Under the pieces are notes generated by a model. That model searched no databases and was not told where the DNA came from. It worked only from the letters and a program-made list of their open reading frames with translations. Below, piece by piece: positions 1-64,000 of a stretch of DNA of 64,000 nt; within the stretch, counting starts at the first letter, position 1, and each line of letters starts with the position of its first letter. The translations under genes were made by a program, and so were the position numbers. The stretch comes from Methylomonas koyamae (lineage in GTDB: Bacteria > Pseudomonadota > Gammaproteobacteria > Methylococcales > Methylomonadaceae), in NCBI RefSeq assembly GCF_019669905.1, contig NZ_AP019777.1, positions 3,410,001 to 3,474,000 of the forward strand, in the 5' to 3' direction.

Positions 1-8
1 AGGCGGCG

Positions 9-554
9 ATGGAAGAATATTTCTCCAAAATCATTGAGGCGATAGGCGAAGACGTGAATCGGGAAGGTTTGCGCGACACGCCGAAACGGGCCGCGAAAGC
101 CTTTAAATTTCTGAATAACGGTTACGAAAAAAACCTGGACGACGTCCTGAACGGCGCCATCTTCCAAGCCGATACCGAAGACATGGTCATCGTCAAGGAC
201 ATTGAGCTCTATTCGCTATGCGAACACCATCTGCTGCCCTTCATCGGTAAATGCCACATCGGTTACCTGCCGCAAGGCAAGGTGCTGGGCCTGTCGAAAT
301 TGGCGCGTATCGTCGACATGTATGCCCGGCGCTTGCAGATCCAGGAGCAATTGACCCGGCAAATCGCCGACGCGGTGGCAACCGCCATCGACGCCCGTGG
401 CGTCGCGGTCGTGATCGAAGCCAAGCATTTGTGCATGATGATGCGCGGCGTCGAAAAACAAAACTCGGTGATGACCACCTCGGTGATGAGCGGTATTTTC
501 CGCCAGGAAATCAGCACCCGCTCCGAATTCCTCAATTTGATCAACCGCAAATAG
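9..554 (+). CDS. folE: GTP cyclohydrolase I
   Basis: Converts GTP to dihydroneopterin triphosphate, first step of tetrahydrofolate (and pterin) synthesis, in the cytoplasm. The 181-residue protein carries the family's zinc site: Cys71 and His74 in the CEHHLLPF motif and Cys142 in HLCMMMRG; the QNSVMTTS segment near the C-terminus is also typical. Length is close to short bacterial FolE proteins. The ATG at 9 has an AGGCGG-like ribosome site just inside the window edge, so the start is probably true, but sequence further upstream is not visible. Four bases separate it from hemH, suggesting co-transcription. Confidence 0.97.
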
Positions 555-558
555 CCCG

Positions 559-1536
559 ATGAGCGAAACCCCAGCCGGCAAAACCGGCGTATTGCTGGTT
601 AATCTCGGTTCGCCGGCGTCGCCGAAAACCGGAGACGTGCGCCGTTTCCTGCGCGAATTCCTGGGCGATCCGCGCGTCGTCAATTTGCCGCGGCCGTTGT
701 GGTGGCTGATTTTGAACCTGTTCGTGCTGCCGTTTCGGCCGCGCAAATCGGCCCATGCCTACCAATCGATCTGGACCGAGCAAGGTTCGCCGCTGATCGA
801 GTTCAGCCAACGGCTGACCGAAAAGTTGAAAGCGCGTTACGGCGGACCGTCGCTGGCCATCGACTGCGCGATGCGCTACGGCGCTCCGGCCTTGCGCGAC
901 AAATTGCGCGAACTGAAAAAACAAGGCGTGGACGAAATCGTCGTGCTGCCGCTCTACCCGCAGTATTCTTCGACCACCACAGCCTCGATTTTCGACATCG
1001 TCGCCGACGAATTCGTCCACTGGCGACACATGCCCGGCCTGCGCTTTATCAGCGATTTCCACCGCCATCCGGCTTACATCCCCGCCGTCGCCGATTCGGT
1101 ACGCCGGCATTGGCAACAACACGGCCAAGCCGAAATGCTGGTAATGTCTTTTCACGGTTTGCCGGCCAAACTGACCGAATGGGGCGATCCGTATTACCAC
1201 CAATGCCAGGCCAGCGCCCGCTTGCTTGCCGAACAGTTGGGGCTGGCCGACGCGCAATGGAAATTGGTGTTCCAATCGCGTTTCGGCCGCGCCGAATGGC
1301 TGAAGCCCTATTGCGTGGAAGTGCTGCAGGAATTGCCTCGGCAAGCCATTAAAAACATAGACGTGATTTGCCCGGGATTTTCGGTAGACTGTCTGGAAAC
1401 GCTGGAAGAAATCGCGCTCGCCAACCGCGAAGTCTTTTTGGAAGCCGGCGGCGAAAGCTACCGCTATATTCCGTGCCTGAACGACAGCGACGCCCACGTC
1501 GAGCTGATGCTAGAGTTAATAAGAACCGCACACTGA
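559..1536 (+). CDS. hemH: Ferrochelatase
   Basis: Inserts ferrous iron into protoporphyrin IX, the last step of haem synthesis. The 325-residue protein opens with the family N-terminus (GVLLVNLGSPASP), has the catalytic histidine at about residue 199 (MSFHGLP), the GDPYYHQC segment and the acidic ETLEE helix near residues 280-284, and the FQSRFGRAEWLKP motif. Length matches bacterial HemH. It follows folE by 4 bp and precedes the MutS-type gene by 31 bp, all on the same strand. Confidence 0.97.
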   Translation: MSETPAGKTGVLLVNLGSPASPKTGDVRRFLREFLGDPRVVNLPRPLWWLILNLFVLPFRPRKSAHAYQSIWTEQGSPLIEFSQRLTEKLKARYGGPSLAIDCAMRYGAPALRDKLRELKKQGVDEIVVLPLYPQYSSTTTASIFDIVADEFVHWRHMPGLRFISDFHRHPAYIPAVADSVRRHWQQHGQAEMLVMSFHGLPAKLTEWGDPYYHQCQASARLLAEQLGLADAQWKLVFQSRFGRAEWLKPYCVEVLQELPRQAIKNIDVICPGFSVDCLETLEEIALANREVFLEAGGESYRYIPCLNDSDAHVELMLELIRTAH

Positions 1537-1567
1537 CAGTGCGGCCGATACAAACGGGGGAGGCAGC

Positions 1568-3160
1568 ATGCAACAGAATATTCTTCAAAGCTGGAACGGC
1601 GAATGGCCCCAGGCTCGATCCACCGAACCGCTGGCAACCGGCGCCGGCGTCGTCGACCCAGGCGCGTTCAATACCATCGAGGTCGACGAACTGTTCGACA
1701 ACGTCAATTACGCCAGCACCCTGGCCGGCCAAGCCGTGTTGTACCGTTCGCTGGCCCGGCCGCTGGACGACCGCGCAGCGATTGCCGCCAAACAGGAAGC
1801 GGTGCGCGAAATTCGCGACAATCCGGCCGTACGGGAAAACGTCGAAAACATCGTCGCCAATGCCGCCGCCGACGAGAATCGCTTGTATCTGCTACTGTTC
1901 GGCGAATTCCTTGGCGGTTTCGGCACCGCACGCGTAGAGCATCAGATCGAAGGCTACGGCTACAAACAATACGTGCGCGGGATTCGGGTGGTATTGAATC
2001 TGGTAGGTGCCATTTACAACTCCGGTCGGCCGCAAAGCCCTTATCTGCAAGGCGTGTTCGACAAAATCGGCAATTTCGCCCAAAGCAACGAATATTCGCT
2101 GATGGTTGGCCCGGTCTATAACAGCGAAAAAGGCCTGCAAAGCAAGGAGCAACGCAAAAACTCGTTCGCACCGGCCACCATTTTCCGGCCAACCCTGTTC
2201 AAACCGCTATTGATTGCATTATTGGTCGCCGCAGTCTGGGGATTGACCCGGATTTTCCCCAGCGACATGTTCCAGGTCACCCGCGACGGCCTGTCGGTGG
2301 CTTCGGTGTTTTTCCTGCCGTTGGCGTTGGCTTATATTCCGGTGATCGGCGGTTACGACCGCGACAATTGCATCATCCCGCTGCGCGATATTTACAAGAA
2401 TTCCACCGCCCTCGGAGAATTGCTGGACGGTCTGGGCCAGCTCGACGAATTGTTGGCCTTTGTCAAGTATGCCGAAAACTACGGCAGCGAGACGGTGCTG
2501 CCGGAATTGCTCGATGCCGACCACCATTACATCGAGTTGCGCGACGCCAAAAATCCGGTGCTGGGCCATAAAAACCCCAGTTATGTCGGCAACGATTTCA
2601 GCATGGGCGCGGAACGTCTGGTCTGCGTCACCGGCCCGAACAGCGGCGGCAAAACCGCTTTCTGCAAAACCGTTACTCAGATTCAACTGTTGGCGCAAAT
2701 CGGCTGCTACGTTCCGGCCCGGACCGCCAAACTGACCGTCGCGGACCGGATTTTTTACCAAGCGCCGGAAATCAGCCACTTGGACGATGGCGAAGGCCGC
2801 TTCGGCACCGAACTGAAACGTACCCGCGACATCTTTCTGGCGGCCAGTAGCAACAGTCTGGTCGTGCTTGACGAAATGGCGGAAGGCACTACTTTTGAAG
2901 AGAAAATGCAGTCGTCTATCGACGTGTTGGACGGCTTTTACCGCAAAGGTAACAGTACCATCCTGATCACGCACAACCACCAATTGGTCGACGTGTTCGT
3001 CAATCGCCGGGTGGCGACGCCGAAGCAAGTAGAGTTCGCCGACGACATGCCGACCTTCAAATTAATCGACGGCATATCCCGCGTCAGCCACGCCGACCGG
3101 GTCGCCAAGAAAATCGGCTTTTCCAAACAAGATATCGATAACTATCTAGCCAATTCATGA
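1568..3160 (+). CDS. MutS-family ATPase with predicted membrane segments
   Basis: Only the ATPase end of MutS is recognisable: Walker A GPNSGGKT at about residues 355-362 and Walker [12 protein letters not shown] near residue 430, followed by the ITHNHQLV switch segment. Unlike true MutS (about 850 residues) it has 530 residues and lacks mismatch-recognition domains; instead two hydrophobic stretches lie at about 212-230 and 243-262. This matches a poorly characterised group of membrane-associated MutS-like proteins. A role in DNA repair is not shown. It overlaps purT by 4 bp (ATGA), so the two are likely translated together. GGGGGAGG just upstream of the ATG is a strong ribosome site. Confidence 0.85.
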
Positions 3161-4353
3161 AAATAGGTACACCCGACACCGCCTCCGCCACCAAAGCCCT
3201 GCTGCTGGGTAGCGGCGAGCTCGGCAAGGAAATCGCAATATCGCTGCAACGTTACGGCGTGGAAGTGATCGCGGTCGACCGCTATGCCGGCGCGCCGGCG
3301 ATGCAGGTGGCCCACCGCCGCCACGTGATCGATATGACCGATGCCGCGGCGGTCAAGGCGTTGATTGCGTTGGAACGCCCCCACTTCATCGTCCCCGAAC
3401 TGGAAGCGATCGCCACCGACGCGCTGGCCGAGATCGAACGAGCCGGGCAAACCGCAGTGGTACCGAATGCCCGCGCCATTCAGTTAACGATGAATCGGGA
3501 AGGCATTCGCCAGTTGGCGGCCGAGGAGCTGGGCTTGCCCACCTCGCGCTACGCCTTCGCCGAAAGTTTCGACCAATTACAGGCCGCCGTGAACGCCGGC
3601 ATCGGTTACCCCTGCTTCGTCAAGCCCACCATGTCTTCGTCCGGTAAAGGCCAGTCGATGGTGAAAAGCGCCGACCAATTGCAGGCTGCGTGGGATTACG
3701 CCAAAGCCGGCGGCCGCACCGATACCGGCAAAGTCATCGTCGAAGCCAAAATCGACTTCGACTTCGAAATCACCTTGCTGACGGTGCGCGCCCTGGATGC
3801 GGAAGGACAAGTGCGGACTTATTTCTGCGAACCGATCGGCCACCGCCAGGAACACGGCGACTACCGGGAAAGCTGGCAACCGCAGGCCATGAGCGAAAAC
3901 GCCATCGCGCTGGCGCAACAAATTGCCGGCAAAGTCACCGATGCCTTGGGCGGCCTCGGCCTGTTCGGCGTGGAACTGTTTGTCGCCGGCGATCAGGTCT
4001 GGTTCAGCGAGGTCAGCCCGCGGCCGCACGACACCGGCATGGTAACGATGGCCAGCCAACGCCAGAGCGAATTCGACCTGCACGCCCGGGCGATCTTGGG
4101 TTTGCCGGTCAATACCGCGCTGGACAGGACCGCCGCCAGCGCGGTGATTCTGGGCGGCATCGACGCCAAAGCCGTCAGCTACGAAGGCCTGGAGCGGGCC
4201 TTGGCCATACCCGACACCGACGTGCGCCTGTTCGGCAAGCCGGAAGCCTTCGCCGCCCGCCGCATGGGCGTCGCGCTGGCGAGCGGCGACACGGTCGAGG
4301 CGGCGCGGGCCAAGGCCTTGCAAGCCGCCGCGGCAGTCAGCGTTCGGCAATGA
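3157..4353 (+). CDS. purT: Formate-dependent phosphoribosylglycinamide formyltransferase
   Basis: ATP-grasp enzyme that formylates glycinamide ribonucleotide with formate and ATP in purine synthesis, the folate-independent alternative to PurN. The 398-residue protein shows the N-terminal preATP-grasp segment ([20 protein letters not shown]), the flexible [11 protein letters not shown] loop at about residue 150, and the metal-binding [16 protein letters not shown] segment at about 285-300. Length equals the family norm. Formate use would suit a one-carbon metaboliser, but that link is inference. Start ATG overlaps the stop of the preceding gene. Confidence 0.96.
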
Positions 4354-4378
4354 TCTGAAACAACCTCGGGGTAAAGCG

Positions 4379-4954
4379 ATGAAACGTATGCTGATCGCCA
4401 TCTTATCCTTAGCGCCAATCGCCGACTCCAGAGCGGATATTTACAAATACGTCGCTCCCGACGGCCGGGTTTATTACACCGACGAACCGAAAAAAGGTCT
4501 CGACTACCGCCTGATCATCCGCACCCGGCCGCGTACTTACCAGCGCGATTTGAAATTCATGTCCGGCAACCGGCTCAAATTCAACGACTTGATTGCCAAA
4601 GCCGCGGCCAAGCACCAGATGGACCCGAAACTGCTGCATGCGGTGATCCAAGCCGAATCGGCCTACAACCCGAATGCCGTGTCGTCCGCCGGTGCGGTCG
4701 GCCTGATGCAGTTAATGCCGGACACCGCCCGCCGCTACGGCGTCACAGACCGGCGCGACGCCGAGCAGAACGTCGACGGCGGCACCCGTTATTTGAAAGA
4801 CCTGCTGGCCATGTTCAATTCGAATCTGACTTTGGCCGTGGCGGGTTACAACGCCGGCGAAGGCGCGGTGATGAAATACGGCAACAGCGTGCCGCCCTAC
4901 CCCGAAACCCGCAATTACGTACAACACGTGCTGTCGCTATACCGGAAAAGTTGA
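4379..4954 (+). CDS. Soluble lytic transglycosylase with DUF4124 N-terminus
   Basis: Predicted periplasmic peptidoglycan lyase. The N-terminus (MKRMLIAILSLAPIADSRA) looks like a signal peptide; it is followed by a DUF4124-like segment (IYKYVAPDGRVYYTDEP) and an SLT domain from about residue 70. The catalytic glutamate is Glu93 in AVIQAESAYNP, with the family motifs GAVGLMQLMPDTA and AVAGYNAGEGAV. At 191 residues it is a compact family member. It lies 25 bp after purT, and its stop abuts the GTG start of the HDOD gene. Confidence 0.92.
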   Translation: MKRMLIAILSLAPIADSRADIYKYVAPDGRVYYTDEPKKGLDYRLIIRTRPRTYQRDLKFMSGNRLKFNDLIAKAAAKHQMDPKLLHAVIQAESAYNPNAVSSAGAVGLMQLMPDTARRYGVTDRRDAEQNVDGGTRYLKDLLAMFNSNLTLAVAGYNAGEGAVMKYGNSVPPYPETRNYVQHVLSLYRKS

Positions 4955-5803
4955 GTGAAGATCGCCGCGATAAAACACTTGATCGCCGGCTCGACCGAAC
5001 TGTTCTCTCTGCCCGACATCTATTTCCAACTCAACCAAATGATCCGCGACTCGCGCCACTCGCCGGCCGAAATCGGCACGGTCATCGCGCGGGACCCGGT
5101 GTTGTCGGCGCGGCTGCTGCGGATCGTCAACAGCCCGTTTTACGGCTTCCAAGCCAGAATAGACACGTTATCGCGGGCCATTACCGTGATCGGTATCGAT
5201 GACCTGCACAGCCTGGTACTGGCGACCTGCATCGCCGACCGTTTCCGGCAAATCCCGTGCGAGCTGGTGGATATGGCCGGATTCTGGCGACGCAGCATCC
5301 ACTGTGCGATTCTGGTCCGCGCCCTGGCAAAGCGCTGCGCGGTGCTGCACGCCGAAAGGCTGTTTATCGCCGGCCTGCTGCACGATATCGGCTCGCTGCT
5401 GCTGTACCACCGCCTGCCGGAGCCCAGCCGCCAGGCATTGCTGGCCGCCAATGGCGACCGGCGGCTGATTCCGGGTTTGGAACAAAACCTGATGGGCTTC
5501 AACCATGCCGAGGTCGGCCGCGAATTGCTGAAGAGCTGGGGCTTGCCCGAAAGCTTGTACGAGACGGTAGGCTGCTATTTGGAACCGGAACAGGCACTGT
5601 TGCACAAGCTGGATGCGCATCTGCTGTACATGGCTTGCCGGCTGGTCGACAGCAAAACTCCCGACGAGCGCAGCCGCACTGCGGCAGGCTTTTCCAAGCA
5701 GAGCTTGACGCTGGCACGCATCGACCGCGAACAGATTCTGGAGATTGCCGACCAAGCCGACCGGGAACTGCCGCAAATGCTGGATTTGCTAGGCCCGCCC
5801 TAA
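4955..5803 (+). CDS. HDOD-domain protein
   Basis: HDOD domains are HD-type folds that usually lack the catalytic histidine-aspartate set and act in signalling. The 282-residue protein has the characteristic beginning STELFSLPDIYFQLNQMI, the motif ARDPVLSARLLRIVNSPFYGF at about 48-68, and LFIAGLLHDIGSLLLYHRLP at about 135-155 where an HD pair is kept. The start is a GTG immediately after the stop of the transglycosylase; no ATG lies close, and the family N-terminus begins only about 12 residues in, which supports the choice. The stop overlaps the end of convergent yceF. Function in the cell is not defined by sequence. Confidence 0.9.
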   Translation: MKIAAIKHLIAGSTELFSLPDIYFQLNQMIRDSRHSPAEIGTVIARDPVLSARLLRIVNSPFYGFQARIDTLSRAITVIGIDDLHSLVLATCIADRFRQIPCELVDMAGFWRRSIHCAILVRALAKRCAVLHAERLFIAGLLHDIGSLLLYHRLPEPSRQALLAANGDRRLIPGLEQNLMGFNHAEVGRELLKSWGLPESLYETVGCYLEPEQALLHKLDAHLLYMACRLVDSKTPDERSRTAAGFSKQSLTLARIDREQILEIADQADRELPQMLDLLGPP

Positions 5804-6402
5804 TCCGCTGCCGGCTGCAGCACGTCGAGGCCGAATTGTTGCAGCAAGCCGGCCAGTTTGATCAACGGCAGGCCGACCAGAGCATTCGGGTCTTCGCCGC
5901 AAATTTTATCGAACAAGGCGATGCCCAGCGCTTCGGCTTTGAAACTGCCGGCGCAATCGTAGGGGCGGTCCATGTCCAGGTAATATTCGATCTGTTGCCG
6001 GCTCAAAGGCTTGAAATGCACCTCGCACCGGTCCAGCGCGGTGTAATGCTGTCCGCTGGCGCTATCCAACAGGCAAAGGCCGGTGTAGAAAGATACGGCT
6101 TTACCCGATTGGCTTTGCAACTGGGCCACCGCCCGTTCCCGGTTCCCCGGTTTTCCCAGGATTTCGCCGTCGAATGCCGCCACTTGGTCGGAGCCTATGA
6201 CCCAATGCGCGGGATGGCTACGGCCGACCGCCAACGCTTTTTCGACGGACAAGCGCAACGCTAACTCGGCCGGCGCCTCGTTCGGAAGCGGTGTTTCGTC
6301 GACGTCGGCCGGACAGCAGCTAAAGTCAATCGCCAGTTTTTTCAATAGCTCGCGGCGGTAGGCGGAGCCGGATGCCAGCACGATGGGGCGCTTATCGGTC
6401 AT
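5800..6402 (-). CDS. yceF: Maf-like nucleoside triphosphate pyrophosphatase (YceF type)
   Basis: House-cleaning pyrophosphatase of the Maf family that hydrolyses non-canonical nucleotides; YceF acts on m7GTP in E. coli. The protein begins PIVLASGSAYRRELL, has the basic loop, and the catalytic Asp in WVIGSDQVAAFDGE. I chose the ATG at 6402 (about 200 residues); an upstream in-frame ATG at 6450 would add 16 residues with no family match. Position next to divergent yceD-rpmF-plsX is the same as in E. coli, which favours YceF over its paralogue YhdE. It converges on the HDOD gene with a few bases of overlap. Confidence 0.93.
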   Translation of the reverse strand: MTDKRPIVLASGSAYRRELLKKLAIDFSCCPADVDETPLPNEAPAELALRLSVEKALAVGRSHPAHWVIGSDQVAAFDGEILGKPGNRERAVAQLQSQSGKAVSFYTGLCLLDSASGQHYTALDRCEVHFKPLSRQQIEYYLDMDRPYDCAGSFKAEALGIALFDKICGEDPNALVGLPLIKLAGLLQQFGLDVLQPAAD

Positions 6403-6459
6403 GGGTAGCGTAGTTGTCAGTTTGACGCAACAGTCTGATATCTGTATCATTGTACAGTT

Positions 6460-6978
6460 ATGTCAGACAAGTTTCCCGACCATATCGATCCTCTGCTGTT
6501 CGCTGAAAGACGTAGCGTATTGGCCGGGGAATTGAACATCGCTGCCCTTGAACGCTTAGCCGACAGCGTGATTGACCGTAGCGGCGCCTTGAAAGTCCGA
6601 ATCGAATTCGGCAAAGAGGGTAAGCGGGTTACCGTGTCCGGCCATATCGGGGGCGACATCCAATTGGAATGCCAATCCTGCCTGCAGGCGCTGGCATGGC
6701 CTGTGGATATCAGCTTTAAATTGTCTGTTGTGTCTTCGCTACAAGAAGCCAAGCAACTGGACGATTCCGAGCCGTTAATGCTGGACGGCGAGACGATTTC
6801 GTTAACCGCCTTGATTGAGGACGAAATTCTGCTGGCGTTGCCGGATTATCCGCGACACCCGTTCGAATGTATCGAACGCAACCGTTCCGAAGACGCCGAT
6901 TACGGCGCGACCGATAGTCAGATCAAGGCGAACAACCCTTTTTCTGTTTTAGCAAAACTTAAAAAAACTGGAGATTGA
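6460..6978 (+). CDS. yceD: YceD/DUF177 family protein (23S rRNA accumulation protein)
   Basis: DUF177 proteins, found next to rpmF across bacteria, have been linked to 23S rRNA accumulation. The 172-residue sequence has the family CxxC pair in [14 protein letters not shown] (about residues 68-80) and the acidic [17 protein letters not shown] segment. It starts 57 bp from the divergent yceF start and ends 1 bp before rpmF, so ribosomal L32 is very likely co-transcribed. Confidence 0.93.
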
Positions 6979-6979
6979 A

Positions 6980-7162
6980 ATGGCAGTACAAAAGAGCAAA
7001 GTATCGCGTTCCAGACGCGGTCAACGTCGTTCACACGATGCATTGGTCGGCAAAACCCTGGCCCAGGATCCGTTGACCGGCGAAACCCATCTGCGCCACC
7101 ACATGACGCCGGACGGTTACTTCAAAGGCCGCCAAATCGTCGGCGCGCACGAAGAAGATTAA
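6980..7162 (+). CDS. rpmF: Large ribosomal subunit protein bL32
   Basis: Small basic ribosomal protein of 60 residues starting [21 protein letters not shown], which is diagnostic of bL32. The C-terminal half ([17 protein letters not shown]) is also typical. The four-cysteine zinc site seen in some L32 proteins is absent, so this is the C-minus form. GGAGATTGAA ahead of the ATG supplies the ribosome site. Confidence 0.98.
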
Positions 7163-7301
7163 TCGCCTTAAACCCGCCGCGCTGCCGCGGACGCCGGATT
7201 TAGCCGAGCAAACCGCTTCGGCCCGATCTTCGGGACCTGCGCTTCGGTAACGGCAGCCGGATGGCGAACTGCGGTTGCGGTAAAAGGGTAGTTTCTGGGT
7301 A

Positions 7302-7333
7302 AAGCCAACTTGTTGTTCGACAGCAGTTGGCTT
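7302..7333 (+). promoter_or_regulatory. Perfect stem-loop between rpmF and plsX
   Basis: Arms AAGCCAACT (7302-7310) and AGTTGGCTT (7325-7333) pair over 9 bp around a 14-nt loop, 28 bp before the plsX start. It is followed by ATTTTAACTT, a weak U-tract, so it could be a partial terminator or attenuator between the ribosomal protein and the fatty-acid genes. The rest of the 199-bp gap shows nothing else clear. Confidence 0.4.
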
Positions 7334-7361
7334 ATTTTAACTTCTGGGGTTAGTCATAAGC

Positions 7362-8386
7362 GTGAGCTCAACTCTCTCAATCGACGCCATGGGCGGGGAT
7401 TTCGGTCCGCAAGTAACGGTTCCCGCCTCTCTGGCCTGTCTAAGAAAAAATCCGGATCTGAAACTCATCATGGTTGGCGACGAAGCGGTTCTGCACAAAC
7501 TGCTGGAACCGGCGCTGGCCGAGTTCAGCGGCCGGATCAGTATTCAACACGCCTCGCAAGTCGTGGAAATGGACGAAACGCCGCAAAAAGCCTTGAAGAA
7601 CAAAAAAGATTCTTCGATGCGGGTGGCGATCAACCTGGTAAAGGAAGGCAAGGCCGACGCTTGCGTCAGTGCCGGTAACACCGGAGCGCTGATGGCCACG
7701 GCCCGCTTCGTGCTGAAAATGATCCCCGGCATCGACCGCCCCGCCATCATTTCCACGCTGCCGTCGACCTTCGGCCATACCCACATGCTGGATTTGGGCG
7801 GCAACGTCGATTCCAGCGCCGAACATTTGTACCAATTTGCCGTGATGGGCGAAGAAGTGGTCAAAGCGGTGGAAAACATCGAACGGCCGCGCATCGGCCT
7901 GCTGAACATCGGCGAAGAGGACATGAAGGGCAACGAGCAAGTCAAGGCCGCCGCCAAGCTGTTGGAAAATTCCGCGCTGAATTACATCGGTTATGTGGAA
8001 GGTAACTCGATCAACGCCGGCAACGTTAAAGTCGATTTGATCGTCACCGATGGTTTTGTCGGCAACGTCGCGCTGAAATCGATCGAAGGCGCCGCAAAAA
8101 TGATCGGTTCCAAATTAAAAGACAGCTTCTCGAAAAACTGGCTGACCAAACTGGCCGGCTTGGTAGCCTACCCGGTGCTGAAACAGTTCAAAGACAGCAT
8201 CGATCCGCGTTTGTATAACGGAGCCAGTTTCATCGGCTTGCGCGGCTTGGTCATCAAAAGCCACGGCGGCGCCGACGCCCTGGCCTTCGAAACCGCCATT
8301 CATCTGGCCGAGCTGGAAGTCGAGCAAGGCGTAATCCGTAAAATCAGCGAAAAATTGGAAGTCGCACTGGCGCAGAAGGCCGCACT

Positions 8387-8390
<4 letters not shown>
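7362..8390 (+). CDS. plsX: Phosphate acyltransferase PlsX
   Basis: Makes acyl-phosphate from acyl-ACP for phospholipid synthesis at the inner face of the membrane. The 342-residue protein has the family signatures [37 protein letters not shown] and [17 protein letters not shown]. The start is GTG at 7362, giving the usual N-terminus; no ATG fits. The stop overlaps fabH by 4 bp (ATGA). Confidence 0.97.
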
Positions 8391-9355
<965 letters not shown>

Positions 9356-9357
9356 CA

Positions 9358-10314
9358 ATGACAATAAACGAACAAAGTTACAATCTGGCCTTCGTCTTTC
9401 CCGGCCAAGGCTCGCAAGCGGTCGGCATGCTCGGCTCGCTGGCGGCAGCCACCCCTGTCGTCGCCCAAACCTTCACCCAAGCCTCCGACGCGCTGGGCTT
9501 CGATCTTTGGGATCTGGTCGCCAATGGTCCGGAAACCGATCTGAACCAAACCCACAACACGCAACCGGCCATGCTGGCCGCCGGCGTCGCGGTATGGCGG
9601 GCCTGGTGCGAAATAACCGCGATCCGTCCAGCCTGGATGGCAGGCCACAGCCTGGGCGAATACACCGCACTGGTTTGTTCCGGCGCAATGGGCTTCGAAG
9701 ACGCGATCAAGCTGGTCGCCGCCCGCGGCCGGCTGATGCAGGAAGCGGTACCGGCCGGGGCAGGCGCGATGGCGGCCATCCTGGGTCTGGAGGACCACCA
9801 GGTCGTCAACACCTGCGCCGAAGTCGCCAACGGCGAAATCGTCGCCGCCGCCAATTTCAACGCACCGGGCCAAGTCGTTATCGCCGGCCAGACCGCCGCG
9901 GTGGACCGCGCCATCGACGCCTTGAAAGCCCTGGGCGCCAAACGCGCATTGAAATTGCCGGTCAGCGTACCGTCGCATTGCGCGTTGATGGAAGCGGCCT
10001 CCGACCGGCTCAACGAGATTCTGCAAAGCCTGAACGTCGACATGCCGAACACCACGCTGATTCACAATGCCGACGTCAAATCGCACGGTTCGCCGGAAGT
10101 GATCCGCTATGCGTTAAAAGAACAATTATTCAAGCCGGTGCGCTGGGTGGAAAGCGTCAAATTCATGCACGAACAAGGCGTCACCGCCTTCGTCGAATGC
10201 GGCCCCGGCAAAGTACTGATGGGCTTGAACAAGCGCATCGCGCCCGACGCCGCCCATTTCACCTTGTACGACACCGAAACCATCAACAACGTTGTGGAGC
10301 AACTCCGTGGATAA
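9358..10314 (+). CDS. fabD: Malonyl-CoA:ACP transacylase
   Basis: Loads malonate onto acyl carrier protein. The ATG at 9358, 2 bp after fabH, gives 318 residues starting just before FVFPGQGSQAVGML; an open frame extends further upstream within fabH but has no family similarity there. Catalytic Ser98 lies in GHSLGEYTAL, and the His partner in VSVPSHCALM near residue 205. The stop overlaps the fabG start. Confidence 0.97.
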   Translation: MTINEQSYNLAFVFPGQGSQAVGMLGSLAAATPVVAQTFTQASDALGFDLWDLVANGPETDLNQTHNTQPAMLAAGVAVWRAWCEITAIRPAWMAGHSLGEYTALVCSGAMGFEDAIKLVAARGRLMQEAVPAGAGAMAAILGLEDHQVVNTCAEVANGEIVAAANFNAPGQVVIAGQTAAVDRAIDALKALGAKRALKLPVSVPSHCALMEAASDRLNEILQSLNVDMPNTTLIHNADVKSHGSPEVIRYALKEQLFKPVRWVESVKFMHEQGVTAFVECGPGKVLMGLNKRIAPDAAHFTLYDTETINNVVEQLRG

Positions 10315-11035
10315 GAAAACCGCCATCGTTACCGGCGCCAGCCGTGGCATCGGCCGGGCCATTGCCGAAAGATTGGCCGCAGACGGCTTTTACGTACTGG
10401 GCACCGCCACCTCCGACAGCGGGGCCGACGCCATTTCCGCTTATTTGGCCGACAACGGTAAAGGTTACAAACTGAACGTGGCCGACGCCGCCGACATCGA
10501 AAGCTTTATCAAAACCACCGGCGACGAGTACGGCACCCCGGCTGTCCTGGTCAACAACGCCGGCATCACCCGCGACAACCTGTTGATGCGGATGAAAGAC
10601 GAAGAATGGGACGACATCATCAACACCAACCTGACTTCGATCTTCCGGATGAGCAAGGCCGTGCTGCGCGGCATGATGAAAGCCCGTTACGGCCGCATCA
10701 TCAACATCTCGTCGGTAGTCGGCTCGACCGGCAACGCCGGCCAGACCAACTATGCGGCAGCTAAGGCCGGCATGGTCGGTTTCGCCAAATCGATGGCGAA
10801 AGAAGTTGGCTCGCGCGGCATCACCGTCAACACCGTCGCCCCGGGCTTTATCGACACCGACATGACCAAGGAATTGTCGGAAGAGATTAAAACCGCCCTG
10901 CTCGGCTCGATCGCGCTTGGCCGCTTGGGACAGCCGGAAGAAATCGCCCACGCGGTCTCGTTCCTGGCCTCCGAACAAGCCTCCTACATCACCGGCGAGA
11001 CCCTGCACGTCAACGGCGGCATGTATATGCCGTAA
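10307..11035 (+). CDS. fabG: 3-oxoacyl-ACP reductase
   Basis: NADPH-dependent SDR reductase of the elongation cycle. Cofactor motif TGASRGIGRAIA at residues about 9-20; catalytic Ser136, Tyr149 and Lys153 (NYAAAKAG). I start at GTG 10307 (242 residues), preceded by GGAGCAACTCC and overlapping the fabD stop by 8 bp; a TTG 15 bp upstream is possible but less likely. The operon ends here: a strong hairpin follows after 23 bp and no acpP is seen downstream. Confidence 0.96.
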   Translation: MDKKTAIVTGASRGIGRAIAERLAADGFYVLGTATSDSGADAISAYLADNGKGYKLNVADAADIESFIKTTGDEYGTPAVLVNNAGITRDNLLMRMKDEEWDDIINTNLTSIFRMSKAVLRGMMKARYGRIINISSVVGSTGNAGQTNYAAAKAGMVGFAKSMAKEVGSRGITVNTVAPGFIDTDMTKELSEEIKTALLGSIALGRLGQPEEIAHAVSFLASEQASYITGETLHVNGGMYMP

Positions 11036-11058
11036 GCGGCAGCCGACCCGCTTCGACA

Positions 11059-11095
11059 AAAAAGGCCCGTAGCAGAACATGCTACGGGCCTTTTT
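11059..11095 (+). terminator. Rho-independent terminator after fabG
   Basis: Arms AAAAAGGCCCGTAGCA and TGCTACGGGCCTTTTT pair perfectly over 16 bp around the 5-nt loop GAACA, ending in a run of five T. The A-tract on the other side makes it potentially bidirectional, although the - strand gene nearby ends only at 11301, beyond a repeat element. Confidence 0.93.
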
Positions 11096-11098
11096 ATT

Positions 11099-11275
11099 GG
11101 CTATGTTTGCGTTAGTAGTTGGCGTCGCCCCGGCATACCCAAAGGGCACAAGAGGAGTGCCGGGGCCCAGAAGCCACGGACGGCAAAATTTCAACACATC
11201 CTTGTGCCCTGGATCCCGGCAATACAGCCGGGATGACGGCTTCGATCTCATTCAACTATTAACGCGAACATAGCC
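11099..11275. repeat. MITE-like inverted-repeat element, 177 bp
   Basis: Terminal arms 11099-11121 and 11253-11275 are inverted copies of each other with 2 mismatches in 23 bp. The 10-bp CCTTTTTATT occurs at 11089-11098 and again at 11274-11283, compatible with a target duplication overlapping the element end. The interior has palindromic pieces (CCCGGCA/TGCCGGG, CCCGGCAATACAGCCGGG) and no gene. It lies directly behind the fabG terminator. Confidence 0.7.
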
Positions 11276-11300
11276 TTTTTATTTGCACTCGGCTAAAAGC

Positions 11301-12230
11301 TCAACCGCCCCGCATCGCCGCCGCCACTGCTGCCGCCCGCGTGGAAACGCCGAGCTTCTCGAAGATATGTTCCAAATGCTTGTTGACGGTACGCGGACTG
11401 GTCGCCAGGATGATGCCGATCTCTTTGTTGGTTTTGCCGCGGGCGATCCACATCAGAATTTCGGCTTCGCGAAAAGTCAGCTTCAACTTTTCGCGAAGCG
11501 TCTCCGGACTCCACTGCGCATCGTCGCGCTGCAACAGCAGCAGATATTCGCCGGGTTGTTCGCAGGCGTTGACCGTGACGGCAAATCCCGGCACCAGACG
11601 GTGCGGTTCCGAGTCGGCCTCGCTGCGGCCGGATTGGCGCAACCAACGCTGAAACCAACCCAGCATGCCCTCCGGTAACGTGCTGTCGCCGGCGGGCGCT
11701 GCATCCAATCCCTGAAATGCGTTGAAGTCCGCCAGCCATTGCGCGCCAGCCGGCGTCCGCCAATGGATTTGGCCGCCGGCATCGACCGCCAGCGCGGCAA
11801 ATTCGCCGTGGTTCAACAATTGTTCCGCTCTGAGCAGGTTGCGGGTCTGAGTCAGATGCACCTCGATCCGCGCCAATACTTCCGGCGGTCGAATCGGTTT
11901 GACGATGTAATCCAACGCCCCTTCGCCGAAGCCGCGCAGCAAATTCTCCAATTCGCTGAGGCCGGTCATGAACAACACCGGAATCGCCGCGGTCGCCGGG
12001 TCCGCTTTCAAGCGGGCACACGTCTCGAAACCGTCGATACCGGGCATCATCACGTCCAGCAGGATGATGTCGGGTTTGACATATTGAATCTGCTCCAGCG
12101 CTGAAACGCCGTCGGTGGCGACCAAGACCCGGTAATTGGCTTCCGACAGCGTGTCCGACAACAAAGCCAAATTACCCGGCGTATCGTCGACGATCAACAC
12201 CGTACCGTTACCGGGAGCCGCTTCCATCAT
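11301..12230 (-). CDS. LuxR-family response regulator
   Basis: 309 residues in three parts: receiver domain (about 8-125) with phosphoacceptor Asp59 in IILLDVMMPGIDGF and the conserved Lys in IVKPIRPPE; a middle PAS-like stretch (about 140-235); and a C-terminal LuxR helix-turn-helix (LTFREAEILMWIARGKTNKEIG through PRTVNKHLEHIFEKLGV). It should bind DNA on phosphorylation. The start overlaps the stop of the permease-kinase gene upstream (ATG 12230 against TGA 12227-12229), so the two form an operon and very likely a cognate pair. A second ATG follows directly. Confidence 0.93.
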   Translation of the reverse strand: MMEAAPGNGTVLIVDDTPGNLALLSDTLSEANYRVLVATDGVSALEQIQYVKPDIILLDVMMPGIDGFETCARLKADPATAAIPVLFMTGLSELENLLRGFGEGALDYIVKPIRPPEVLARIEVHLTQTRNLLRAEQLLNHGEFAALAVDAGGQIHWRTPAGAQWLADFNAFQGLDAAPAGDSTLPEGMLGWFQRWLRQSGRSEADSEPHRLVPGFAVTVNACEQPGEYLLLLQRDDAQWSPETLREKLKLTFREAEILMWIARGKTNKEIGIILATSPRTVNKHLEHIFEKLGVSTRAAAVAAAMRGG

Positions 12231-15200
12231 CGCCCTGCCTCCTGTTTGGTCATATTCAATAGCTGCCTGATACGGCCCAGTTTAAATTCGTTGGCCAAAC
12301 CTTCCAATTTGGCGAAAAACCCGGCGTATTGCGGGTGCTGCACCGACAGGCGTTGCAATACCTTCTTCAAGCCCATCAAATCGCCTATGCGCACGCAATC
12401 GACGCAGTCGGCCAGCAATTCCGCCGGCGGAACCGGCACGCTCCGCTCGCCGGCGGCGGCCGGCGCCGCTTCGTCGCGGTACAGCCATTCCAGCGCCAAA
12501 TAGAGTTTCAGCTTGTGCATCAGTTCCCGCACCTGAATCGGTTTAGCCAGGAAGTCGTTGCAACCGGCATTCAACGCCGCCATCCGGTCGCTGGCATAGG
12601 CATTCGCGCTCAGAATCACAATCGGCACGCTGCAGCCGCGTTCGCGCAACAGCATCGCGGTTTCGATGCCGTTCATGCCGCTCATCGAAATATCCAGCAA
12701 AATCAAATCCGGCCGGTCCTCGGCCGATTTTTCCAGACATTGTTCGCCGGAATCGGCTTCGCTCAGATAAAACCCCAAGGGTTCCAGCATCTCCAGTAGC
12801 AGTTCGCGGTGCTCGCGCTGGTCGTCGACCACCATGATTCGGCGTCTGGCGCCGGCGTAACCGACGATGGCCGCCGCCGGTTCCGGGTCGGTATCGGCAC
12901 CGAGACTGGGCAACAACAAGCGCACGGTAAAGGTCGAGCCCTCCCCCGGCCGGCTTTTCACGGTCAATTCGCCGCCCATCACCTCGGTCAGGATTTTGCT
13001 GATGGTCAAGCCCAACCCGGCGCCAGCCACCGCATTGCCGGTCGCCTGGTTGACTCGGGTAAACGGCTGGAAAATATTCTGCAAATGCTCTTCGTCGATA
13101 CCGGCACCGCTATCGATGACCTGAAAACTGGCGACGCCGCCGCTATAGCCGATGCGAAACACAATCTCGCCGCGCTCGGTGAATTTGACGGCGTTGCCCA
13201 ACAGATTGATCAGAATCTGCCCGACCCGCTTCTCGTCGCCGCGCACCCGCTGCGGCAAATGGTTACCGATCTGGCATTTGAAACTCAAGCCTTTGTCCTC
13301 TGCTTGGACTTGGTAGGTATGCACCAGATGTTCGACGAAATCCGGGAAATTGAACGGCTGGTACTTCAATTCGAACTTGCGCGCTTCGATCCGGGCAATG
13401 TCCAGAATATCTTCGACCAACGCGCACAAATGCTCGCCGCTACGTTTCAGCGTTTCCACGGCCTGCTTGCGGTGCGGCGGTATCTCCGGGTCCTGGTGCA
13501 GGATATGGGCGTAGCCGATGATGCTGTTCAACGGCGAGCGGATCTCGTGGCTCATACTGCTGAGGAAGCGGCTTTTGGCCTGATTCGCGCTGTCGGCCAG
13601 CTTCATCGCTTGCTGCAACTTGCTGTCGGTTTTCTTGTGCTCGTCGATTTCCTGCAGCAACAACTGGGTTTGTTTGGCGGTTTCCTCGTGGGCGACCCGG
13701 CGGCTTTCGGCGTTCAGGATCAACCACCAGGTACACAGGCCGATGAAGACCAGCAATGAGGCATAGATTTTCAGGAAATTATGCAGCAACAACTGAAATG
13801 CCGCCGCATCGCGGCGAATGCTGAGCAAATCCTGGTAATAAATGATGCTGATAAAAATACCGGTCAGCACCGCCAGAAAGCCGAACAGCAAGCCGAAGCG
13901 CAATAAACGCATCCGCGCATGCAGGCTCAGAAACTCGGGCATGGCAGTTTTGGCCATCCGCTCCAGATAGTCGTCGAAACGAAACCCGACCTTGCAGCTA
14001 TCCAGGCAGCGCGCATCCAGCGTGCAGCACAACGAACAAATGCTGCCGCCGTAAGCCGGGCAATAGGCCACGTCGTCGTGCTCGAACTCGTTCTCGCAAA
14101 TCGAACAAGTATTGCGGGCGTAGCGGTTGCGTTCGTCACGGTCGCGGGCCAGGTAATGTTTGCCCTGGCTGAACCAGGCCAGCGCCGGCACCAACGCAAA
14201 GGCCAGACCCAGCGCGATCAGTGCCGAGAAGGCTTTGGGCCATTCGCCGAACAAACCGACATAAGCCAGAATCGACACCAGCGACGCGACGAAAGTCGAG
14301 ACCATGCCGACCGGATTCAGATCGGACAAATAGGCCCGCTTGAACTCGATTTCCTTCGGACTCAAGCCCAAGGGCTTGTTGATCATCAACTCCGCGGCGA
14401 CGGTGCTGATCCAGGCAATCGACATATTCGAAAACAAACCCAGCACCTTCTCCAACGCGCCGAACACGCCGAATTCCATCAACAGCAAGGCGATCAACAC
14501 GTTGAACAGCAACCACACCACCCGCCCCGGATGGCTGTGGGTCAGCCGGGAAAAGAAGTTGGACCAGGCCAGCGAGCCGGCGTAGGCATTGGTGACGTTG
14601 ATCTTGAGCTGGCTCAACACCACAAATAACGTAGTGGCGGCCAGGGCCCATTTCGGGTCTTCGAACAACTCGTTGTAGGCCACCAGATACATCTGGGTCG
14701 GCTCGTGGGCGTGCTCGGCCGGGATGCCGTGGCGGATCGCCAGATGCGCCAACAGTGCGCCGAGCAATTGCCGCACCACGCCGAACACCACCCAGCCCGG
14801 CCCGGCCGCCAACATTGCCCCCCACCAGCGCCATTTATTTTGTTCGGTCTGGTCCGGCAGAAAACGCAAGAAGTCGACCTGCTCGCCGATCTGCGCCACC
14901 ATCGAACAGGCCACCGTCGCCGCGCTGCCGAACAGCAGCCAATCGAATCCCTGGCCGCTGCCGGCAATCCAGAAATAAGTTTCCAGCGTCAGCAACGCCT
15001 CCGGCTCGGCCCGCGCCACGGCGATATACGGTGCGATCAATAATAGCAGCCAGACCGGCTGGGTCCAAAGCTGCATCCGGCTGATCGTAGTGATGCCGAA
15101 GGTCACCAGCGGCACCACGATCACCGCACTGACCACGTGGGCGTAAGCCAGCGGAATCTGAAAATACAGTTCCAGCGCCAGCGACATGATCGACGCCTCC

Positions 15201-15598
15201 AACGCAAACAGCGTGAAGGTGAACGAGGCGTAAATCAGCGAAGTAACGGTCGAACCGATGTAGCCGAAACCGGCGGCGCGGGTGAGTAAATCGATATCGA
15301 TATGAAACTTGGCGGCGTAATAGCTGATCGGCAGCGAGGTGATAAAAATGACGATGCCAACGGCGATGATGGCCCAGAAAGCGTTGGTAAAGCCGTAGTT
15401 GATCGACAAAAACCCGCCGATGGCTTCCAGCACCAGGAAGGACGTCGAACCGAACGCGGTGTTGGCGACTTGGAACTCGCTCCACTTCCGAAAGCTGCGC
15501 GGCGCATAACGCAGCGCGTAGTCTTCCAGGGTTTCGTTGACGACCAGGGCGTTGTAGTCGCGGCGGATTTTGGTGATGTTTTGGTGAATTGGCTTCAT
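12227..15598 (-). CDS. Permease-histidine kinase-receiver fusion
   Basis: 1123 residues. About 20-470 form a polytopic region resembling NCS1/CodB-type cytosine-purine permeases (RYAPRSFRKWSEFQVANTAF start, many hydrophobic helices). A cysteine-rich stretch follows at about 490-530 (CSICENEFE, CSLCCTLDARC), probably metal binding, then two more membrane helices near 560-640, a HisKA domain with His684 in MSHEIRSPLN, an ATPase domain (NLLGNAVKFTERG, GLGLTISKILTE) and a receiver with Asp969 in LILLDISMSGMNG, then about 70 residues without a recognised fold. Known logic of transporter-kinase fusions suggests that the permease part senses or carries the signal solute; the solute is unknown. The receiver makes a phosphorelay to the downstream LuxR regulator plausible. 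Confidence 0.9.
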   Translation of the reverse strand: MKPIHQNITKIRRDYNALVVNETLEDYALRYAPRSFRKWSEFQVANTAFGSTSFLVLEAIGGFLSINYGFTNAFWAIIAVGIVIFITSLPISYYAAKFHIDIDLLTRAAGFGYIGSTVTSLIYASFTFTLFALEASIMSLALELYFQIPLAYAHVVSAVIVVPLVTFGITTISRMQLWTQPVWLLLLIAPYIAVARAEPEALLTLETYFWIAGSGQGFDWLLFGSAATVACSMVAQIGEQVDFLRFLPDQTEQNKWRWWGAMLAAGPGWVVFGVVRQLLGALLAHLAIRHGIPAEHAHEPTQMYLVAYNELFEDPKWALAATTLFVVLSQLKINVTNAYAGSLAWSNFFSRLTHSHPGRVVWLLFNVLIALLLMEFGVFGALEKVLGLFSNMSIAWISTVAAELMINKPLGLSPKEIEFKRAYLSDLNPVGMVSTFVASLVSILAYVGLFGEWPKAFSALIALGLAFALVPALAWFSQGKHYLARDRDERNRYARNTCSICENEFEHDDVAYCPAYGGSICSLCCTLDARCLDSCKVGFRFDDYLERMAKTAMPEFLSLHARMRLLRFGLLFGFLAVLTGIFISIIYYQDLLSIRRDAAAFQLLLHNFLKIYASLLVFIGLCTWWLILNAESRRVAHEETAKQTQLLLQEIDEHKKTDSKLQQAMKLADSANQAKSRFLSSMSHEIRSPLNSIIGYAHILHQDPEIPPHRKQAVETLKRSGEHLCALVEDILDIARIEARKFELKYQPFNFPDFVEHLVHTYQVQAEDKGLSFKCQIGNHLPQRVRGDEKRVGQILINLLGNAVKFTERGEIVFRIGYSGGVASFQVIDSGAGIDEEHLQNIFQPFTRVNQATGNAVAGAGLGLTISKILTEVMGGELTVKSRPGEGSTFTVRLLLPSLGADTDPEPAAAIVGYAGARRRIMVVDDQREHRELLLEMLEPLGFYLSEADSGEQCLEKSAEDRPDLILLDISMSGMNGIETAMLLRERGCSVPIVILSANAYASDRMAALNAGCNDFLAKPIQVRELMHKLKLYLALEWLYRDEAAPAAAGERSVPVPPAELLADCVDCVRIGDLMGLKKVLQRLSVQHPQYAGFFAKLEGLANEFKLGRIRQLLNMTKQEAGR

Positions 15599-15604
15599 AT
15601 GTTG

Positions 15605-15935
15605 TGTCGCTGCCGCGACGGTTGTTTTAATGCCGGTTCGCGGACCGGCGGCCGCGATACTTTTGCTACGAAAACCATCCGTGGTTTTCGCCCTGCGGGC
15701 CAGCCTATCGGCTGTTCAAATTCGTTCCAGACGAATTTGTGCGTCGCCAAAAGAAAGTATCCAAAGAAAAGGCGACCCGGATGCCGCTTGTTCCCTGCGC
15801 TCCGAAGCTTTTGAACGGGGTTGCCGAAAGGGGCTTCCTGCCCCTTCGGAAACGCGATGCATCCCTGCATCGCCCCTATGGGCTGTTCCGTTCAAAAGCT
15901 CCGGTGCTCGGCGCGGCATACGGGACAAAACCATC
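15605..15935. repeat. Long repeat family, copy 1
   Basis: Begins with the TGTCGCTGCCGCGAC palindrome half and ends with CATACGGGACAAAACCATC. Most of it is repeated nearly word for word at 16721-16980; this copy carries roughly 75 extra bases (about 15659-15736). It contains GAAAGTATCCAAAGAAAAGG and the palindromes CCGAAAGGGGCTTCCTGCCCC and GATGCATCCCTGCATC. Together with the REP at 16040 it fills the 483-bp gap 15599-16081, where I see no gene. Confidence 0.85.
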
Positions 15936-16039
15936 GCGCTATCAAAACGGATTTGGCGCTTCCGGTACTCGAAATTTGTCGGAAACGCTAACGCATCTTT
16001 TGGATTACATGATCTGAAATGGCTAAATGTACGGATTTC

Positions 16040-16070
16040 GTAGGGTGGGCACGGCTTTTTGTGCCCACGC
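16040..16070. repeat. REP palindrome, left of RAYT 1
   Basis: GTAGGGTGGGCAC pairs with GTGCCCACGC across a short loop. It is the inverted counterpart of the copy at 16672-16703 on the other side of the RAYT gene. Confidence 0.85.
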
Positions 16071-16081
16071 GGACAAACCTT

Positions 16082-16624
16082 TCATTCCCCCGTTGCCAAA
16101 TCGTCAACACCATCACCACCCCAATCCATCGAATAAACGCCGTCCTTAACATATCGATGAAACGTCGAATAAGGCCATTCGCTTACCCGCTGGCAATACC
16201 CGTGCTTCACCGGGTTGTAATGAATGTAATCCATATGCCGGGCAAAATCGGTTTCATCGCGAATTTGATGTTCCCAATACCGGCGTTGCCACAATGTCGA
16301 TTCCCGATGCTTTTGTTTCGACACATTGATCCATTCGGCCCGCCGATACGCTTCGCCACAAGCCATGCTCACCTGCCGTTTGATCACACTCCAACGCGTG
16401 GCAAAATCTCCGTCGTCCGCCGGCAAGGTCCAAATGCAATGCAAATGATCCGGCAACAACACCCAGGCGTCGATGGTAAACGGCCGTTTGGCACGAGTGG
16501 TTGCAATTGCCTTGCGCAAAGCCTCCCGAATTGGTTCATCGCATAAAATCGCTTGCCGCCGATACGCCACCACCGTGAAGAAATAAGTTGCTCCGGGATT
16601 TTGCGAGCGGCGGTAACGGGACAT
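16082..16624 (-). CDS. REP-associated tyrosine transposase (RAYT), copy 1
   Basis: Y1-type single-strand transposase of 180 residues related to IS200/IS605 TnpA. It has the family start [23 protein letters not shown], the metal-binding LPDHLHCIW (HUH-type His pair) at about residue 60, the [13 protein letters not shown] motif and the nucleophile region [13 protein letters not shown] at about 130. RAYTs are thought to move or maintain REP palindromes; here inverted REPs flank the gene on both sides. A second, very similar gene lies at 17030-17569. Confidence 0.93.
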
Positions 16625-16671
16625 TTTGTTCGTTAATTTTCGGCGGTTAAATCAGGATTTGTGGCATTTCC

Positions 16672-16703
16672 GCGTGGGCACAAAAAGCGTGTGCCCACCC
16701 TAC
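16672..16703. repeat. REP palindrome, right of RAYT 1
   Basis: GCGTGGGCACAAAAAGCGTG and GTGCCCACCCTAC form the opposite-orientation partner of the 16040 copy. The 405-bp gap 16625-17029 contains only this, the long-repeat copy 2 and the next REP. Confidence 0.85.
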
Positions 16704-16720
16704 GTTGCTTCATGTTTTGG

Positions 16721-16980
16721 TGTCGCTGCCGCGACAGGTGTTTTAATGCCGGTTCGCGGACCGGCGGCCGCGATACTTTCTTTTGCGTCGCCAAAAGAAA
16801 GTATCCAAAGAAAAGGCGACCCGGATGCCGCTTATTCCCTGCGCTCCGAAGCTTTTGAACGGGGTTGCCGAAAGGGGCTTCCTGCCCCTTCGGCAACGCG
16901 ATGCATCCCTGCATCGCCCCTACGGGCTGTTCCGTTCAAAAGCTCCGGTGCTCGGCGCGGCATACGGGACAAAAACCATC
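16721..16980. repeat. Long repeat family, copy 2
   Basis: Same sequence and orientation as 15605-15935 with few differences but without the roughly 75-bp middle insert. With the RAYT gene and REPs this forms a tandem duplication of about 1 kb. Confidence 0.85.
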
Positions 16981-16988
16981 CTGATTTC

Positions 16989-17018
16989 GTAGGGTGGGCA
17001 CGGTTTATGTGCCCACGC
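16989..17018. repeat. REP palindrome, left of RAYT 2
   Basis: GTAGGGTGGGCACGG and GTGCCCACGC around a short loop, same orientation as the copy at 16040. Confidence 0.85.
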
Positions 17019-17029
17019 GGACGAACCTT

Positions 17030-17569
17030 TCATTCCCCCGCAACCAAATCGTCAACGCTACCACCCCACTCCATCGAATAAACGCCTTCGTTAACATATC
17101 GATGAAACGTTGAATAAGGCCACTCACTGACTTGCCGGCAATATCCATGTTTCACCGGGTTGTAATGGATGTAATCCATATGCCGGGCAAAATCGGTTTC
17201 ATCTCGAATTTGATGTTCCCAAAACCGGCGTTGCCACAATGTCGATTCTCGATGCTTTTGTTTCGATGCATTGATCCATTCTGCCCGCCGATACACTTCG
17301 CCACAAACCACGCTCACCTGCCGTTTGATCACACTCCAACGCGTGGCAAAATCTCCGTCGTCCGCCGGCAAGGTCCAAATAGTATGCAAATGGTCCGGCA
17401 ACAACACCCAGGCATCAATGGTAAACGGCCGTTTGGCACGAGTGGTTGCAATCGCTTGTCGCAAAACCGCCCGCACCGGTTCATCACATAAAATCGCTTG
17501 CCGCCGATAAGTCACCACCGTGAAGAAATACGTTGCACCGGGATTTTGCGAGCGGCGGTAACGGGACAT
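17030..17569 (-). CDS. REP-associated tyrosine transposase (RAYT), copy 2
   Basis: 179 residues from the ATG at 17569, nearly identical to the 16082-16624 protein with scattered substitutions (for example IREALRKA to VRAVLRQA, CIW to TIW). The open frame continues upstream to 17635, but those 22 residues lie in the REP and lack family similarity, so I start at [11 protein letters not shown]-type HLH and the [10 protein letters not shown] tyrosine are intact, so the gene looks functional. Confidence 0.92.
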   Translation of the reverse strand: MSRYRRSQNPGATYFFTVVTYRRQAILCDEPVRAVLRQAIATTRAKRPFTIDAWVLLPDHLHTIWTLPADDGDFATRWSVIKRQVSVVCGEVYRRAEWINASKQKHRESTLWQRRFWEHQIRDETDFARHMDYIHYNPVKHGYCRQVSEWPYSTFHRYVNEGVYSMEWGGSVDDLVAGE

Positions 17570-17623
17570 TGTTATTTGGTTGTTAAATTTTGGGCGGTTA
17601 ATTCGGAGTTTGCGATTATCCCC

Positions 17624-17653
17624 GCGTGGGCACATAAACCGTGCCCACCCTAC
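17624..17653. repeat. REP palindrome, right of RAYT 2
   Basis: GCGTGGGCACATAAACCGTG with GTGCCCACCCTAC, opposite to the 16989 copy. It ends 5 bp before the stop of the next gene. Confidence 0.85.
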
Positions 17654-17657
17654 GTTA

Positions 17658-18392
17658 TTAATCCACCTGAGCAGAGTATCTATCTAAAATCAGCTCATCA
17701 AGGAACGAAGCGGCGCTTCTAATTCGTTTTACTGATAGCTCGACTTGTTCTAATTTATCTATATCAAAAAAAGCTATCTTTTCTCTTTTGTAAAAAACAG
17801 GAGCACCGTGTTTTAAATAACCAGGTAAAAATTTTCCGAACAATAATATTTTTTTTAAAACTTCATTTTCAAATGAACTCAATACAAAATATACGCCAGT
17901 GGGACTCTTGAATCGTTCGGCAAGACTAGTGACAAGCCAAGGCTTTCTGCCGTATTTAATCTCAAATGCAATATCAGGATAAAGGAATGCAATCTCCGCA
18001 CCCCGCAGAATAGTGAAAATATCGTTTTCACTGCGAAAACTAGGCTTAATAGAAATATTTTCATTAACACCCTTATCACACGATTTACTAGTGCATGGGT
18101 GCTTCGGCCATGGAGGTCCTAATTCATCAAAAAAGACACGACTTCCACTTTTGTTCTGATAAAAAAATACTGGCTGACTACACACTGGACATTCAGCATT
18201 TGGATTTATAAATTGTGCCGTTGTAGAATTTCGCACCCGCATTTCTTCCAGTGTTGAACGCCAATATTCAATGTCATTTTCTAGGAAACTGTCTCTATCC
18301 CATTGATCTCGCTCGACCCAGTGCCCGTCTACCCAAAAAGTGGTCCCGAATTGATTTGTACGATAAAAACCGTCTCTCCAGAATCGAGTCAT
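17658..18392 (-). CDS. Hypothetical protein with CPVC and DELGPPWPKHPC motifs
   Basis: 244 residues of unknown function. Visible features: a zinc-ribbon-like segment at about 68-102 with NPNAECPVCSQPVFFYQNK, then VFFDELGPPWPKHPC and CTSKSC, a motif that recurs in uncharacterised bacterial proteins. The C-terminal half has no recognised fold. No signal peptide or membrane helix. The gene is markedly AT-rich compared with all neighbours and is wedged between a RAYT unit and an IS3-type element, which suggests horizontal acquisition. ATG at 18392 is the first start in frame. Confidence 0.75.
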   Translation of the reverse strand: MTRFWRDGFYRTNQFGTTFWVDGHWVERDQWDRDSFLENDIEYWRSTLEEMRVRNSTTAQFINPNAECPVCSQPVFFYQNKSGSRVFFDELGPPWPKHPCTSKSCDKGVNENISIKPSFRSENDIFTILRGAEIAFLYPDIAFEIKYGRKPWLVTSLAERFKSPTGVYFVLSSFENEVLKKILLFGKFLPGYLKHGAPVFYKREKIAFFDIDKLEQVELSVKRIRSAASFLDELILDRYSAQVD

Positions 18393-18489
18393 ATATAAAC
18401 TTCTCTATTGTTATTAAAATTCAAAACCTGAAATCCAAATAGGTAGGATTCACCAGTCCTATAGGACGTGTTGAACGGAGAGAAGAGAA

Positions 18490-18513
18490 GCGCATCGGTC
18501 GCTAACGATGCGC
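18490..18513. repeat. Short hairpin next to IS3-type element
   Basis: GCGCATCG and CGATGCGC pair over 8 bp with an 8-nt loop, 5 bp from the left end of the insertion sequence. Without a T-run it is only a possible terminator. Confidence 0.35.
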
Positions 18514-18525
18514 CTCCTGTAGTGG

Positions 18526-19732
<1,207 letters not shown>

Positions 19733-19864
19733 TCAATAGTCTATCAACCTAGTCGGGTGTCCATTTTTATTAGACCACTACACTCCTGTCGTCGGCAGCA
19801 TCCTACAACACAATCAAAATCCTAGCTTTCAAAATCATTTAATACCTTTCCATCTCGCGATGGG

Positions 19865-20122
19865 GTTGTCCCCGTTATTCCGCCCCGAGCATCGTAGCTT
19901 TTGGCGAGACTAGCCCGCAGGGGAGCGGCAGGGATGCCGCTCGTTTTCGGAGGGCCAGGGATGGCCCTTCCGAAAACCCTCGACAAAAGCGAGAAGCGCA
20001 GGAAATTGGCGGAATTCTGGGTGGCCTTTCTTTTGGTGACTTTTCTTTGGCCAAGCAAAGAAAAGTTACTCGGCTGTCGGGCCGAGACCCGACTTTAAAA
20101 TCAGCCGTCGCGGCAGCGACAC
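19865..20122. repeat. Long repeat family, divergent copy 3
   Basis: Inverted relative to copies 1 and 2: ends with GTCGCGGCAGCGACACC and contains CTTTTCTTTGGCCAAGCAAAG and CTCGGCTGTCGGGCCGAGAC. The 512-bp stretch 19783-20294 holds only this, plus an unremarkable AT-richer piece and a short GGATGCCCGCATCCCTGCG remnant at about 20262. Confidence 0.75.
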
Positions 20123-20294
20123 CTTCCTACCACCCTCATCCTAACCTTCTCCTTTATGCCCTTTGTGGGTACCGAGGGAGAAAGAACAGACCGCACCGAA
20201 CATCAGTTTATGAACATCAAGCTATGTAACACAAAAAATCAAAGCCACCCTCCCCGACAATGGATGCCCGCATCCCTGCGAGCATGACAACCCA

Positions 20295-21017
20295 TCACTT
20301 CCTCTCATGCCCAAACTGAAAAATCACCGGATTGCCCTGGTTATGAATAATCACCTCCTTCTTCGGCTCGTCGCCTATCGCCCCCGGCTGCGCTGAACTG
20401 CCCGCCCCGGCAACCGCCGGAATCTCCCGCACTTCCACCCGCACGTCCGGCATCCATTTCGGTTTGAATAACTCGGTTCTGACGCGGCCCGGCTGCTTGG
20501 GTAGCGGTGCATGTTCCAACACATCCAGACAAGCCGTGCCGATCTGATCCACCAGCTTATCTACAATCCGCGCCGGCAATACGTCCTTATCCAAAGCATG
20601 GGCACTGAAAGTCGATTCGCGCTCAATCAGCACGGCTTGATTTTCGGCGTCGCGCAAACTGCAAGTCACCGGGAGCACGTCGGCTTTTTGGAAATCGACG
20701 GCGCGCGGGTCGGAGTTGCCGCTGGAAAAGGAAAATCCGACCGGCGTTTCCCGCCGCGCCACCTTACCCAGTCTGGCTTGCAAGCGATGGCTGAACGGCC
20801 CGTTGGCGCTGAGCGGAAACTGCCATTCCGCCAGATTGTTCCTGACCCGTTCGGCCAGGTTCGCCGCGTCCAACGCAATGCCGAATTGGCGCAGATTGTC
20901 GTCGGCCAGTTCGAACGCAATCGCTTGCAGCGGCTTGACCGCTTCCTGCTCGGCCGCCAATGCCGAACCGGCAAAACCCGCTACGGCAAAAGCCAAAACG
21001 TAAAAACAGTTTTTCAT
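20295..21017 (-). CDS. Secreted protein of unknown function
   Basis: 240 residues. A signal peptide is clear (MKNCFYVLAFAVAGFAGSALA, cleavage after ALA). The mature part has one Cys in VTCSLRD and one in GTACLDVLEH, which may form a disulphide, and a Pro/Gly/Ala-rich linker near residue 200. I do not recognise a family. It is transcribed away from the porin gene; the 180-bp intergenic region between them contains the palindrome at 21081-21098. Confidence 0.75.
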   Translation of the reverse strand: MKNCFYVLAFAVAGFAGSALAAEQEAVKPLQAIAFELADDNLRQFGIALDAANLAERVRNNLAEWQFPLSANGPFSHRLQARLGKVARRETPVGFSFSSGNSDPRAVDFQKADVLPVTCSLRDAENQAVLIERESTFSAHALDKDVLPARIVDKLVDQIGTACLDVLEHAPLPKQPGRVRTELFKPKWMPDVRVEVREIPAVAGAGSSAQPGAIGDEPKKEVIIHNQGNPVIFQFGHERK

Positions 21018-21080
21018 AATCGTTTCTCTCCCAAGTTGCTTGCCACTCTACGGACGCCGCGAGTTGCCGGCCATACGTCA

Positions 21081-21098
21081 AATGACTGATGAGTCATT
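21081..21098. promoter_or_regulatory. Palindrome between divergent genes
   Basis: AATGACT-GATG-AGTCATT, 7-bp arms around 4 nt, lies about 105 bp before the porin start and 64 bp before the divergent secreted-protein gene. It could be an operator for either; no known binding-site consensus is claimed. Confidence 0.4.
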
Positions 21099-21202
21099 CG
21101 CCCGATTGTGGCAGGCCTGCACAAAATTCAAAAATTTCCCCGAAGTTTACGAGCGCCACGGCCGCCGGCTCTGGCAAGTTTTAACTAAATAGGGGAATGC
21201 AA

Positions 21203-22450
21203 ATGACGGGTTTTAATCGACAAAAAACCGGCAGCCGGGTGATCGGGCTGCTGAGCGGCATGGCCTTGGGCGCCATCGGCCTGAGCCAGGCGCCGGAAGC
21301 GACGGCCGGGGCCACGTTCAAAATCGACGATACCAAATGGGTCAGCGTCGGCGCCGGTTTACGCACCAGTTTCCGCGCCCAGGAAAGCGCTGCCGGCTCC
21401 GGTGCGGAAAAATGGAGCAACGATTTCAACCTGGACAACATCCGTTTATACATCAACGGCCAAATCCATAAATACCTGAAAGTGGAATTCAACACCGACT
21501 GCCAAACCTGCGGCAACGGCGGCGAGGTGCGGGTGCTGGATGCGATCGGCAAATTCGAGGTTAACCCCTACGCCAACTTGTGGGTGGGCCGGATGCTGGT
21601 CCCGGCCGAACGCCGCGAGATGAACGGTCCGTTCTACAGCGCCGTCTATAACATCTTCTCGGCCGGCACCCCGTTCGAGCCTTCCGACTACAACTTGACG
21701 ATCGGACCGGACGGCAATTCGGCCGGCTCCTTCGGCCGCGACGACGGTGTCACGTTCTGGGGTGCGGCACTCGACGGCCGACTCCAGTACGCCGCCGGTT
21801 TCTTCCGCGGCCTACGCGGCGGCGCCAACGCCGATCACAACATCCTCTATGCCCAACGCGTGGCTTATAACTTCTGGGAAGTCGAGAAAAATCCCGGCTA
21901 TTACACCTCCGGCACCTACTACGGCAAAGGCGGCGACATCCTGACGGTCGGCATCTCCAACCAATACCAGGAAGACGGCGCCGGCACCACGGCTAACCCG
22001 GCCAACTTCCGCGGCACCACCGCCGACATCTTGTTCGAAAAAGTCTTGCCCGGCGGCGGCGTCGTCACCTTCAACGGCGAGTACAAAAACTACGGCCTGT
22101 CCAATGGCTTCGGCCAGGCGCAGCGCGATGCGGCGACATCGTTTGCTGCCGGTACGTTCGACATGTTCGAAGGCAACGCCTTCGACGTCAGCGGCATGTA
22201 TTTATTCCCGCAAAAAGTCGGTATCGGCCAATTCCAACCGTTCTTGCGCTACGTCAACGTCGCGCCCAGCACCAGTTCCACTCGCGAAGTCTACGAGGCC
22301 GGCATCAACTACATCATCGACGGCCACAACGCCAAGATTTTCGCCAGCTACCAATACGGCGATTTGTTAACCAAGGGCATCAACTACAAATCCACCGCCA
22401 CCGGCGACGACGTCAGCCAAATGATGGTCGGCTTCCAGTGGCAGATTTAA
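21203..22450 (+). CDS. Outer-membrane porin, probably for urea or amides
   Basis: Beta-barrel porin of about 415 residues with an N-terminal signal (MALGAIGLSQAPEATA), aromatic-rich alternating strands and a C-terminal strand ending MMVGFQWQI. It resembles phosphate-selective porin O/P or FmdC-type proteins. FmdC of Methylophilus is tied to short-chain amide and urea uptake; location directly ahead of urtA makes urea a sensible substrate, by inference. ATG at 21203 has AGGGGA at good spacing; an ATG at 21197 sits too close to that site. A Cys pair occurs at DCQTC. Confidence 0.82.
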   Translation: MTGFNRQKTGSRVIGLLSGMALGAIGLSQAPEATAGATFKIDDTKWVSVGAGLRTSFRAQESAAGSGAEKWSNDFNLDNIRLYINGQIHKYLKVEFNTDCQTCGNGGEVRVLDAIGKFEVNPYANLWVGRMLVPAERREMNGPFYSAVYNIFSAGTPFEPSDYNLTIGPDGNSAGSFGRDDGVTFWGAALDGRLQYAAGFFRGLRGGANADHNILYAQRVAYNFWEVEKNPGYYTSGTYYGKGGDILTVGISNQYQEDGAGTTANPANFRGTTADILFEKVLPGGGVVTFNGEYKNYGLSNGFGQAQRDAATSFAAGTFDMFEGNAFDVSGMYLFPQKVGIGQFQPFLRYVNVAPSTSSTREVYEAGINYIIDGHNAKIFASYQYGDLLTKGINYKSTATGDDVSQMMVGFQWQI

Positions 22451-22459
22451 ACGTAGGAC

Positions 22460-22532
22460 GTAGGGTGGGTACCGATTAGGTGCCCACGCGAAGCAAAAGC
22501 CTTCACGCGTGGGCATTGCATGCCCACCCTAC
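22460..22532. repeat. Inverted pair of REP palindromes before urtA
   Basis: GTAGGGTGGGTAC...GTGCCCACGC at 22460-22489 and GCGTGGGCATTGCATGCCCACCC at about 22507-22532 are opposite copies of the RAYT-type REP, separated by 17 bp. They lie between the porin stop and urtA. Confidence 0.85.
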
Positions 22533-22583
22533 GAAACGGGCAATCCATCGCCCACGATTTCTTCCCGACATAGGACTATAACG

Positions 22584-23885
22584 ATGAAACTACTGAGCAA
22601 TTCCTTCCGCAAACTGGCTAGCGCGACAGCCCTGTCCGCCGCGCTATTCGCGACCGCCACCGCGGCCCAGGCCGAAGATACGATCAAGGTCGGCGTGCTG
22701 CATTCTCTGTCCGGCACCATGGCAATTTCCGAGACCACGCTGAAAGACACCATGCTAATGCTGATCGACGAGCAGAACAAAAAAGGCGGCTTGTTGGGTA
22801 AGAAGCTGGAGCCGGTCGTGGTCGATCCGGCCTCCAACTGGCCGTTGTTTGCCGAAAAAGCCCGCGAGCTGCTGACCAAGGACAAAGTGTCCGCCATCTT
22901 CGGCTGCTGGACCTCCGTATCGCGTAAATCGGTATTGCCGGTGATCGAAGAACTGAACGGCATCCTGTTCTACCCGGTGCAATACGAAGGCGAAGAATCG
23001 TCCAAAAACGTGTTCTACACCGGCGCCGCGCCGAATCAACAAGCGATTCCGGCCGTCGATTACCTGATGAACGACCTGAAAGTGCAACGCTGGGTCTTGG
23101 CCGGTACCGACTACGTCTATCCGCGCACTACCAATAAAATTTTGGAAGCGTATCTGAAAGCCAAAGGCGTTAAACCGGCGGACATCATGATCAACTACAC
23201 CCCATTCGGCCATTCCGATTGGCAAAGCATCGTCGCCGACATCAAGAAATTCGGCTCGGCCGGCAAGAAAACCGCGGTGGTTTCGACCATCAACGGCGAC
23301 GCCAACGTGCCGTTCTATAAAGAATTGGGCAACCAAGGCATCAAAGCCGAAGACATTCCGGTCGTGGCTTTCTCGGTCGGCGAGGAAGAATTGTCCGGGA
23401 TGGACACCAAACCGCTGGTCGGCCACTTGGCAGCCTGGAACTACTTCATGAGCGTCGACACCACCAAAAACGCCGCCTTCATCCAGCAATGGAAGGACTA
23501 CATCAAGAACCCGAAACGCGTCACCAACGACCCGATGGAAGCGCATTACATCGGCTTCAACATGTGGGTGAAAGCGGTCGAGAAAGCCGGCACCACCGAT
23601 CCCGAAGCGGTGCAAAAAGCCCTGATCGGCGTCGAATTCCCCAACCTGACCGGCGGCACCGCCAAAATGCTGCCCAACCACCACATCAGCAAACCGGTGT
23701 TGATCGGCGAAATTCAGGAAGACGGCCAATTCGCTACGGTCTGGCAAACCAACAAGGTGGTCGACGGCGACGCCTGGTCCGATTTCCTGCCGGACAGCAA
23801 ACCGATCATCGCCGACTGGACCGCGCCGATCAATTGCGGCAACTACAACACCAAAACCAAGAAGTGTTCAGGACAGAACTACTAA
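22584..23885 (+). CDS. urtA: Urea ABC transporter, substrate-binding protein
   Basis: Periplasmic urea-binding protein of 433 residues. Signal peptide up to ATAAQA; then the UrtA signatures VGVLHSLSGTMAISE, FGCWTSVSRKSVLPV and FYPVQYEGEESSKNVFYTGA, and the C-terminal NYNTKTKKCSGQNY. ATG at 22584 gives a normal signal peptide; an open frame upstream has no support. It heads urtABCDE. Confidence 0.96.
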   Translation: MKLLSNSFRKLASATALSAALFATATAAQAEDTIKVGVLHSLSGTMAISETTLKDTMLMLIDEQNKKGGLLGKKLEPVVVDPASNWPLFAEKARELLTKDKVSAIFGCWTSVSRKSVLPVIEELNGILFYPVQYEGEESSKNVFYTGAAPNQQAIPAVDYLMNDLKVQRWVLAGTDYVYPRTTNKILEAYLKAKGVKPADIMINYTPFGHSDWQSIVADIKKFGSAGKKTAVVSTINGDANVPFYKELGNQGIKAEDIPVVAFSVGEEELSGMDTKPLVGHLAAWNYFMSVDTTKNAAFIQQWKDYIKNPKRVTNDPMEAHYIGFNMWVKAVEKAGTTDPEAVQKALIGVEFPNLTGGTAKMLPNHHISKPVLIGEIQEDGQFATVWQTNKVVDGDAWSDFLPDSKPIIADWTAPINCGNYNTKTKKCSGQNY

Positions 23886-23953
23886 CAACGGAAGTTATCC
23901 CCGCGAGGCGCGCGACACGGAAGTCGCGGGCTTCGCCCCTGACAGGAATCGCG

Positions 23954-25837
23954 ATGCAAACCAACCGTTTTAGAACCCGTTTAAAAACGCCGTCCGGTTT
24001 ACGCCCGGCCGACCGTTCCCCCAAAAACAGCCTCTTGAGCATGATGACTACTACTTCTACTCAGACCGGAATCGAAACCCGCGGCGTTTTTAAACGGCTT
24101 TTCGAACGCGTTTCTGGCAACTCCCACTGGAATACGGTTCGCCCTGAGCCGGTCGAAGCACTTTACGCCAAGCGCTTAAACAGTCTCGGTCCGAGCGGAG
24201 TCCCGGCAATAGACCGGTCCGGCTGGCTAATCAGAACCGGACTCGTGCTGCTGATTGCTGCGGCGGCTTTAGCCGTCCGGCCGGCACTGGCCGACGCAAC
24301 CGGCAACCCACTGGATTTGCTGCGCCAAGGCAGCATGCCGGAGCGGGAGCAAGCGGTCGAACAACTAGCAGCCGACAGCGCCAATTTAAAACTATTGCAA
24401 GCCTTGCAGGACGGCAAGCTATTCGAATTAAAAACCGAAGCCAAACTGGTCATCGGCCAGGAACACGACAGCGGCTACAGCCTGACCGACCCGACCAGCG
24501 GCGCCAGCCTCGGCGACGTGGAGCGCGGCGCGGTCGGCAAAATCAATTTGAACAACAAGCTGCGTAGCCTGCTGCGCAAAGCCATCGGCCAATTGCAACT
24601 CAACCACGCCGACCCGGAGGTACGTCTCGGTGCGGTGCAGGCCATGGCTAAAAACGTCGACGACAAAGCACTCGCGTTGTTGAAGGACCATCTGGACCAC
24701 GAGGCCGATGCCGACATTCAAGCCGCAATCCATACCGTACTGCTGTTGCAGGACATCAACAGCCCGGATAAAAGCCAGCGCATCAATGCGATCACGACCT
24801 TGAAGGAGTTCGACAACCAGGATGCCGTCAACAAACTGCAAGCCTTGACCGAAAAAGATGCCGACGGCAATTTCGTCGAAGCCGACAGCGATATCCGCAA
24901 TCTGGCCGAAGCGGCCTTGATCAAAATCCGCGGCCGCATGCAGGCTTATGCCGCCATCGAAACCGTGTTTTTTGGTTTAAGTTTGGGCGCGGTGCTGGTG
25001 TTGGCCGCGATCGGTTTGGCGATTACCTTTGGCGTGATGGGCATCATCAACATGGCCCACGGCGAACTGATGATGCTGGGCGCGTATACCACTTATGTCA
25101 TGCAGCAAATCATGCCCAACAACCTGGGCACCGCATTGATTCTGTCGATACCGATGGCGTTTTTAGTCGCCGCCCTGGTCGGCATTGCCATCGAGCGCGG
25201 CATCATCCGCTTCTTGTACGGCCGGCCGCTGGAAACCCTGTTGGCGACCTTCGGCGTCAGCCTGTTCCTGCAACAAGCCGTGCGCTCGATCTTCTCGCCG
25301 CTGAACCGCAGCGTGTCGACGCCGGAATGGATGAGCGGATCCTGGCAAATCAACGACTTCCTGTCGCTGACCTGGAACCGCTTCTACATCCTGATCTTCT
25401 GCCTGCTGGTGTTTACCGCGCTGCTGCAAATCTTGAAGCGTACCAAACTGGGTCTGGAAGTAAGAGCCGTGGCGCAAAATCGGGGCATGGCTAGGGCGAT
25501 GGGTATCCCAACTTCAAGGGTCGATGCGATGACTTTTGGCTTGGGTTCCGGTATTGCCGGCGTGGCCGGGGTAGCTTTAAGCCAGATCACCAACGTCGGT
25601 CCGAACTTGGGCCAGGCCTATATTGTGGATTCGTTCATGGTCGTGGTGTTCGGCGGGGTCGGTAATTTATTTGGCACCTTGGTCGCCGGCTTCTCGTTGG
25701 GCATTGCCAACAAGGTGTTGGAGCCTTATGCCGGGGCGGTGTTGGCTAAGATTTTGGTGTTGGTGTTCATTATTTTGTTTATTCAAAAGAAGCCTAGGGG
25801 GTTGTTTCCGCAGAAAGGGAGGGCAGCGGAATCTTAA
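23954..25837 (+). CDS. urtB: Urea ABC transporter permease, with extended N-terminus
   Basis: LivH-type permease of the urea system. The protein from ATG 23954 is 627 residues: about 95 residues of atypical sequence, a hydrophobic signal-like segment (LVLLIAAAALAVRPALA), a helical region of about 220 residues with HEAT-like repeats (DPEVRLGAVQAMAKNVDD) typical of UrtB, and a polytopic permease from about residue 335 (FGVMGIINMAHGELMMLGAY). The atypical N-terminus includes VRPEPVEALY, which is the translation of a GCCCTGAGCCGGTCGAAG repeat, so the start region may have been altered by a repeat insertion. Alternative starts exist at 24039 (ATG) and downstream; the true start is uncertain. Confidence 0.88.
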   Translation: MQTNRFRTRLKTPSGLRPADRSPKNSLLSMMTTTSTQTGIETRGVFKRLFERVSGNSHWNTVRPEPVEALYAKRLNSLGPSGVPAIDRSGWLIRTGLVLLIAAAALAVRPALADATGNPLDLLRQGSMPEREQAVEQLAADSANLKLLQALQDGKLFELKTEAKLVIGQEHDSGYSLTDPTSGASLGDVERGAVGKINLNNKLRSLLRKAIGQLQLNHADPEVRLGAVQAMAKNVDDKALALLKDHLDHEADADIQAAIHTVLLLQDINSPDKSQRINAITTLKEFDNQDAVNKLQALTEKDADGNFVEADSDIRNLAEAALIKIRGRMQAYAAIETVFFGLSLGAVLVLAAIGLAITFGVMGIINMAHGELMMLGAYTTYVMQQIMPNNLGTALILSIPMAFLVAALVGIAIERGIIRFLYGRPLETLLATFGVSLFLQQAVRSIFSPLNRSVSTPEWMSGSWQINDFLSLTWNRFYILIFCLLVFTALLQILKRTKLGLEVRAVAQNRGMARAMGIPTSRVDAMTFGLGSGIAGVAGVALSQITNVGPNLGQAYIVDSFMVVVFGGVGNLFGTLVAGFSLGIANKVLEPYAGAVLAKILVLVFIILFIQKKPRGLFPQKGRAAES

Positions 25838-25843
25838 TTTTTG

Positions 25844-26348
25844 TGTCGCTGCCGCGACGGGATTTGCTGGTTCCCATGCGCTGCGTGGGAATCAGGGTTA
25901 GCCGCGCTGCGGCACGAAATTCACCGCAGGCGCGGAACTATCGCATTCCCACGCAGCGCGTGGGAACGAGAGAACGGTGGGCAAAGTTGCCCACCCTACG
26001 CAATTTTGGGTGGCGGATGGTTTTAACCCCGTATACCGCGCCGAGCACCGGAGTTTTTGAATGGACAAATCGGCAGGATTGCCGATTTGCATGCGCAGCA
26101 CCCGAAGGGCGAGGTACATGGATGTACCGAGTGAGTAGCCCGCAGGGGCGATGCAGGGATGCATCGCGTTGACGGAGGGGCAGGAAGCCCCTTCCGTCAA
26201 CCCCATTCAAAAACTTCGGCGCGCAGGACACAAGCGGCATCCGGGCCGCCCTTCTTTTGGATACTTTTCTTTGGCGGAGCAAAGAAAAGTATCTCGGCTG
26301 TCGGGCCGAGACCCGACATATAAATAAGCCGTCGCGCCAGCGACACCA
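25844..26348. repeat. Composite repeat block between urtB and urtC
   Basis: The 526-bp gap 25838-26363 consists almost wholly of repeats: TGTCGCTGCCGCGAC at 25844, two GTTCCCACGC/GCGTGGGAAC palindromes (about 25871-25891 and 25943-25968), a REP-like GGTGGGCAAAGTTGCCCACC (about 25977), and a divergent inverted copy of the long repeat (about 26026-26348) ending with the CCGTCGCGCCAGCGACACC half. No gene is seen. Confidence 0.8.
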
Positions 26349-26363
26349 AACAACGGTAGTCAA

Positions 26364-27488
26364 ATGAATATAAGCAATCTGACCCAAGATAAAACCTACA
26401 CCACCGTCCTAACCACGTTAGCCTCGGTAACCCTATTAATCCCCCTCTGCAACCTAATCTTCCCCGAAGACTCGGCCCTACATTTCTCCGCCTACTCAGT
26501 CTCCCTAATAGGCAAATACCTAACCTTCGCCCTACTCGGTTTGTCACTCGACATGGTCTGGGGCTACGCCGGCATTCTGGTCCTCGGCCAAGGCGCATTT
26601 TTCGCGCTAGGCGGCTATGCAATGGGCATGTATTTGATGCGGCAAATCGGCACCCGCGGCGTCTACGGCAACGCCGAGCTGCCCGACTTCATGGTGTTCC
26701 TGAACTGGACAGAACTGCCCTGGTATTGGCTCGGCTTCGAGAACTTCGGCTTTGCGATGCTGATGGTGTTACTGGCACCGGGCCTGCTGGCTTTCGTGTT
26801 CGGCTGGCTGGCTTTCCGTTCGCGCGTCACCGGCGTGTATCTGTCCATCATCACCCAGGCTCTGACCTACGCCTTGTTGCTGGCCTTTTTCCGCAACGAA
26901 ATGGGCTTCGGCGGCAATAACGGCCTGACCGATTTCAAAGACATCCTCGGCTTCAATATCCAATCCGAAGCGGTCCGTTCAGTGTTGCTACTGATGACAG
27001 GCCTCAGCCTGATCGGCGCACTGCTGCTGTGCCGCTGGATCGTCAACAGCAAACTGGGCCGTGTGGTCACGGCAATTCGCGACCAAGAATCGCGGGTGCG
27101 CTTCCTGGGTTACCGGGTGGAATTGTTCAAGCTCTGGGTGTTCGTGTTCGCGGCGATGCTGGCCGGTTTGGCCGGCGCGCTGTATGTGCCGCAAGTCGGC
27201 ATCATCAACCCCAGCGAATTCTCGCCGCTCAACTCCTTGGAAATCGTCATCTGGGTGGCGGTCGGCGGTCGCGGCACGCTTTACGGGGCCATCATCGGCG
27301 CTGTGCTGGTCAACTACGCCAAAACCGTGTTGACTGGCTTAATGCCGGACGCCTGGCTGTTCTGCCTGGGCGGCGCCTTTATTCTGGTGACCTTATTAAT
27401 GCCCGATGGCATCGTCGGCCTACTGCGCCGCCGCGCCAAACCTAAACCCGAATCCACTCTTAACGCTACCGGAGGACAACCGGCATGA
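26364..27488 (+). CDS. urtC: Urea ABC transporter permease
   Basis: LivM-type permease of 374 residues with eight or more predicted helices. Family landmarks are YSVSLIGKYLTFALLGLSLDMVWGYAGILVLGQGAFF, GFGGNNGLTDFKDILGF and the EAA-like loop AIRDQESRVRFLGYRVELFKLWVF. It is separated from urtB by a repeat block but overlaps urtD by 4 bp. Confidence 0.96.
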   Translation: MNISNLTQDKTYTTVLTTLASVTLLIPLCNLIFPEDSALHFSAYSVSLIGKYLTFALLGLSLDMVWGYAGILVLGQGAFFALGGYAMGMYLMRQIGTRGVYGNAELPDFMVFLNWTELPWYWLGFENFGFAMLMVLLAPGLLAFVFGWLAFRSRVTGVYLSIITQALTYALLLAFFRNEMGFGGNNGLTDFKDILGFNIQSEAVRSVLLLMTGLSLIGALLLCRWIVNSKLGRVVTAIRDQESRVRFLGYRVELFKLWVFVFAAMLAGLAGALYVPQVGIINPSEFSPLNSLEIVIWVAVGGRGTLYGAIIGAVLVNYAKTVLTGLMPDAWLFCLGGAFILVTLLMPDGIVGLLRRRAKPKPESTLNATGGQPA

Positions 27489-28294
27489 TGATCTCGGCTG
27501 CATCCACACCCGAAGGCGGCGCCAGCCTGCCCTTGGCCGGCGAAGTCGACGCCCGCCACGGCCCGATTCTGTATATGGAAGACGTCAGCGTCAGCTTCGA
27601 CGGCTTCCGCGCCCTCAACCACCTGTCGCTGTACATCGACGACGGCGAATTGCGCTGCCTAATCGGCCCGAACGGCGCCGGCAAGACCACGCTGATGGAC
27701 GTCATCACCGGCAAAACCAAGCCCGACAGCGGATCGGTGTTTTTCGGCCAGACCATCGATTTGCTGGAGCTGGACGAACCGGCCATCGCCCAGGCCGGCA
27801 TCTGCCGCAAGTTTCAGAAACCCAGCGTGTTCGACGCGCTGACCGTGTTCGAGAACCTGGAACTGGCCTTGAAAACCGACAAACGCACCTGGCCGACCCT
27901 GTTTCATAAATTAAACGCCGAGCAGCACGACCGCATCCAGGACGTGTTGCAAACCATCGCCCTACCCGCCCAACAACGGCAATTGGCCGGCGCGCTGTCG
28001 CACGGCCAGAAACAATGGCTGGAAATCGGCATGCTGCTGATGCAAGACCCGAAAGTAATGTTGGTCGACGAACCCATCGCCGGCATGACCCATCAGGAAG
28101 TCGAGCGCACCGCCGAATTATTGCTGTCCTTGCAAGGCAAACATTCCATCGTCGTCGTCGAGCACGATATGGAATTTGTACGCAGCATCGCCCGCAAGGT
28201 CACCGTGCTGCACGAAGGCTCGGTGCTCACCGAAGGCACCATGGACGAAGTCCAAAACGATCCGCGCGTGATCCAAGTTTATCTGGGGGGATGA
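27485..28294 (+). CDS. urtD: Urea ABC transporter ATPase
   Basis: LivG-type ATPase of 269 residues: Walker A GPNGAGKTT at about residue 60, signature LSHGQKQWLEIGM (LSHGQ variant usual in UrtD), Walker B VMLVDEPIAGM and the H-loop VVVEHDMEFV. ATG at 27485 overlaps the urtC stop; the stop overlaps urtE. Confidence 0.96.
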   Translation: MMISAASTPEGGASLPLAGEVDARHGPILYMEDVSVSFDGFRALNHLSLYIDDGELRCLIGPNGAGKTTLMDVITGKTKPDSGSVFFGQTIDLLELDEPAIAQAGICRKFQKPSVFDALTVFENLELALKTDKRTWPTLFHKLNAEQHDRIQDVLQTIALPAQQRQLAGALSHGQKQWLEIGMLLMQDPKVMLVDEPIAGMTHQEVERTAELLLSLQGKHSIVVVEHDMEFVRSIARKVTVLHEGSVLTEGTMDEVQNDPRVIQVYLGG

Positions 28295-29067
28295 TGTTAA
28301 ACATTAGCGCATTGCAACAATACTACGGCGCGAGCCACACCTTGTGGGACCTGGATTTAAGCGTGCCGGCCGGGGCCTGCGTCTGCCTAATGGGCCGCAA
28401 TGGCGTCGGCAAAACCACGCTACTCAAAGCCATCATGGGTCTGCTGCCGGTATCCGACGGCAGCATCCAATTCGACGGCGTGGAACTGGCCAAAGCCAAG
28501 GCCGAATCGCGCGCCGAATTGGGCATAGGCTATGTGCCGCAGGGCCGGGAAATCTTTCCACTGCTAACCGTGGAAGAAAACCTGAAAACCGGCTTGCGCG
28601 CCGCCCACAAACACGGCATCAAAAAAGTCCCGGACAGCATTTTCGAGATTTTCCCGGTGCTGAAACAAATGCTGAAACGCCGTGGCGGCGACTTGTCCGG
28701 CGGCCAGCAACAGCAATTGGCCATTGGCCGAGCCTTGGTATTGAATCCGCGCCTATTGATTCTGGACGAACCCACCGAAGGCATCCAACCCAACATCGTC
28801 AGCGAAATCGGCGACGTGATTATCCGCTTGAACAAATCGCGCGGCGTGCCTACGCCAAGCCCCAAGCCGGAAACCGGCGAAATCCACCAAGCCATCGATC
28901 GGATTCATAAAGAACTGGGCGTAACGGTATTGCTGGTCGAACAAAAACTGCCCTTCGCCCGCAAGGTGGCGAACCAGTTTTGCATCATGGACCGGGGTAG
29001 GCATGTGGCGGTGGGGGCGATGGACGCGTTGGCCGATGATATGGTCAAGCGTTACCTCACAGTCTGA
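28291..29067 (+). CDS. urtE: Urea ABC transporter ATPase
   Basis: LivF-type ATPase of 258 residues: Walker A GRNGVGKTT, signature LSGGQQQQLAIGRAL, Walker B LLILDEPTEGIQPN and LLVEQKLPFARKVA. ATG 28291 or 28294 are equally possible; the former overlaps the urtD stop. Between Walker B and the H-loop a segment of about 25 residues (SRGVPTPSPKPETGEIHQAI and on, around 183-208) appears extra compared with typical UrtE, where RLNKELG continues directly. Confidence 0.95.
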   Translation: MMLNISALQQYYGASHTLWDLDLSVPAGACVCLMGRNGVGKTTLLKAIMGLLPVSDGSIQFDGVELAKAKAESRAELGIGYVPQGREIFPLLTVEENLKTGLRAAHKHGIKKVPDSIFEIFPVLKQMLKRRGGDLSGGQQQQLAIGRALVLNPRLLILDEPTEGIQPNIVSEIGDVIIRLNKSRGVPTPSPKPETGEIHQAIDRIHKELGVTVLLVEQKLPFARKVANQFCIMDRGRHVAVGAMDALADDMVKRYLTV

Positions 29068-29177
29068 ATATTCCTCTCTTTGCAAAAGCGGGGCTAATGG
29101 AGATTTTCTAAACGGGCGTAGGATAGGCTGAACAACGTGAAGCCCATCGTAGTTATTCAAAGCTTGATCACGGAGAA

Positions 29178-29489
29178 ATGAAAATGAATTCCGATAAATT
29201 TTTGCTGGCCGCAGGAGCGCTATTGTTGGCTTGGTCGATGCGTAGTGAGGCACATGACAGTTACGATGCCATGATGGAAGGCGGCAATCTTCTGCAATTG
29301 ACCCGTGCTTTAATCCATCCGATATTGGAAATCCCTTATCTGCCGGCCTTGCTGATTAGCGCATTGATTTTGGGATTCGTGTTCGGCCCGGTTATATTGC
29401 ACCTCATCCGCCAGCGCGACGCGAACAAAGCGCAGCATCCGCACCTGTCGGAAAAATCGGCCATCGCGCCTAAGACCAAGAACTTGTAA
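29178..29489 (+). CDS. Small membrane protein between urtE and ureD
   Basis: 103 residues, no family recognised. N-terminal signal-like segment (FLLAAGALLLAWSMRSEA), a short periplasmic piece beginning HDSYDAMMEGG, one strong membrane helix (LPALLISALILGFVFGPVIL, about 55-76) and a basic, His-containing tail. Good ribosome site (GGAG, 6 bp before ATG ATGAAA). Position between urea import and urease genes suggests a urea- or nickel-related role, but this is inference only. Confidence 0.72.
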   Translation: MKMNSDKFLLAAGALLLAWSMRSEAHDSYDAMMEGGNLLQLTRALIHPILEIPYLPALLISALILGFVFGPVILHLIRQRDANKAQHPHLSEKSAIAPKTKNL

Positions 29490-29501
29490 CCCTACCTTAC
29501 C

Positions 29502-30353
29502 ATGCCAGCTAACTGCGCCGCTTTAACCCACACAGCTGCCTCAACCGCTACCACGGCGTGGGAAGCCGAATTAACGCTGGGCTTTAGCCAACGCGGCGAC
29601 AAAACCGCTTTGGTCAAGCGCCAGCATCGCGGCCCATTAACGGTACAGAGGCCGTTTTATCCGGAAGGCGAAGTCTGCCACGTATACCTGCTGCATCCAC
29701 CCGGTGGCGTAGTGGCCGGCGACCGTTTGACCATCAACGCCAACGTCGAATCCGAAGCCCAAGCCCTAATCACCACCCCGGCCGCCGGCAAGTTTTATCG
29801 CAGCGGCGGCGGCGAAGCCCAGCAGACTGTTAATCTCAAAGTTGCTGAACACGCCAGCCTGGAATGGCTGCCGCAGGAAACCATCGTTTACCAAGGCGCC
29901 CGCTTACATTCGAGCATGACTATCGATCTGGCCGAGCGTGGCCGCTTCATCGGCTGGGAAATATTAGCCCTGGGCCGCCCGGCCGCCGACGAAGGTTTTG
30001 ACAATGGTTCAGCCAACCTAAATTGGCGCATCAGTCGTGCCGGGCGTTTGGTATACCTGGAACTCTTGCGTCTGGATGCGGCCGCCTTCCAAGCCCGCTG
30101 GGGCTTATCCGGGCATTCTGCGTGCGGGACGTTGTTTGCTTATCCTGCTACATCTTTGCATTTGGCGGCGGTGCAGGCATTGATTGGTGATGAACCGAAT
30201 CGTGGGGTGACCTTGATTGAGGGCTTGTTGATTTGTCGGGCGTTGGATAAGCGGGCGGATTTGTTGAAGGGCTTTTTTGAGAAGGTTTGGGGATTGGTGC
30301 GGGGGGACGTGGTTGGTAAGGAGGTTTGTTTGCCGAGGATTTGGGCGACATGA
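29502..30353 (+). CDS. ureD: Urease accessory protein UreD
   Basis: Scaffold of the UreDFG complex that delivers nickel to apo-urease. The 283-residue protein has the family motifs LTVQRPFYPEG, HPPGGVVAGDRL, TTPAAGKFYRS and LEWLPQETIVYQGA. It begins 12 bp after the small membrane protein. Separation from ureA by a repeat and a toxin-antitoxin pair is unusual; the ending LPRIWAT is close to normal. Confidence 0.95.
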   Translation: MPANCAALTHTAASTATTAWEAELTLGFSQRGDKTALVKRQHRGPLTVQRPFYPEGEVCHVYLLHPPGGVVAGDRLTINANVESEAQALITTPAAGKFYRSGGGEAQQTVNLKVAEHASLEWLPQETIVYQGARLHSSMTIDLAERGRFIGWEILALGRPAADEGFDNGSANLNWRISRAGRLVYLELLRLDAAAFQARWGLSGHSACGTLFAYPATSLHLAAVQALIGDEPNRGVTLIEGLLICRALDKRADLLKGFFEKVWGLVRGDVVGKEVCLPRIWAT

Positions 30354-30378
30354 AGTTTTGAATTTGCTCGGAGACTAG

Positions 30379-30414
30379 CCCCCTCTCCCGCTGGGAGAGG
30401 GTTGGGGTGAGGGG
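30379..30414. repeat. CCCTCTCCC/GGGAGAGGG repeat after ureD
   Basis: CCCTCTCCCGCTGGGAGAGG forms an 8-9 bp hairpin followed by GGTTGGGGTGAGGGGTTTTG. It is a repeat type seen again at 54203-54242 and could also terminate transcription from ureD. Confidence 0.7.
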
Positions 30415-30418
30415 TTTT

Positions 30419-30493
30419 GTGTCGCTGACGCGACAGCTTTATTTTGAAGTCGGTCCGCAAACCGACGTTAAAAAACCGTCGCGACAGCGACAC
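30419..30493. repeat. TGTCGCT...AGCGACA palindromic repeat
   Basis: Outer halves TGTCGCTGACGCGACAG and GTCGCGACAGCGACAC are inverted; inside are GTCGGT and ACCGAC halves. Same family as 33691-33774 and the ends of the long repeats. Confidence 0.8.
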
Positions 30494-30523
30494 CAATTAA
30501 ACAAGCAGCCACATTAACCAACG

Positions 30524-30784
30524 TCAATACTCATAGTGATACCGCAACTGAGCAATCCACAACATATCGCCGGCAACCTTGTAAACGATCCTATGCTCGT
30601 CGTTAATCCGCCGCGACCAATAGCCGGACAAACCGTGTTTCAGGGGTTCCGGCTTGCCGATGCCTTCGAAGGGTTGGCGCTGAATTTCCTTTATCAGTTG
30701 GTTAATGCGTTTAAGTATGGCTTTGTCGGTGGCTTGCCAGTACAGGTAACTGTCCCAGGCGTCGGACGAAAAGGTGATTTTCAC
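30524..30784 (-). CDS. yoeB: YoeB-family toxin (ribosome-dependent mRNA interferase)
   Basis: 86 residues, the family length. Cleaves mRNA at the ribosomal A site when freed from YefM. Residues matching the E. coli active site are at the same numbers: Glu46 (GKPEPLK), Arg65 (EHRIVY), His83 and Tyr84 (YHYEY). The ATG overlaps the antitoxin stop by 4 bp. It lies opposite to the surrounding urease genes. Confidence 0.95.
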
Positions 30785-31032
30785 TCAATCAACTCGCGCT
30801 CGCTGCCTTGGCCGGATTCCAATTCGGCAATGGATTCCAGCAAGCGGCGGGCGTTGGCTGGCGAGCGCAGCAGGTAGGCGGTTTCTTCCATGGCTTGGTA
30901 GTCTTCCAGCGACAGCATCACCACCGGCGACTCGCTTTTGCGGGTGATGATGATGGGGGCATGGTCGGCACAAACCTTGTCCATGGTTTTGGCTAAATTG
31001 GCGCGAGCGGCGCTGTAACTGATGGCGTCCAT
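30781..31032 (-). CDS. yefM: YefM-family antitoxin
   Basis: 83 residues with the Phd/YefM N-terminal DNA-binding fold ([44 protein letters not shown]) and a charged C-terminal toxin-binding tail. Upstream of its start is TACAAAAAAGTGTACG, with TGTACA-like half-sites typical of YefM operators (about 31045-31063). Confidence 0.95.
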
Positions 31033-31044
31033 GGGCGCTCCTTT

Positions 31045-31063
31045 TGTACAAAAAAGTGTACGA
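31045..31063. promoter_or_regulatory. Possible YefM operator
   Basis: TTGTACAAAAAAGTGTACG holds two TGTAC half-sites just ahead of the antitoxin start. YefM-YoeB complexes are known to bind TGTACA palindromes and repress their own operon. Confidence 0.5.
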
Positions 31064-31105
31064 TAGCTTAACGCCGACAGTTGGTTACTGCAAATTAGGA
31101 AAAAC

Positions 31106-31137
31106 GCGTGGGCTCGATAAATCCACCCACTCTACGA
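31106..31137. repeat. Degenerate REP before ureA
   Basis: GCGTGGGCTCGATAAATCCA followed by CCCACTCTACG is a decayed copy of the GCGTGGGCAC...CACCCTACG palindrome. Confidence 0.5.
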
Positions 31138-31165
31138 AAACACGACTTTAACTAGACAAACCACC

Positions 31166-31468
31166 ATGCAATTAACCCCAAGAGAAAAAGACAAACTCCT
31201 CCTCTTCACTGCCGCCCTGCTCGCCGAGCGCCGCAAAGCCAGAGGCTTGAAACTCAACTACCCGGAAGCGGTGGCTTATATCTCCGCCGCGATCATGGAA
31301 GGCGCCCGCGACGGCCAAAGCGTAGCGGAGTTGATGAGCTATGGACGAACGTTGTTGAGCCGTGATGACGTGATGGACGGCGTAGCGGAAATGATTCCCG
31401 ACGTACAGGTGGAGGCAACGTTTCCAGATGGCACTAAATTGGTAACGGTACATGAGCCAATTGTTTGA
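31166..31468 (+). CDS. ureA: Urease gamma subunit
   Basis: Smallest structural subunit of nickel urease, 100 residues. Family start [23 protein letters not shown] and end [18 protein letters not shown] are intact. It is followed by a REP pair in the 130-bp gap before ureB, where most bacteria have only a few bases. Confidence 0.97.
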
Positions 31469-31483
31469 TGTACCCGTGGGCAC

Positions 31484-31570
31484 AAAAAGCGTGTGCCCAC
31501 CCTACGAAAATTCGCCAGAAAGCCAAGAAAATCCAATAGGTAGGGTGGACACGATGCTTCGTGCCCACGC
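31484..31570. repeat. Inverted REP pair between ureA and ureB
   Basis: CGTGGGCACAAAAAGCGTGT plus GCCCACCCTACG (31484-31506) and GGTAGGGTGGACACG with CGTGCCCACGC (31540-31570) are oppositely oriented REP copies. Confidence 0.8.
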
Positions 31571-31598
31571 GGAAAACCCAATTTAAAAGGAGCCCCAC

Positions 31599-31912
31599 AT
31601 GATCCCCGGAGAAATATTCCCCGCCGCCGGCGACATCGAACTGAATGTCGGTCTGGCCACTGTCAAAGTCCTGGTTGCCAATAGCGGTGACCGGCCAATT
31701 CAAGTTGGCTCGCATTACCATTTTTACGAAACCAACCCTGCTCTGCATTTCGACCGCGAGGCGGCGCGCGGCTTTAGATTGGACATCCCGGCCGGCACGG
31801 CGGTGCGCTTCGAGCCCGGCCAGCAGCGCGAAGTGCAGTTGGTGGCTTTCGCCGGCGAACGCAAGGTCTACGGTTTTAGAGGTGAGGTGATGGGCGCATT
31901 GGAGAAACACGC

Positions 31913-31916
<4 letters not shown>
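31599..31916 (+). CDS. ureB: Urease beta subunit
   Basis: 105 residues beginning [18 protein letters not shown], with [21 protein letters not shown] and [24 protein letters not shown], all diagnostic. It overlaps ureC by 4 bp and has a strong AGGAG site ahead of the ATG. Confidence 0.98.
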
Positions 31917-33616
<1,700 letters not shown>

Positions 33617-33690
33617 TTTTGTTTGGGTTTGACTGATTCCCAAACTCCGGCTGGGGAATCGGAGCGCTCGAAAGCTCCAGCTTTTGAATA

Positions 33691-33774
33691 TGTGTCGCTA
33701 CCGCGACGGATTATTTGGACGTCGGGTCTCGGCCCGACAACCGACATTTAAAACATCCGTCGCGACAGCGACAC
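33691..33774. repeat. TGTCGCT...AGCGACA palindromic repeat before ureE
   Basis: Outer halves TGTCGCTACCGCGACGG and CCGTCGCGACAGCGACA, with inner GTCGGGTCTCGGCCCGAC. It occupies much of the 242-bp gap between ureC and ureE; a second small inverted piece (CGACGTGTCGGGTT and AACCCGAC) follows at about 33810-33840. Confidence 0.85.
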
Positions 33775-33858
33775 AATAAAACCAAAAGACATCAAATAAT
33801 CTAGAAGCCGACGTGTCGGGTTACTCTTCGCTAACCCGACCTACACAAATTAAACAAA

Positions 33859-34290
33859 ATGCTAAAACTCACCGAAACCACCCAAACCTCAGAATCCCCC
33901 GACGACACCCTCACCCTCCCCTTCGAGGCTAGGCAAAAATCCCGGCAACCAGCCACTACTCAAGGCGGCATTAAAGTCGGCGTGTTTCTGCCCCGTGGAC
34001 AAACCCTGAAACACGGCGCGGTGCTGACCAACGGCCAAGGCTTCAAGGTGCGGGTCAACGCCGCGCCGGAGCCGTTGTCGGTGGTGAAATGCGCCGATCC
34101 TCTGCTGTTCGCCCGCGCCTGTTACCACTTGGGCAACCGCCATGTGGCCTTGCAGATTCTGCCCGGCGAATTGCGGTTTTTGACCGACCACGTGCTGGAC
34201 CAAATGCTGATTGGCTTGGGTTTGACCGTCGAACACGAAACCTTGCCGTTCGAACCGGAAGCTGGCGCTTATCACAGCCATGGTCACTAA
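33859..34290 (+). CDS. ureE: Urease accessory protein UreE
   Basis: Nickel metallochaperone, 143 residues. Family segments [24 protein letters not shown] and [16 protein letters not shown] are present; the C-terminus is short and ends YHSHGH, a minimal His tail. It overlaps ureF by 11 bp. Confidence 0.95.
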
Positions 34291-34954
34291 TTTAAGCCTG
34301 TTGCGGCTACTGCAACTGGTCAGCCCCAGCTTGCCGATCGGCATGTACAGCTACTCGCAGGGGCTGGAAACGGCGGTGCACGACGGCTGGGTAACCAATG
34401 CCGAACAAACCGGCGATTGGCTACGCGGTTTGTTGCATAACGGTTTGGGCAAGGTCGATGCGCCGCTGTTGGCACGGCTGCACGACGCCTGGCAAGCTGA
34501 CAACCTGGATGCCGTCGAACGCTGGAGCCAAACCCTGATCGCTTGCCGCGAAACCGCCGAATTGCGTGCCGAAGACAAACAAACCGGCCAGGCGCTGGCC
34601 CGATTGTTGGTCAATCTGGACATGCCGGAAGCGCAAGTCTGGCAAAAGCGGCCCGATGCGACCTTGGCGACCTTGTTTGCATTGGCGGCGACTCGCTGGC
34701 AAATCGACAAAGCCGACGCGATTGCTGGCTATTTGTGGGGCTGGCTGGAAAATCAGGTGTTGGGCGCGATCAAGCTGGTGCCGCTGGGGCAAGTGGCCGG
34801 GCAGCGGTTGTTGCATGATCTAGCCGGCGAATTGCCGGGATTGGTCGAGCAAGCATTAATTATGAGTGACGATGACATCGGCGGCAGTTGCTTCGGCTTG
34901 GCCTTGGCCAGCAGCCGGCACGAAATGCAGTATTCCCGGCTGTTTCGGTCTTGA
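34280..34954 (+). CDS. ureF: Urease accessory protein UreF
   Basis: 224 residues; UreF couples UreD and the GTPase UreG during nickel insertion. Motifs [21 protein letters not shown] and the C-terminal [15 protein letters not shown] are typical. The start lies inside the end of ureE, implying translational coupling. Confidence 0.95.
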
Positions 34955-34960
34955 GCTTAC

Positions 34961-34988
34961 GCGTGGGCACTTATTGTGCCCACCCTAC
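34961..34988. repeat. REP palindrome after ureF
   Basis: GCGTGGGCACTTATTGTGCC followed by CACCCTAC, a compact copy of the RAYT-type REP. Confidence 0.85.
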
Positions 34989-35008
34989 GCTCTGTCGCAA
35001 ACGCAAAT

Positions 35009-35081
35009 GTAGGTTGGGTTGAGCAAAGCGAAGCCCAACAAAATTAAACCGTTGGGCTTCATTGCATTCAGCCCAACCTAC
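35009..35081. repeat. GTAGGTTGGG...CCCAACCTAC inverted repeat between ureF and ureG
   Basis: GTAGGTTGGGTTGAGC with AGCCCAACCTAC, plus an inner pair GAAGCCCAAC/GTTGGGCTTC; flanking TGTCGCAAA/TTTGCGACA halves extend the symmetry. With the REP at 34961 it fills the 260-bp gap between ureF and ureG; the remainder to 35214 shows no gene. Confidence 0.8.
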
Positions 35082-35214
35082 CTTTTGCGACAGTCTCCAA
35101 AGGGAGAGGATTTGTTCAGCGTTTTGAGATACAAACCAAACCTCGATGCTGCGCGGCGAAATCGGGGTTTGGCAAACTTAACTCCCGGATTGCCTCCGGG
35201 CTACAGGAGACAAC

Positions 35215-35832
35215 ATGAACGACAAACAAGTATTAAGAATCGGCGTCGGCGGCCCGGTGGGTTCCGGCAAGACGGCGTTGGTGGACGCCTTGTGTAAGAA
35301 GATGCGCGACGATTATCAGATCGGCGTCGTCACCAACGACATTTACACCCGCGAAGATCAGCAGTTTTTGATCCGCAGCCAGGCGCTGCCGGAAGAACGC
35401 ATCCTGGGTGTGGAAACCGGTGGCTGCCCGCATACCGCGATTCGCGAGGATGCATCGATGAACCTGGCGGCGGTGGACGAACTTTGCGAGCGCTGGCCGG
35501 AGCTGGATTTTGTGCTGGTGGAAAGCGGCGGCGACAACCTCAGCGCCACTTTCAGCCCGGAACTGGCCGATCTGACCATTTACGTGATCGACGTCTCGGC
35601 CGGTGACAAGATTCCGCGCAAGGGCGGCCCCGGTATTACCAAATCGGATTTGCTGGTCATCAATAAAATCGACTTGGCACCTTACGTCGGTGCGTCTTTG
35701 GAGGTGATGGACCGCGACGCGAAAAAGATGCGCGGCGAGCGGCCGTTTGTGTTCAGCAACATCAAAACCGGCCACGGCTTGGAGCAGATTGTCGACTTCA
35801 TCGTCCGCCAGGGCATGCTGGAAGCGGCCTAA
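35215..35832 (+). CDS. ureG: Urease accessory GTPase UreG
   Basis: 205-residue SIMIBI GTPase that drives nickel transfer. P-loop [14 protein letters not shown] at residue about 9, the CPH metal motif in [15 protein letters not shown], and the [11 protein letters not shown] specificity loop. Good ribosome site (AGGAGACAAC). It closes the urease locus; the next 217 bp (35833-36049) show nothing recognisable. Confidence 0.98.
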
Positions 35833-36049
35833 TCGTATTAAGGCCGCCAAATTCCGGTCAGGCTCTATTCCCCTTCTTTGGGACCTAGGGGGCTGGGGAG
35901 ATTGTTCGAACGCACTCCAACTCCCTCTGCCCTGGCGGTGCTTTGTCGAGTTGGCTAAAGCTCGGCTTTGCCCGGCTCACGCCCGACCGGCCCCAAATAC
36001 CCGCCGGCTTTTCGGCCACCGGCCGCGGCAAGCGCGCGCCGAAACTTGC

Positions 36050-37528
36050 TCAAACTCGGGCGTTCGGAATCTGCAAGGCCGGCCAATCGAAAGCCGGGCC
36101 GATGTCCCATTTATCCTGCCGAAAATTGACGTGGCTGGCGATGCCGCTGTAGTTCTGGAAAAAATCCGGATCGCGTTCGAATTGTTTCGTCGCCGGCGGC
36201 AGCGTTCGCGGAATATCGAAGCGGGCGCATAAGTCCTCTAACAACCGCCGGATCGATTCGGTTTGTACGACCGGAAAGCTGGCAAAGTAATGTTCGCCGC
36301 GGTAGCTGTGTTTCCGGTATTTTTCGGTCTGGCTCAGTTCGCAATACTTGGTGCCGAACGGCGCAGTTTCGCCGCGTTTCGGCGGCCACCAATTCAAAAT
36401 ATCCGGATTGTCCGCCGCCGGCCGCAACGGGCCGACGTTGGCGATTTCGATGGCAATCGAGCGTTTGTCGTGGCGGCCGCCGCTGCCCTGGACGCCAAGA
36501 TGGTAAGCCCATTGCGCCGGATCGAACACCTCGTACACGGTGCCGTCCACATCCACCAGATAGGCCGCACCGATGCGGCCGGCGTCGCCGTTCCAGGTAT
36601 CGAACGCCGATTTGGCGCTGGAGCCGGCGGTAAAGTGCAGCACGATCAAATCCTTGTGCGGCCGCTCGCTGTAATACTGCCCGGCCGGCAAACGGAAGCG
36701 GCTGCGGTTGATCGCCGGCGCCGATGCTGCGGCCGCGGCCGGCGCCGAGACCGCCATGGTATCGGTGGTGCTGCGGCCGGCCGGATCGGTGTCCAGCAGG
36801 GCCTTGGGATCGGGCCGTTCGCTGGCGCCGGCCCAGAAAAAATGTCCGTCCAAATCGCGGTACCAATAGCGGTTGCCGGAGACCGTTTCGCCGACCACAA
36901 AACCGCCGATTTCGACCCGGCTCCCGGCCGGCAGCACTTTGACCAGGGCGCCGTTCAAGGCCGGCGCTTGCCGCAGTTTGACGTTCGCCGGCAAGCCGAT
37001 CTGCTTGCCGGCCAGGCTGGCGGACTCCGCTTCCGGCACCGCCGCCGCCAGCAACTCGGCCACATTCAATGCCGCCCCCGGACAGTCGGCCGACGCCCGG
37101 ATCGCGCTGTGCGGCAACACGTGTTCGGCATCGAGCGCGATGCGCCAGCGGTCGGCAATCTCACGCAACAAACGGGCGCAGACCGCGCGTTGTTCGGCGC
37201 TAAACCCTCGGCCGGCCGCCGCTTCCAAAACGATGCCTATCGTGTAGTAATTCGGGTTGCCGTTCGGCCGCTGTTTGACCAAGGCCGCGCTGGGATTGAC
37301 TACGAATCCGGCGTGAAATGCCGTGTCTTTTTCGTCGACGTACTGCCGCACCCGGCCGTCGCCGGCGATTGCATAATGGGTGGAGACGAAGCTGCCGCCG
37401 TTCCGGTAGCCGAGTTCGGCTTGGGCCAAATCGTCGACGCTGTGCAACACGATCGCGTCCGGCCGGAAACCGCCCGGCCGGCCCGGGCGAAAGTTGTCCG
37501 CGGCGCAGCCTATCCAATCGATCTGCAT
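36050..37528 (-). CDS. N-acetylmuramoyl-L-alanine amidase with two amidase domains
   Basis: 492 residues with two amidase_2/PGRP-like halves separated by an SH3-like linker. The first (about 15-165) has AIVLHSVDD, THYAIAGDGRVRQYV and LPHSAIRASADCPG; the second (about 285-470) has LIVLHFTAGSS, AAYLVDVDGTVYEVFD and ASHVNFRQDKWDIGPAFDW, the last resembling the zinc-His/Asp end. The linker region 185-250 reads like SH3 (VKLRQAPALNGALVKVLPAGSRVEI). No signal peptide is visible, so it may act in the cytoplasm or leave by another route. It follows the membrane protein gene by 9 bp. Confidence 0.85.
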   Translation of the reverse strand: MQIDWIGCAADNFRPGRPGGFRPDAIVLHSVDDLAQAELGYRNGGSFVSTHYAIAGDGRVRQYVDEKDTAFHAGFVVNPSAALVKQRPNGNPNYYTIGIVLEAAAGRGFSAEQRAVCARLLREIADRWRIALDAEHVLPHSAIRASADCPGAALNVAELLAAAVPEAESASLAGKQIGLPANVKLRQAPALNGALVKVLPAGSRVEIGGFVVGETVSGNRYWYRDLDGHFFWAGASERPDPKALLDTDPAGRSTTDTMAVSAPAAAAASAPAINRSRFRLPAGQYYSERPHKDLIVLHFTAGSSAKSAFDTWNGDAGRIGAAYLVDVDGTVYEVFDPAQWAYHLGVQGSGGRHDKRSIAIEIANVGPLRPAADNPDILNWWPPKRGETAPFGTKYCELSQTEKYRKHSYRGEHYFASFPVVQTESIRRLLEDLCARFDIPRTLPPATKQFERDPDFFQNYSGIASHVNFRQDKWDIGPAFDWPALQIPNARV

Positions 37529-37537
37529 CTGCCCTCC

Positions 37538-38896
37538 TCAGCCCAGCGCTTTCAAATCGCCGCGCTCGCCTTGCAGCGGATTGGCGGCTACCGGCGCTTC
37601 CGTCGCGGCGGTGGCCTGGGAACCCTGGCGGATGGCTTTCTGTTCGTCGTCTTTGCGCGCCAGTCCGGAACGCAATTGCAGCAGCTTGCTCAATGCGTTG
37701 TACCAGAACGGCCCGCCCAGGCTCAGCAGAAATATCGACAGCACCACGCCGGGCAGGCTGGCGTTTTGTTGCCAATTGTCCTGCCAAGCTTGCCAATCCT
37801 TGGGCCAGGTAATCAGGCCGCGGTCGGCCAACACGTTCAGGTAATATTTTTCGGTTTCGAGCCCTACCGCGGACTTGCCGGATTCGCTAGCTGCATCGCC
37901 GCTCTGGCCGGGTTTGGCCGAACTTTTGCCGTCGCCGCCAACCTTGGCTTTGACGGCCTCGTCCTGGGCAAAGGTCGGCGCCAATTGCACGAAAGCGCTG
38001 CGCATCTGCTCGTCCATAGCCAAGCGGTTGATGATGGCCAATGCATCCAATTGCAGGCCAATGGCGATCAATGCCGCGCTGAGCACGCTGGCCGTGCGCG
38101 CCGTCGCGGTAAATCGCAGCTTGACTCGGTCCAGCAGATTGTCGAAATTCAGATAAATCACGGCCAGAAAATCGCTGGCGGCCTCCTGCAGCAAGGCGTT
38201 GGCTTCGCGCACGTCCTGGGCCAGTTCCGGATTGGATTTTTCGAATTGCAACGCCAGCATCCGCACGTTCTTCAACGTTGCGGCCGGCGTTTCGATCCCG
38301 CTGTCGCGCAAGGTCTGACCCAGTTTCTCCGCCAGATCGATCTGTTGGCCGACGATGCCTTTCAGTTTTTGGTAAAGCCGTTTCTGTTTGTTGACGCCGG
38401 TTTCGGTCTTGACCTTATGGATCAGCCGGCCCGCTTCCAGGCTCTTCAAAAACGCCGGATGTTCGCGCAATGTGCTCTCCAGCGCCGCCAAACCGACGTT
38501 GACGGTAATCGCCCCGTTCGCCAATTCGGCGTTGACCCGGTCGAATTCGGCTTTAATGCCGGCATCGTAAGCCGCAGCCAATTCCAGCAGGCTTTTGACG
38601 AACTCTTCGCGGTGGATCACTTCGCCGTAAGACAGGAAACGCAGCCGCGGCGGCAGCCAACTGCGGAAGCGGCCGCCGATGGTTTGCTGGCTCAGCACTT
38701 TATCGGCGATGGCTTCGGCATCGGCCCGCGCCAAACGCGGGTCCAGCAATTCCAGCAGATCGGCCAGACCGTGGTGCAAATTGCGGCCGCGGCTGGCCAA
38801 CAGATTGAGGATGGCCTGGCTGATCAGCGTCACGGCCATGCTGGCGATCAACATCACCACCGACAATCCCAGCAATATATCCAAGGACTTCAACAT
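37538..38896 (-). CDS. Membrane protein of unknown function, partner of the amidase
   Basis: 452 residues. An N-terminal helix (ILLGLSVVMLIASMAVTLIS), a long soluble, partly coiled-coil section (about 40-280), a second helix near 290 (VLSAALIAIGLQLDALAII), a Gly/Ser/Lys-rich linker, and a C-terminal helix pair ending GGPFWYNALSKLLQLRSGL. I recognise no named family. Tight linkage to the amidase suggests joint function at the envelope. Confidence 0.75.
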   Translation of the reverse strand: MLKSLDILLGLSVVMLIASMAVTLISQAILNLLASRGRNLHHGLADLLELLDPRLARADAEAIADKVLSQQTIGGRFRSWLPPRLRFLSYGEVIHREEFVKSLLELAAAYDAGIKAEFDRVNAELANGAITVNVGLAALESTLREHPAFLKSLEAGRLIHKVKTETGVNKQKRLYQKLKGIVGQQIDLAEKLGQTLRDSGIETPAATLKNVRMLALQFEKSNPELAQDVREANALLQEAASDFLAVIYLNFDNLLDRVKLRFTATARTASVLSAALIAIGLQLDALAIINRLAMDEQMRSAFVQLAPTFAQDEAVKAKVGGDGKSSAKPGQSGDAASESGKSAVGLETEKYYLNVLADRGLITWPKDWQAWQDNWQQNASLPGVVLSIFLLSLGGPFWYNALSKLLQLRSGLARKDDEQKAIRQGSQATAATEAPVAANPLQGERGDLKALG

Positions 38897-39056
38897 CAGT
38901 TCGTCTCCCCTACCACGCTAAAACGGTTCGCCGCGGCCGGCACCGGAGCATTTTCCCGGCGCCGGCGCGACGCATAAACGGTTAAGCTTAGACCATTAGG
39001 CCCAATCGCCAAACTTGAGGAGAGTTCCGAACCGGTCGCTTGCGGATCGGCTATAG

Positions 39057-39205
39057 CCCAATGCCGTTAAGTTAAGCCTCCCCCTTTGGAAAAGGGGGAT
39101 TGAGGGGGATTTTTTTGAAGAATCTCCCCCAACCCCTTTTATACCCTTGGGTGCTTTTTCAAAGAGGGGAGCGGAAGTTGAAATGCTTAACTTAATGGCA
39201 TTGGG
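39057..39205. repeat. MITE-like inverted-repeat element, 149 bp
   Basis: Terminal arms 39057-39077 and 39185-39205 are inverted copies with 1 mismatch in 21 bp (CCCAATGCCGTTAAGTT on the left). The interior has GGGGGA/TCCCCC blocks and no gene. The rest of 38897-39237 (341 bp without a gene) shows nothing else. Confidence 0.7.
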
Positions 39206-39237
39206 GCATACCCTACAGCTCAGGTAATAGCACAGGA

Positions 39238-40272
39238 TCAAAGCCGCTCGGCGTCCGGCGCTAGCCGCTCCATCAAATAGCACAGGCAATCCTGCCGAAT
39301 CACCCGCTCGTCCAAAGTCAGCATCGACGGCATCGTCGGCCGCTGCAGCGTTAACTGCCCGTCCCGAATCGCGAAAAAGCGCTCGGTGACCGGCAGGCCG
39401 GCATTATCCTTAACGACCACCGGCAAGCGCGCCGCCGCCGTGCAGCCGAATACGGTACCGGCGGCGATTTCGGTGAAGTTCAACCGCTCCAGCCCGCTGT
39501 CCAGCAGCAAATCGGCACCGGCTTCCGTAAAGCTGAAACTGGCGTCCTCGGCGATACAAACCTGGGCCACCGTATGGAAGATATCGACATCCTGCCGGGC
39601 AAGCGGATGCGCCGGAAACTCGCGCAGATGCAGGCAACTGTCCAGAAACTCGAACGCGTGCTCGGTGCCGTAAGGTTGGCCGGGCCGGCCGCATTCCAAG
39701 GTCACGGCCGGGCAAAACTCGGCAAAGGCGCCGGATTGAATCCCCTTGGGTTGGGTAAAGTACACCAGCAAGCGGCCGAACAAGGCGCCCAGATGCAGAA
39801 ACTCGGGCTCCAGCTTGTTGATGCAGGCGTAATGCGGATTGCGGCCGGTATTGTTATGCACGTCGACGCTGGCGAACACGCCGCGCCGGCGCATAACCTG
39901 GCAAATCTGCGCGGCCCATGCGGTCTCCGCCGACGCCGGCAGCCCGGTACCGGGCCAAATCCGGTTGAAATCGGGCTGGCCGTCCAGCCGGCGCAAATTA
40001 TGGCGGGCGGCTTGGGTATTGCCGAAAAACAGCGTCAGCCCGCGCGGCAAGCTTTGCTCGCGGTATTTTTGCAATAGCTGTTGCACGGCCAGAAAACCGG
40101 TCGACTCGTTGCCATGCAGCAGCACCGACACGAACAGCGTCTCCGGCCGCTTGCCGGGCAGATGAAACAAGGCCGGTTCCGGCACCAGGGTATGTAAGGC
40201 TTCGACCGGGATGTCCAGCAAACCCGGCGGCAGGTTGTCGAATTGTTTCAGGGAAGACGAGGTCGATGGCAT
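39238..40272 (-). CDS. Aspartoacylase / succinylglutamate desuccinylase family metallohydrolase
   Basis: 344-residue M14-type zinc carboxypeptidase-like protein. Zinc ligands appear as His and Glu in LLHGNESTGF (about residue 53) and a His in SVDVHNNTGRNPHY; FNRIWPGTGL matches the substrate-binding stretch, and VTLECGRPGQPYG provides the catalytic Glu. The C-terminal part forms the beta-type lid domain. Which N-acyl amino acid it cleaves is not clear. It follows the GCS2-like gene by 89 bp on the same strand. Confidence 0.85.
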   Translation of the reverse strand: MPSTSSSLKQFDNLPPGLLDIPVEALHTLVPEPALFHLPGKRPETLFVSVLLHGNESTGFLAVQQLLQKYREQSLPRGLTLFFGNTQAARHNLRRLDGQPDFNRIWPGTGLPASAETAWAAQICQVMRRRGVFASVDVHNNTGRNPHYACINKLEPEFLHLGALFGRLLVYFTQPKGIQSGAFAEFCPAVTLECGRPGQPYGTEHAFEFLDSCLHLREFPAHPLARQDVDIFHTVAQVCIAEDASFSFTEAGADLLLDSGLERLNFTEIAAGTVFGCTAAARLPVVVKDNAGLPVTERFFAIRDGQLTLQRPTMPSMLTLDERVIRQDCLCYLMERLAPDAERL

Positions 40273-40361
40273 TGCAGTATTTTCGGTGGTTCGTTCAGTG
40301 GCTCAACATGCCCGAATATTCGGCCGAGAGCAACCAAAACGCGTTGTTCGGCGGCGGAGGT

Positions 40362-41792
40362 TCAGATGCCCCAGCTCGACACCGGCTCGCCGCCGAGCTG
40401 GCGCTGCAAATACTGCCGCGTCATTTCGCCGAATTGGCCGGGATGGGCTTCGATGAAGCGGCGCTGCCACTGGCTGCCGGTCTGGCGGCTGGCAACGCGG
40501 CGGCGGACGATGCCGAGGTAGTCCAGCGCATCGCGGTTGCGGATACCGAGGGCGTCCAGACCCAGGCCGGCGCGCGGCAGCAATTCCTGTTCGATCAGAT
40601 TGGCCAGCCGCTGCTTGCGGTTGCCGAACCAGACCACATGGCAATCCAGCCCGTGCCGGGCCGCCTGGTAGAAATTGTCCTTGGCTTGGGCAAAAGGCAA
40701 TAACGCCCCGCCCTCCGCCCGCTCGTCGGCCAGATTTTTCACCAGCCCGTAGAAAAACGCGGCGTTAGCGAGCATATCGATCAGCGTCGGCCCGGCCGCC
40801 GGCGTGCGGTGTTCGATGCGGATATGCGGTGTACCGTCGGCGTCGAACCCGACCAGCGGCCGGTTCCAGCGCCAAATCGTGCCGTTGTGCAGCCGCAGAT
40901 AACGGAAGGCTTCGGCCGCGTCGTCGAACGGTTCCGGCAACAGCACCGGAAAATGTTGCAGATTCTCGATAAAGCATTCCTGAATCGAATGCCGGGCATA
41001 ATCCGAACCGAAGCTGACCCGATGCAACGGCCCGTCCGCCGCACCGCTATACCCGCCGGCAGCGATGGCCTGCTCGAACATCGGAATCCGGCTCTCGGCC
41101 CATAAATCCTTGCCGAACAAATACGGCGCATTGGCGGCCACCGCCACCATCGCCGCCGAAGCGATGATAGAGGCGTTGTAAATATGGTGGGCCTGGCTCA
41201 GCGGACATTGGATATGCAATTGAAACGATGTGGTGGCCGCTTCTAGCATCACGTCGCGGTGCTCCAGCTTCAGATGCTCGTGGCCGCAGATATCCAGACA
41301 AATCGGCCGGCTGCGGTTTTGCAAAATCTGCTGGTTCAAGGCCCGGTAGCGGTTCATGTCCGACATATTGCCCAGGTGCAAATCGCCCTGCTCCAGCGTC
41401 GGCAGGGTACCGATCGCCAACAGATTCAAATCCATTTGCCGGGCATGCCGAACCGCATCGTGCCAGGTCTGTTGCAATTGTTTGTGCAACGTGGCGAACG
41501 CCGCGCCGGTCAGGGGTTGCGGCGGCGTGTTCAGTTCGATATTGAATTTCGCCAGCTCCGGGCCGGCCAGCGGCTGGCCGAAAGATTGCAGAAATGCCTG
41601 GTTAGCCGGCGCCGGCCGCATTTGCGCGTCCAGCAGCCAGGCTTCGATTTCGAAGCCGGCCACCGGCTCGGCTTCGGAACAGGCTTTAGCGGCGACCAAT
41701 CTGCCCAGCAACTCGGTTTCCGCCTGCAAACGCTGGCAAAACCGCTGAAAATCGGCTTCTTGATACGCTGCGGCGCGGATTTCTTGGCCCAT
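40362..41792 (-). CDS. GCS2-type carboxylate-amine ligase (glutamate-cysteine ligase-like)
   Basis: 476 residues resembling the GshA type 2 / YbdK group, ATP-dependent ligases that join a carboxylate to an amine. Visible motifs are GFEIEAWLLD (the EIE metal-binding start), FNIELNTPPQPL, TLPTLEQGDLHLGNMSDMNRY, TSFQLHIQCPL and IRIEHRTPAAGPT. Substrates cannot be assigned; gamma-glutamyl-cysteine is one possibility. Pairing with a desuccinylase-like enzyme suggests a small peptide or amide pathway. Upstream 41793-42140 (348 bp) has only a CCCCTATTTGAAAAAGAGGGG hairpin near 41990. Confidence 0.82.
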   Translation of the reverse strand: MGQEIRAAAYQEADFQRFCQRLQAETELLGRLVAAKACSEAEPVAGFEIEAWLLDAQMRPAPANQAFLQSFGQPLAGPELAKFNIELNTPPQPLTGAAFATLHKQLQQTWHDAVRHARQMDLNLLAIGTLPTLEQGDLHLGNMSDMNRYRALNQQILQNRSRPICLDICGHEHLKLEHRDVMLEAATTSFQLHIQCPLSQAHHIYNASIIASAAMVAVAANAPYLFGKDLWAESRIPMFEQAIAAGGYSGAADGPLHRVSFGSDYARHSIQECFIENLQHFPVLLPEPFDDAAEAFRYLRLHNGTIWRWNRPLVGFDADGTPHIRIEHRTPAAGPTLIDMLANAAFFYGLVKNLADERAEGGALLPFAQAKDNFYQAARHGLDCHVVWFGNRKQRLANLIEQELLPRAGLGLDALGIRNRDALDYLGIVRRRVASRQTGSQWQRRFIEAHPGQFGEMTRQYLQRQLGGEPVSSWGI

Positions 41793-41987
41793 AGCTACGT
41801 CCGGCGGTGTGGCGGGAGTGCAGATAGTAAGTGCCCCTGCTCGCCCCGGTCAATCTCGAACCTAGCCAACGGCTGCCCGCCACCGGACCGTGCCGCCGAA
41901 AACGCGCCGGCAATCGCCGACCGGCATCGGCAACGACCGCTCGTCCCTGCAACGCGGGTCAATTCCGGTAAGCCAACATTGCCAAGC

Positions 41988-42008
41988 TCCCCTATTTGAA
42001 AAAGAGGG
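41988..42008. repeat. CCCCT...AGGGG hairpin
   Basis: CCCCTATTTGAAAAAGAGGGG-type inverted piece followed by CTGGGGGAGATTTTATA; a possible terminator for the upstream - strand region or a remnant of the same repeat seen inside 39057-39205. Confidence 0.35.
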
Positions 42009-42140
42009 GCTGGGGGAGATTTTATAAGCAGCCCCGCGGGTGCGGGGAATGCCTCAAGGTAGACGAGTATGCTAACCAGACCGGTTAAGCCTTGCGGCCG
42101 CGCGTTTTAACGGCGGCGCGCAAGGCCCGGTTTGCGGCCG

Positions 42141-43559
42141 TTACGCGGCGAGCTTACGTTTGGCGGACAGGCGCAACGTGGCCAACATGCCAGTGCCGAA
42201 CAACCAGACCGCAGCCGGGACCGGTACCGGGGCCGCGTAGTTGCCCAAGTCGGCGGCCGATATTTTATAGGCATGCAGCACGCCGGGCAGCAGTTTGTAA
42301 TCGGCGCTCAGCGTCGCGCCGGCGCCGTTTGCGGTCCAGACGCAGGCTTCGGTTTGGCCCAGCGGGCATTGGATCGAGCTGGCGTAAGGGTCGGCGTCGC
42401 TGAAACGGAAATAGACGTCGAATTGGGTACCGCCGGCATTCTGGGTGACGCTGTAATCGTTATCGGTGCCGGCTAACAGCAAATAACTGCCGTCGGCCAG
42501 TTTCGGGCCGATGGCCAGACCTTCCCATTTTTCCGGCGACTTATTGCCCAGTTCGGCCAGCGTATTGGCATCCAGGTCCAGGAATTGGGCGGATTTGGCC
42601 ACCTTGGTATAGGCGGCGCCGGCCGCATCCAGATCGATACCCGACACGTCGGTGGCGCCGGTCAGATCGATTTTATAGACTTCCTTGTCGGCGGTCGCCA
42701 GCTCGGCGCCGACGCCGACGCCGCGGTTGTTGCGTTCCAACACCAAAAATTCGTGGTCGTTCAACGCCACCAGTGCCGACACGCCCTGGCCCTGGCCGGA
42801 GCGTTTCATCTGGTAGGCGTATTGCGCCACTGCCTCGCCGGTGGCGGTATCGAATTTGACGATGCGGTTGACCGAACCGTTGCCGCCGCCTTCGTCCAAC
42901 ATCGCGCTTTGTAAAATCGCAAACGCATATTTGCCGTCCGGGCTGATGGCCAAGCCTTCGAAACCGCGGTTAGTGCGCTTGCCGGCGTCGTTGCCGCTAT
43001 CGGCGGCGTAATTGGCGACGCCGCTGGCGGCATTGCGCGGAATCAGATTGGCCGGCGTGGTGTAGGTTTTGACCACGGCGCCGCTGTTACGGTCGATTTC
43101 GTACAAAGACGGGCCGTATTCGTCGGACACCAGCAAATTGCCGTTTTTGGGATTGACGACGATGCCTTCCGGATCGAAAGCGTTGCCCAACGCGCTGGTC
43201 GGATTGGGCGCCAGGCCATTCAAAGCGGAACCGTTTTTGGTGAATTTCAACGTCTGTGCAATCTGGAAATTCGAGATCGCGCCGGATACCGGATTGATGC
43301 CCAAGGTAAAACGCTGCACCCGGGTTTCATAGTTCAAGCTGCCGCCGCCCGGACCGCGGTCGGACAGGCCCCACCACTCGTTGCGGTTGGTGTCGTAATA
43401 AATATCGGAAAAGAAACCGACGCGGCCGTCGTTGACGCTGCTGCCGAACTGGTCGGGGGTGGCGCCGGGAATTGCCAAGCCGTTGACGAAGGTCGGTGCG
43501 GCGGAAACGGTGTCGGCCAGCAGCAAACCGGCCATCAGCAAAGTGGGTGTAAAACGCAT
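42141..43559 (-). CDS. Phytase-like esterase with PEP-CTERM sorting signal
   Basis: 472 residues from ATG 43559. Signal peptide MRFTPTLLMAGLLLADTVSAA; then a beta-propeller typical of the esterase-like-activity-of-phytase family (DRGPGGGSLNYETRVQRF, FDPEGIVVNPKNGNLLVSDEYGPSLYEID, NRGFEGLAISPDGKYAFAILQS). The C-terminus VPVPAAVWLFGTGMLATLRL plus basic tail is a PEP-CTERM-type signal (VPxPAAVWLFG variant), so it should be sorted by an exosortase. Substrate is not known for this family. The open frame continues 51 codons upstream without similarity. Confidence 0.88.
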   Translation of the reverse strand: MRFTPTLLMAGLLLADTVSAAPTFVNGLAIPGATPDQFGSSVNDGRVGFFSDIYYDTNRNEWWGLSDRGPGGGSLNYETRVQRFTLGINPVSGAISNFQIAQTLKFTKNGSALNGLAPNPTSALGNAFDPEGIVVNPKNGNLLVSDEYGPSLYEIDRNSGAVVKTYTTPANLIPRNAASGVANYAADSGNDAGKRTNRGFEGLAISPDGKYAFAILQSAMLDEGGGNGSVNRIVKFDTATGEAVAQYAYQMKRSGQGQGVSALVALNDHEFLVLERNNRGVGVGAELATADKEVYKIDLTGATDVSGIDLDAAGAAYTKVAKSAQFLDLDANTLAELGNKSPEKWEGLAIGPKLADGSYLLLAGTDNDYSVTQNAGGTQFDVYFRFSDADPYASSIQCPLGQTEACVWTANGAGATLSADYKLLPGVLHAYKISAADLGNYAAPVPVPAAVWLFGTGMLATLRLSAKRKLAA

Positions 43560-43795
43560 AACAACATCCTGATTGGTTGAAAATCTTGTGATCGGATTCT
43601 CAACTTTATCCGGCGTTTGTGACATTCGCGTGACACGGCGCGGCCATACGGCACACGCCTGTTCTGGAAAAAGCTTTCGGCGGGCAGGCGCTCGACGCCG
43701 CCTGCAAAACAAGCAGCCGCCGCTACCGTGGCCGGCTACGGATGAACCGAAGCAAACAGTTACCGTTCATCCCGCAGGATCGAATCGGCGCTTGC

Positions 43796-45403
43796 CTACC
43801 TTTTGAATTGGCCGACTAACTGGTTCAACTGCCCGGCCAGCTTCACCAATTCGCCGATCGCGGCGTTGGTTTGTTCGGCATCGCGCGAGGTGCGTTCGGT
43901 CAGTTGGCCGATATTGCCGACGCTTTGGCCGACGTGCTGCGCCATCCGGCTCTGGGTGTCGGCCGCTTCCGACATTTTCGAGTTCAAACGGCGGATTTGG
44001 GTAACCCGTTCGGCGATGGTACTCAAGCCCTGGTCGGCGCTTTGCACCTGTTCGCGGCGTTGCTCGGCGCTGATTTTGGCCTTGCTCATCACCTCCACCG
44101 CATCTTTGGCCTCGTGCTGCAGTTGCTCGATGATGCTATGGATTTCTTCGGTCGCTTGGTGGGAACGGGTGGCCAAGGTGCGCACCTCATCGGCGACCAC
44201 GGCAAAGCCCCTGCCCTGTTCGCCGGCGCGGGCGGCTTCGATTGCCGCGTTCAAGGCCAGCAGATTGGTCTGCTCGGCCAAGCCTTTAATCACGTCCAGC
44301 ACCGCGCCGACGCCTTTGCTGCGTTGGTCCAGGCGTTTGATCACCTCGCTGGCCCGTTCGATTTCGTTGACCAATTCGTAAATGCCGTCGATTGCGTTTT
44401 TGGTGGTTGCCGCACCTTGGGCCGCATGCTGGTCGGCTTCCACCGAAGCGTCCGCGGCGCCGTTGGCGCCGCTGCGCACGTCCCGCACCGAGGATTCCAG
44501 CTCGTGAATCGCCCGAATCACCGATTCGGTCTCGTTACGTTGCTGGCTGGCGGCCTGCGCGGTTTGGCGGGCGACGTCGGAAATGCGGCCGCTGGCCGCG
44601 GCTAGCTGTTGGCTGACGGCCGAGACCTGCTCCAAACTGTCGGCGAAGTTGGCCAGCATCGAATTGAACGATTCGCTGACTTGGCCGATTTCGTCGCCGG
44701 ATGCGACAACCAGGCGCTTGCGCAAATCGGACTGGCCGGCGATGGCGTTGACCGCGTCGCGCATCGCCACCAACGGATTGACCACGACTTTGCGCATCAA
44801 CACGTTGACCAGCAGCAAGCCGGCGGCGAACATCGCCAGCGATATCAACGAAGCCGTGACCAGATGGCTATTGATTTGCGCATCCAGATTGGCCAACGAA
44901 TACGACACCCGCACCGCCCCGACCACGGTACCTTCCGGCACCGCATGGCAGGTCAGGCAGTTGGTACCGCGAAAATCGGCGCTGGCCTTGATCGGTTCCA
45001 CTACCGTGATCAAGCGGCCGGCGTTGTTTTCGCCGTAGTGGGTGATGCGTTCGCCGGCCAGCGCGCGCTGGTCCAGATCGTCGAGCGGCCGCTGATCCGC
45101 CTTACCCGGACCGTAGGCGTCGCCAATCGCTTTGCCGCGCACCAGACGCACCTCGGTGATATCGGCATGGGCGCGGGCTTTGTCGCGCAGCACATCGCTT
45201 TGGCCCATGGCTCCGGTCAGCATTAAGGTATTCAGGCCGTCGAAATAACTGTTGGCAGTATCTTGCGCCTTGCCGGTCGCCAGGCTGGCGACCATGTCTT
45301 TCTGCCGGTCGGCCATAAACAGCGTGCTGACGAACATCAGCAGCAAAAACACGCTGGCGATGCTGAGCAGAATTTTGGATTGGATCGTGGAATGGTTAGT
45401 CAT
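43796..45403 (-). CDS. Methyl-accepting chemotaxis protein with haem c motif
   Basis: 535 residues from ATG 45403. Membrane helix at about 12-32, periplasmic sensor to about 185, second helix, HAMP ([16 protein letters not shown]), and a signalling domain with the hairpin tip [35 protein letters not shown]. The sensor contains CLTCH (Cys149, Cys152, His153), a c-type haem attachment motif, in the DUF3365/Tll0287-like context [23 protein letters not shown]. It probably senses redox state or a gas. No chemotaxis genes adjoin it. Confidence 0.92.
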
Positions 45404-45630
45404 GGAATATCGGCGGCTGTGCTGAATTTGAAGGAACATCCGATTTCGTTATCGGCCTCGGCCGGGAAAACTGAATGTGCACCCCGCGCCGAAGGCCTGT
45501 CATCTTACGCTGACAAGCATAGCCCAAGCCGGCGCCAAAAGCGTGTCCGCCACACATCTTTATTCGCATTCCGCTCGGCGAGCCGCTATGCTGCCGGCTG
45601 TCGAGATTTTGGAATTCCGGGAGCGTTGCC

Positions 45631-48144
45631 GTGGACGATTTTTGGGGATTTATCGCCGTTTTACTGCTGGCCTTGCCGATCGCCCTGATCGTGATGCTGA
45701 GCATGTTGCTGTCGCGGCAAAGGCTGGCGCGCGAGGAAGTTGCCGCCGCGCTGGCAAACATCGAGCGCCGTTTGCGGGCACAACAAGATTTGCTGGAACG
45801 GCTGGACGCGCAGCCGCCGCAAGCGGCCTTCGCTGCCGAACAAGCCGCGGCCGCGGCGGAAACGGCCGCGGAACCGCCACCGCCCCCGGAACCAGCGCCC
45901 GTTGCGGTAAGCGAAATGGCGGAACCGGTTTCGGCCCCCGCCGCACCGGCAATCCGGGTCGAACAGCCCGCTGCCGATCCCTGGCAAACCGCAGACTGGC
46001 AGCCGGCCGAACCGAGCCGATTCGAACTGGCCGCGCAGAAAATCCTGAAAGAAATCTGGAACTGGATCATCGTCGGCGAAGGCCACCGGCCGCAAGGTGC
46101 GGCGATGGAATACGCGGTAGCCAGCAATTGGCTGCTGCGGATCGGCGTGTTGATTCTGGTCACCGGCATCGGCTTCTTTTTGAAATATTCTATCGACAAC
46201 GGTCTGATCGGCGAACAGGCCCGGGTGGCGTTGACCTTGCTGGCCGGGGTCGGCATGGTGGCCGGCGGCGTCAGGCTGGTCGGCGGCCAATACCATTTGT
46301 TCGGCCAGGGCTTGCTGGGCGGCGGCATCGCCGTGTTGTATTTCGGCGTGTTTGCCGCCTTTGCCTTCTACCATTTGCTCGGCGTGTATCCGACCTTCGC
46401 CTTGATGGTGCTGGTCACCGCCAGCGCGGCCTTCCTGGCGGTACGTTTGAACTCGATGCTGGTGGCGATCTTCGCCATCGTCGGCGGCTATTGCACGCCG
46501 TTGCTGTTATCCACCGGCCAGGTCAATTTCGTCGGCCTGTTTAGCTATATGCTGCTGCTCGGCGGCGGCCTGCTGGCGATCAACGGCTACAAACACTGGC
46601 ATCTTTTGAATTTTTTGAGTTTTGTCTGCAACTGCCTGCTGTTTTTCGGAGCGATGCAGAAATATCAGACCGAGTATTTCTGGCAGGTGTTGCCGTTTCT
46701 GGTCGGGTTTTTCGTGCTGTATTCGACGATGGTATTCCTGTTTTGCCTGGTTAACCGCAGCAAATCGACCCTGCTGGATTTGATCGCACTGCTGGCCAAC
46801 GCCGCGATATTCTTCGCCACGGCTTACCAATTGATCGACGAGGCTTACGGCCAAATCTGGACCGCGCTGTTGGCCGTCGCACTGGCGGCGTTTTACGTCG
46901 GCCACGCTTATTACTGCCTAGCGCGAAAAATTGCCGACCGCGAGTTGCTGGTCAGCTTCATCGGTCTGGCGGCGTTTTTCCTGAGCGTGACGCTGCCGCT
47001 GTTGCTGTCGGCCCCGTGGCTGACCGCCAGTTGGTCGCTGCAAGCGCTGGCGATGGTATGGATGGCCGGCAAGGTCAACAGCGCGTTTCTGCGCCAAGCC
47101 GCCTATTTGCTGTATTTGCTGGTGATCGTCCGCTTCTGTTTTGTCGATCTGCCCGGCCAATACGCCGCCGCCAGCGACTACGGCGCCAGCCTGGGCGGTT
47201 TCCTGTTCGGCCTGCTGCAGCGCCTGGCCGGTTTCGGCATCCCGATCGCATCGCTGGCACTGGCTTACCGCTTGATCGAACAGCCGGCCGCCGCCTCGGC
47301 GCTGGCCTGCACCCCGGAAACCGATACGCCGTTGTGGATCAAGGATCGCTGGCTGCTGCAGGCCATTGCCGTCGCCGGCGCCGGCTTGCTGTTCGTCGCG
47401 CTGCAACTGGAGCTGTACCGCAGCTTCGCCTACCTGTACCCACCGTTGCAATTGCCGATGCTGAGCCTGGTCTGGCTGGCGCTGTGCTGGTTGCTGCTGC
47501 AACGCTTCCTGGCCGGCTCCGGCGCTTGGCTGCTGACGGCTTTGCAATGGTTTTTAGTGGGCGTTGCCGTCAAATTGGTGTTTTTCGATTTGCCGTCCTG
47601 GGATCTGGCGCTGGGCGCCATCGGCGGCGGCGACGATTTGTTCACGCTGCGATACGCCGGCGCCTACCGCTTCGAAGCCGCGCTAATGCGGCTGTTCGAT
47701 TTTGCCGCGATCATCGCCTTCCTGCTGTTTGCGCTGAACCGGCTGGCGGCCGGCGCAGCCGATACCGGCCGGCTGCGGCAATGGTTGGGCGGATCGGCGC
47801 TGGCCTTGCTGTTTACCTTTTCGAGTCTGGAGATTAACTCGATTTTGTATCAATATGTGCCGGGTTTGCGCTCCGGCGGCGTGACGATTTTATGGTCGAT
47901 ATTCGCGCTGGCGCTGGTGTTCAACGGCATCAAGCGCCGGATACCGGCCTTGCGTTTGGTCGGCTTAGGCCTGTTCGCGCTGGTGGCCTGGAAGGTGTTT
48001 TTCGTCGATCTGGCCCGGCTCGAGCAAATCTACCGGATCGTCGCCTTTATCGTGCTGGGCATGCTGGCGCTGGGCGGCGCGTTTTTTTACATGCGTTACC
48101 AACAAAACTTTATCGGCAACGATACCGCAGAGAAATCGCCATGA
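45631..48144 (+). CDS. DUF2339 polytopic membrane protein
   Basis: 837 residues: a first helix (FIAVLLLALPIALIVMLSML), an Ala/Glu/Pro-rich linker at about 65-125, and some twenty hydrophobic segments afterwards (for example WLLRIGVLILVTGIGFFLKYSI, AFALVFNGIKRRIPALRLVGL). DUF2339 proteins are large inner-membrane proteins of unknown function. The start is GTG 45631. The stop overlaps the next gene by 4 bp. Confidence 0.88.
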   Translation: MDDFWGFIAVLLLALPIALIVMLSMLLSRQRLAREEVAAALANIERRLRAQQDLLERLDAQPPQAAFAAEQAAAAAETAAEPPPPPEPAPVAVSEMAEPVSAPAAPAIRVEQPAADPWQTADWQPAEPSRFELAAQKILKEIWNWIIVGEGHRPQGAAMEYAVASNWLLRIGVLILVTGIGFFLKYSIDNGLIGEQARVALTLLAGVGMVAGGVRLVGGQYHLFGQGLLGGGIAVLYFGVFAAFAFYHLLGVYPTFALMVLVTASAAFLAVRLNSMLVAIFAIVGGYCTPLLLSTGQVNFVGLFSYMLLLGGGLLAINGYKHWHLLNFLSFVCNCLLFFGAMQKYQTEYFWQVLPFLVGFFVLYSTMVFLFCLVNRSKSTLLDLIALLANAAIFFATAYQLIDEAYGQIWTALLAVALAAFYVGHAYYCLARKIADRELLVSFIGLAAFFLSVTLPLLLSAPWLTASWSLQALAMVWMAGKVNSAFLRQAAYLLYLLVIVRFCFVDLPGQYAAASDYGASLGGFLFGLLQRLAGFGIPIASLALAYRLIEQPAAASALACTPETDTPLWIKDRWLLQAIAVAGAGLLFVALQLELYRSFAYLYPPLQLPMLSLVWLALCWLLLQRFLAGSGAWLLTALQWFLVGVAVKLVFFDLPSWDLALGAIGGGDDLFTLRYAGAYRFEAALMRLFDFAAIIAFLLFALNRLAAGAADTGRLRQWLGGSALALLFTFSSLEINSILYQYVPGLRSGGVTILWSIFALALVFNGIKRRIPALRLVGLGLFALVAWKVFFVDLARLEQIYRIVAFIVLGMLALGGAFFYMRYQQNFIGNDTAEKSP

Positions 48145-49496
48145 TCGCCAAATCCGTTTTGCTGTTCTGCCTGGCGCTAACCGCCGCCGCGGCCGACCCA
48201 ACGCCGCCGCAGCGTTTCAGCCGCAGCGTGGCCGGCGCCGGGCCAGACCAAGCCCTGCTCGCCGTCAAGTTGGATAGCGCGGTCTATGCCGCCAGCGCCG
48301 CCGACTTCCGCGACCTGCGCCTGATCGACCAAGACGGCGTCGAAACCCCGTATTTATTGCAAAAAATTGCCGAGCAAAAGACTGTGGTTCGGCGCGTTCC
48401 CAGCACCGGCAAGATTGCCAGCCTGAACCGGTCCGGCGAAAACGGCATCGAACTGGTCGCCGAGCTGGATAAAACCGCCGCCAATCCCGACGGCCTGACT
48501 ATCGTTACGGCGCAGCGCGACTACGAATACCTACTGCAGATTTTCGGTTCGGCGGACGGCAAAACCTGGCAACCGTTGGCGGATAACGCCCGGATTTTCG
48601 ACTATTCGCGCTACGCCCGGATCGGCAACAACGCTATCGAACTGCCGGCCAACGCTTACCGCCAATTCAAAATCGTCGTGGCCCAGGCCAGCCAGACCCA
48701 AAGCAGCGGCCTGACCGAACTGACCCGTACCCTGCAAAACGGCACCGAACAGCAACGCAGCGAAAGCGTGGCATTGCGCAGCGAACCCTTGCATATCGAC
48801 CGCATCGAGTTCTGGCAAAACGTCACGGATACCGTGGCCGACGAAGCGCAGCGCTTCGACTATCCGGTTGCGTTCAAGATCGTCCAGGACGCCGAGTTGA
48901 AGGCCAGCCTGATCGAGATCGACAGCAAACGCCAACCGTTGACCGGTTTCAGCGTGCAAAGCTACACGCCCAATTTCAGCCGCCGCGCCGAGGTGCAGGT
49001 CAGCGACAGCCAGGGCCTGGAAAGCCGTATCCGCACTCTCGGCCAGGCTGATTTGCAGGCCCTGCATTTTCAAGGCTTCGACCGCGACCAAACCGAAATC
49101 GAATTTGCCGAGCAACGCCGGGAGCACTACCGAATCGTGATCTATAACGACGACAACCCGCCGTTGCACATCAACACCGTGACCGGCATCGGCCCCGGTT
49201 ACCGCCTGTTGTTTCTGGCCCAAGCCGGCCGCAGCTACCAACTGCTGTACGGCGCCGATAAAGCCGAAGCTCCGCGCTACGACGTCGCTCCGATCCAGGA
49301 ACTGCTGCGCCGCGGCTACCGGAGCAGCGATGCCGAATTGGGCGAAGAGGTGGCGCTGGCTCAGCCCGAGCCGGAATTCGACTGGGCGGAACTGGTCAAC
49401 AGCCGCTGGTTTCTGGGTCTGGCAATCGCGGCGGTCGCGCTGGTACTGGCCTGGAGTTTGTTCAAAATCGGCAAACGCATCGGCGATTTCGATTGA
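48141..49496 (+). CDS. DUF3999 family protein
   Basis: 451 residues: signal peptide (MIAKSVLLFCLALTAAAA), a long extracytoplasmic part with beta-rich repeats, and one helix near the C-terminus (FLGLAIAAVALVLAWSLFKIG). DUF3999 genes are commonly coupled to DUF2339 genes, as here by an ATGA overlap, suggesting a two-part envelope assembly. Function unknown. Confidence 0.87.
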   Translation: MIAKSVLLFCLALTAAAADPTPPQRFSRSVAGAGPDQALLAVKLDSAVYAASAADFRDLRLIDQDGVETPYLLQKIAEQKTVVRRVPSTGKIASLNRSGENGIELVAELDKTAANPDGLTIVTAQRDYEYLLQIFGSADGKTWQPLADNARIFDYSRYARIGNNAIELPANAYRQFKIVVAQASQTQSSGLTELTRTLQNGTEQQRSESVALRSEPLHIDRIEFWQNVTDTVADEAQRFDYPVAFKIVQDAELKASLIEIDSKRQPLTGFSVQSYTPNFSRRAEVQVSDSQGLESRIRTLGQADLQALHFQGFDRDQTEIEFAEQRREHYRIVIYNDDNPPLHINTVTGIGPGYRLLFLAQAGRSYQLLYGADKAEAPRYDVAPIQELLRRGYRSSDAELGEEVALAQPEPEFDWAELVNSRWFLGLAIAAVALVLAWSLFKIGKRIGDFD

Positions 49497-49548
49497 CCAT
49501 CAACCCTGGCAATGCCGACCGCTCGCCTGCCGATGGCGCTTGGTTAAG

Positions 49549-49738
49549 CCGTTCGCCCCAAGGCGCGCTCTCAGCGTTATACACATCTCTGTTTAATACC
49601 CGTCATTCAGGCAGGGATTGCCGGAATCCAAGCTGCACGGATAGCTTGAGGCGACCATCCATGGCACTGGATGCCCGCGTCCTGCGGGCATGACGGCACT
49701 TGTGTATAACGATGAGCGGCGCGCTCGGGGCGAACGGT
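49549..49738. repeat. MITE-like inverted-repeat element, 190 bp
   Basis: Arms of about 40 bp (49549-49588 and 49699-49738) are imperfect inverted copies: CCGTTCGCCCC and GGGGCGAACGG outermost, GTTATACACA and TGTGTATAAC inside. The centre CGTCATTCAGGCAGGGATTG ... GCGGGCATGACGGC resembles the centre of the 11099-11275 element. The gap 49497-49761 contains nothing else. Confidence 0.65.
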
Positions 49739-49761
49739 ATTTGATGGCTGGGTTAATAGTT

Positions 49762-51192
49762 CTAGAGTCTGCCCGCAACCACATCCGCTACCATAGAACC
49801 AAGCCTGCTCAACGCGTTCTCCAATCGGTCGTTCCAGGGCACCGCACAACTCAAGCGAATGAAATTGCCGTACTTCCGTTGCGTAGCGGAGAACAACGGG
49901 CCGGGCGCGATAATGACGTTTTCCCGACTGGCACGACGGTGCAACTCCATGGCATCGACGCCGTTCGGCAACTCCACCCATAGGGCAAAGCCGCCTTCGG
50001 GCTGGGTGACGCGGGTGCCTTCCGGAAAATATTGGCTGACGGCCTTGACCGTCAGCGCGATATTGCGGGCGTATTCCTGGCGCACATGGCGCAGGTAACG
50101 GTCGTAACCGCCCTGCTCCAACATATGCGCGACGATCAACTGGTTCAGCGTCGGCACGGCCTGGTGTTTCATATATTTCAGATTTTCCACCCGCGCCATA
50201 TAGCGACCAGGCACCAACCAGCCGACTCGCAAGCCGGGCGATAAGGTCTTAGCGAAGGAATTGCAATATAGCACCTGACCTTGCCGGCTCCAGGCCTTAC
50301 ACACCGCCGGCCGGCACAGGCCAAATCCCAGGTCGCCGTAAACATCGTCTTCGATCAGCGGAATTTCATGCCGCTCCAGCAATTCCACCAAGGCCTGCTT
50401 GCGCTCGTCGCTCATGCACGAACCCAGCGGGTTATTGTAATTGGAGACGATCAAACAGGCTTTGATCGGCCATTGTTCGATAGCCATTTGTAGCGCATCC
50501 AACGACAAACCGTCGCGGGGATGCGTGGGAATCTCCAGCGCTTCCATGCCGCAAGACTCGATGACCTGCAACAGCCCGTAAAAAGTCGGAGATTCGATCG
50601 CTATCAGGTCGCCGGGCTCGCAGACGGCCATTAGGGCCAATCGCACCGCCTCGCGAGCGCCATGGGTGACGACGATATCTTCCGGGCTGTCTGCACACTG
50701 CAGTTCCACCATGCGCTTGGCGATTTGCCGACGCAATTCCTGATTGCCGAGCAATTCGTCGGCATCGAAACAACGCTTACCATAACTGCGCGACACCTTA
50801 CCGGTCGCTTGCTGCAAGGCGTGGGCCGGCAAGAAATCGGCATGCGGCACCGACGAGCCCAGATTGATCTGATACGGGTCCTTGGCCGCGCGCAGGATTT
50901 GCCGAGTCAGCGATTGCCCGGTGACCTTGGCCGGCACGACCGGCGCATCGGACATTTCCGGTTCCACCATCGCTTGCGGGCGAAAACCGCTGACATAGTA
51001 GCCCGATCTGGGCCGGGCCTGGATGCGGCCGGCGTCTTCCAGCAAACGATAGGCTTCCAGCGCGGTAGCGATACTGACATGCAATTGCCGGCTCAGCTTT
51101 CTGACGCCGGGCAGCTTTTCGCCGGGGTTGTAGACACCTTGTTCGATATGGGCAATCACCGTTTCCGCGACGGTTTCGTATAAATGTTTCAT
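49762..51192 (-). CDS. MocR-type transcriptional regulator (GntR-aminotransferase fusion)
   Basis: 476 residues from ATG 51192. GntR winged helix at about 3-70 (IEQGVYNPGEKLPGVRKLSRQLHVSIATALEAYRLL) followed by a class I aminotransferase-like domain with PLP-site features (SNYNNPLGSCMSDER, EDDVYGDLGF, Lys in NSFAKTLSPGLRVGW). Such proteins regulate metabolic genes using PLP-linked ligands. It lies downstream of the Nit1C genes in the same direction, separated by 122 bp from the flavoprotein gene, so it might control them; not proven. Confidence 0.9.
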   Translation of the reverse strand: MKHLYETVAETVIAHIEQGVYNPGEKLPGVRKLSRQLHVSIATALEAYRLLEDAGRIQARPRSGYYVSGFRPQAMVEPEMSDAPVVPAKVTGQSLTRQILRAAKDPYQINLGSSVPHADFLPAHALQQATGKVSRSYGKRCFDADELLGNQELRRQIAKRMVELQCADSPEDIVVTHGAREAVRLALMAVCEPGDLIAIESPTFYGLLQVIESCGMEALEIPTHPRDGLSLDALQMAIEQWPIKACLIVSNYNNPLGSCMSDERKQALVELLERHEIPLIEDDVYGDLGFGLCRPAVCKAWSRQGQVLYCNSFAKTLSPGLRVGWLVPGRYMARVENLKYMKHQAVPTLNQLIVAHMLEQGGYDRYLRHVRQEYARNIALTVKAVSQYFPEGTRVTQPEGGFALWVELPNGVDAMELHRRASRENVIIAPGPLFSATQRKYGNFIRLSCAVPWNDRLENALSRLGSMVADVVAGRL

Positions 51193-51314
51193 GCGCCGGT
51201 CCAAATTAATCCGCCAATTGTTACCTGGCCGTGGTTAGGTCGGGTAACGTCATTTTGACCCAGGCCAGCTCCGAATTGAATCGTCAGCCAAACAGCGGCC
51301 AAATGCTAGGCGCC

Positions 51315-52580
51315 TTATGCCATATCCTTGACCGCCAACCGGCCTTCGATTATCCCTGCCAGATACTGCGCGTCGTCGGCTATGCCCAAAAACCGTCCCG
51401 AACCCCAGGTATGCAGCCAAGGCAAGCCGATAAAATACAGGCCGTCGACGTTGGAGATGCCGCGATCGAATTGCGGAAAACCGCGGCCATCGAAGGCCGG
51501 CAATTCTATCCAGCGGTAATTCGGTCTGAAGCCGATCGCCCAGACGATGCTGGTGATGTTTTCCCGGTCGGCGTCGATGGCTGTCGGATCGAATTCAGGC
51601 TGCCAGACTTTACGGAACGGCGGCTCGACTGGGGCGTCGATATTGTGGGCGGCAATGTAGCTGTCGATGTCGTTGCGGATGCTGACATAGACCTCGTCGG
51701 CATCGTCCAGGTTTTTGGTCAGATCCGGTAGAAACTCCAATTTGCTGCCGCTGATATTGACCATGCTGCCGTAGAGTTTGACGCCTTCCAGTGCGAATTT
51801 GCGCAGATCGATTTCGTGGCCGCCGCCGCGGCCGGTCAGATAATGGTTGGTCTTGTGCTTGGCGGCATCGCCCAACGGATGCTTGTCTATCGTCAGATCG
51901 TAGAAGCCTAAGTCGTACAACCATTCGGTGGTTTCGCGGCCGCGATACATGCGCGGCGAGCGCGGCGCACTGCCGACGGCCAGATGCACCTTGCGGCCGG
52001 CCAGATGCAGGTCTTCCATCAATTGGACGCCGGATTGGCCGGAGCCGACCACCAGCACTTCGCCATCGGGCAATTGATCCGGGTTGCGATAATCGACCGA
52101 GTGCAGTTGGGTAATGTGTTTGGGCAAGCTATGGGCGTAATCGGGCACGATGGGTATGTCGTAACCGCCGGTCGCGACTACCACGTGGTCCGCCGTAAAC
52201 TCGCCGTTGCTGGTAACGACATGCAGCACGCTATTTTTGCCCCGCCACACCCGATTCACCGACACACCTTCCATGATCGGCGGATTCACTTTTTTGGCGA
52301 AGGCTTCGACGTATTCGACGATTTCGTGTTTCAGCATGAAGCCTTGCGGATCGTCGCCCTGGTATGGAAAGTCCGGCAACCGGCATTGCCAGTTGGGCGT
52401 AACCAGGCAAAAGCTGTCCCAACGGTCGTGGCGCCAAGAATGGCCGATGCGGTTTTTCTCGAAGACGACGTGGTTGATGCCATGTTTTTGCAGGTAATAA
52501 CTGACCGACAAACCGGCTTGGCCGCCACCGACGACAATAACTTCGTAGTGCAGATGGGTGTTTTCGCGTTTTTCTTTCAT
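51315..52580 (-). CDS. MSMEG_0569-family flavin oxidoreductase (Nit1C)
   Basis: 421-residue FAD-dependent monooxygenase-like protein. FAD site VIVVGGGQAGLSVSYYL at residues about 14-30, NADPH site VLVVGSGQSGVQLMEDL at about 175, and the C-terminal GLYFIGLPWLHTWGSGRFLGI. It is the last enzyme gene of the Nit1C set; its substrate is unknown, but in cyanide-using Pseudomonas the equivalent gene belongs to the required cluster. Confidence 0.9.
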   Translation of the reverse strand: MKEKRENTHLHYEVIVVGGGQAGLSVSYYLQKHGINHVVFEKNRIGHSWRHDRWDSFCLVTPNWQCRLPDFPYQGDDPQGFMLKHEIVEYVEAFAKKVNPPIMEGVSVNRVWRGKNSVLHVVTSNGEFTADHVVVATGGYDIPIVPDYAHSLPKHITQLHSVDYRNPDQLPDGEVLVVGSGQSGVQLMEDLHLAGRKVHLAVGSAPRSPRMYRGRETTEWLYDLGFYDLTIDKHPLGDAAKHKTNHYLTGRGGGHEIDLRKFALEGVKLYGSMVNISGSKLEFLPDLTKNLDDADEVYVSIRNDIDSYIAAHNIDAPVEPPFRKVWQPEFDPTAIDADRENITSIVWAIGFRPNYRWIELPAFDGRGFPQFDRGISNVDGLYFIGLPWLHTWGSGRFLGIADDAQYLAGIIEGRLAVKDMA

Positions 52581-52740
52581 GGCTTCCTCTGTTTCTGGTG
52601 GTTGTTTTTATGCCCAATCGACACCGGGCTCGTTGAATGGCGTTTTTACCCGAACTTCGACCGGCTCAGCCCGAACGGAATACCGCTGATAAAACGAGAC
52701 GGGTTGACAAGCCTCAAGCGCATCGCGTCAGGCCCAGGAT

Positions 52741-53028
52741 TTATTCGATAAATTCGATTACGGTGACGGTCGGCGTTTGCTGTTCCCAAAACCGCATCGC
52801 GTCGGCTTCGATTTGCGCTAACTGATCCAACGCACCGGAACAGGCGTAGCCATACTTGTGCCGCACCCGCTCGCTAGCGATGTTCAGGGCCTCTCGGCTA
52901 CGGCCGACAAAGTCGTCCAACGCATAACTCCGGCCGGGTTGAAAATAGTCCTTGATCACCAGCGACGGCGAATAGCACAGGCTTTCGCTGCTATCGGGCC
53001 AGCGGATTTTGAAATGCATTTCAGGCAT
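52741..53028 (-). CDS. MSMEG_0570-family nitrogen starvation protein (Nit1C)
   Basis: Small 95-residue protein, MPEMHFKIRWPDSSESLCYSPS..., with the segment GRSYALDDFVGRSREALNIASERVRHKYGYACSGA, matching the MSMEG_0570 family that accompanies nitrilase clusters. No catalytic motif is visible. ATG 53028 lies inside the 3' end of the glycosyltransferase gene (8-bp overlap); a longer open frame upstream is antisense-like and unsupported. Confidence 0.88.
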   Translation of the reverse strand: MPEMHFKIRWPDSSESLCYSPSLVIKDYFQPGRSYALDDFVGRSREALNIASERVRHKYGYACSGALDQLAQIEADAMRFWEQQTPTVTVIEFIE

Positions 53029-54196
53029 GGGCGTTTCCTTGGGTTGCGAGTAACGAACGGTAATGGTTTGAATGGGTGTGTGCCGAACGCTGCCAGGAAT
53101 ACTCGGCGGCCAATCGCTTGGCGATGGCGGACAGGCGCGACCGGGGAAAGTTTTCGGCGGCGGCCAGCATCGCACCGGCGATCGAGTCGATCCGTTCCGG
53201 GTCGCACCAGACGCCGTCGTCCCGCCGTAGATAGTCGGTAAACGGCGGCCGATCCGAAACCACGACCGGCGTGCCGGAGGCGATGGCTTCCAAAACCGCC
53301 AAGCCGAAGCCCTCGGTCAGCGACGGAAATACCAGCGCGTCGGCTAAGCGATACAAAGCCGGCAGATCGGCGTCGGGCAACGGGCCGGTGACTAGCAGCG
53401 CCTGGCCGGGGCCGTCTGCGATGCTACTGGCGGCCCGTTCGGCTGCGAACCGGCGACGATAGTCGTTGTGGTCGAGCAGGCTGGCGCCGCCGGCAATCAC
53501 CAATTGCGCGTCCGGGCGTTGCCTGAGCACTTGCCTAAAAGCCTGAAAAATCCTCAGCGTGTTCTTGCGCCGCTCCACGCCGCCGACCGCCAGAAACACC
53601 GGACCGACGCGGTTCAGGCCCAGCAAATGGCGCAAGGCTTCGTCGTTGCGCCCCATTTTGGGGTTGAAACGGTCGATATCGACGCCGTTGTTGATCAATT
53701 GCGCGGCGATGCCGTAGTCCTGGAGTAAACTGACTTGCCAGAGCCGGCTGACGCACAGCACATAATCGGCGGCGAGAAACGACGCGGTTTGCCATCGGTT
53801 GAGCCGGTCGTCGTCGAAGCGGTCCAAGTGATGCACGGTGCGAATGAACGTCCGGATCATGCCGGCTTGCTTCAACTCCGCCAGCGCACAACCGCTGATC
53901 GCGTCCTGGGCATGGTAAATGTCGTAGTCTTCCTGGCTGCTGCGGGCGAAATAATCAACATAGGCCTGGATGCGTTGGCCGACGGTGGCAACCAAATCGC
54001 CAACCAAGCCCATTAGCGGTATCAGCACGGTTTTGCAGCGCACCGGACGGAAGAAGTCTTTGCCGGCTTCGGCGGGGGCAATCAAGGTCACATCGTAGCC
54101 CAGGTCATGTAGGGCTTCGGCCAGTTGCAGGGCGTGGACCACTCCGCCGCGCGGATTGACGGAATGGGTCAGCATGGCGATTTTGAGTGTTGACAT
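53021..54196 (-). CDS. MSMEG_0565-family glycosyltransferase (Nit1C)
   Basis: 391-residue GT-B fold, GT4-like. N-terminal MLTHSVNPRGGVVHALQLAEAL, donor-site features VGGVERRKNTLRIFQAF and the E-x7-E pair EGFGLAVLEAI (about 295). A glycosyltransferase in a nitrilase cluster hints that a sugar-linked small molecule is made. The start overlaps the end of the AIR-synthase-like gene, whose last codons pass through a CCCTCTCCC/GGGAGAGGG repeat; the GAGGGAGA ahead of this ATG belongs to that repeat. Confidence 0.92.
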   Translation of the reverse strand: MSTLKIAMLTHSVNPRGGVVHALQLAEALHDLGYDVTLIAPAEAGKDFFRPVRCKTVLIPLMGLVGDLVATVGQRIQAYVDYFARSSQEDYDIYHAQDAISGCALAELKQAGMIRTFIRTVHHLDRFDDDRLNRWQTASFLAADYVLCVSRLWQVSLLQDYGIAAQLINNGVDIDRFNPKMGRNDEALRHLLGLNRVGPVFLAVGGVERRKNTLRIFQAFRQVLRQRPDAQLVIAGGASLLDHNDYRRRFAAERAASSIADGPGQALLVTGPLPDADLPALYRLADALVFPSLTEGFGLAVLEAIASGTPVVVSDRPPFTDYLRRDDGVWCDPERIDSIAGAMLAAAENFPRSRLSAIAKRLAAEYSWQRSAHTHSNHYRSLLATQGNAHA

Positions 54197-55290
54197 AGGG
54201 TTATCTCCCTCACCCCATCCCCTCTCCCTGAGGGAGAGGGGCTTTCAGTTATGATTGGGCCGCAGCCGGTCAAGGGCTGTTCGTTCAAATCCCACAGCGC
54301 TTGTTGTTCATCGCCAAGGGCGAGGCGTAACTGGCGACTGGAGTCGGTCGTGCCGATCACCGCGCAAGCGATGCCGCGTTGCGTGAAGCGTTCGATCACC
54401 GCCGCGCTATTCTCGCTGTCGACACTGAGCACGAAGCCGAAGCTAGGAAAGCAACTCAGCCATCTTTCCAAGACTATGCCTGCCGGGCGCGGTATCGCTT
54501 GGATATCCACGGTGCCGCCCAAGTCCGAGCATTCCAACAGCATTAATATGGTGCCGACGACGCCGGCATTGCTGATGTCCTTGGCGGCAGCGCAAAGGCC
54601 GGTTTCGGCCAGGGTCGGCAGGATTTCCAAGTCTTGGCGCAGGCGCTCGGGCGGCGCGCCGGTGCTGGCGTCCCACCATAAATAGGGTTCGCGGAAGTGG
54701 CCGCGCAAATCGATGGCCGCCAGCAGTTGTTGGCCTGGTTTTGCGGCGAAGCTGCTGAGCAGTTTTTGGGCGCGGCCCAAAATCGCCACCGACAGTTGCG
54801 GGCGGTCGTTACGCAGGTTGCTATGGCCGCCGACCACCGGCACGCCGTAAACTTGCGAGGCGGTCGCTAGGCCTTCCAGTATCGGCTTGGCTTGACCAGC
54901 ACCGTCGCTCCAGAGCGCATCGACCACCGCGATTGGCCGGCCGCCCATCGCGTAAATGTCGCTGACGTTGACCATCACCCCGCAGTAGCCGGCAAACCAG
55001 GGCTGGCTGGCGACGAAGTCGTTCAAATAGCCTTCGCTTGCCAGCAGCAGGTAGCCGTCGCCGTCAGGGATGGCGGCGCAGTCGTCGCCGACCGGTACAT
55101 CGTTCCCACGCTGCGCGCGGGAATGCATACTGAACCGCTCCGCGGTTCGGGACGCTGGAGCGTCCGTGGCGGGGTTCCAACGCGGAGCGTGGGAACCATA
55201 GAGTCTTCCCATCACCTCGGCGATGTCGCGCTTATGCGCTAGCCCCAAGCCTTGCCGGATGCTCAGCGTCAATTCGGCGAGCGCACTCAT
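54169..55290 (-). CDS. Sll0787-family AIR synthase-like protein (Nit1C), with inserted repeats
   Basis: 373 residues, PurM/SelD superfamily. ATP-binding motif VPVGDDCAAIPDGDGYLLLASEG at about 65-87, VNVSDIYAMGGRPIAVVDAL, and GGHSNLRNDRPQLSVAILG. Residues about 32-64 (GSHAPRWNPATDAPASRTA and on) are encoded by a GTTCCCACGC/GCGTGGGAAC palindromic repeat and split the helix RLY from VPVGDD; removing them restores the usual family length in frame. The C-terminal SPSPSGRGDGVREI is encoded by another repeat. Whether the protein still works is open. It overlaps the N-acetyltransferase gene by 4 bp. Confidence 0.88.
   Translation of the reverse strand: MSALAELTLSIRQGLGLAHKRDIAEVMGRLYGSHAPRWNPATDAPASRTAERFSMHSRAQRGNDVPVGDDCAAIPDGDGYLLLASEGYLNDFVASQPWFAGYCGVMVNVSDIYAMGGRPIAVVDALWSDGAGQAKPILEGLATASQVYGVPVVGGHSNLRNDRPQLSVAILGRAQKLLSSFAAKPGQQLLAAIDLRGHFREPYLWWDASTGAPPERLRQDLEILPTLAETGLCAAAKDISNAGVVGTILMLLECSDLGGTVDIQAIPRPAGIVLERWLSCFPSFGFVLSVDSENSAAVIERFTQRGIACAVIGTTDSSRQLRLALGDEQQALWDLNEQPLTGCGPIITESPSPSGRGDGVREITLCQHSKSPC
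54203..54242. repeat. CCCTCTCCC/GGGAGAGGG repeat inside the end of the AIRS-like gene
   Basis: CCCCTCTCCCTGAGGGAGAG with a preceding CTCCCTCACCCCAT, same family as 30379-30414. It is translated as the last part of the AIRS-like protein and lies directly before the glycosyltransferase start on the - strand. Confidence 0.75.
55101..55197. repeat. GTTCCCACGC...GCGTGGGAAC repeat inside the AIRS-like gene
   Basis: CGTTCCCACGCTGCGCGCGG and GCGGAGCGTGGGAACC are outer halves; inner AACCGCTCCGCGGTT and GACGCTGGAGCGTC are further palindromes. Ninety-seven to ninety-nine bases preserve the reading frame. Confidence 0.85.
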
Positions 55291-55829
55291 GCCGCGATCC
55301 GGGAGGTGGCGACGAAACCGGTGGCGCCGTCGGCATAGGGCGGATAGCTATCCAGGTCTGCCTGCATCAAATAATGCGACCGGCCATGCGCCTCGATTTC
55401 CTTCAGCGAGCGCCAATGCAGGCGACGGAACAGCAACTGGTTGCGGGCCTGCACCTGGGCCAAAAAGGTGTTGCAGCCCTGGGCGTGGGCGCTGGTCACC
55501 GCCAGCTTAATCAAGGCCGCGCCGAGACTGCCTTGCTTGCGGTAGTCCCGATCCACCGCCAAGCGCGAGCCCCACCAGACGCCGGGCTTTTCCTGGTGGA
55601 TGCGCACGGTGCCGACCACCCGGTCCGGCATGCCGGCCAGGCAGGCGATGGCGACGATGGGCGTGGCGACTTTATCGATATCGTCCAGATCGTCGCCGGC
55701 GAAGATGCCTTGCTCCTCGCAGAACACCGCCTGGCGCAGTTCCCGCATCTGCTTGCGCTCCCAATCCTGGGTGACGAACTTGATCAAATATTCGTTGGCG
55801 AAATAGGGTTTAAAGTTATCGGTCCACAT
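55287..55829 (-). CDS. MSMEG_0567/Sll0786-family N-acetyltransferase (Nit1C)
   Basis: 180-residue GNAT protein: LRQAVFCEEQGIF at about 30, RVVGTVRIHQEKPGVWWGSRLAVDRDYRKQGSLGAALIKLAV (acetyl-CoA loop) and FRRLHWRSLKEIEAHGRSH. It presumably acetylates a cluster metabolite. The start is 1 bp from the end of the radical SAM gene. Confidence 0.92.
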   Translation of the reverse strand: MWTDNFKPYFANEYLIKFVTQDWERKQMRELRQAVFCEEQGIFAGDDLDDIDKVATPIVAIACLAGMPDRVVGTVRIHQEKPGVWWGSRLAVDRDYRKQGSLGAALIKLAVTSAHAQGCNTFLAQVQARNQLLFRRLHWRSLKEIEAHGRSHYLMQADLDSYPPYADGATGFVATSRIAA

Positions 55830-55830
55830 C

Positions 55831-56943
55831 TCACACCTCGTAGCTGGCCAGTGCCGAGCAGGCGCCGCATTTGGCGCAGCCGGCCTTGATGTCTTGGGAT
55901 AACAGCCGGGCTTGTTTGAGCATCGCGCCGAGCGTCGGCAGGATTTGCGCCATGAAGGCCGGCGTCGGTGCCGGATGGTTTTCCAGCGGCGTGCCGGTGA
56001 TCGGCACGAAGGGCACGACGAAGGGGTAAACGCCTTTGGCTATCAAGTGTTGCGAGACTTCCAGGATCGCCTCCGCCGTATCGCCCAGCCCCGCCAGGAT
56101 GTAGGTGCTGACCTGGCCGCGGCCGAATACCGCCACCGCAGCGTCGAAGGCGTCCATGTAACGCGCCATAGTCAGGCCGGCTTTGCCAGGCATGATGCGG
56201 GCGCGCACTTCCGGCGTCACCGCTTCCAAATGCATGCCCAAACTATCGATGCCGCAAGCCTTCATGCGCTGGAACCAGAGGTCTTCATCCGGCGGCTCGC
56301 ATTGGCCCTGAATCGGCAGATCGACGGCGGCTTTGACGGCCTGGGCGCTTTCGCAGAGGATGGCCGCGCCCCGGTCGGTCAGATTGGGCGTGCCGGTGGT
56401 CATCACCATGTGCTTGACGCCGTCCAGCTCGACGGCGGCCTTGGCGACCTCCGCCAGTTGCTTAGGCGTCTTGCGCAAAATGGTATTGCCGGCTGCCAGC
56501 GATAGTCCTATGGCGCAGAACTGGCAGGCGGTCTTGCGGTTGCCGTAGCGGATACAGGATTGCAGCAGCGTGGTCGCCAGCACGTCCGACGAATGCAGCG
56601 TGGCGATTTGCGAATAAGCTATGCCGTCCTCGGTTTTTAAATCGTAAAAGCGCGGCTGCCGCGGAAATTCGATATGGCTGACCACGACGCCGTCGCGCCG
56701 AATTTCGCTGATACCGTGCTGGTCCGGCTTGCCGGCGACGAAGGGCGAGTCGCAGGCCGAGGCGGTGGCGATTGGGATCATCACCGTTCGCCCGGCGAAA
56801 TTGACGGCCTTGTGATCGGAAGGCCCGGCGCCGCCGCGCCGGCCTGTGACGCCAACTTCGCTGTCTTCCAGGCGTAATCCTAAGGATTGCAGATCGAGCA
56901 GCAAAGCAGCGGTGCCGGCGTCAGCCAAGGCTAATGGATTCAT
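55831..56943 (-). CDS. MSMEG_0568-family radical SAM enzyme (Nit1C)
   Basis: 370 residues from ATG 56943, preceded by CAGGAGATCGCG. The iron-sulphur ligands appear as an unusual CX9CX2C set ([18 protein letters not shown]) at about 150-165, with a further C-terminal CxxCxxC ([12 protein letters not shown]). GGDT-like SAM motif is [11 protein letters not shown]. Related to biotin-synthase-like enzymes by arrangement, substrate unknown. The start lies inside the end of the nitrilase gene (23-bp overlap). Confidence 0.92.
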
Positions 56944-57928
56944 CGCGATCTCCTGTTGGGACGGTGGGGGAAACATGGCTGGACGGATTGGCCGCCGCAT
57001 CGCTGAACATCGGCACGGCCGGCCTGTCGGCTATACGCAGGCTGAGCAGTTCCGGGCGGGCGTAATGGCCGACCGAATCCATCATGCGCTTGCGCTTAGT
57101 GATCAAATTCATGTCCAGGTCGGCGATCAGGATGCCTTCGCCTGCGCGCAAGGGTTCGACGACGTGCTGGCCTTCCGGCGAGACGATGGCGGTGCAACAG
57201 CCGCCGCGCAGGGCTTTTTGCAAGTTGGGATCGGTGGTCACTGCGTCGATTTGTTCGTCCGAGAGCCAGCCGGTGGCGTTGACCACGAAGCAGCCGGATT
57301 CCAGGGCGTGGTGGCGTATCGTCACTTCAATTTGCTCGGCGAAGATAGGGCCGACTAATGAGCCCGGAAACTGGCTGCAGTGGATTTGTTCGTGCTGGGC
57401 CATTAATGCATAACGGGCCAGTGGGTTGTAATGTTCCCAGCAGGCCAGCGCGCCGATGCGGCCGATGCCGGTTTCGACGACTTTGAGACCCGCGCCGTCG
57501 CCTTGACCCCAGACCATGCGTTCGTGGTAGGTCGGGGTGATCTTGCGGCGTTTCAACGCCAGACGGCCGGTTTCGTCGAAAATCAATTGGGTGTTATAGA
57601 GACTGCCATGGTCGCGTTCGTTGACGCCCAACACCACGACCACACCATGAGCCTTGGCCTGCGCCGCGACCGCGTCGGTGACCGGGCCAGGCACCGTCGG
57701 CGCTAAATCGTAAAGCTTCAAGTGTTCGCGTCCCTGGGCGACCGGCGGCAGCACGAAGGAAAAGTAGGGGTAATAAGGCACGAAGGTTTCCGGGAACACC
57801 ACGATTTGCGCCCCCTTGGCGGCGGCGTCGCTGATGGCCTGGCAAACCTTGTCGGCGGTGGCAGTGGCGGATTCGAACACCGGCGCGATCTGTACCGCCG
57901 CCGCTCTGACGATATTGGGATGGGTCAC
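56921..57928 (-). CDS. Nit6803-family nitrilase (Nit1C)
   Basis: Hydrolyses a nitrile to an acid plus ammonia. Catalytic triad: Glu in [15 protein letters not shown], Lys in [14 protein letters not shown] and Cys163 in [16 protein letters not shown], matching the Synechocystis Nit6803 group. I choose GTG 57928 (335 residues), preceded by CAGGAGAACTCATT at correct spacing; an in-frame ATG 36 bp upstream lies before this ribosome site. Cluster members in Pseudomonas are needed for growth on cyanide, which makes ammonia release from a cyanide adduct a sound inference. Confidence 0.95.
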
Positions 57929-58035
57929 AATGAGTTCTCCTGTGGCAGTGCGTAGGGTACACACCGCGTACCTTCCGCAGCGTTACCGTTGGAAGGCGCA
58001 AAAAGGCACGCAATGCGTACCCGGCTAATTTGGAC

Positions 58036-58518
58036 TTACAAAGTCCAGGTATCCAGGATGAAGGCGTTGTCGCGCTGGTGCAGCAACACAATATCTAACA
58101 CGTCTAATGGGTTGATAGGACGAATGCCCGGCAGCAGGCTGGGTTCGCCGTGGCCGTACAAGGCTTGCAGCGCAAAGCGGCAGGCGTAGACCTTGCCGCC
58201 CTCCTCGATGAATTTGGCGATCTGGTTGGCGTAATTCTGGTGCCCCGGAAATGACTCGTCGCCCAGGCGCGGAAAGCCGCGTTGCAGACCCAGCGTCACG
58301 CCGGGGCCGTACAACAAGATCGAGGTTTCGAAGCCTTTGCGTTGCAGGCGAGTCGCTTGCAACAAGTTGACGAAGCCTATCGAGCCCTCGAAGGCGACGG
58401 TGTGGAATTTGACCAGGGCTTTCTGGCCCGGTTCTGCTTTGACGTCTTCGAAGACTTTTTCTTCGAAATCGACAAAAAAGTCGCCTTTTTGGTGGGCTGG
58501 TGCGGTAACGGCTGGCAT
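58036..58518 (-). CDS. MSMEG_0572/Sll0783-family nitrogen starvation protein (Nit1C)
   Basis: 160 residues, first gene of the cluster. DsrE/TusD-like appearance ([44 protein letters not shown]), with a Cys in [13 protein letters not shown]. Sll0783 responds to nitrogen starvation in Synechocystis. Ribosome site CAGGAG precedes the ATG. It lies 108 bp before the nitrilase. Confidence 0.93.
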
Positions 58519-58822
58519 CTAAATCTCCTGATGATCGGTAAAAAACCCGGTGCCGGCGAGCGACGCCGGGAGCAACAATGACTGTCAATCCTGTGTTCGA
58601 TCGACGGGAGATACTTTACTGACGCGTATAAAAGCGGAACAGATTCAGTCAGTCGTATAATTTTTCAGTACAGATACACCTGAAACGGATCTGTATGGTG
58701 CCAAAACGCGCCTAACTGTTACGTTTGAATTTTGCCCGGTCCGATAGCGTTCGAAACAACCAGGCCGGAGCTGGCTGCGCGGTTTGTGCGATGATGGCCG
58801 GACCGGCTTCACTTTACCGACC
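58519..58822. promoter_or_regulatory. Divergent intergenic region between Nit1C and peptide transporter
   Basis: 304 bp without a gene, so both promoters should lie here. The central portion (about 58615-58680) is AT-rich (ATACTTTACT, CGTATAATTTTTCAG). I searched by eye for a sigma-54 type GG-N10-GC element on the Nit1C side and did not find one. Confidence 0.4.
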
Positions 58823-60163
58823 ATGACGCAAAAACGCTTTTTCGGCCATCCGCCCGGCCTGTTCGTGCTGTTTTTCACCGAGATGTGGGAACGCTTTTCC
58901 TATTACGGCATGCGCGCCCTGTTGGTGCTGTACATGACCGAACACCTGCTAAAGGCGGCGCAAACCGGCCGGGAGGTATACGGCCTGCCGCTGCTGAAGC
59001 GGGTTTTGCAAGCGGTTTTCGGCCCGCTCGGCGAGCAAGCGTTGGCGTCGCAGATTTACGGCCTGTACACCGGCTTGGTCTATCTGACGCCGCTGTTCGG
59101 CGGCCTGCTGGCCGACCGGGTGCTGGGCCGGCGCCGCGCCGTGCTGTTGGGCGGCAGCCTGATGGCAGTCGGCCATTTCTTGATGGCCGACGAAGCCTGG
59201 TTTCTGCCGGCGCTGTTGTTTTTGATCGTCGGTAACGGCTGCTTCAAACCCAATATTTCCGGCCAGGTCGGCGACTTGTATCCGCCTGGCGATCCGCGCC
59301 GCGACGGTGCATTCACCATTTTTTACATGGGCGTCAATCTCGGCGCATTTTTTTCGCCGCTGGTATGCGGCACGTTGGGCCAGCGCTATGGCTGGCATTA
59401 CGGCTTTGCCGCCGCCGGCGTCGGCATGCTGCTGGGCTTGCTGGTTTACGGCTGGGGCCGGCGTTATTTGCCGGCGGCCGAGCCGCCGCAGCCGCGGGTT
59501 GGCCAGGCCGAAGCCTTATCCGGCGAGGATTACCGAGCCATCGCCGCACTCGGCACTATCGCGCTGCTGAACGTGATGTTCTGGGCCGTTTACGAACAGC
59601 AAGGCAACACGCTGCAACTGTTTGCCGAACACGAGACCGATTGGCACCTGTTCGGTTGGGAAATGCCGTCCACCTGGTTCCAGTCCTTGAATCCGGCGTT
59701 TATTTTTATGCTGGCGCCGCTGATCGACGCCCACGCCCGCCGGCAAAGCCGACGCGGCCGCCAGGCGTCCAGCATCGGCAAAATGGCCTTGGGTGCGGTG
59801 TTGTTGGGCGCTTCGTTTTTCGTATTGATTTTCGCGGTCGGCGCTACCGGCCAACCCGGCAAAATCAGTTTTCTGTGGCTGGCCTTGTGCACGCTGGTGT
59901 ACACGCTGGGCGAACTGTACCTGTCACCGGTCGGTTTGTCGCTGGTCAGCAAAATCGCGCCGGCCGGCCTGATCGGGCTTTTGATGGGAATTTGGTTTCT
60001 GTCGTCGTTCTTCGGCAACTTGCTGTCGGGTTACATCGGCAGCTTTTACCAGACCATGCCCAGACCGGCGTTTTTTCTACTGTTGGCCGGCTTGGGCATC
60101 GGCACCGGTCTGGCGATACTGGCGGTGAAACCGCTACTGCGCAAGGCCTTGGGGCCGGTTTGA
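58823..60163 (+). CDS. POT-family proton-dependent oligopeptide transporter
   Basis: 446-residue major-facilitator protein with the PTR2 signature: HPPGLFVLFFTEMWERFSYYGM (the ExxER proton-coupling motif), GGLLADRVLGRRRAVLLGG, and GNGCFKPNISGQVGDLYP. Around twelve to fourteen helices. Start ATG 58823; thirteen upstream codons in frame have no ribosome site. It would import di- and tripeptides. Confidence 0.93.
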   Translation: MTQKRFFGHPPGLFVLFFTEMWERFSYYGMRALLVLYMTEHLLKAAQTGREVYGLPLLKRVLQAVFGPLGEQALASQIYGLYTGLVYLTPLFGGLLADRVLGRRRAVLLGGSLMAVGHFLMADEAWFLPALLFLIVGNGCFKPNISGQVGDLYPPGDPRRDGAFTIFYMGVNLGAFFSPLVCGTLGQRYGWHYGFAAAGVGMLLGLLVYGWGRRYLPAAEPPQPRVGQAEALSGEDYRAIAALGTIALLNVMFWAVYEQQGNTLQLFAEHETDWHLFGWEMPSTWFQSLNPAFIFMLAPLIDAHARRQSRRGRQASSIGKMALGAVLLGASFFVLIFAVGATGQPGKISFLWLALCTLVYTLGELYLSPVGLSLVSKIAPAGLIGLLMGIWFLSSFFGNLLSGYIGSFYQTMPRPAFFLLLAGLGIGTGLAILAVKPLLRKALGPV

Positions 60164-60165
60164 AC

Positions 60166-60735
60166 TCACTGCGGCCAGGGCACGGCCGGCGCGCAGTTTT
60201 CGACGAAAATATTGCCTTTGCCGGCATCGTTAGGAATATAGACCTGGTTTGCGGCTGAAGGCGGGTAACTGGAACCGTCGGCGCATTGTGCGCTTTGCCC
60301 CGGCCCGACCGCGATGCGGGCTCCGGGCTTGATCTTGCAGACGCTGAGCCGGTCCGGCGCGCTCCATTCCGGACAAATCGCTTCGGCCTCGCGGTAGGCG
60401 TCGAGGCCGGCGGCCGGCGGCGAAAACGACCACCAGCTACCGTATTGGCCGGCCGGCCGGCTGCTGTCCCACACCCGGTATACCGTCAACGCTTGCTGCA
60501 CCAGATAGACCTTGCCGGTGCACAACTTGCCTTCTCCGGGTGCGCCGCGGGCAATTTCGACCAATTTGACATCGTCGATAGGCTCCAGTCCGGCTGCCGG
60601 CACTTCGACGCTGCCGACGCAGGCCCAATCGCCGCCCTTAAACACCAGCGTTCCGTCGATCACGGCCATATCGGCGCAACCGGCCAAACCCAGTAACAAA
60701 ATGCCGACAAGCCGTTTCGGGCCGAATCCGCTCAT
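60166..60735 (-). CDS. Predicted lipoprotein of unknown function
   Basis: 189 residues. Lipoprotein signal VGILLLGLAGC with acylated Cys at about residue 19. The mature part has scattered cysteines (WACVGSV, KLCTGK, AICPEW, SVCKIK, AQCADG), suggesting disulphides. No family recognised. It converges with the peptide transporter, 2 bp between stops. Confidence 0.75.
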   Translation of the reverse strand: MSGFGPKRLVGILLLGLAGCADMAVIDGTLVFKGGDWACVGSVEVPAAGLEPIDDVKLVEIARGAPGEGKLCTGKVYLVQQALTVYRVWDSSRPAGQYGSWWSFSPPAAGLDAYREAEAICPEWSAPDRLSVCKIKPGARIAVGPGQSAQCADGSSYPPSAANQVYIPNDAGKGNIFVENCAPAVPWPQ

Positions 60736-60844
60736 ACCTTCAGTCTCCCCTGGCCGGTGGCGGCCAATTCCGTGCAGACGCCCCGTCCGCAATGCCGTAG
60801 CATAATAACCGGATCAACCGGAAACGCCGCCAATCATTCTGCCG

Positions 60845-62134
60845 ATGACTCAATTACCGCATCCTGCCCTGCCTGCGCCGCGCCTGTATCTTGCTGTATT
60901 GGCCGCCATCGTTTGCGGCGCCCTGTTCGGCGCGTTGGACGCCGGACACGCCGTGCTGCTCAAACCGATGGGCGACGCTTTTATCGCGTTAGTGAAAATG
61001 CTGATCGCGCCGGTGATTTTCTGCACCATCGTGCTCGGCATCGCCGGCGCCGAAGACATGAAAAAAACCGGCCGGGTCGGGATCAAGGCCTTGTTGTATT
61101 TCGAAACGGTCTCGACCTTTGCCCTCGGCCTGGGGCTGCTGGTCGCCAATCTGCTGAAACCCGGCGCCGGTTTTAATGCCGATCCGGCGACGCTGGACCC
61201 GCAAGCGGTGGCCGGTTTCGTCAGACAAGCTTCCGAGCAACGCGTGGCCGATTTTGTGTTGCACGTCATCCCGAAAACCTTCACCGACGCCTTCACCGGT
61301 TCCGGCGATTTGCTGCAGGTCTTGCTGGTGTCGGTGCTGTTCGGCTTCGCGTTGCAGCGGCTGGGCGACGCCGGCCGCTCGGTACACCGCTTCGTCGAGG
61401 AAAGCGCGCAGTTGTTTTTCGCGATGCTGAATCTGGTGATGAAACTGGCGCCGCTGGGTGCCGGCGCGGCGATGGCGTTCACGGTCGGCAAATACGGCCT
61501 CGCCGCGTTGAAACCGCTGGCGGCGCTGATGGGCTGTTTCTATCTGAGCTGCATCCTGTTCGTCGGCCTGGTGTTGGGCGGCATTGCCGCGCTGACCGGA
61601 TTCAACCTGGTTAAATTGCTGAACTATCTGCGGGCGGAACTGCTGATCGTGCTCGGCACCTCGTCGTCCGAATCGGCGTTGCTGCCGCTAATGCAGAAAC
61701 TGGAAAGGCTGGGCTGTTCGCGTTCGGTGGTCGGCCTGGTGGTGCCGTCGGGTTATTCGTTCAACCTGGACGGCACCAACATTTATCTGACGATGGCGGC
61801 ATTGTTCATGGCCCAAGCTCTAAATATCGAGCTGCCGCTCGGCCAGCAACTGAGCCTGCTGCTGGTGGCGATGCTGACCAGCAAAGGCGCGTCCGGCGTC
61901 AGCGGCGCCGGCTTTATCACGCTGGCGGCGACCTTGAGCGTGGTGCCGGCGGTGCCGGTCGCAGCGTTGTCGTTAATACTCGGCATCGACCGCTTCATGT
62001 CCGAAGCCCGTGCTCTGACCAATTTGGTCGGCAATGCAGTGGCGGCCATCGTCATCTCCCATTCGGAACGCGAGCTGGACCGGGATAAGTTGCGGGCGGA
62101 ATTGAACGCCGCAGTCGGCAGCGGCCGCCACTGA
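60845..62134 (+). CDS. dctA: C4-dicarboxylate:cation symporter
   Basis: 429-residue DAACS-type transporter. Family motifs: [52 protein letters not shown] (Ser-rich hairpin) and [22 protein letters not shown] (substrate/ion site), ending with an [24 protein letters not shown] segment. DctA-like rather than GltP-like by the SSSES and TNIYLT forms, but glutamate transport is not excluded. Confidence 0.9.
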
Positions 62135-62408
62135 TTCTACTTTGTCGGATTCCGAAAAGTGCTGACCGTAACCGCATTGGCTTAAATCCGGCCAAGCGCA
62201 ACTAAGCCCATTAGCTTAATTCAGCCAAATTTCCTGGTGTTTTCATCGGCACCGACTCTAGTGTATAAAGTACAGCGACCCAAGCGGCCCGGCACCGATC
62301 CGGAACATCGACCGGCCGGGTTCAGGCAATCCCGACCGCAGCGGCCGGCTGGCGCCTTCTCGGCGCCGCGGCCGCCGCCCTCCGAACCGACTAGTGAGTG
62401 AGCAGAAT

Positions 62409-64000
62409 ATGGAGCATGCGTCGCTGGCTGCAAACAAAGCGTTCGCTTTCCCCAAAAGCAATAGGCAACGCGGCAGCTTGAAAGATTTTCTACTGTTGTT
62501 TCTGCCGATCACCGTGCTGATCGTGGCGGGAGCCTGGACACTGGGCGAGGCGCGCCTGCACAGCGAACTGGCGACGTTAATGGCCGAGGAACGCACCTAT
62601 GTCGACCTGAGCCAGGGCCGGCTGGACCAGGAGTTGGCCGTGCCGATTCGGCATTTGCTGAGCCTGGCCAGCGAACGACCGGTACGCCAAGTCTACGAGG
62701 CCGACGAAAACGGCGATTTCCAGCCCATGGTGGAGGCCTTCCTGTCGCTGATGGCGCGCAATCCCAGTTACGACAAAGTCCGCTGGCTGGACGAATCGGG
62801 GCGCGAGAAAGTTCGGGTCAACAATGTCGACGGCCGACCCTATTTGGTTCCGCAACACGAACTGCAAAACAAGCAGCAGCGCTATTTCTTCCAGGAGACG
62901 CTCCGGCTCAACCGGGGCGCGGTCTATATTTCGCCGCTGGACCTGAACATGGACCGCGACCGGATCGAGTTTCCCTACAAGCCGACGCTGCGGGTCGCCA
63001 CCCATGTGTTTCGCGCCGACGGCAGCCCGGCGGGCATTTTGATGATCAACCTCGCCGCCCGCTCGATGTTGCAGGCCTTCGTCGCCAGTTCCGGCCCGGT
63101 CGCCGAGCGGCTGATGCTGCTCAACGCCGAAGGTTACTGGTTGAAAAGCCCCGACCCGGCCGACGAATGGGGCTTCATGTTCCAGCGCGATTCGACGTTG
63201 GCCAGCCGTAACCCCTCAGCCTGGGCCGCAGTGTCCCGGCAGAGCCGCGGCCAGGCCCGGCTCGGCGACGGCTTGTGGACCTGGACCTCGGTATCGCCGG
63301 TCCCGGACGGCGACACGCCGCTGGCCCACAACATCCGCTGGAAGGTCGTCACCCAAGTACCGGAAAGCCGTTTGGCCGAATTGGAACAACAGGTATGGCC
63401 GGCCAAAATCGCCGGCGCGCTGGTACTGCTACTGCTGTTCGGCCTCGGCGTCGGCCGGCTGGTCCGGGCCAAATCCGCCCAGACGCTCGCCGAAAAGGAA
63501 GCGGCTTTGGCACGTAGCGAAGCCGATGCGGCGCTGCGGTTGCACGAGGCGCAGGCCGGCTTCCGTATGCTGTTCGAAGCCAACACCAACGGCTTGCTGG
63601 TCGTCGACGGCGAGGGCCGGATCACGATGGGCAACCCGGCTTTCGAGGCGATGTTCGGCTACCGTTTGGCCGAACTGCGCGGCCAGCCGGTCGAAGTGCT
63701 GCTGCCCGACGCCGACCGCGCCGGCCACGCCCTGAAACGCGCCCAATACCTGCAACAGCCCTCCAGCCGGTCGATGGGGGCCGGCCGCGATTTGTACGGC
63801 ACCCGCAAGGACGGCAACCGGTTTGCCCTGGAGATTGGCCTGAGTCCGTTCTGGGACAATAAACAATTTTTCGTACTGGCCACCATCGTCGACATCTCGG
63901 AGCGCAAACGCAGCCAGGACGAAATCCTGCGCATGAACGAGACGCTGGAGCAACGCGTCGCCGAACGTACCGCCGAATTGCAGGCCGCCCGGAGCGAAGC
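62409..64000 (+). CDS. dCache-PAS sensor protein, cut by window end
   Basis: Open from ATG 62409 to the window edge, about 530 codons. First helix at about 28-47 (FLLLFLPITVLIVAGAW), periplasmic dCache-like sensor to about 333 (RWLDESGREKVRVN, VYISPLDLNMDRDRIEFPYKPTLRVATHVF), second helix (IAGALVLLLLFGLGVG), then a PAS domain at about 386-505 (FRMLFEANTNGLLVVDGEGRI, VATIVDISERKR) and a coiled coil (ETLEQRVAERTAELQ). The output domain (histidine kinase or cyclase) lies outside. The preceding 274 bp show no gene. Confidence 0.85.
   Translation, partial: MEHASLAANKAFAFPKSNRQRGSLKDFLLLFLPITVLIVAGAWTLGEARLHSELATLMAEERTYVDLSQGRLDQELAVPIRHLLSLASERPVRQVYEADENGDFQPMVEAFLSLMARNPSYDKVRWLDESGREKVRVNNVDGRPYLVPQHELQNKQQRYFFQETLRLNRGAVYISPLDLNMDRDRIEFPYKPTLRVATHVFRADGSPAGILMINLAARSMLQAFVASSGPVAERLMLLNAEGYWLKSPDPADEWGFMFQRDSTLASRNPSAWAAVSRQSRGQARLGDGLWTWTSVSPVPDGDTPLAHNIRWKVVTQVPESRLAELEQQVWPAKIAGALVLLLLFGLGVGRLVRAKSAQTLAEKEAALARSEADAALRLHEAQAGFRMLFEANTNGLLVVDGEGRITMGNPAFEAMFGYRLAELRGQPVEVLLPDADRAGHALKRAQYLQQPSSRSMGAGRDLYGTRKDGNRFALEIGLSPFWDNKQFFVLATIVDISERKRSQDEILRMNETLEQRVAERTAELQAARSE

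What the first reader, a model, noticed from the sequence alone, without database searches (positions are those of the whole stretch)
51315..58518. Complete Nit1C nitrilase cluster in a probable methylotroph
Eight linked - strand genes (Sll0783-like, nitrilase, radical SAM, GNAT, AIRS-like, glycosyltransferase, MSMEG_0570-like, flavoprotein) follow the order known from the Nit6803/MSMEG_0565-0572 families. In Pseudomonas fluorescens NCIMB 11764 a related cluster is required for growth on cyanide as nitrogen source. The enzyme set (glycosyl-, acetyl-transfer, radical chemistry) suggests that the natural substrate is a small built molecule rather than free nitrile. The product is undescribed as far as I know.
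Basis: partly seen in the sequence, partly recalled or inferred. Interest (0 to 1): 0.72.

Follow-up and report, generated by a model that had tools for sequence, protein, structure and literature searches.

The report
Methanotroph nitrilase operon with RNA leader
A methane-eating bacterium carries a complete copy of a known eight-gene nitrilase operon, tied elsewhere to growth on cyanide and to nitrogen starvation, and here it sits on a small genomic island with its own regulator gene and a conserved stop signal in the RNA leader, which gives a handle on what the operon senses and makes.

Summary
All eight minus-strand genes pass the curated NCBIfam cut-offs for Nit1C, in the proteobacterial order nitB-C-D-E-F-(GT)-G-H known since 2005. 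The host is a Methylomonas-type methanotroph. The cluster itself is a new member of a known kind.

New here is the control. (1) A MocR regulator (49762-51204) belongs to the system: a MocR hit is linked to 82 of 84 sampled Nit1C loci, and two close relatives lack MocR plus Nit1C between conserved flanks. (2) Methanotroph nitB promoters carry ACAGAT/ATCTGT half-sites at fixed spacing; the other sampled loci, mostly Burkholderiales, have another MocR subfamily, other repeats and often a sigma-54-like promoter. (3) A terminator hairpin with compensatory changes lies about 30 bases before nitB in 16 of 17 methanotroph leaders and scored strongly only at nitB in 201 family genomes.

Most likely NitC hydrolyses a hydroxynitrile to ammonia while the other enzymes make or recycle an unknown small molecule during nitrogen limitation. 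The glycosyltransferase is optional (46 of 84 loci). The product remains unknown.

The parts
49497..58822 (.). Island present or absent as a unit: MocR + Nit1C + operator + leader
   Evidence: Flanks align at 84-86% up to 49496 and again from 58823 with 35 bp between them in two close relatives that lack nitB, L199 and L200
49762..51204 (-). MocR-type regulator (GntR HTH + aminotransferase-like domain), PdxR-like but below that model's cut-off
   Evidence: PF00392 and PF00155; NF052282 267 vs cut-off 320; linked to the cluster in methanotrophs; only 2 full-length alignments in the genome
51315..52580 (-). nitH, MSMEG_0569 flavin-dependent oxidoreductase
   Evidence: TIGR04046 642.1 bits, cut-off 498.35
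52741..53028 (-). nitG, MSMEG_0570 family (no Pfam family); invariant C18 and C63
   Evidence: TIGR04042 128.8 bits, cut-off 79.85; Cys in 80 of 80 aligned rows
53021..54196 (-). GT4 glycosyltransferase, MSMEG_0565 family (accessory, not core)
   Evidence: TIGR04047 485.8 bits, cut-off 259.85; found in 46 of 84 loci
54169..55290 (-). nitF, sll0787 AIR synthase-like (PurM superfamily) ATP enzyme
   Evidence: TIGR04049 454.5 bits, cut-off 321.3; profile matches ThiL, PurL, HypE, SelD structures
55287..55829 (-). nitE, MSMEG_0567/Sll0786 GNAT acetyltransferase
   Evidence: TIGR04045 238.9 bits, cut-off 68.45
55831..56943 (-). nitD, MSMEG_0568 radical SAM protein; Cx9Cx2C (149/159/162) and C-terminal Cx2Cx2C (375/378/381)
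   Evidence: TIGR04043 577.4 bits, cut-off 303.7; first motif in 85 of 85 aligned rows, second in the at-least-97% columns
56921..57964 (-). nitC, Nit6803-family nitrilase, triad E59-K141-C175
   Evidence: TIGR04048 565.7 bits, cut-off 502.6; closest solved structure 3wuy, E 1.7e-149; triad in 84 of 84 aligned rows
58036..58518 (-). nitB, MSMEG_0572/Sll0783 protein, weakly DsrE-like, invariant C113
   Evidence: TIGR04044 278.2 bits, cut-off 109.85; DsrE E 0.0027, below cut-off; C113 in 84 of 84 aligned rows
58540..58570 (-). Leader helix P2 plus T-run: intrinsic terminator about 30 nt before the nitB ATG
   Evidence: Stem 58570-58546, T-run 58545-58540; 4 of 9 pairs with changes on both sides. 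In the full-leader fold of the window the outer part of the 5' arm pairs with the Shine-Dalgarno region and only the inner P2 pairs remain
58583..58605 (-). Leader hairpin P1 at the predicted 5' end of the transcript
   Evidence: In the minimum-energy fold of 16 of 16 terminator-bearing leaders, four of them with a bulge; column pairing 84%
58611..58618 (-). Putative -10 element TAAAGTAT
   Evidence: Conserved in alignment A5; the simple sigma-70 scan found no match here
58639..58720 (-). Operator-like array: half-sites at about 58720, 58694, 58675 and 58644 (two forward, two inverted)
   Evidence: All four by strict pattern in 13 of 16 methanotroph promoters, nearly fixed spacing; inner pair unique in the genome

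Best explanation
The locus is a complete Nit1C operon carried with its own MocR regulator on a 9.3 kb island. SHOWN by sequence: the eight families, intact nitrilase triad and radical-SAM cysteines, the linked MocR, the four-half-site array, the leader terminator, and the empty site in close relatives. INFERRED: MocR binds the half-sites and, like other MocR proteins, senses a PLP-reactive amine or PLP itself; the promoter fires under nitrogen limitation or nitrile/cyanide stress; the terminator keeps basal expression low until read-through is allowed. INFERRED: NitC hydrolyses a small 2-hydroxynitrile (in a methylotroph the obvious one is glycolonitrile, from HCN plus formaldehyde) to ammonia and a hydroxy acid; NitB, D, E, F, G and H make, activate or recycle a small N-acylated, radical-modified metabolite needed in that state, with the glycosyltransferase as an optional decoration.
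For: Families; literature on NitC acting on cyanohydrins in Pseudomonas (passages); conserved active-site residues; core order conserved in the sampled Proteobacteria; MocR hit linked to 82 of 84 loci, 79 of these within 1 kb, against 2 full-length MocR alignments in the whole genome; two MocR subfamilies with two different repeat sets; inner operator unique in the genome; terminator with compensatory changes strong only at nitB in 201 genomes; empty site; methanotroph clusters form one clade.
Against: No expression or biochemical data for any methanotroph Nit1C turned up in my searches. The leader of the window alone does not fold better than shuffles (z -0.70), and its best fold pairs part of P2 with the Shine-Dalgarno region. 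The P1 helix has no pair with changes on both sides and is broken by columns in four or five rows at several pairs. One methanotroph locus (L030) lacks the terminator. At the loose threshold of the scan, 18 of 73 non-methanotroph upstream regions also gave a terminator-like hit. The sigma-70 scan found no promoter. The glycolonitrile idea is general chemistry, untested. A Rhodococcus cluster lacks the Nit6803 nitrilase, so hydroxynitrile hydrolysis may not be the common core.
Confidence: 0.55

Rival explanations
1. Plain cyanide/nitrile assimilation: the operon exists to free ammonia from cyanide-derived nitriles, and the other genes only support NitC (supply of carbonyl compounds, redox, protection).
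For: NitC is reported as essential for cyanide assimilation in P. pseudoalcaligenes, and the cluster is induced by cyanide-containing residue and partly by 3-cyanoalanine (passages).
Against: A nitrilase alone suffices for hydrolysis, yet radical SAM, GNAT, AIRS and flavoprotein genes are kept; mycobacterial and cyanobacterial mutants have redox phenotypes without cyanide (passages); the Rhodococcus plasmid cluster has no Nit6803 nitrilase.
Confidence: 0.3
2. Redox adaptation: the operon makes a small molecule or activity that raises the NADPH/NADP ratio and peroxide tolerance in nitrogen-starved cells; nitrile use is a side activity.
For: M. smegmatis gpr (MSMEG_0565-0572) gives peroxide resistance and raises NADPH/NADP (passages); the Synechocystis sll0783 mutant fails to raise NADPH/NADP (passages); flavoprotein and weakly DsrE-like proteins in the core.
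Against: The actinobacterial version differs in its hydrolases; the mycobacterial authors could not assign the phenotype to single genes; no direct evidence in Methylomonas.
Confidence: 0.25
3. The nitB leader hairpin is a constitutive terminator that yields a short RNA or merely lowers read-through, and is not regulated.
For: No conserved leader peptide seen by eye, linker poorly conserved, no Rfam match in the leader, only about 70 nt before the end of the T-run.
Against: Strict position and compensatory changes show selection; an unregulated terminator in front of an eight-gene operon would be costly (inference).
Confidence: 0.35
4. The adjacent MocR is an unrelated neighbour.
For: It can lie upstream or downstream and on either strand, and 5.7 kb away in L029.
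Against: 82 of 84 loci, 2 full-length copies in the genome, inside the same island, found with the cluster in 14 of 14 further methanotroph loci.
Confidence: 0.08

Closest known systems
Nit1C of Burkholderia and Rubrivivax (Podar et al. 2005, PMC1199592, passages seen)
   Same: Same core genes, same order, glycosyltransferase between AIRS and ORF6 genes, flavoprotein last in the same orientation
   Different: Sampled Burkholderiales loci have an EhuR-like MocR, TGATYGCA repeats and often a sigma-54-like promoter; the window has a PdxR-like MocR, ACAGAT half-sites and a leader terminator
nitABCDEFGH of Pseudomonas (PMC11049912, passages seen)
   Same: nitB to nitH, described there with matching enzyme classes
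   Different: Pseudomonas has the Fis-family sigma-54 activator NitA and no glycosyltransferase among its listed genes; the window has a glycosyltransferase and a MocR
gpr cluster MSMEG_0565-0572 of M. smegmatis (PMC6039565, passages seen)
   Same: Same families for 0572, 0570, 0569, 0568, 0567 and 0565, going by the NCBIfam family names; I did not compare the M. smegmatis proteins themselves
   Different: gpr is under GlnR. In a Rhodococcus plasmid cluster of the same type GNAT and AIRS are fused and two other carbon-nitrogen hydrolases stand in place of the Nit6803 nitrilase
sll0783-sll0787 of Synechocystis 6803 (PMC3901256, passages seen)
   Same: Nitrogen-starvation operon with NitB, nitrilase, radical SAM, acyltransferase
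   Different: Flavoprotein gene at the other end on the opposite strand

Membership tests
Nit1C cluster | All seven core families present and linked | tested here: met
   all above curated cut-offs
Nit1C cluster | Subfamily-1 (Nit6803) nitrilase with intact E-K-C triad | tested here: met
Nit1C cluster | Order ORF1-nitrilase-rSAM-GNAT-AIRS-(GT)-ORF6-flavoprotein, proteobacterial type | tested here: met
   against passages; among 84 loci only L055 and L101 depart from the core order, apart from loci cut by contig ends
Nit1C cluster | Needed for growth on cyanide as nitrogen source | not testable with these tools
   Needs a mutant; reported for Pseudomonas (passages)
Pseudomonas-type Nit1C control | Sigma-54 promoter / NitA activator | tested here: not met
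   TGGCAY-N5-TTGC in 0 of 16 methanotroph promoters, 44 of 72 EhuR-type loci; the two neighbours scanned, MocR and POT transporter, are not NitA
MocR regulators | GntR HTH fused to an aminotransferase-like domain | tested here: met
PdxR (NF052282) | Score above the curated cut-off | tested here: not met
   267.1 vs 320
DsrE/DsrF fold, for NitB | Above the Pfam gathering score or a confident profile or structure match | tested here: inconclusive
   PF02635 18.3 vs 22.7; hhalign 48.6% against 20 mixed DsrE/Tus proteins, but 2.3%, 0.3% and 0.1% against the three groups apart, the last two no better than the three controls (0.1-0.4%); PDB 3mc3 E 0.2, ranked below an antibody chain; no fold prediction ran
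Actinobacterial (gpr-type) version | GNAT-AIRS fusion and two non-Nit6803 CN hydrolases, as in Rhodococcus L101 | tested here: not met
   Separate genes and one Nit6803 nitrilase in the window
Known regulatory RNA | Rfam match in the nitB leader | tested here: not met
   No leader match at E up to 1

The most novel reading that the evidence does not exclude
Nit1C is at heart a biosynthetic pathway to a small redox-active amino metabolite (perhaps sulfur-bearing: weakly DsrE-like NitB with an invariant Cys, radical SAM with an extra C-terminal Cys triplet, PurM-superfamily ATP enzyme) that passes through a nitrile; an amine of the pathway is the MocR ligand; and in methanotrophs the nitB leader is a new small RNA switch that gates the operon by attenuation. 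Growth on cyanide would be a by-product.
Probability: 0.17. Interest if true: 0.78.

Novelty: new variant of a known kind. Interest (0 to 1): 0.42.

Why it matters
Nit1C was described in 2005 and is widespread (NitB on 515 plasmid records alone), yet what it makes and senses is unknown as far as my searches show. A dedicated MocR points to a PLP-reactive amine as the signal, and a leader terminator gives a simple assay (read-through) for finding it, so an old open question becomes testable in a genus that can be grown on methane.

Tried and rejected
Glycosyltransferase as core: rejected, 46 of 84 loci. Sigma-54 control in methanotrophs: rejected, 0 of 16. Leader as a known Rfam RNA: no leader match (the one hit is a sub-threshold antizyme element at 54204-54247, where nitF and the glycosyltransferase gene meet). 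Leader as a general riboswitch: the model's strong hits (58.7-79.1 bits) in 201 family genomes are 15, all directly upstream of nitB; the next is 28.9 bits. Cautions: most of the 15 are, or are near copies of, the rows the model was built from; that search used stricter filters and scored 25 candidates per genome, so weak matches can be lost; weak matches (E up to 0.1) turned up too, so that 75 of 201 genomes had some match. Leader peptide: looked for by eye only; no conserved start plus stop. Phage carriage of nitB: no match in the phage collection. Greedy ORF calling in the loci was spoilt by antisense ORFs in GC-rich DNA and was replaced by tblastn mapping. MAFFT misplaced P2 in A6; A7 was used. 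A weak TIGR04044 hit in G056 had no Pfam match. Insertion signs at the island ends: no direct repeats; one 37-nt imperfect inverted repeat near the left end.

Structure prediction of NitB and NitG never ran. No fold evidence is claimed.

L101-L104 were picked by me from 60 listed of 515 plasmid records. The DsrE comparison used 20 of the 27 fetched loci.
Full report
WHAT IS THERE. The eight minus-strand ORFs at 51315-58518 exist, and each passes the curated NCBIfam cut-off for its named family: NitB TIGR04044, NitC TIGR04048, NitD TIGR04043, NitE TIGR04045, NitF TIGR04049, glycosyltransferase TIGR04047, NitG TIGR04042, NitH TIGR04046. Start corrections: nitG at 53028, nitD probably at 56943. 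The nitrilase triad E59-K141-C175 is invariant in 84 of 84 aligned rows. The radical SAM protein has a Cx9Cx2C motif invariant in 85 of 85 aligned rows and a C-terminal Cx2Cx2C (positions 375/378/381) in the at-least-97% columns. Rows outside 0.7-1.4 times the window's length were left out of these alignments. The closest solved structure to NitC by sequence is 3wuy.

THE HOST. The window lies in a 5.1 Mb genome with two PF02461 genes. NitB is 98% identical to a Methylomonas fluvii protein, and the nearest named nitrilase loci are Methylomonas and Methylobacter. So it is a gammaproteobacterial methanotroph. TIGR04044 passes its cut-off in 16 of 201 genomes of the family, and in 7 of the 21 same-genus genomes listed in that output, the own one included: a patchy distribution.

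WHAT IS KNOWN. Podar et al. 2005 (PMC1199592, passages) described Nit1C, including the betaproteobacterial form with the glycosyltransferase between AIRS and ORF6, which is the arrangement here. PMC11049912 (passages) summarises that nit1C is needed for cyanide assimilation in Pseudomonas, where NitA is a sigma-54-dependent regulator. PMC8567248 (passages) reports NitC induction by 3-cyanoalanine. PMC6039565 (passages) shows that the mycobacterial version, gpr, confers peroxide resistance and a higher NADPH/NADP ratio under nitrogen starvation, and already calls MSMEG_0572 DsrE-like. PMC3901256 (passages) shows that the sll0783 mutant does not shift toward NADPH. PMC9716671 (passages) treats Nit1C as cyanide assimilation in an Antarctic cyanobacterium.

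WHICH GENES ARE CORE. I mapped 84 loci (80 nearest nitrilase loci and 4 plasmid loci) by tblastn: NitD 84, NitB 83, NitC 83, NitE 83, NitF 83, NitG 79, NitH 78; some of the lower numbers reflect contig ends. The glycosyltransferase was found in 46, an LnmK-like Pnap_2097 protein in 31, a methylmalonyl-CoA mutase in 22, and an AMP-binding ligase in 2. NCBIfam put one LnmK-like protein and two mutases over their cut-offs; the one ligase scanned was below every cut-off shown and is annotated only as AMP-binding. In a Rhodococcus plasmid GNAT and AIRS are fused, and two other carbon-nitrogen hydrolases stand in place of NitC. The glycosyltransferase is therefore decoration, not core, and acyl-CoA chemistry recurs beside the cluster.

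THE REGULATOR. A MocR protein (GntR HTH plus aminotransferase domain) at 49762-51204 follows nitH. A tblastn hit to one of two MocR queries, of at least 150 bits, is linked to 82 of 84 loci, 79 of them within 1 kb (L029 5.7 kb, L030 1.4 kb and L094 1.9 kb away; misses are a contig edge, L093, and Rhodococcus, L101). I scanned the domains of only four of these proteins. The own genome has only two full-length alignments to the window's MocR. 72 loci carry an EhuR-like type, always upstream of nitB; 10 methanotroph loci carry the PdxR-like type of the window. The three EhuR-like proteins scanned scored 376-410 against a cut-off of 480, so they are relatives, not members.

THE ISLAND. In two relatives with no TIGR04044 match (G011 and G079) the flanking genes are present at 86-90% protein identity and lie side by side: DNA aligns to window 49496 and resumes at 58823, with 35 bp between. 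The missing piece, 9.3 kb, is MocR plus Nit1C plus the leader. Of 14 further methanotroph loci fetched (several are copies of the named loci), all 14 hold the MocR and one (L108) shares the window's flanks; in the others the flank proteins tested were not found, as far as their ends reach (in L117, a copy of L029, the MocR is 5.7 kb off). The 11 methanotroph clusters in a concatenated five-protein FastTree of 77 loci form one clade with support 1.0.

THE OPERATOR. Upstream of nitB, methanotrophs share four half-sites, two AACAGT/ACAGAT forward and two ATCTGT inverted, at nearly constant spacing: all four by strict pattern in 13 of 16 (L023, L106 and L030 vary). The inner pair with its flanking bases occurs once in the genome. 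Cross-check: at least two such half-sites in 14 of 16 PdxR-type promoters and 0 of 72 EhuR-type; TGATYGCA in 1 of 16 and 63 of 72. In 61 dereplicated EhuR-type regions the top 8-mer is in 44, against 6 for the top 8-mer of one shuffle. A sigma-54-like TGGCAY-N5-TTGC is in 44 of 72 EhuR-type regions, mostly 70-120 bp upstream, and 0 of 16 PdxR-type (for the 72, shuffled mean 0.05 and reversed pattern 0). So the same enzymes are linked to MocR proteins of two subfamilies with two sets of repeats. Binding is inferred.

THE LEADER. Between the promoter and nitB lies a short leader with hairpin P1, then a terminator (P2 plus T-run) about 30 nt before the ATG, then a Shine-Dalgarno. It is present in 16 of 17 distinct methanotroph leaders (L030 lacks it). 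In the automatic scan of 93 upstream regions, 36 gave some terminator-like hit: 18 of 20 methanotroph regions (copies included; misses L030 and its copy L119), all at -30 to -32, and 18 of 73 others. Of those 18 others, about ten also lie 32-38 nt before the ATG, mostly with a broken T-run and weaker stems, but L057 is strong; I did not follow them, so an attenuator outside methanotrophs is not excluded. P2 has 96.5% of cells paired and 4 of 9 pairs with changes on both sides; the whole structure beats all 500 shuffles on covariation score, pairing percentage and cells changed on both sides, and exceeds the slid versions, but 28 of 500 shuffles match it on number of double-changed pairs and 123 of 500 on pair types. 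P1 varies on one side only, and four rows re-pair with a bulge. The window leader alone is not more stable than shuffles, and its best fold pairs the outer 5' arm of P2 with the Shine-Dalgarno region. A covariance model found 15 strong hits in 201 genomes, all upstream of nitB in 15 of the 16 genomes with TIGR04044 over cut-off; the next score is 28.9 bits. Most of these sequences, or near copies, built the model, so the informative part is the absence of strong hits elsewhere, under the stricter filters of that search.

NITB, NITF AND NITG. NitB is weakly DsrE-like (Pfam E 0.0027 in the window, 0.00045 in Rhodococcus, both below cut-off; profile comparison 48.6% with 20 mixed DsrE/Tus proteins, but 2.3% or less with each group apart, three controls under 0.5%; PDB 3mc3 E 0.2, just behind an antibody chain). 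This is a lead, not a result. NitF belongs to the PurM superfamily, nearest to ThiL, PurL, HypE and SelD structures. NitG matched nothing credible.

MECHANISM. I commit to an inducible island operon: MocR and the leader gate it, NitC frees ammonia from a small hydroxynitrile, and the remaining enzymes handle an unknown metabolite. In a formaldehyde-producing cell glycolonitrile is the obvious hydroxynitrile (general chemistry, untested). The MocR association suggests an amine signal (general knowledge of MocR proteins, recalled). The rival redox reading has real support from two other phyla and is not excluded.

VERDICT. Cluster: already described kind, complete and intact. Its control in methanotrophs: a new variant that I did not find in print (searches; passages on small RNAs and nit1C in Pseudomonas, PMC6368324, name no leader or riboswitch).

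Noticed in passing
L021 and L023 (Methylomonas fluvii, two scaffolds): Two full Nit1C copies, each with its own MocR and leader terminator, in one strain.
   Followed up: partly
L094:15334-18250, L043:15194-18231: LnmK-like acyltransferase/decarboxylase followed by a methylmalonyl-CoA mutase directly after nitH; LnmK found in 31 and mutase in 22 of 84 loci.
   Followed up: partly
upstream of nitB in L057, L073, L085, L086, L090 and others: Some Paraburkholderia/Burkholderia loci also have a hairpin with an imperfect T-run 32-38 nt before nitB; possibly a related or independent attenuator.
   Followed up: no
plasmid collection: NitB is on 515 plasmid records, 374 of them Klebsiella, 30 Escherichia; only the listing was viewed for these.
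   Followed up: no
upstream of nitB in EhuR-type loci, e.g. L043 about -91: Sigma-54-like promoter in 44 of 72 loci, TGATYGCA repeats in 63 of 72, which suggests joint nitrogen and MocR control.
   Followed up: partly
window 49549-49737: 37-nt imperfect inverted repeat (TGTGTATAACGATGAGCG...) at the left end of the island; similar letters occur upstream of nitB in L028 and L029, perhaps a REP-like element.
   Followed up: no
window 58784-60163: POT-family peptide transporter; the relatives' alignment resumes at 58823, so its true start is probably there and not the TTG at 58784.
   Followed up: partly
L055: Azospirillum cluster with the flavoprotein gene moved between nitD and nitE.
   Followed up: no
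L030:10926-12104 and L066:10947-12074: The stretches I extracted for nitD hold an internal stop; either an extraction error or broken genes.
   Followed up: no
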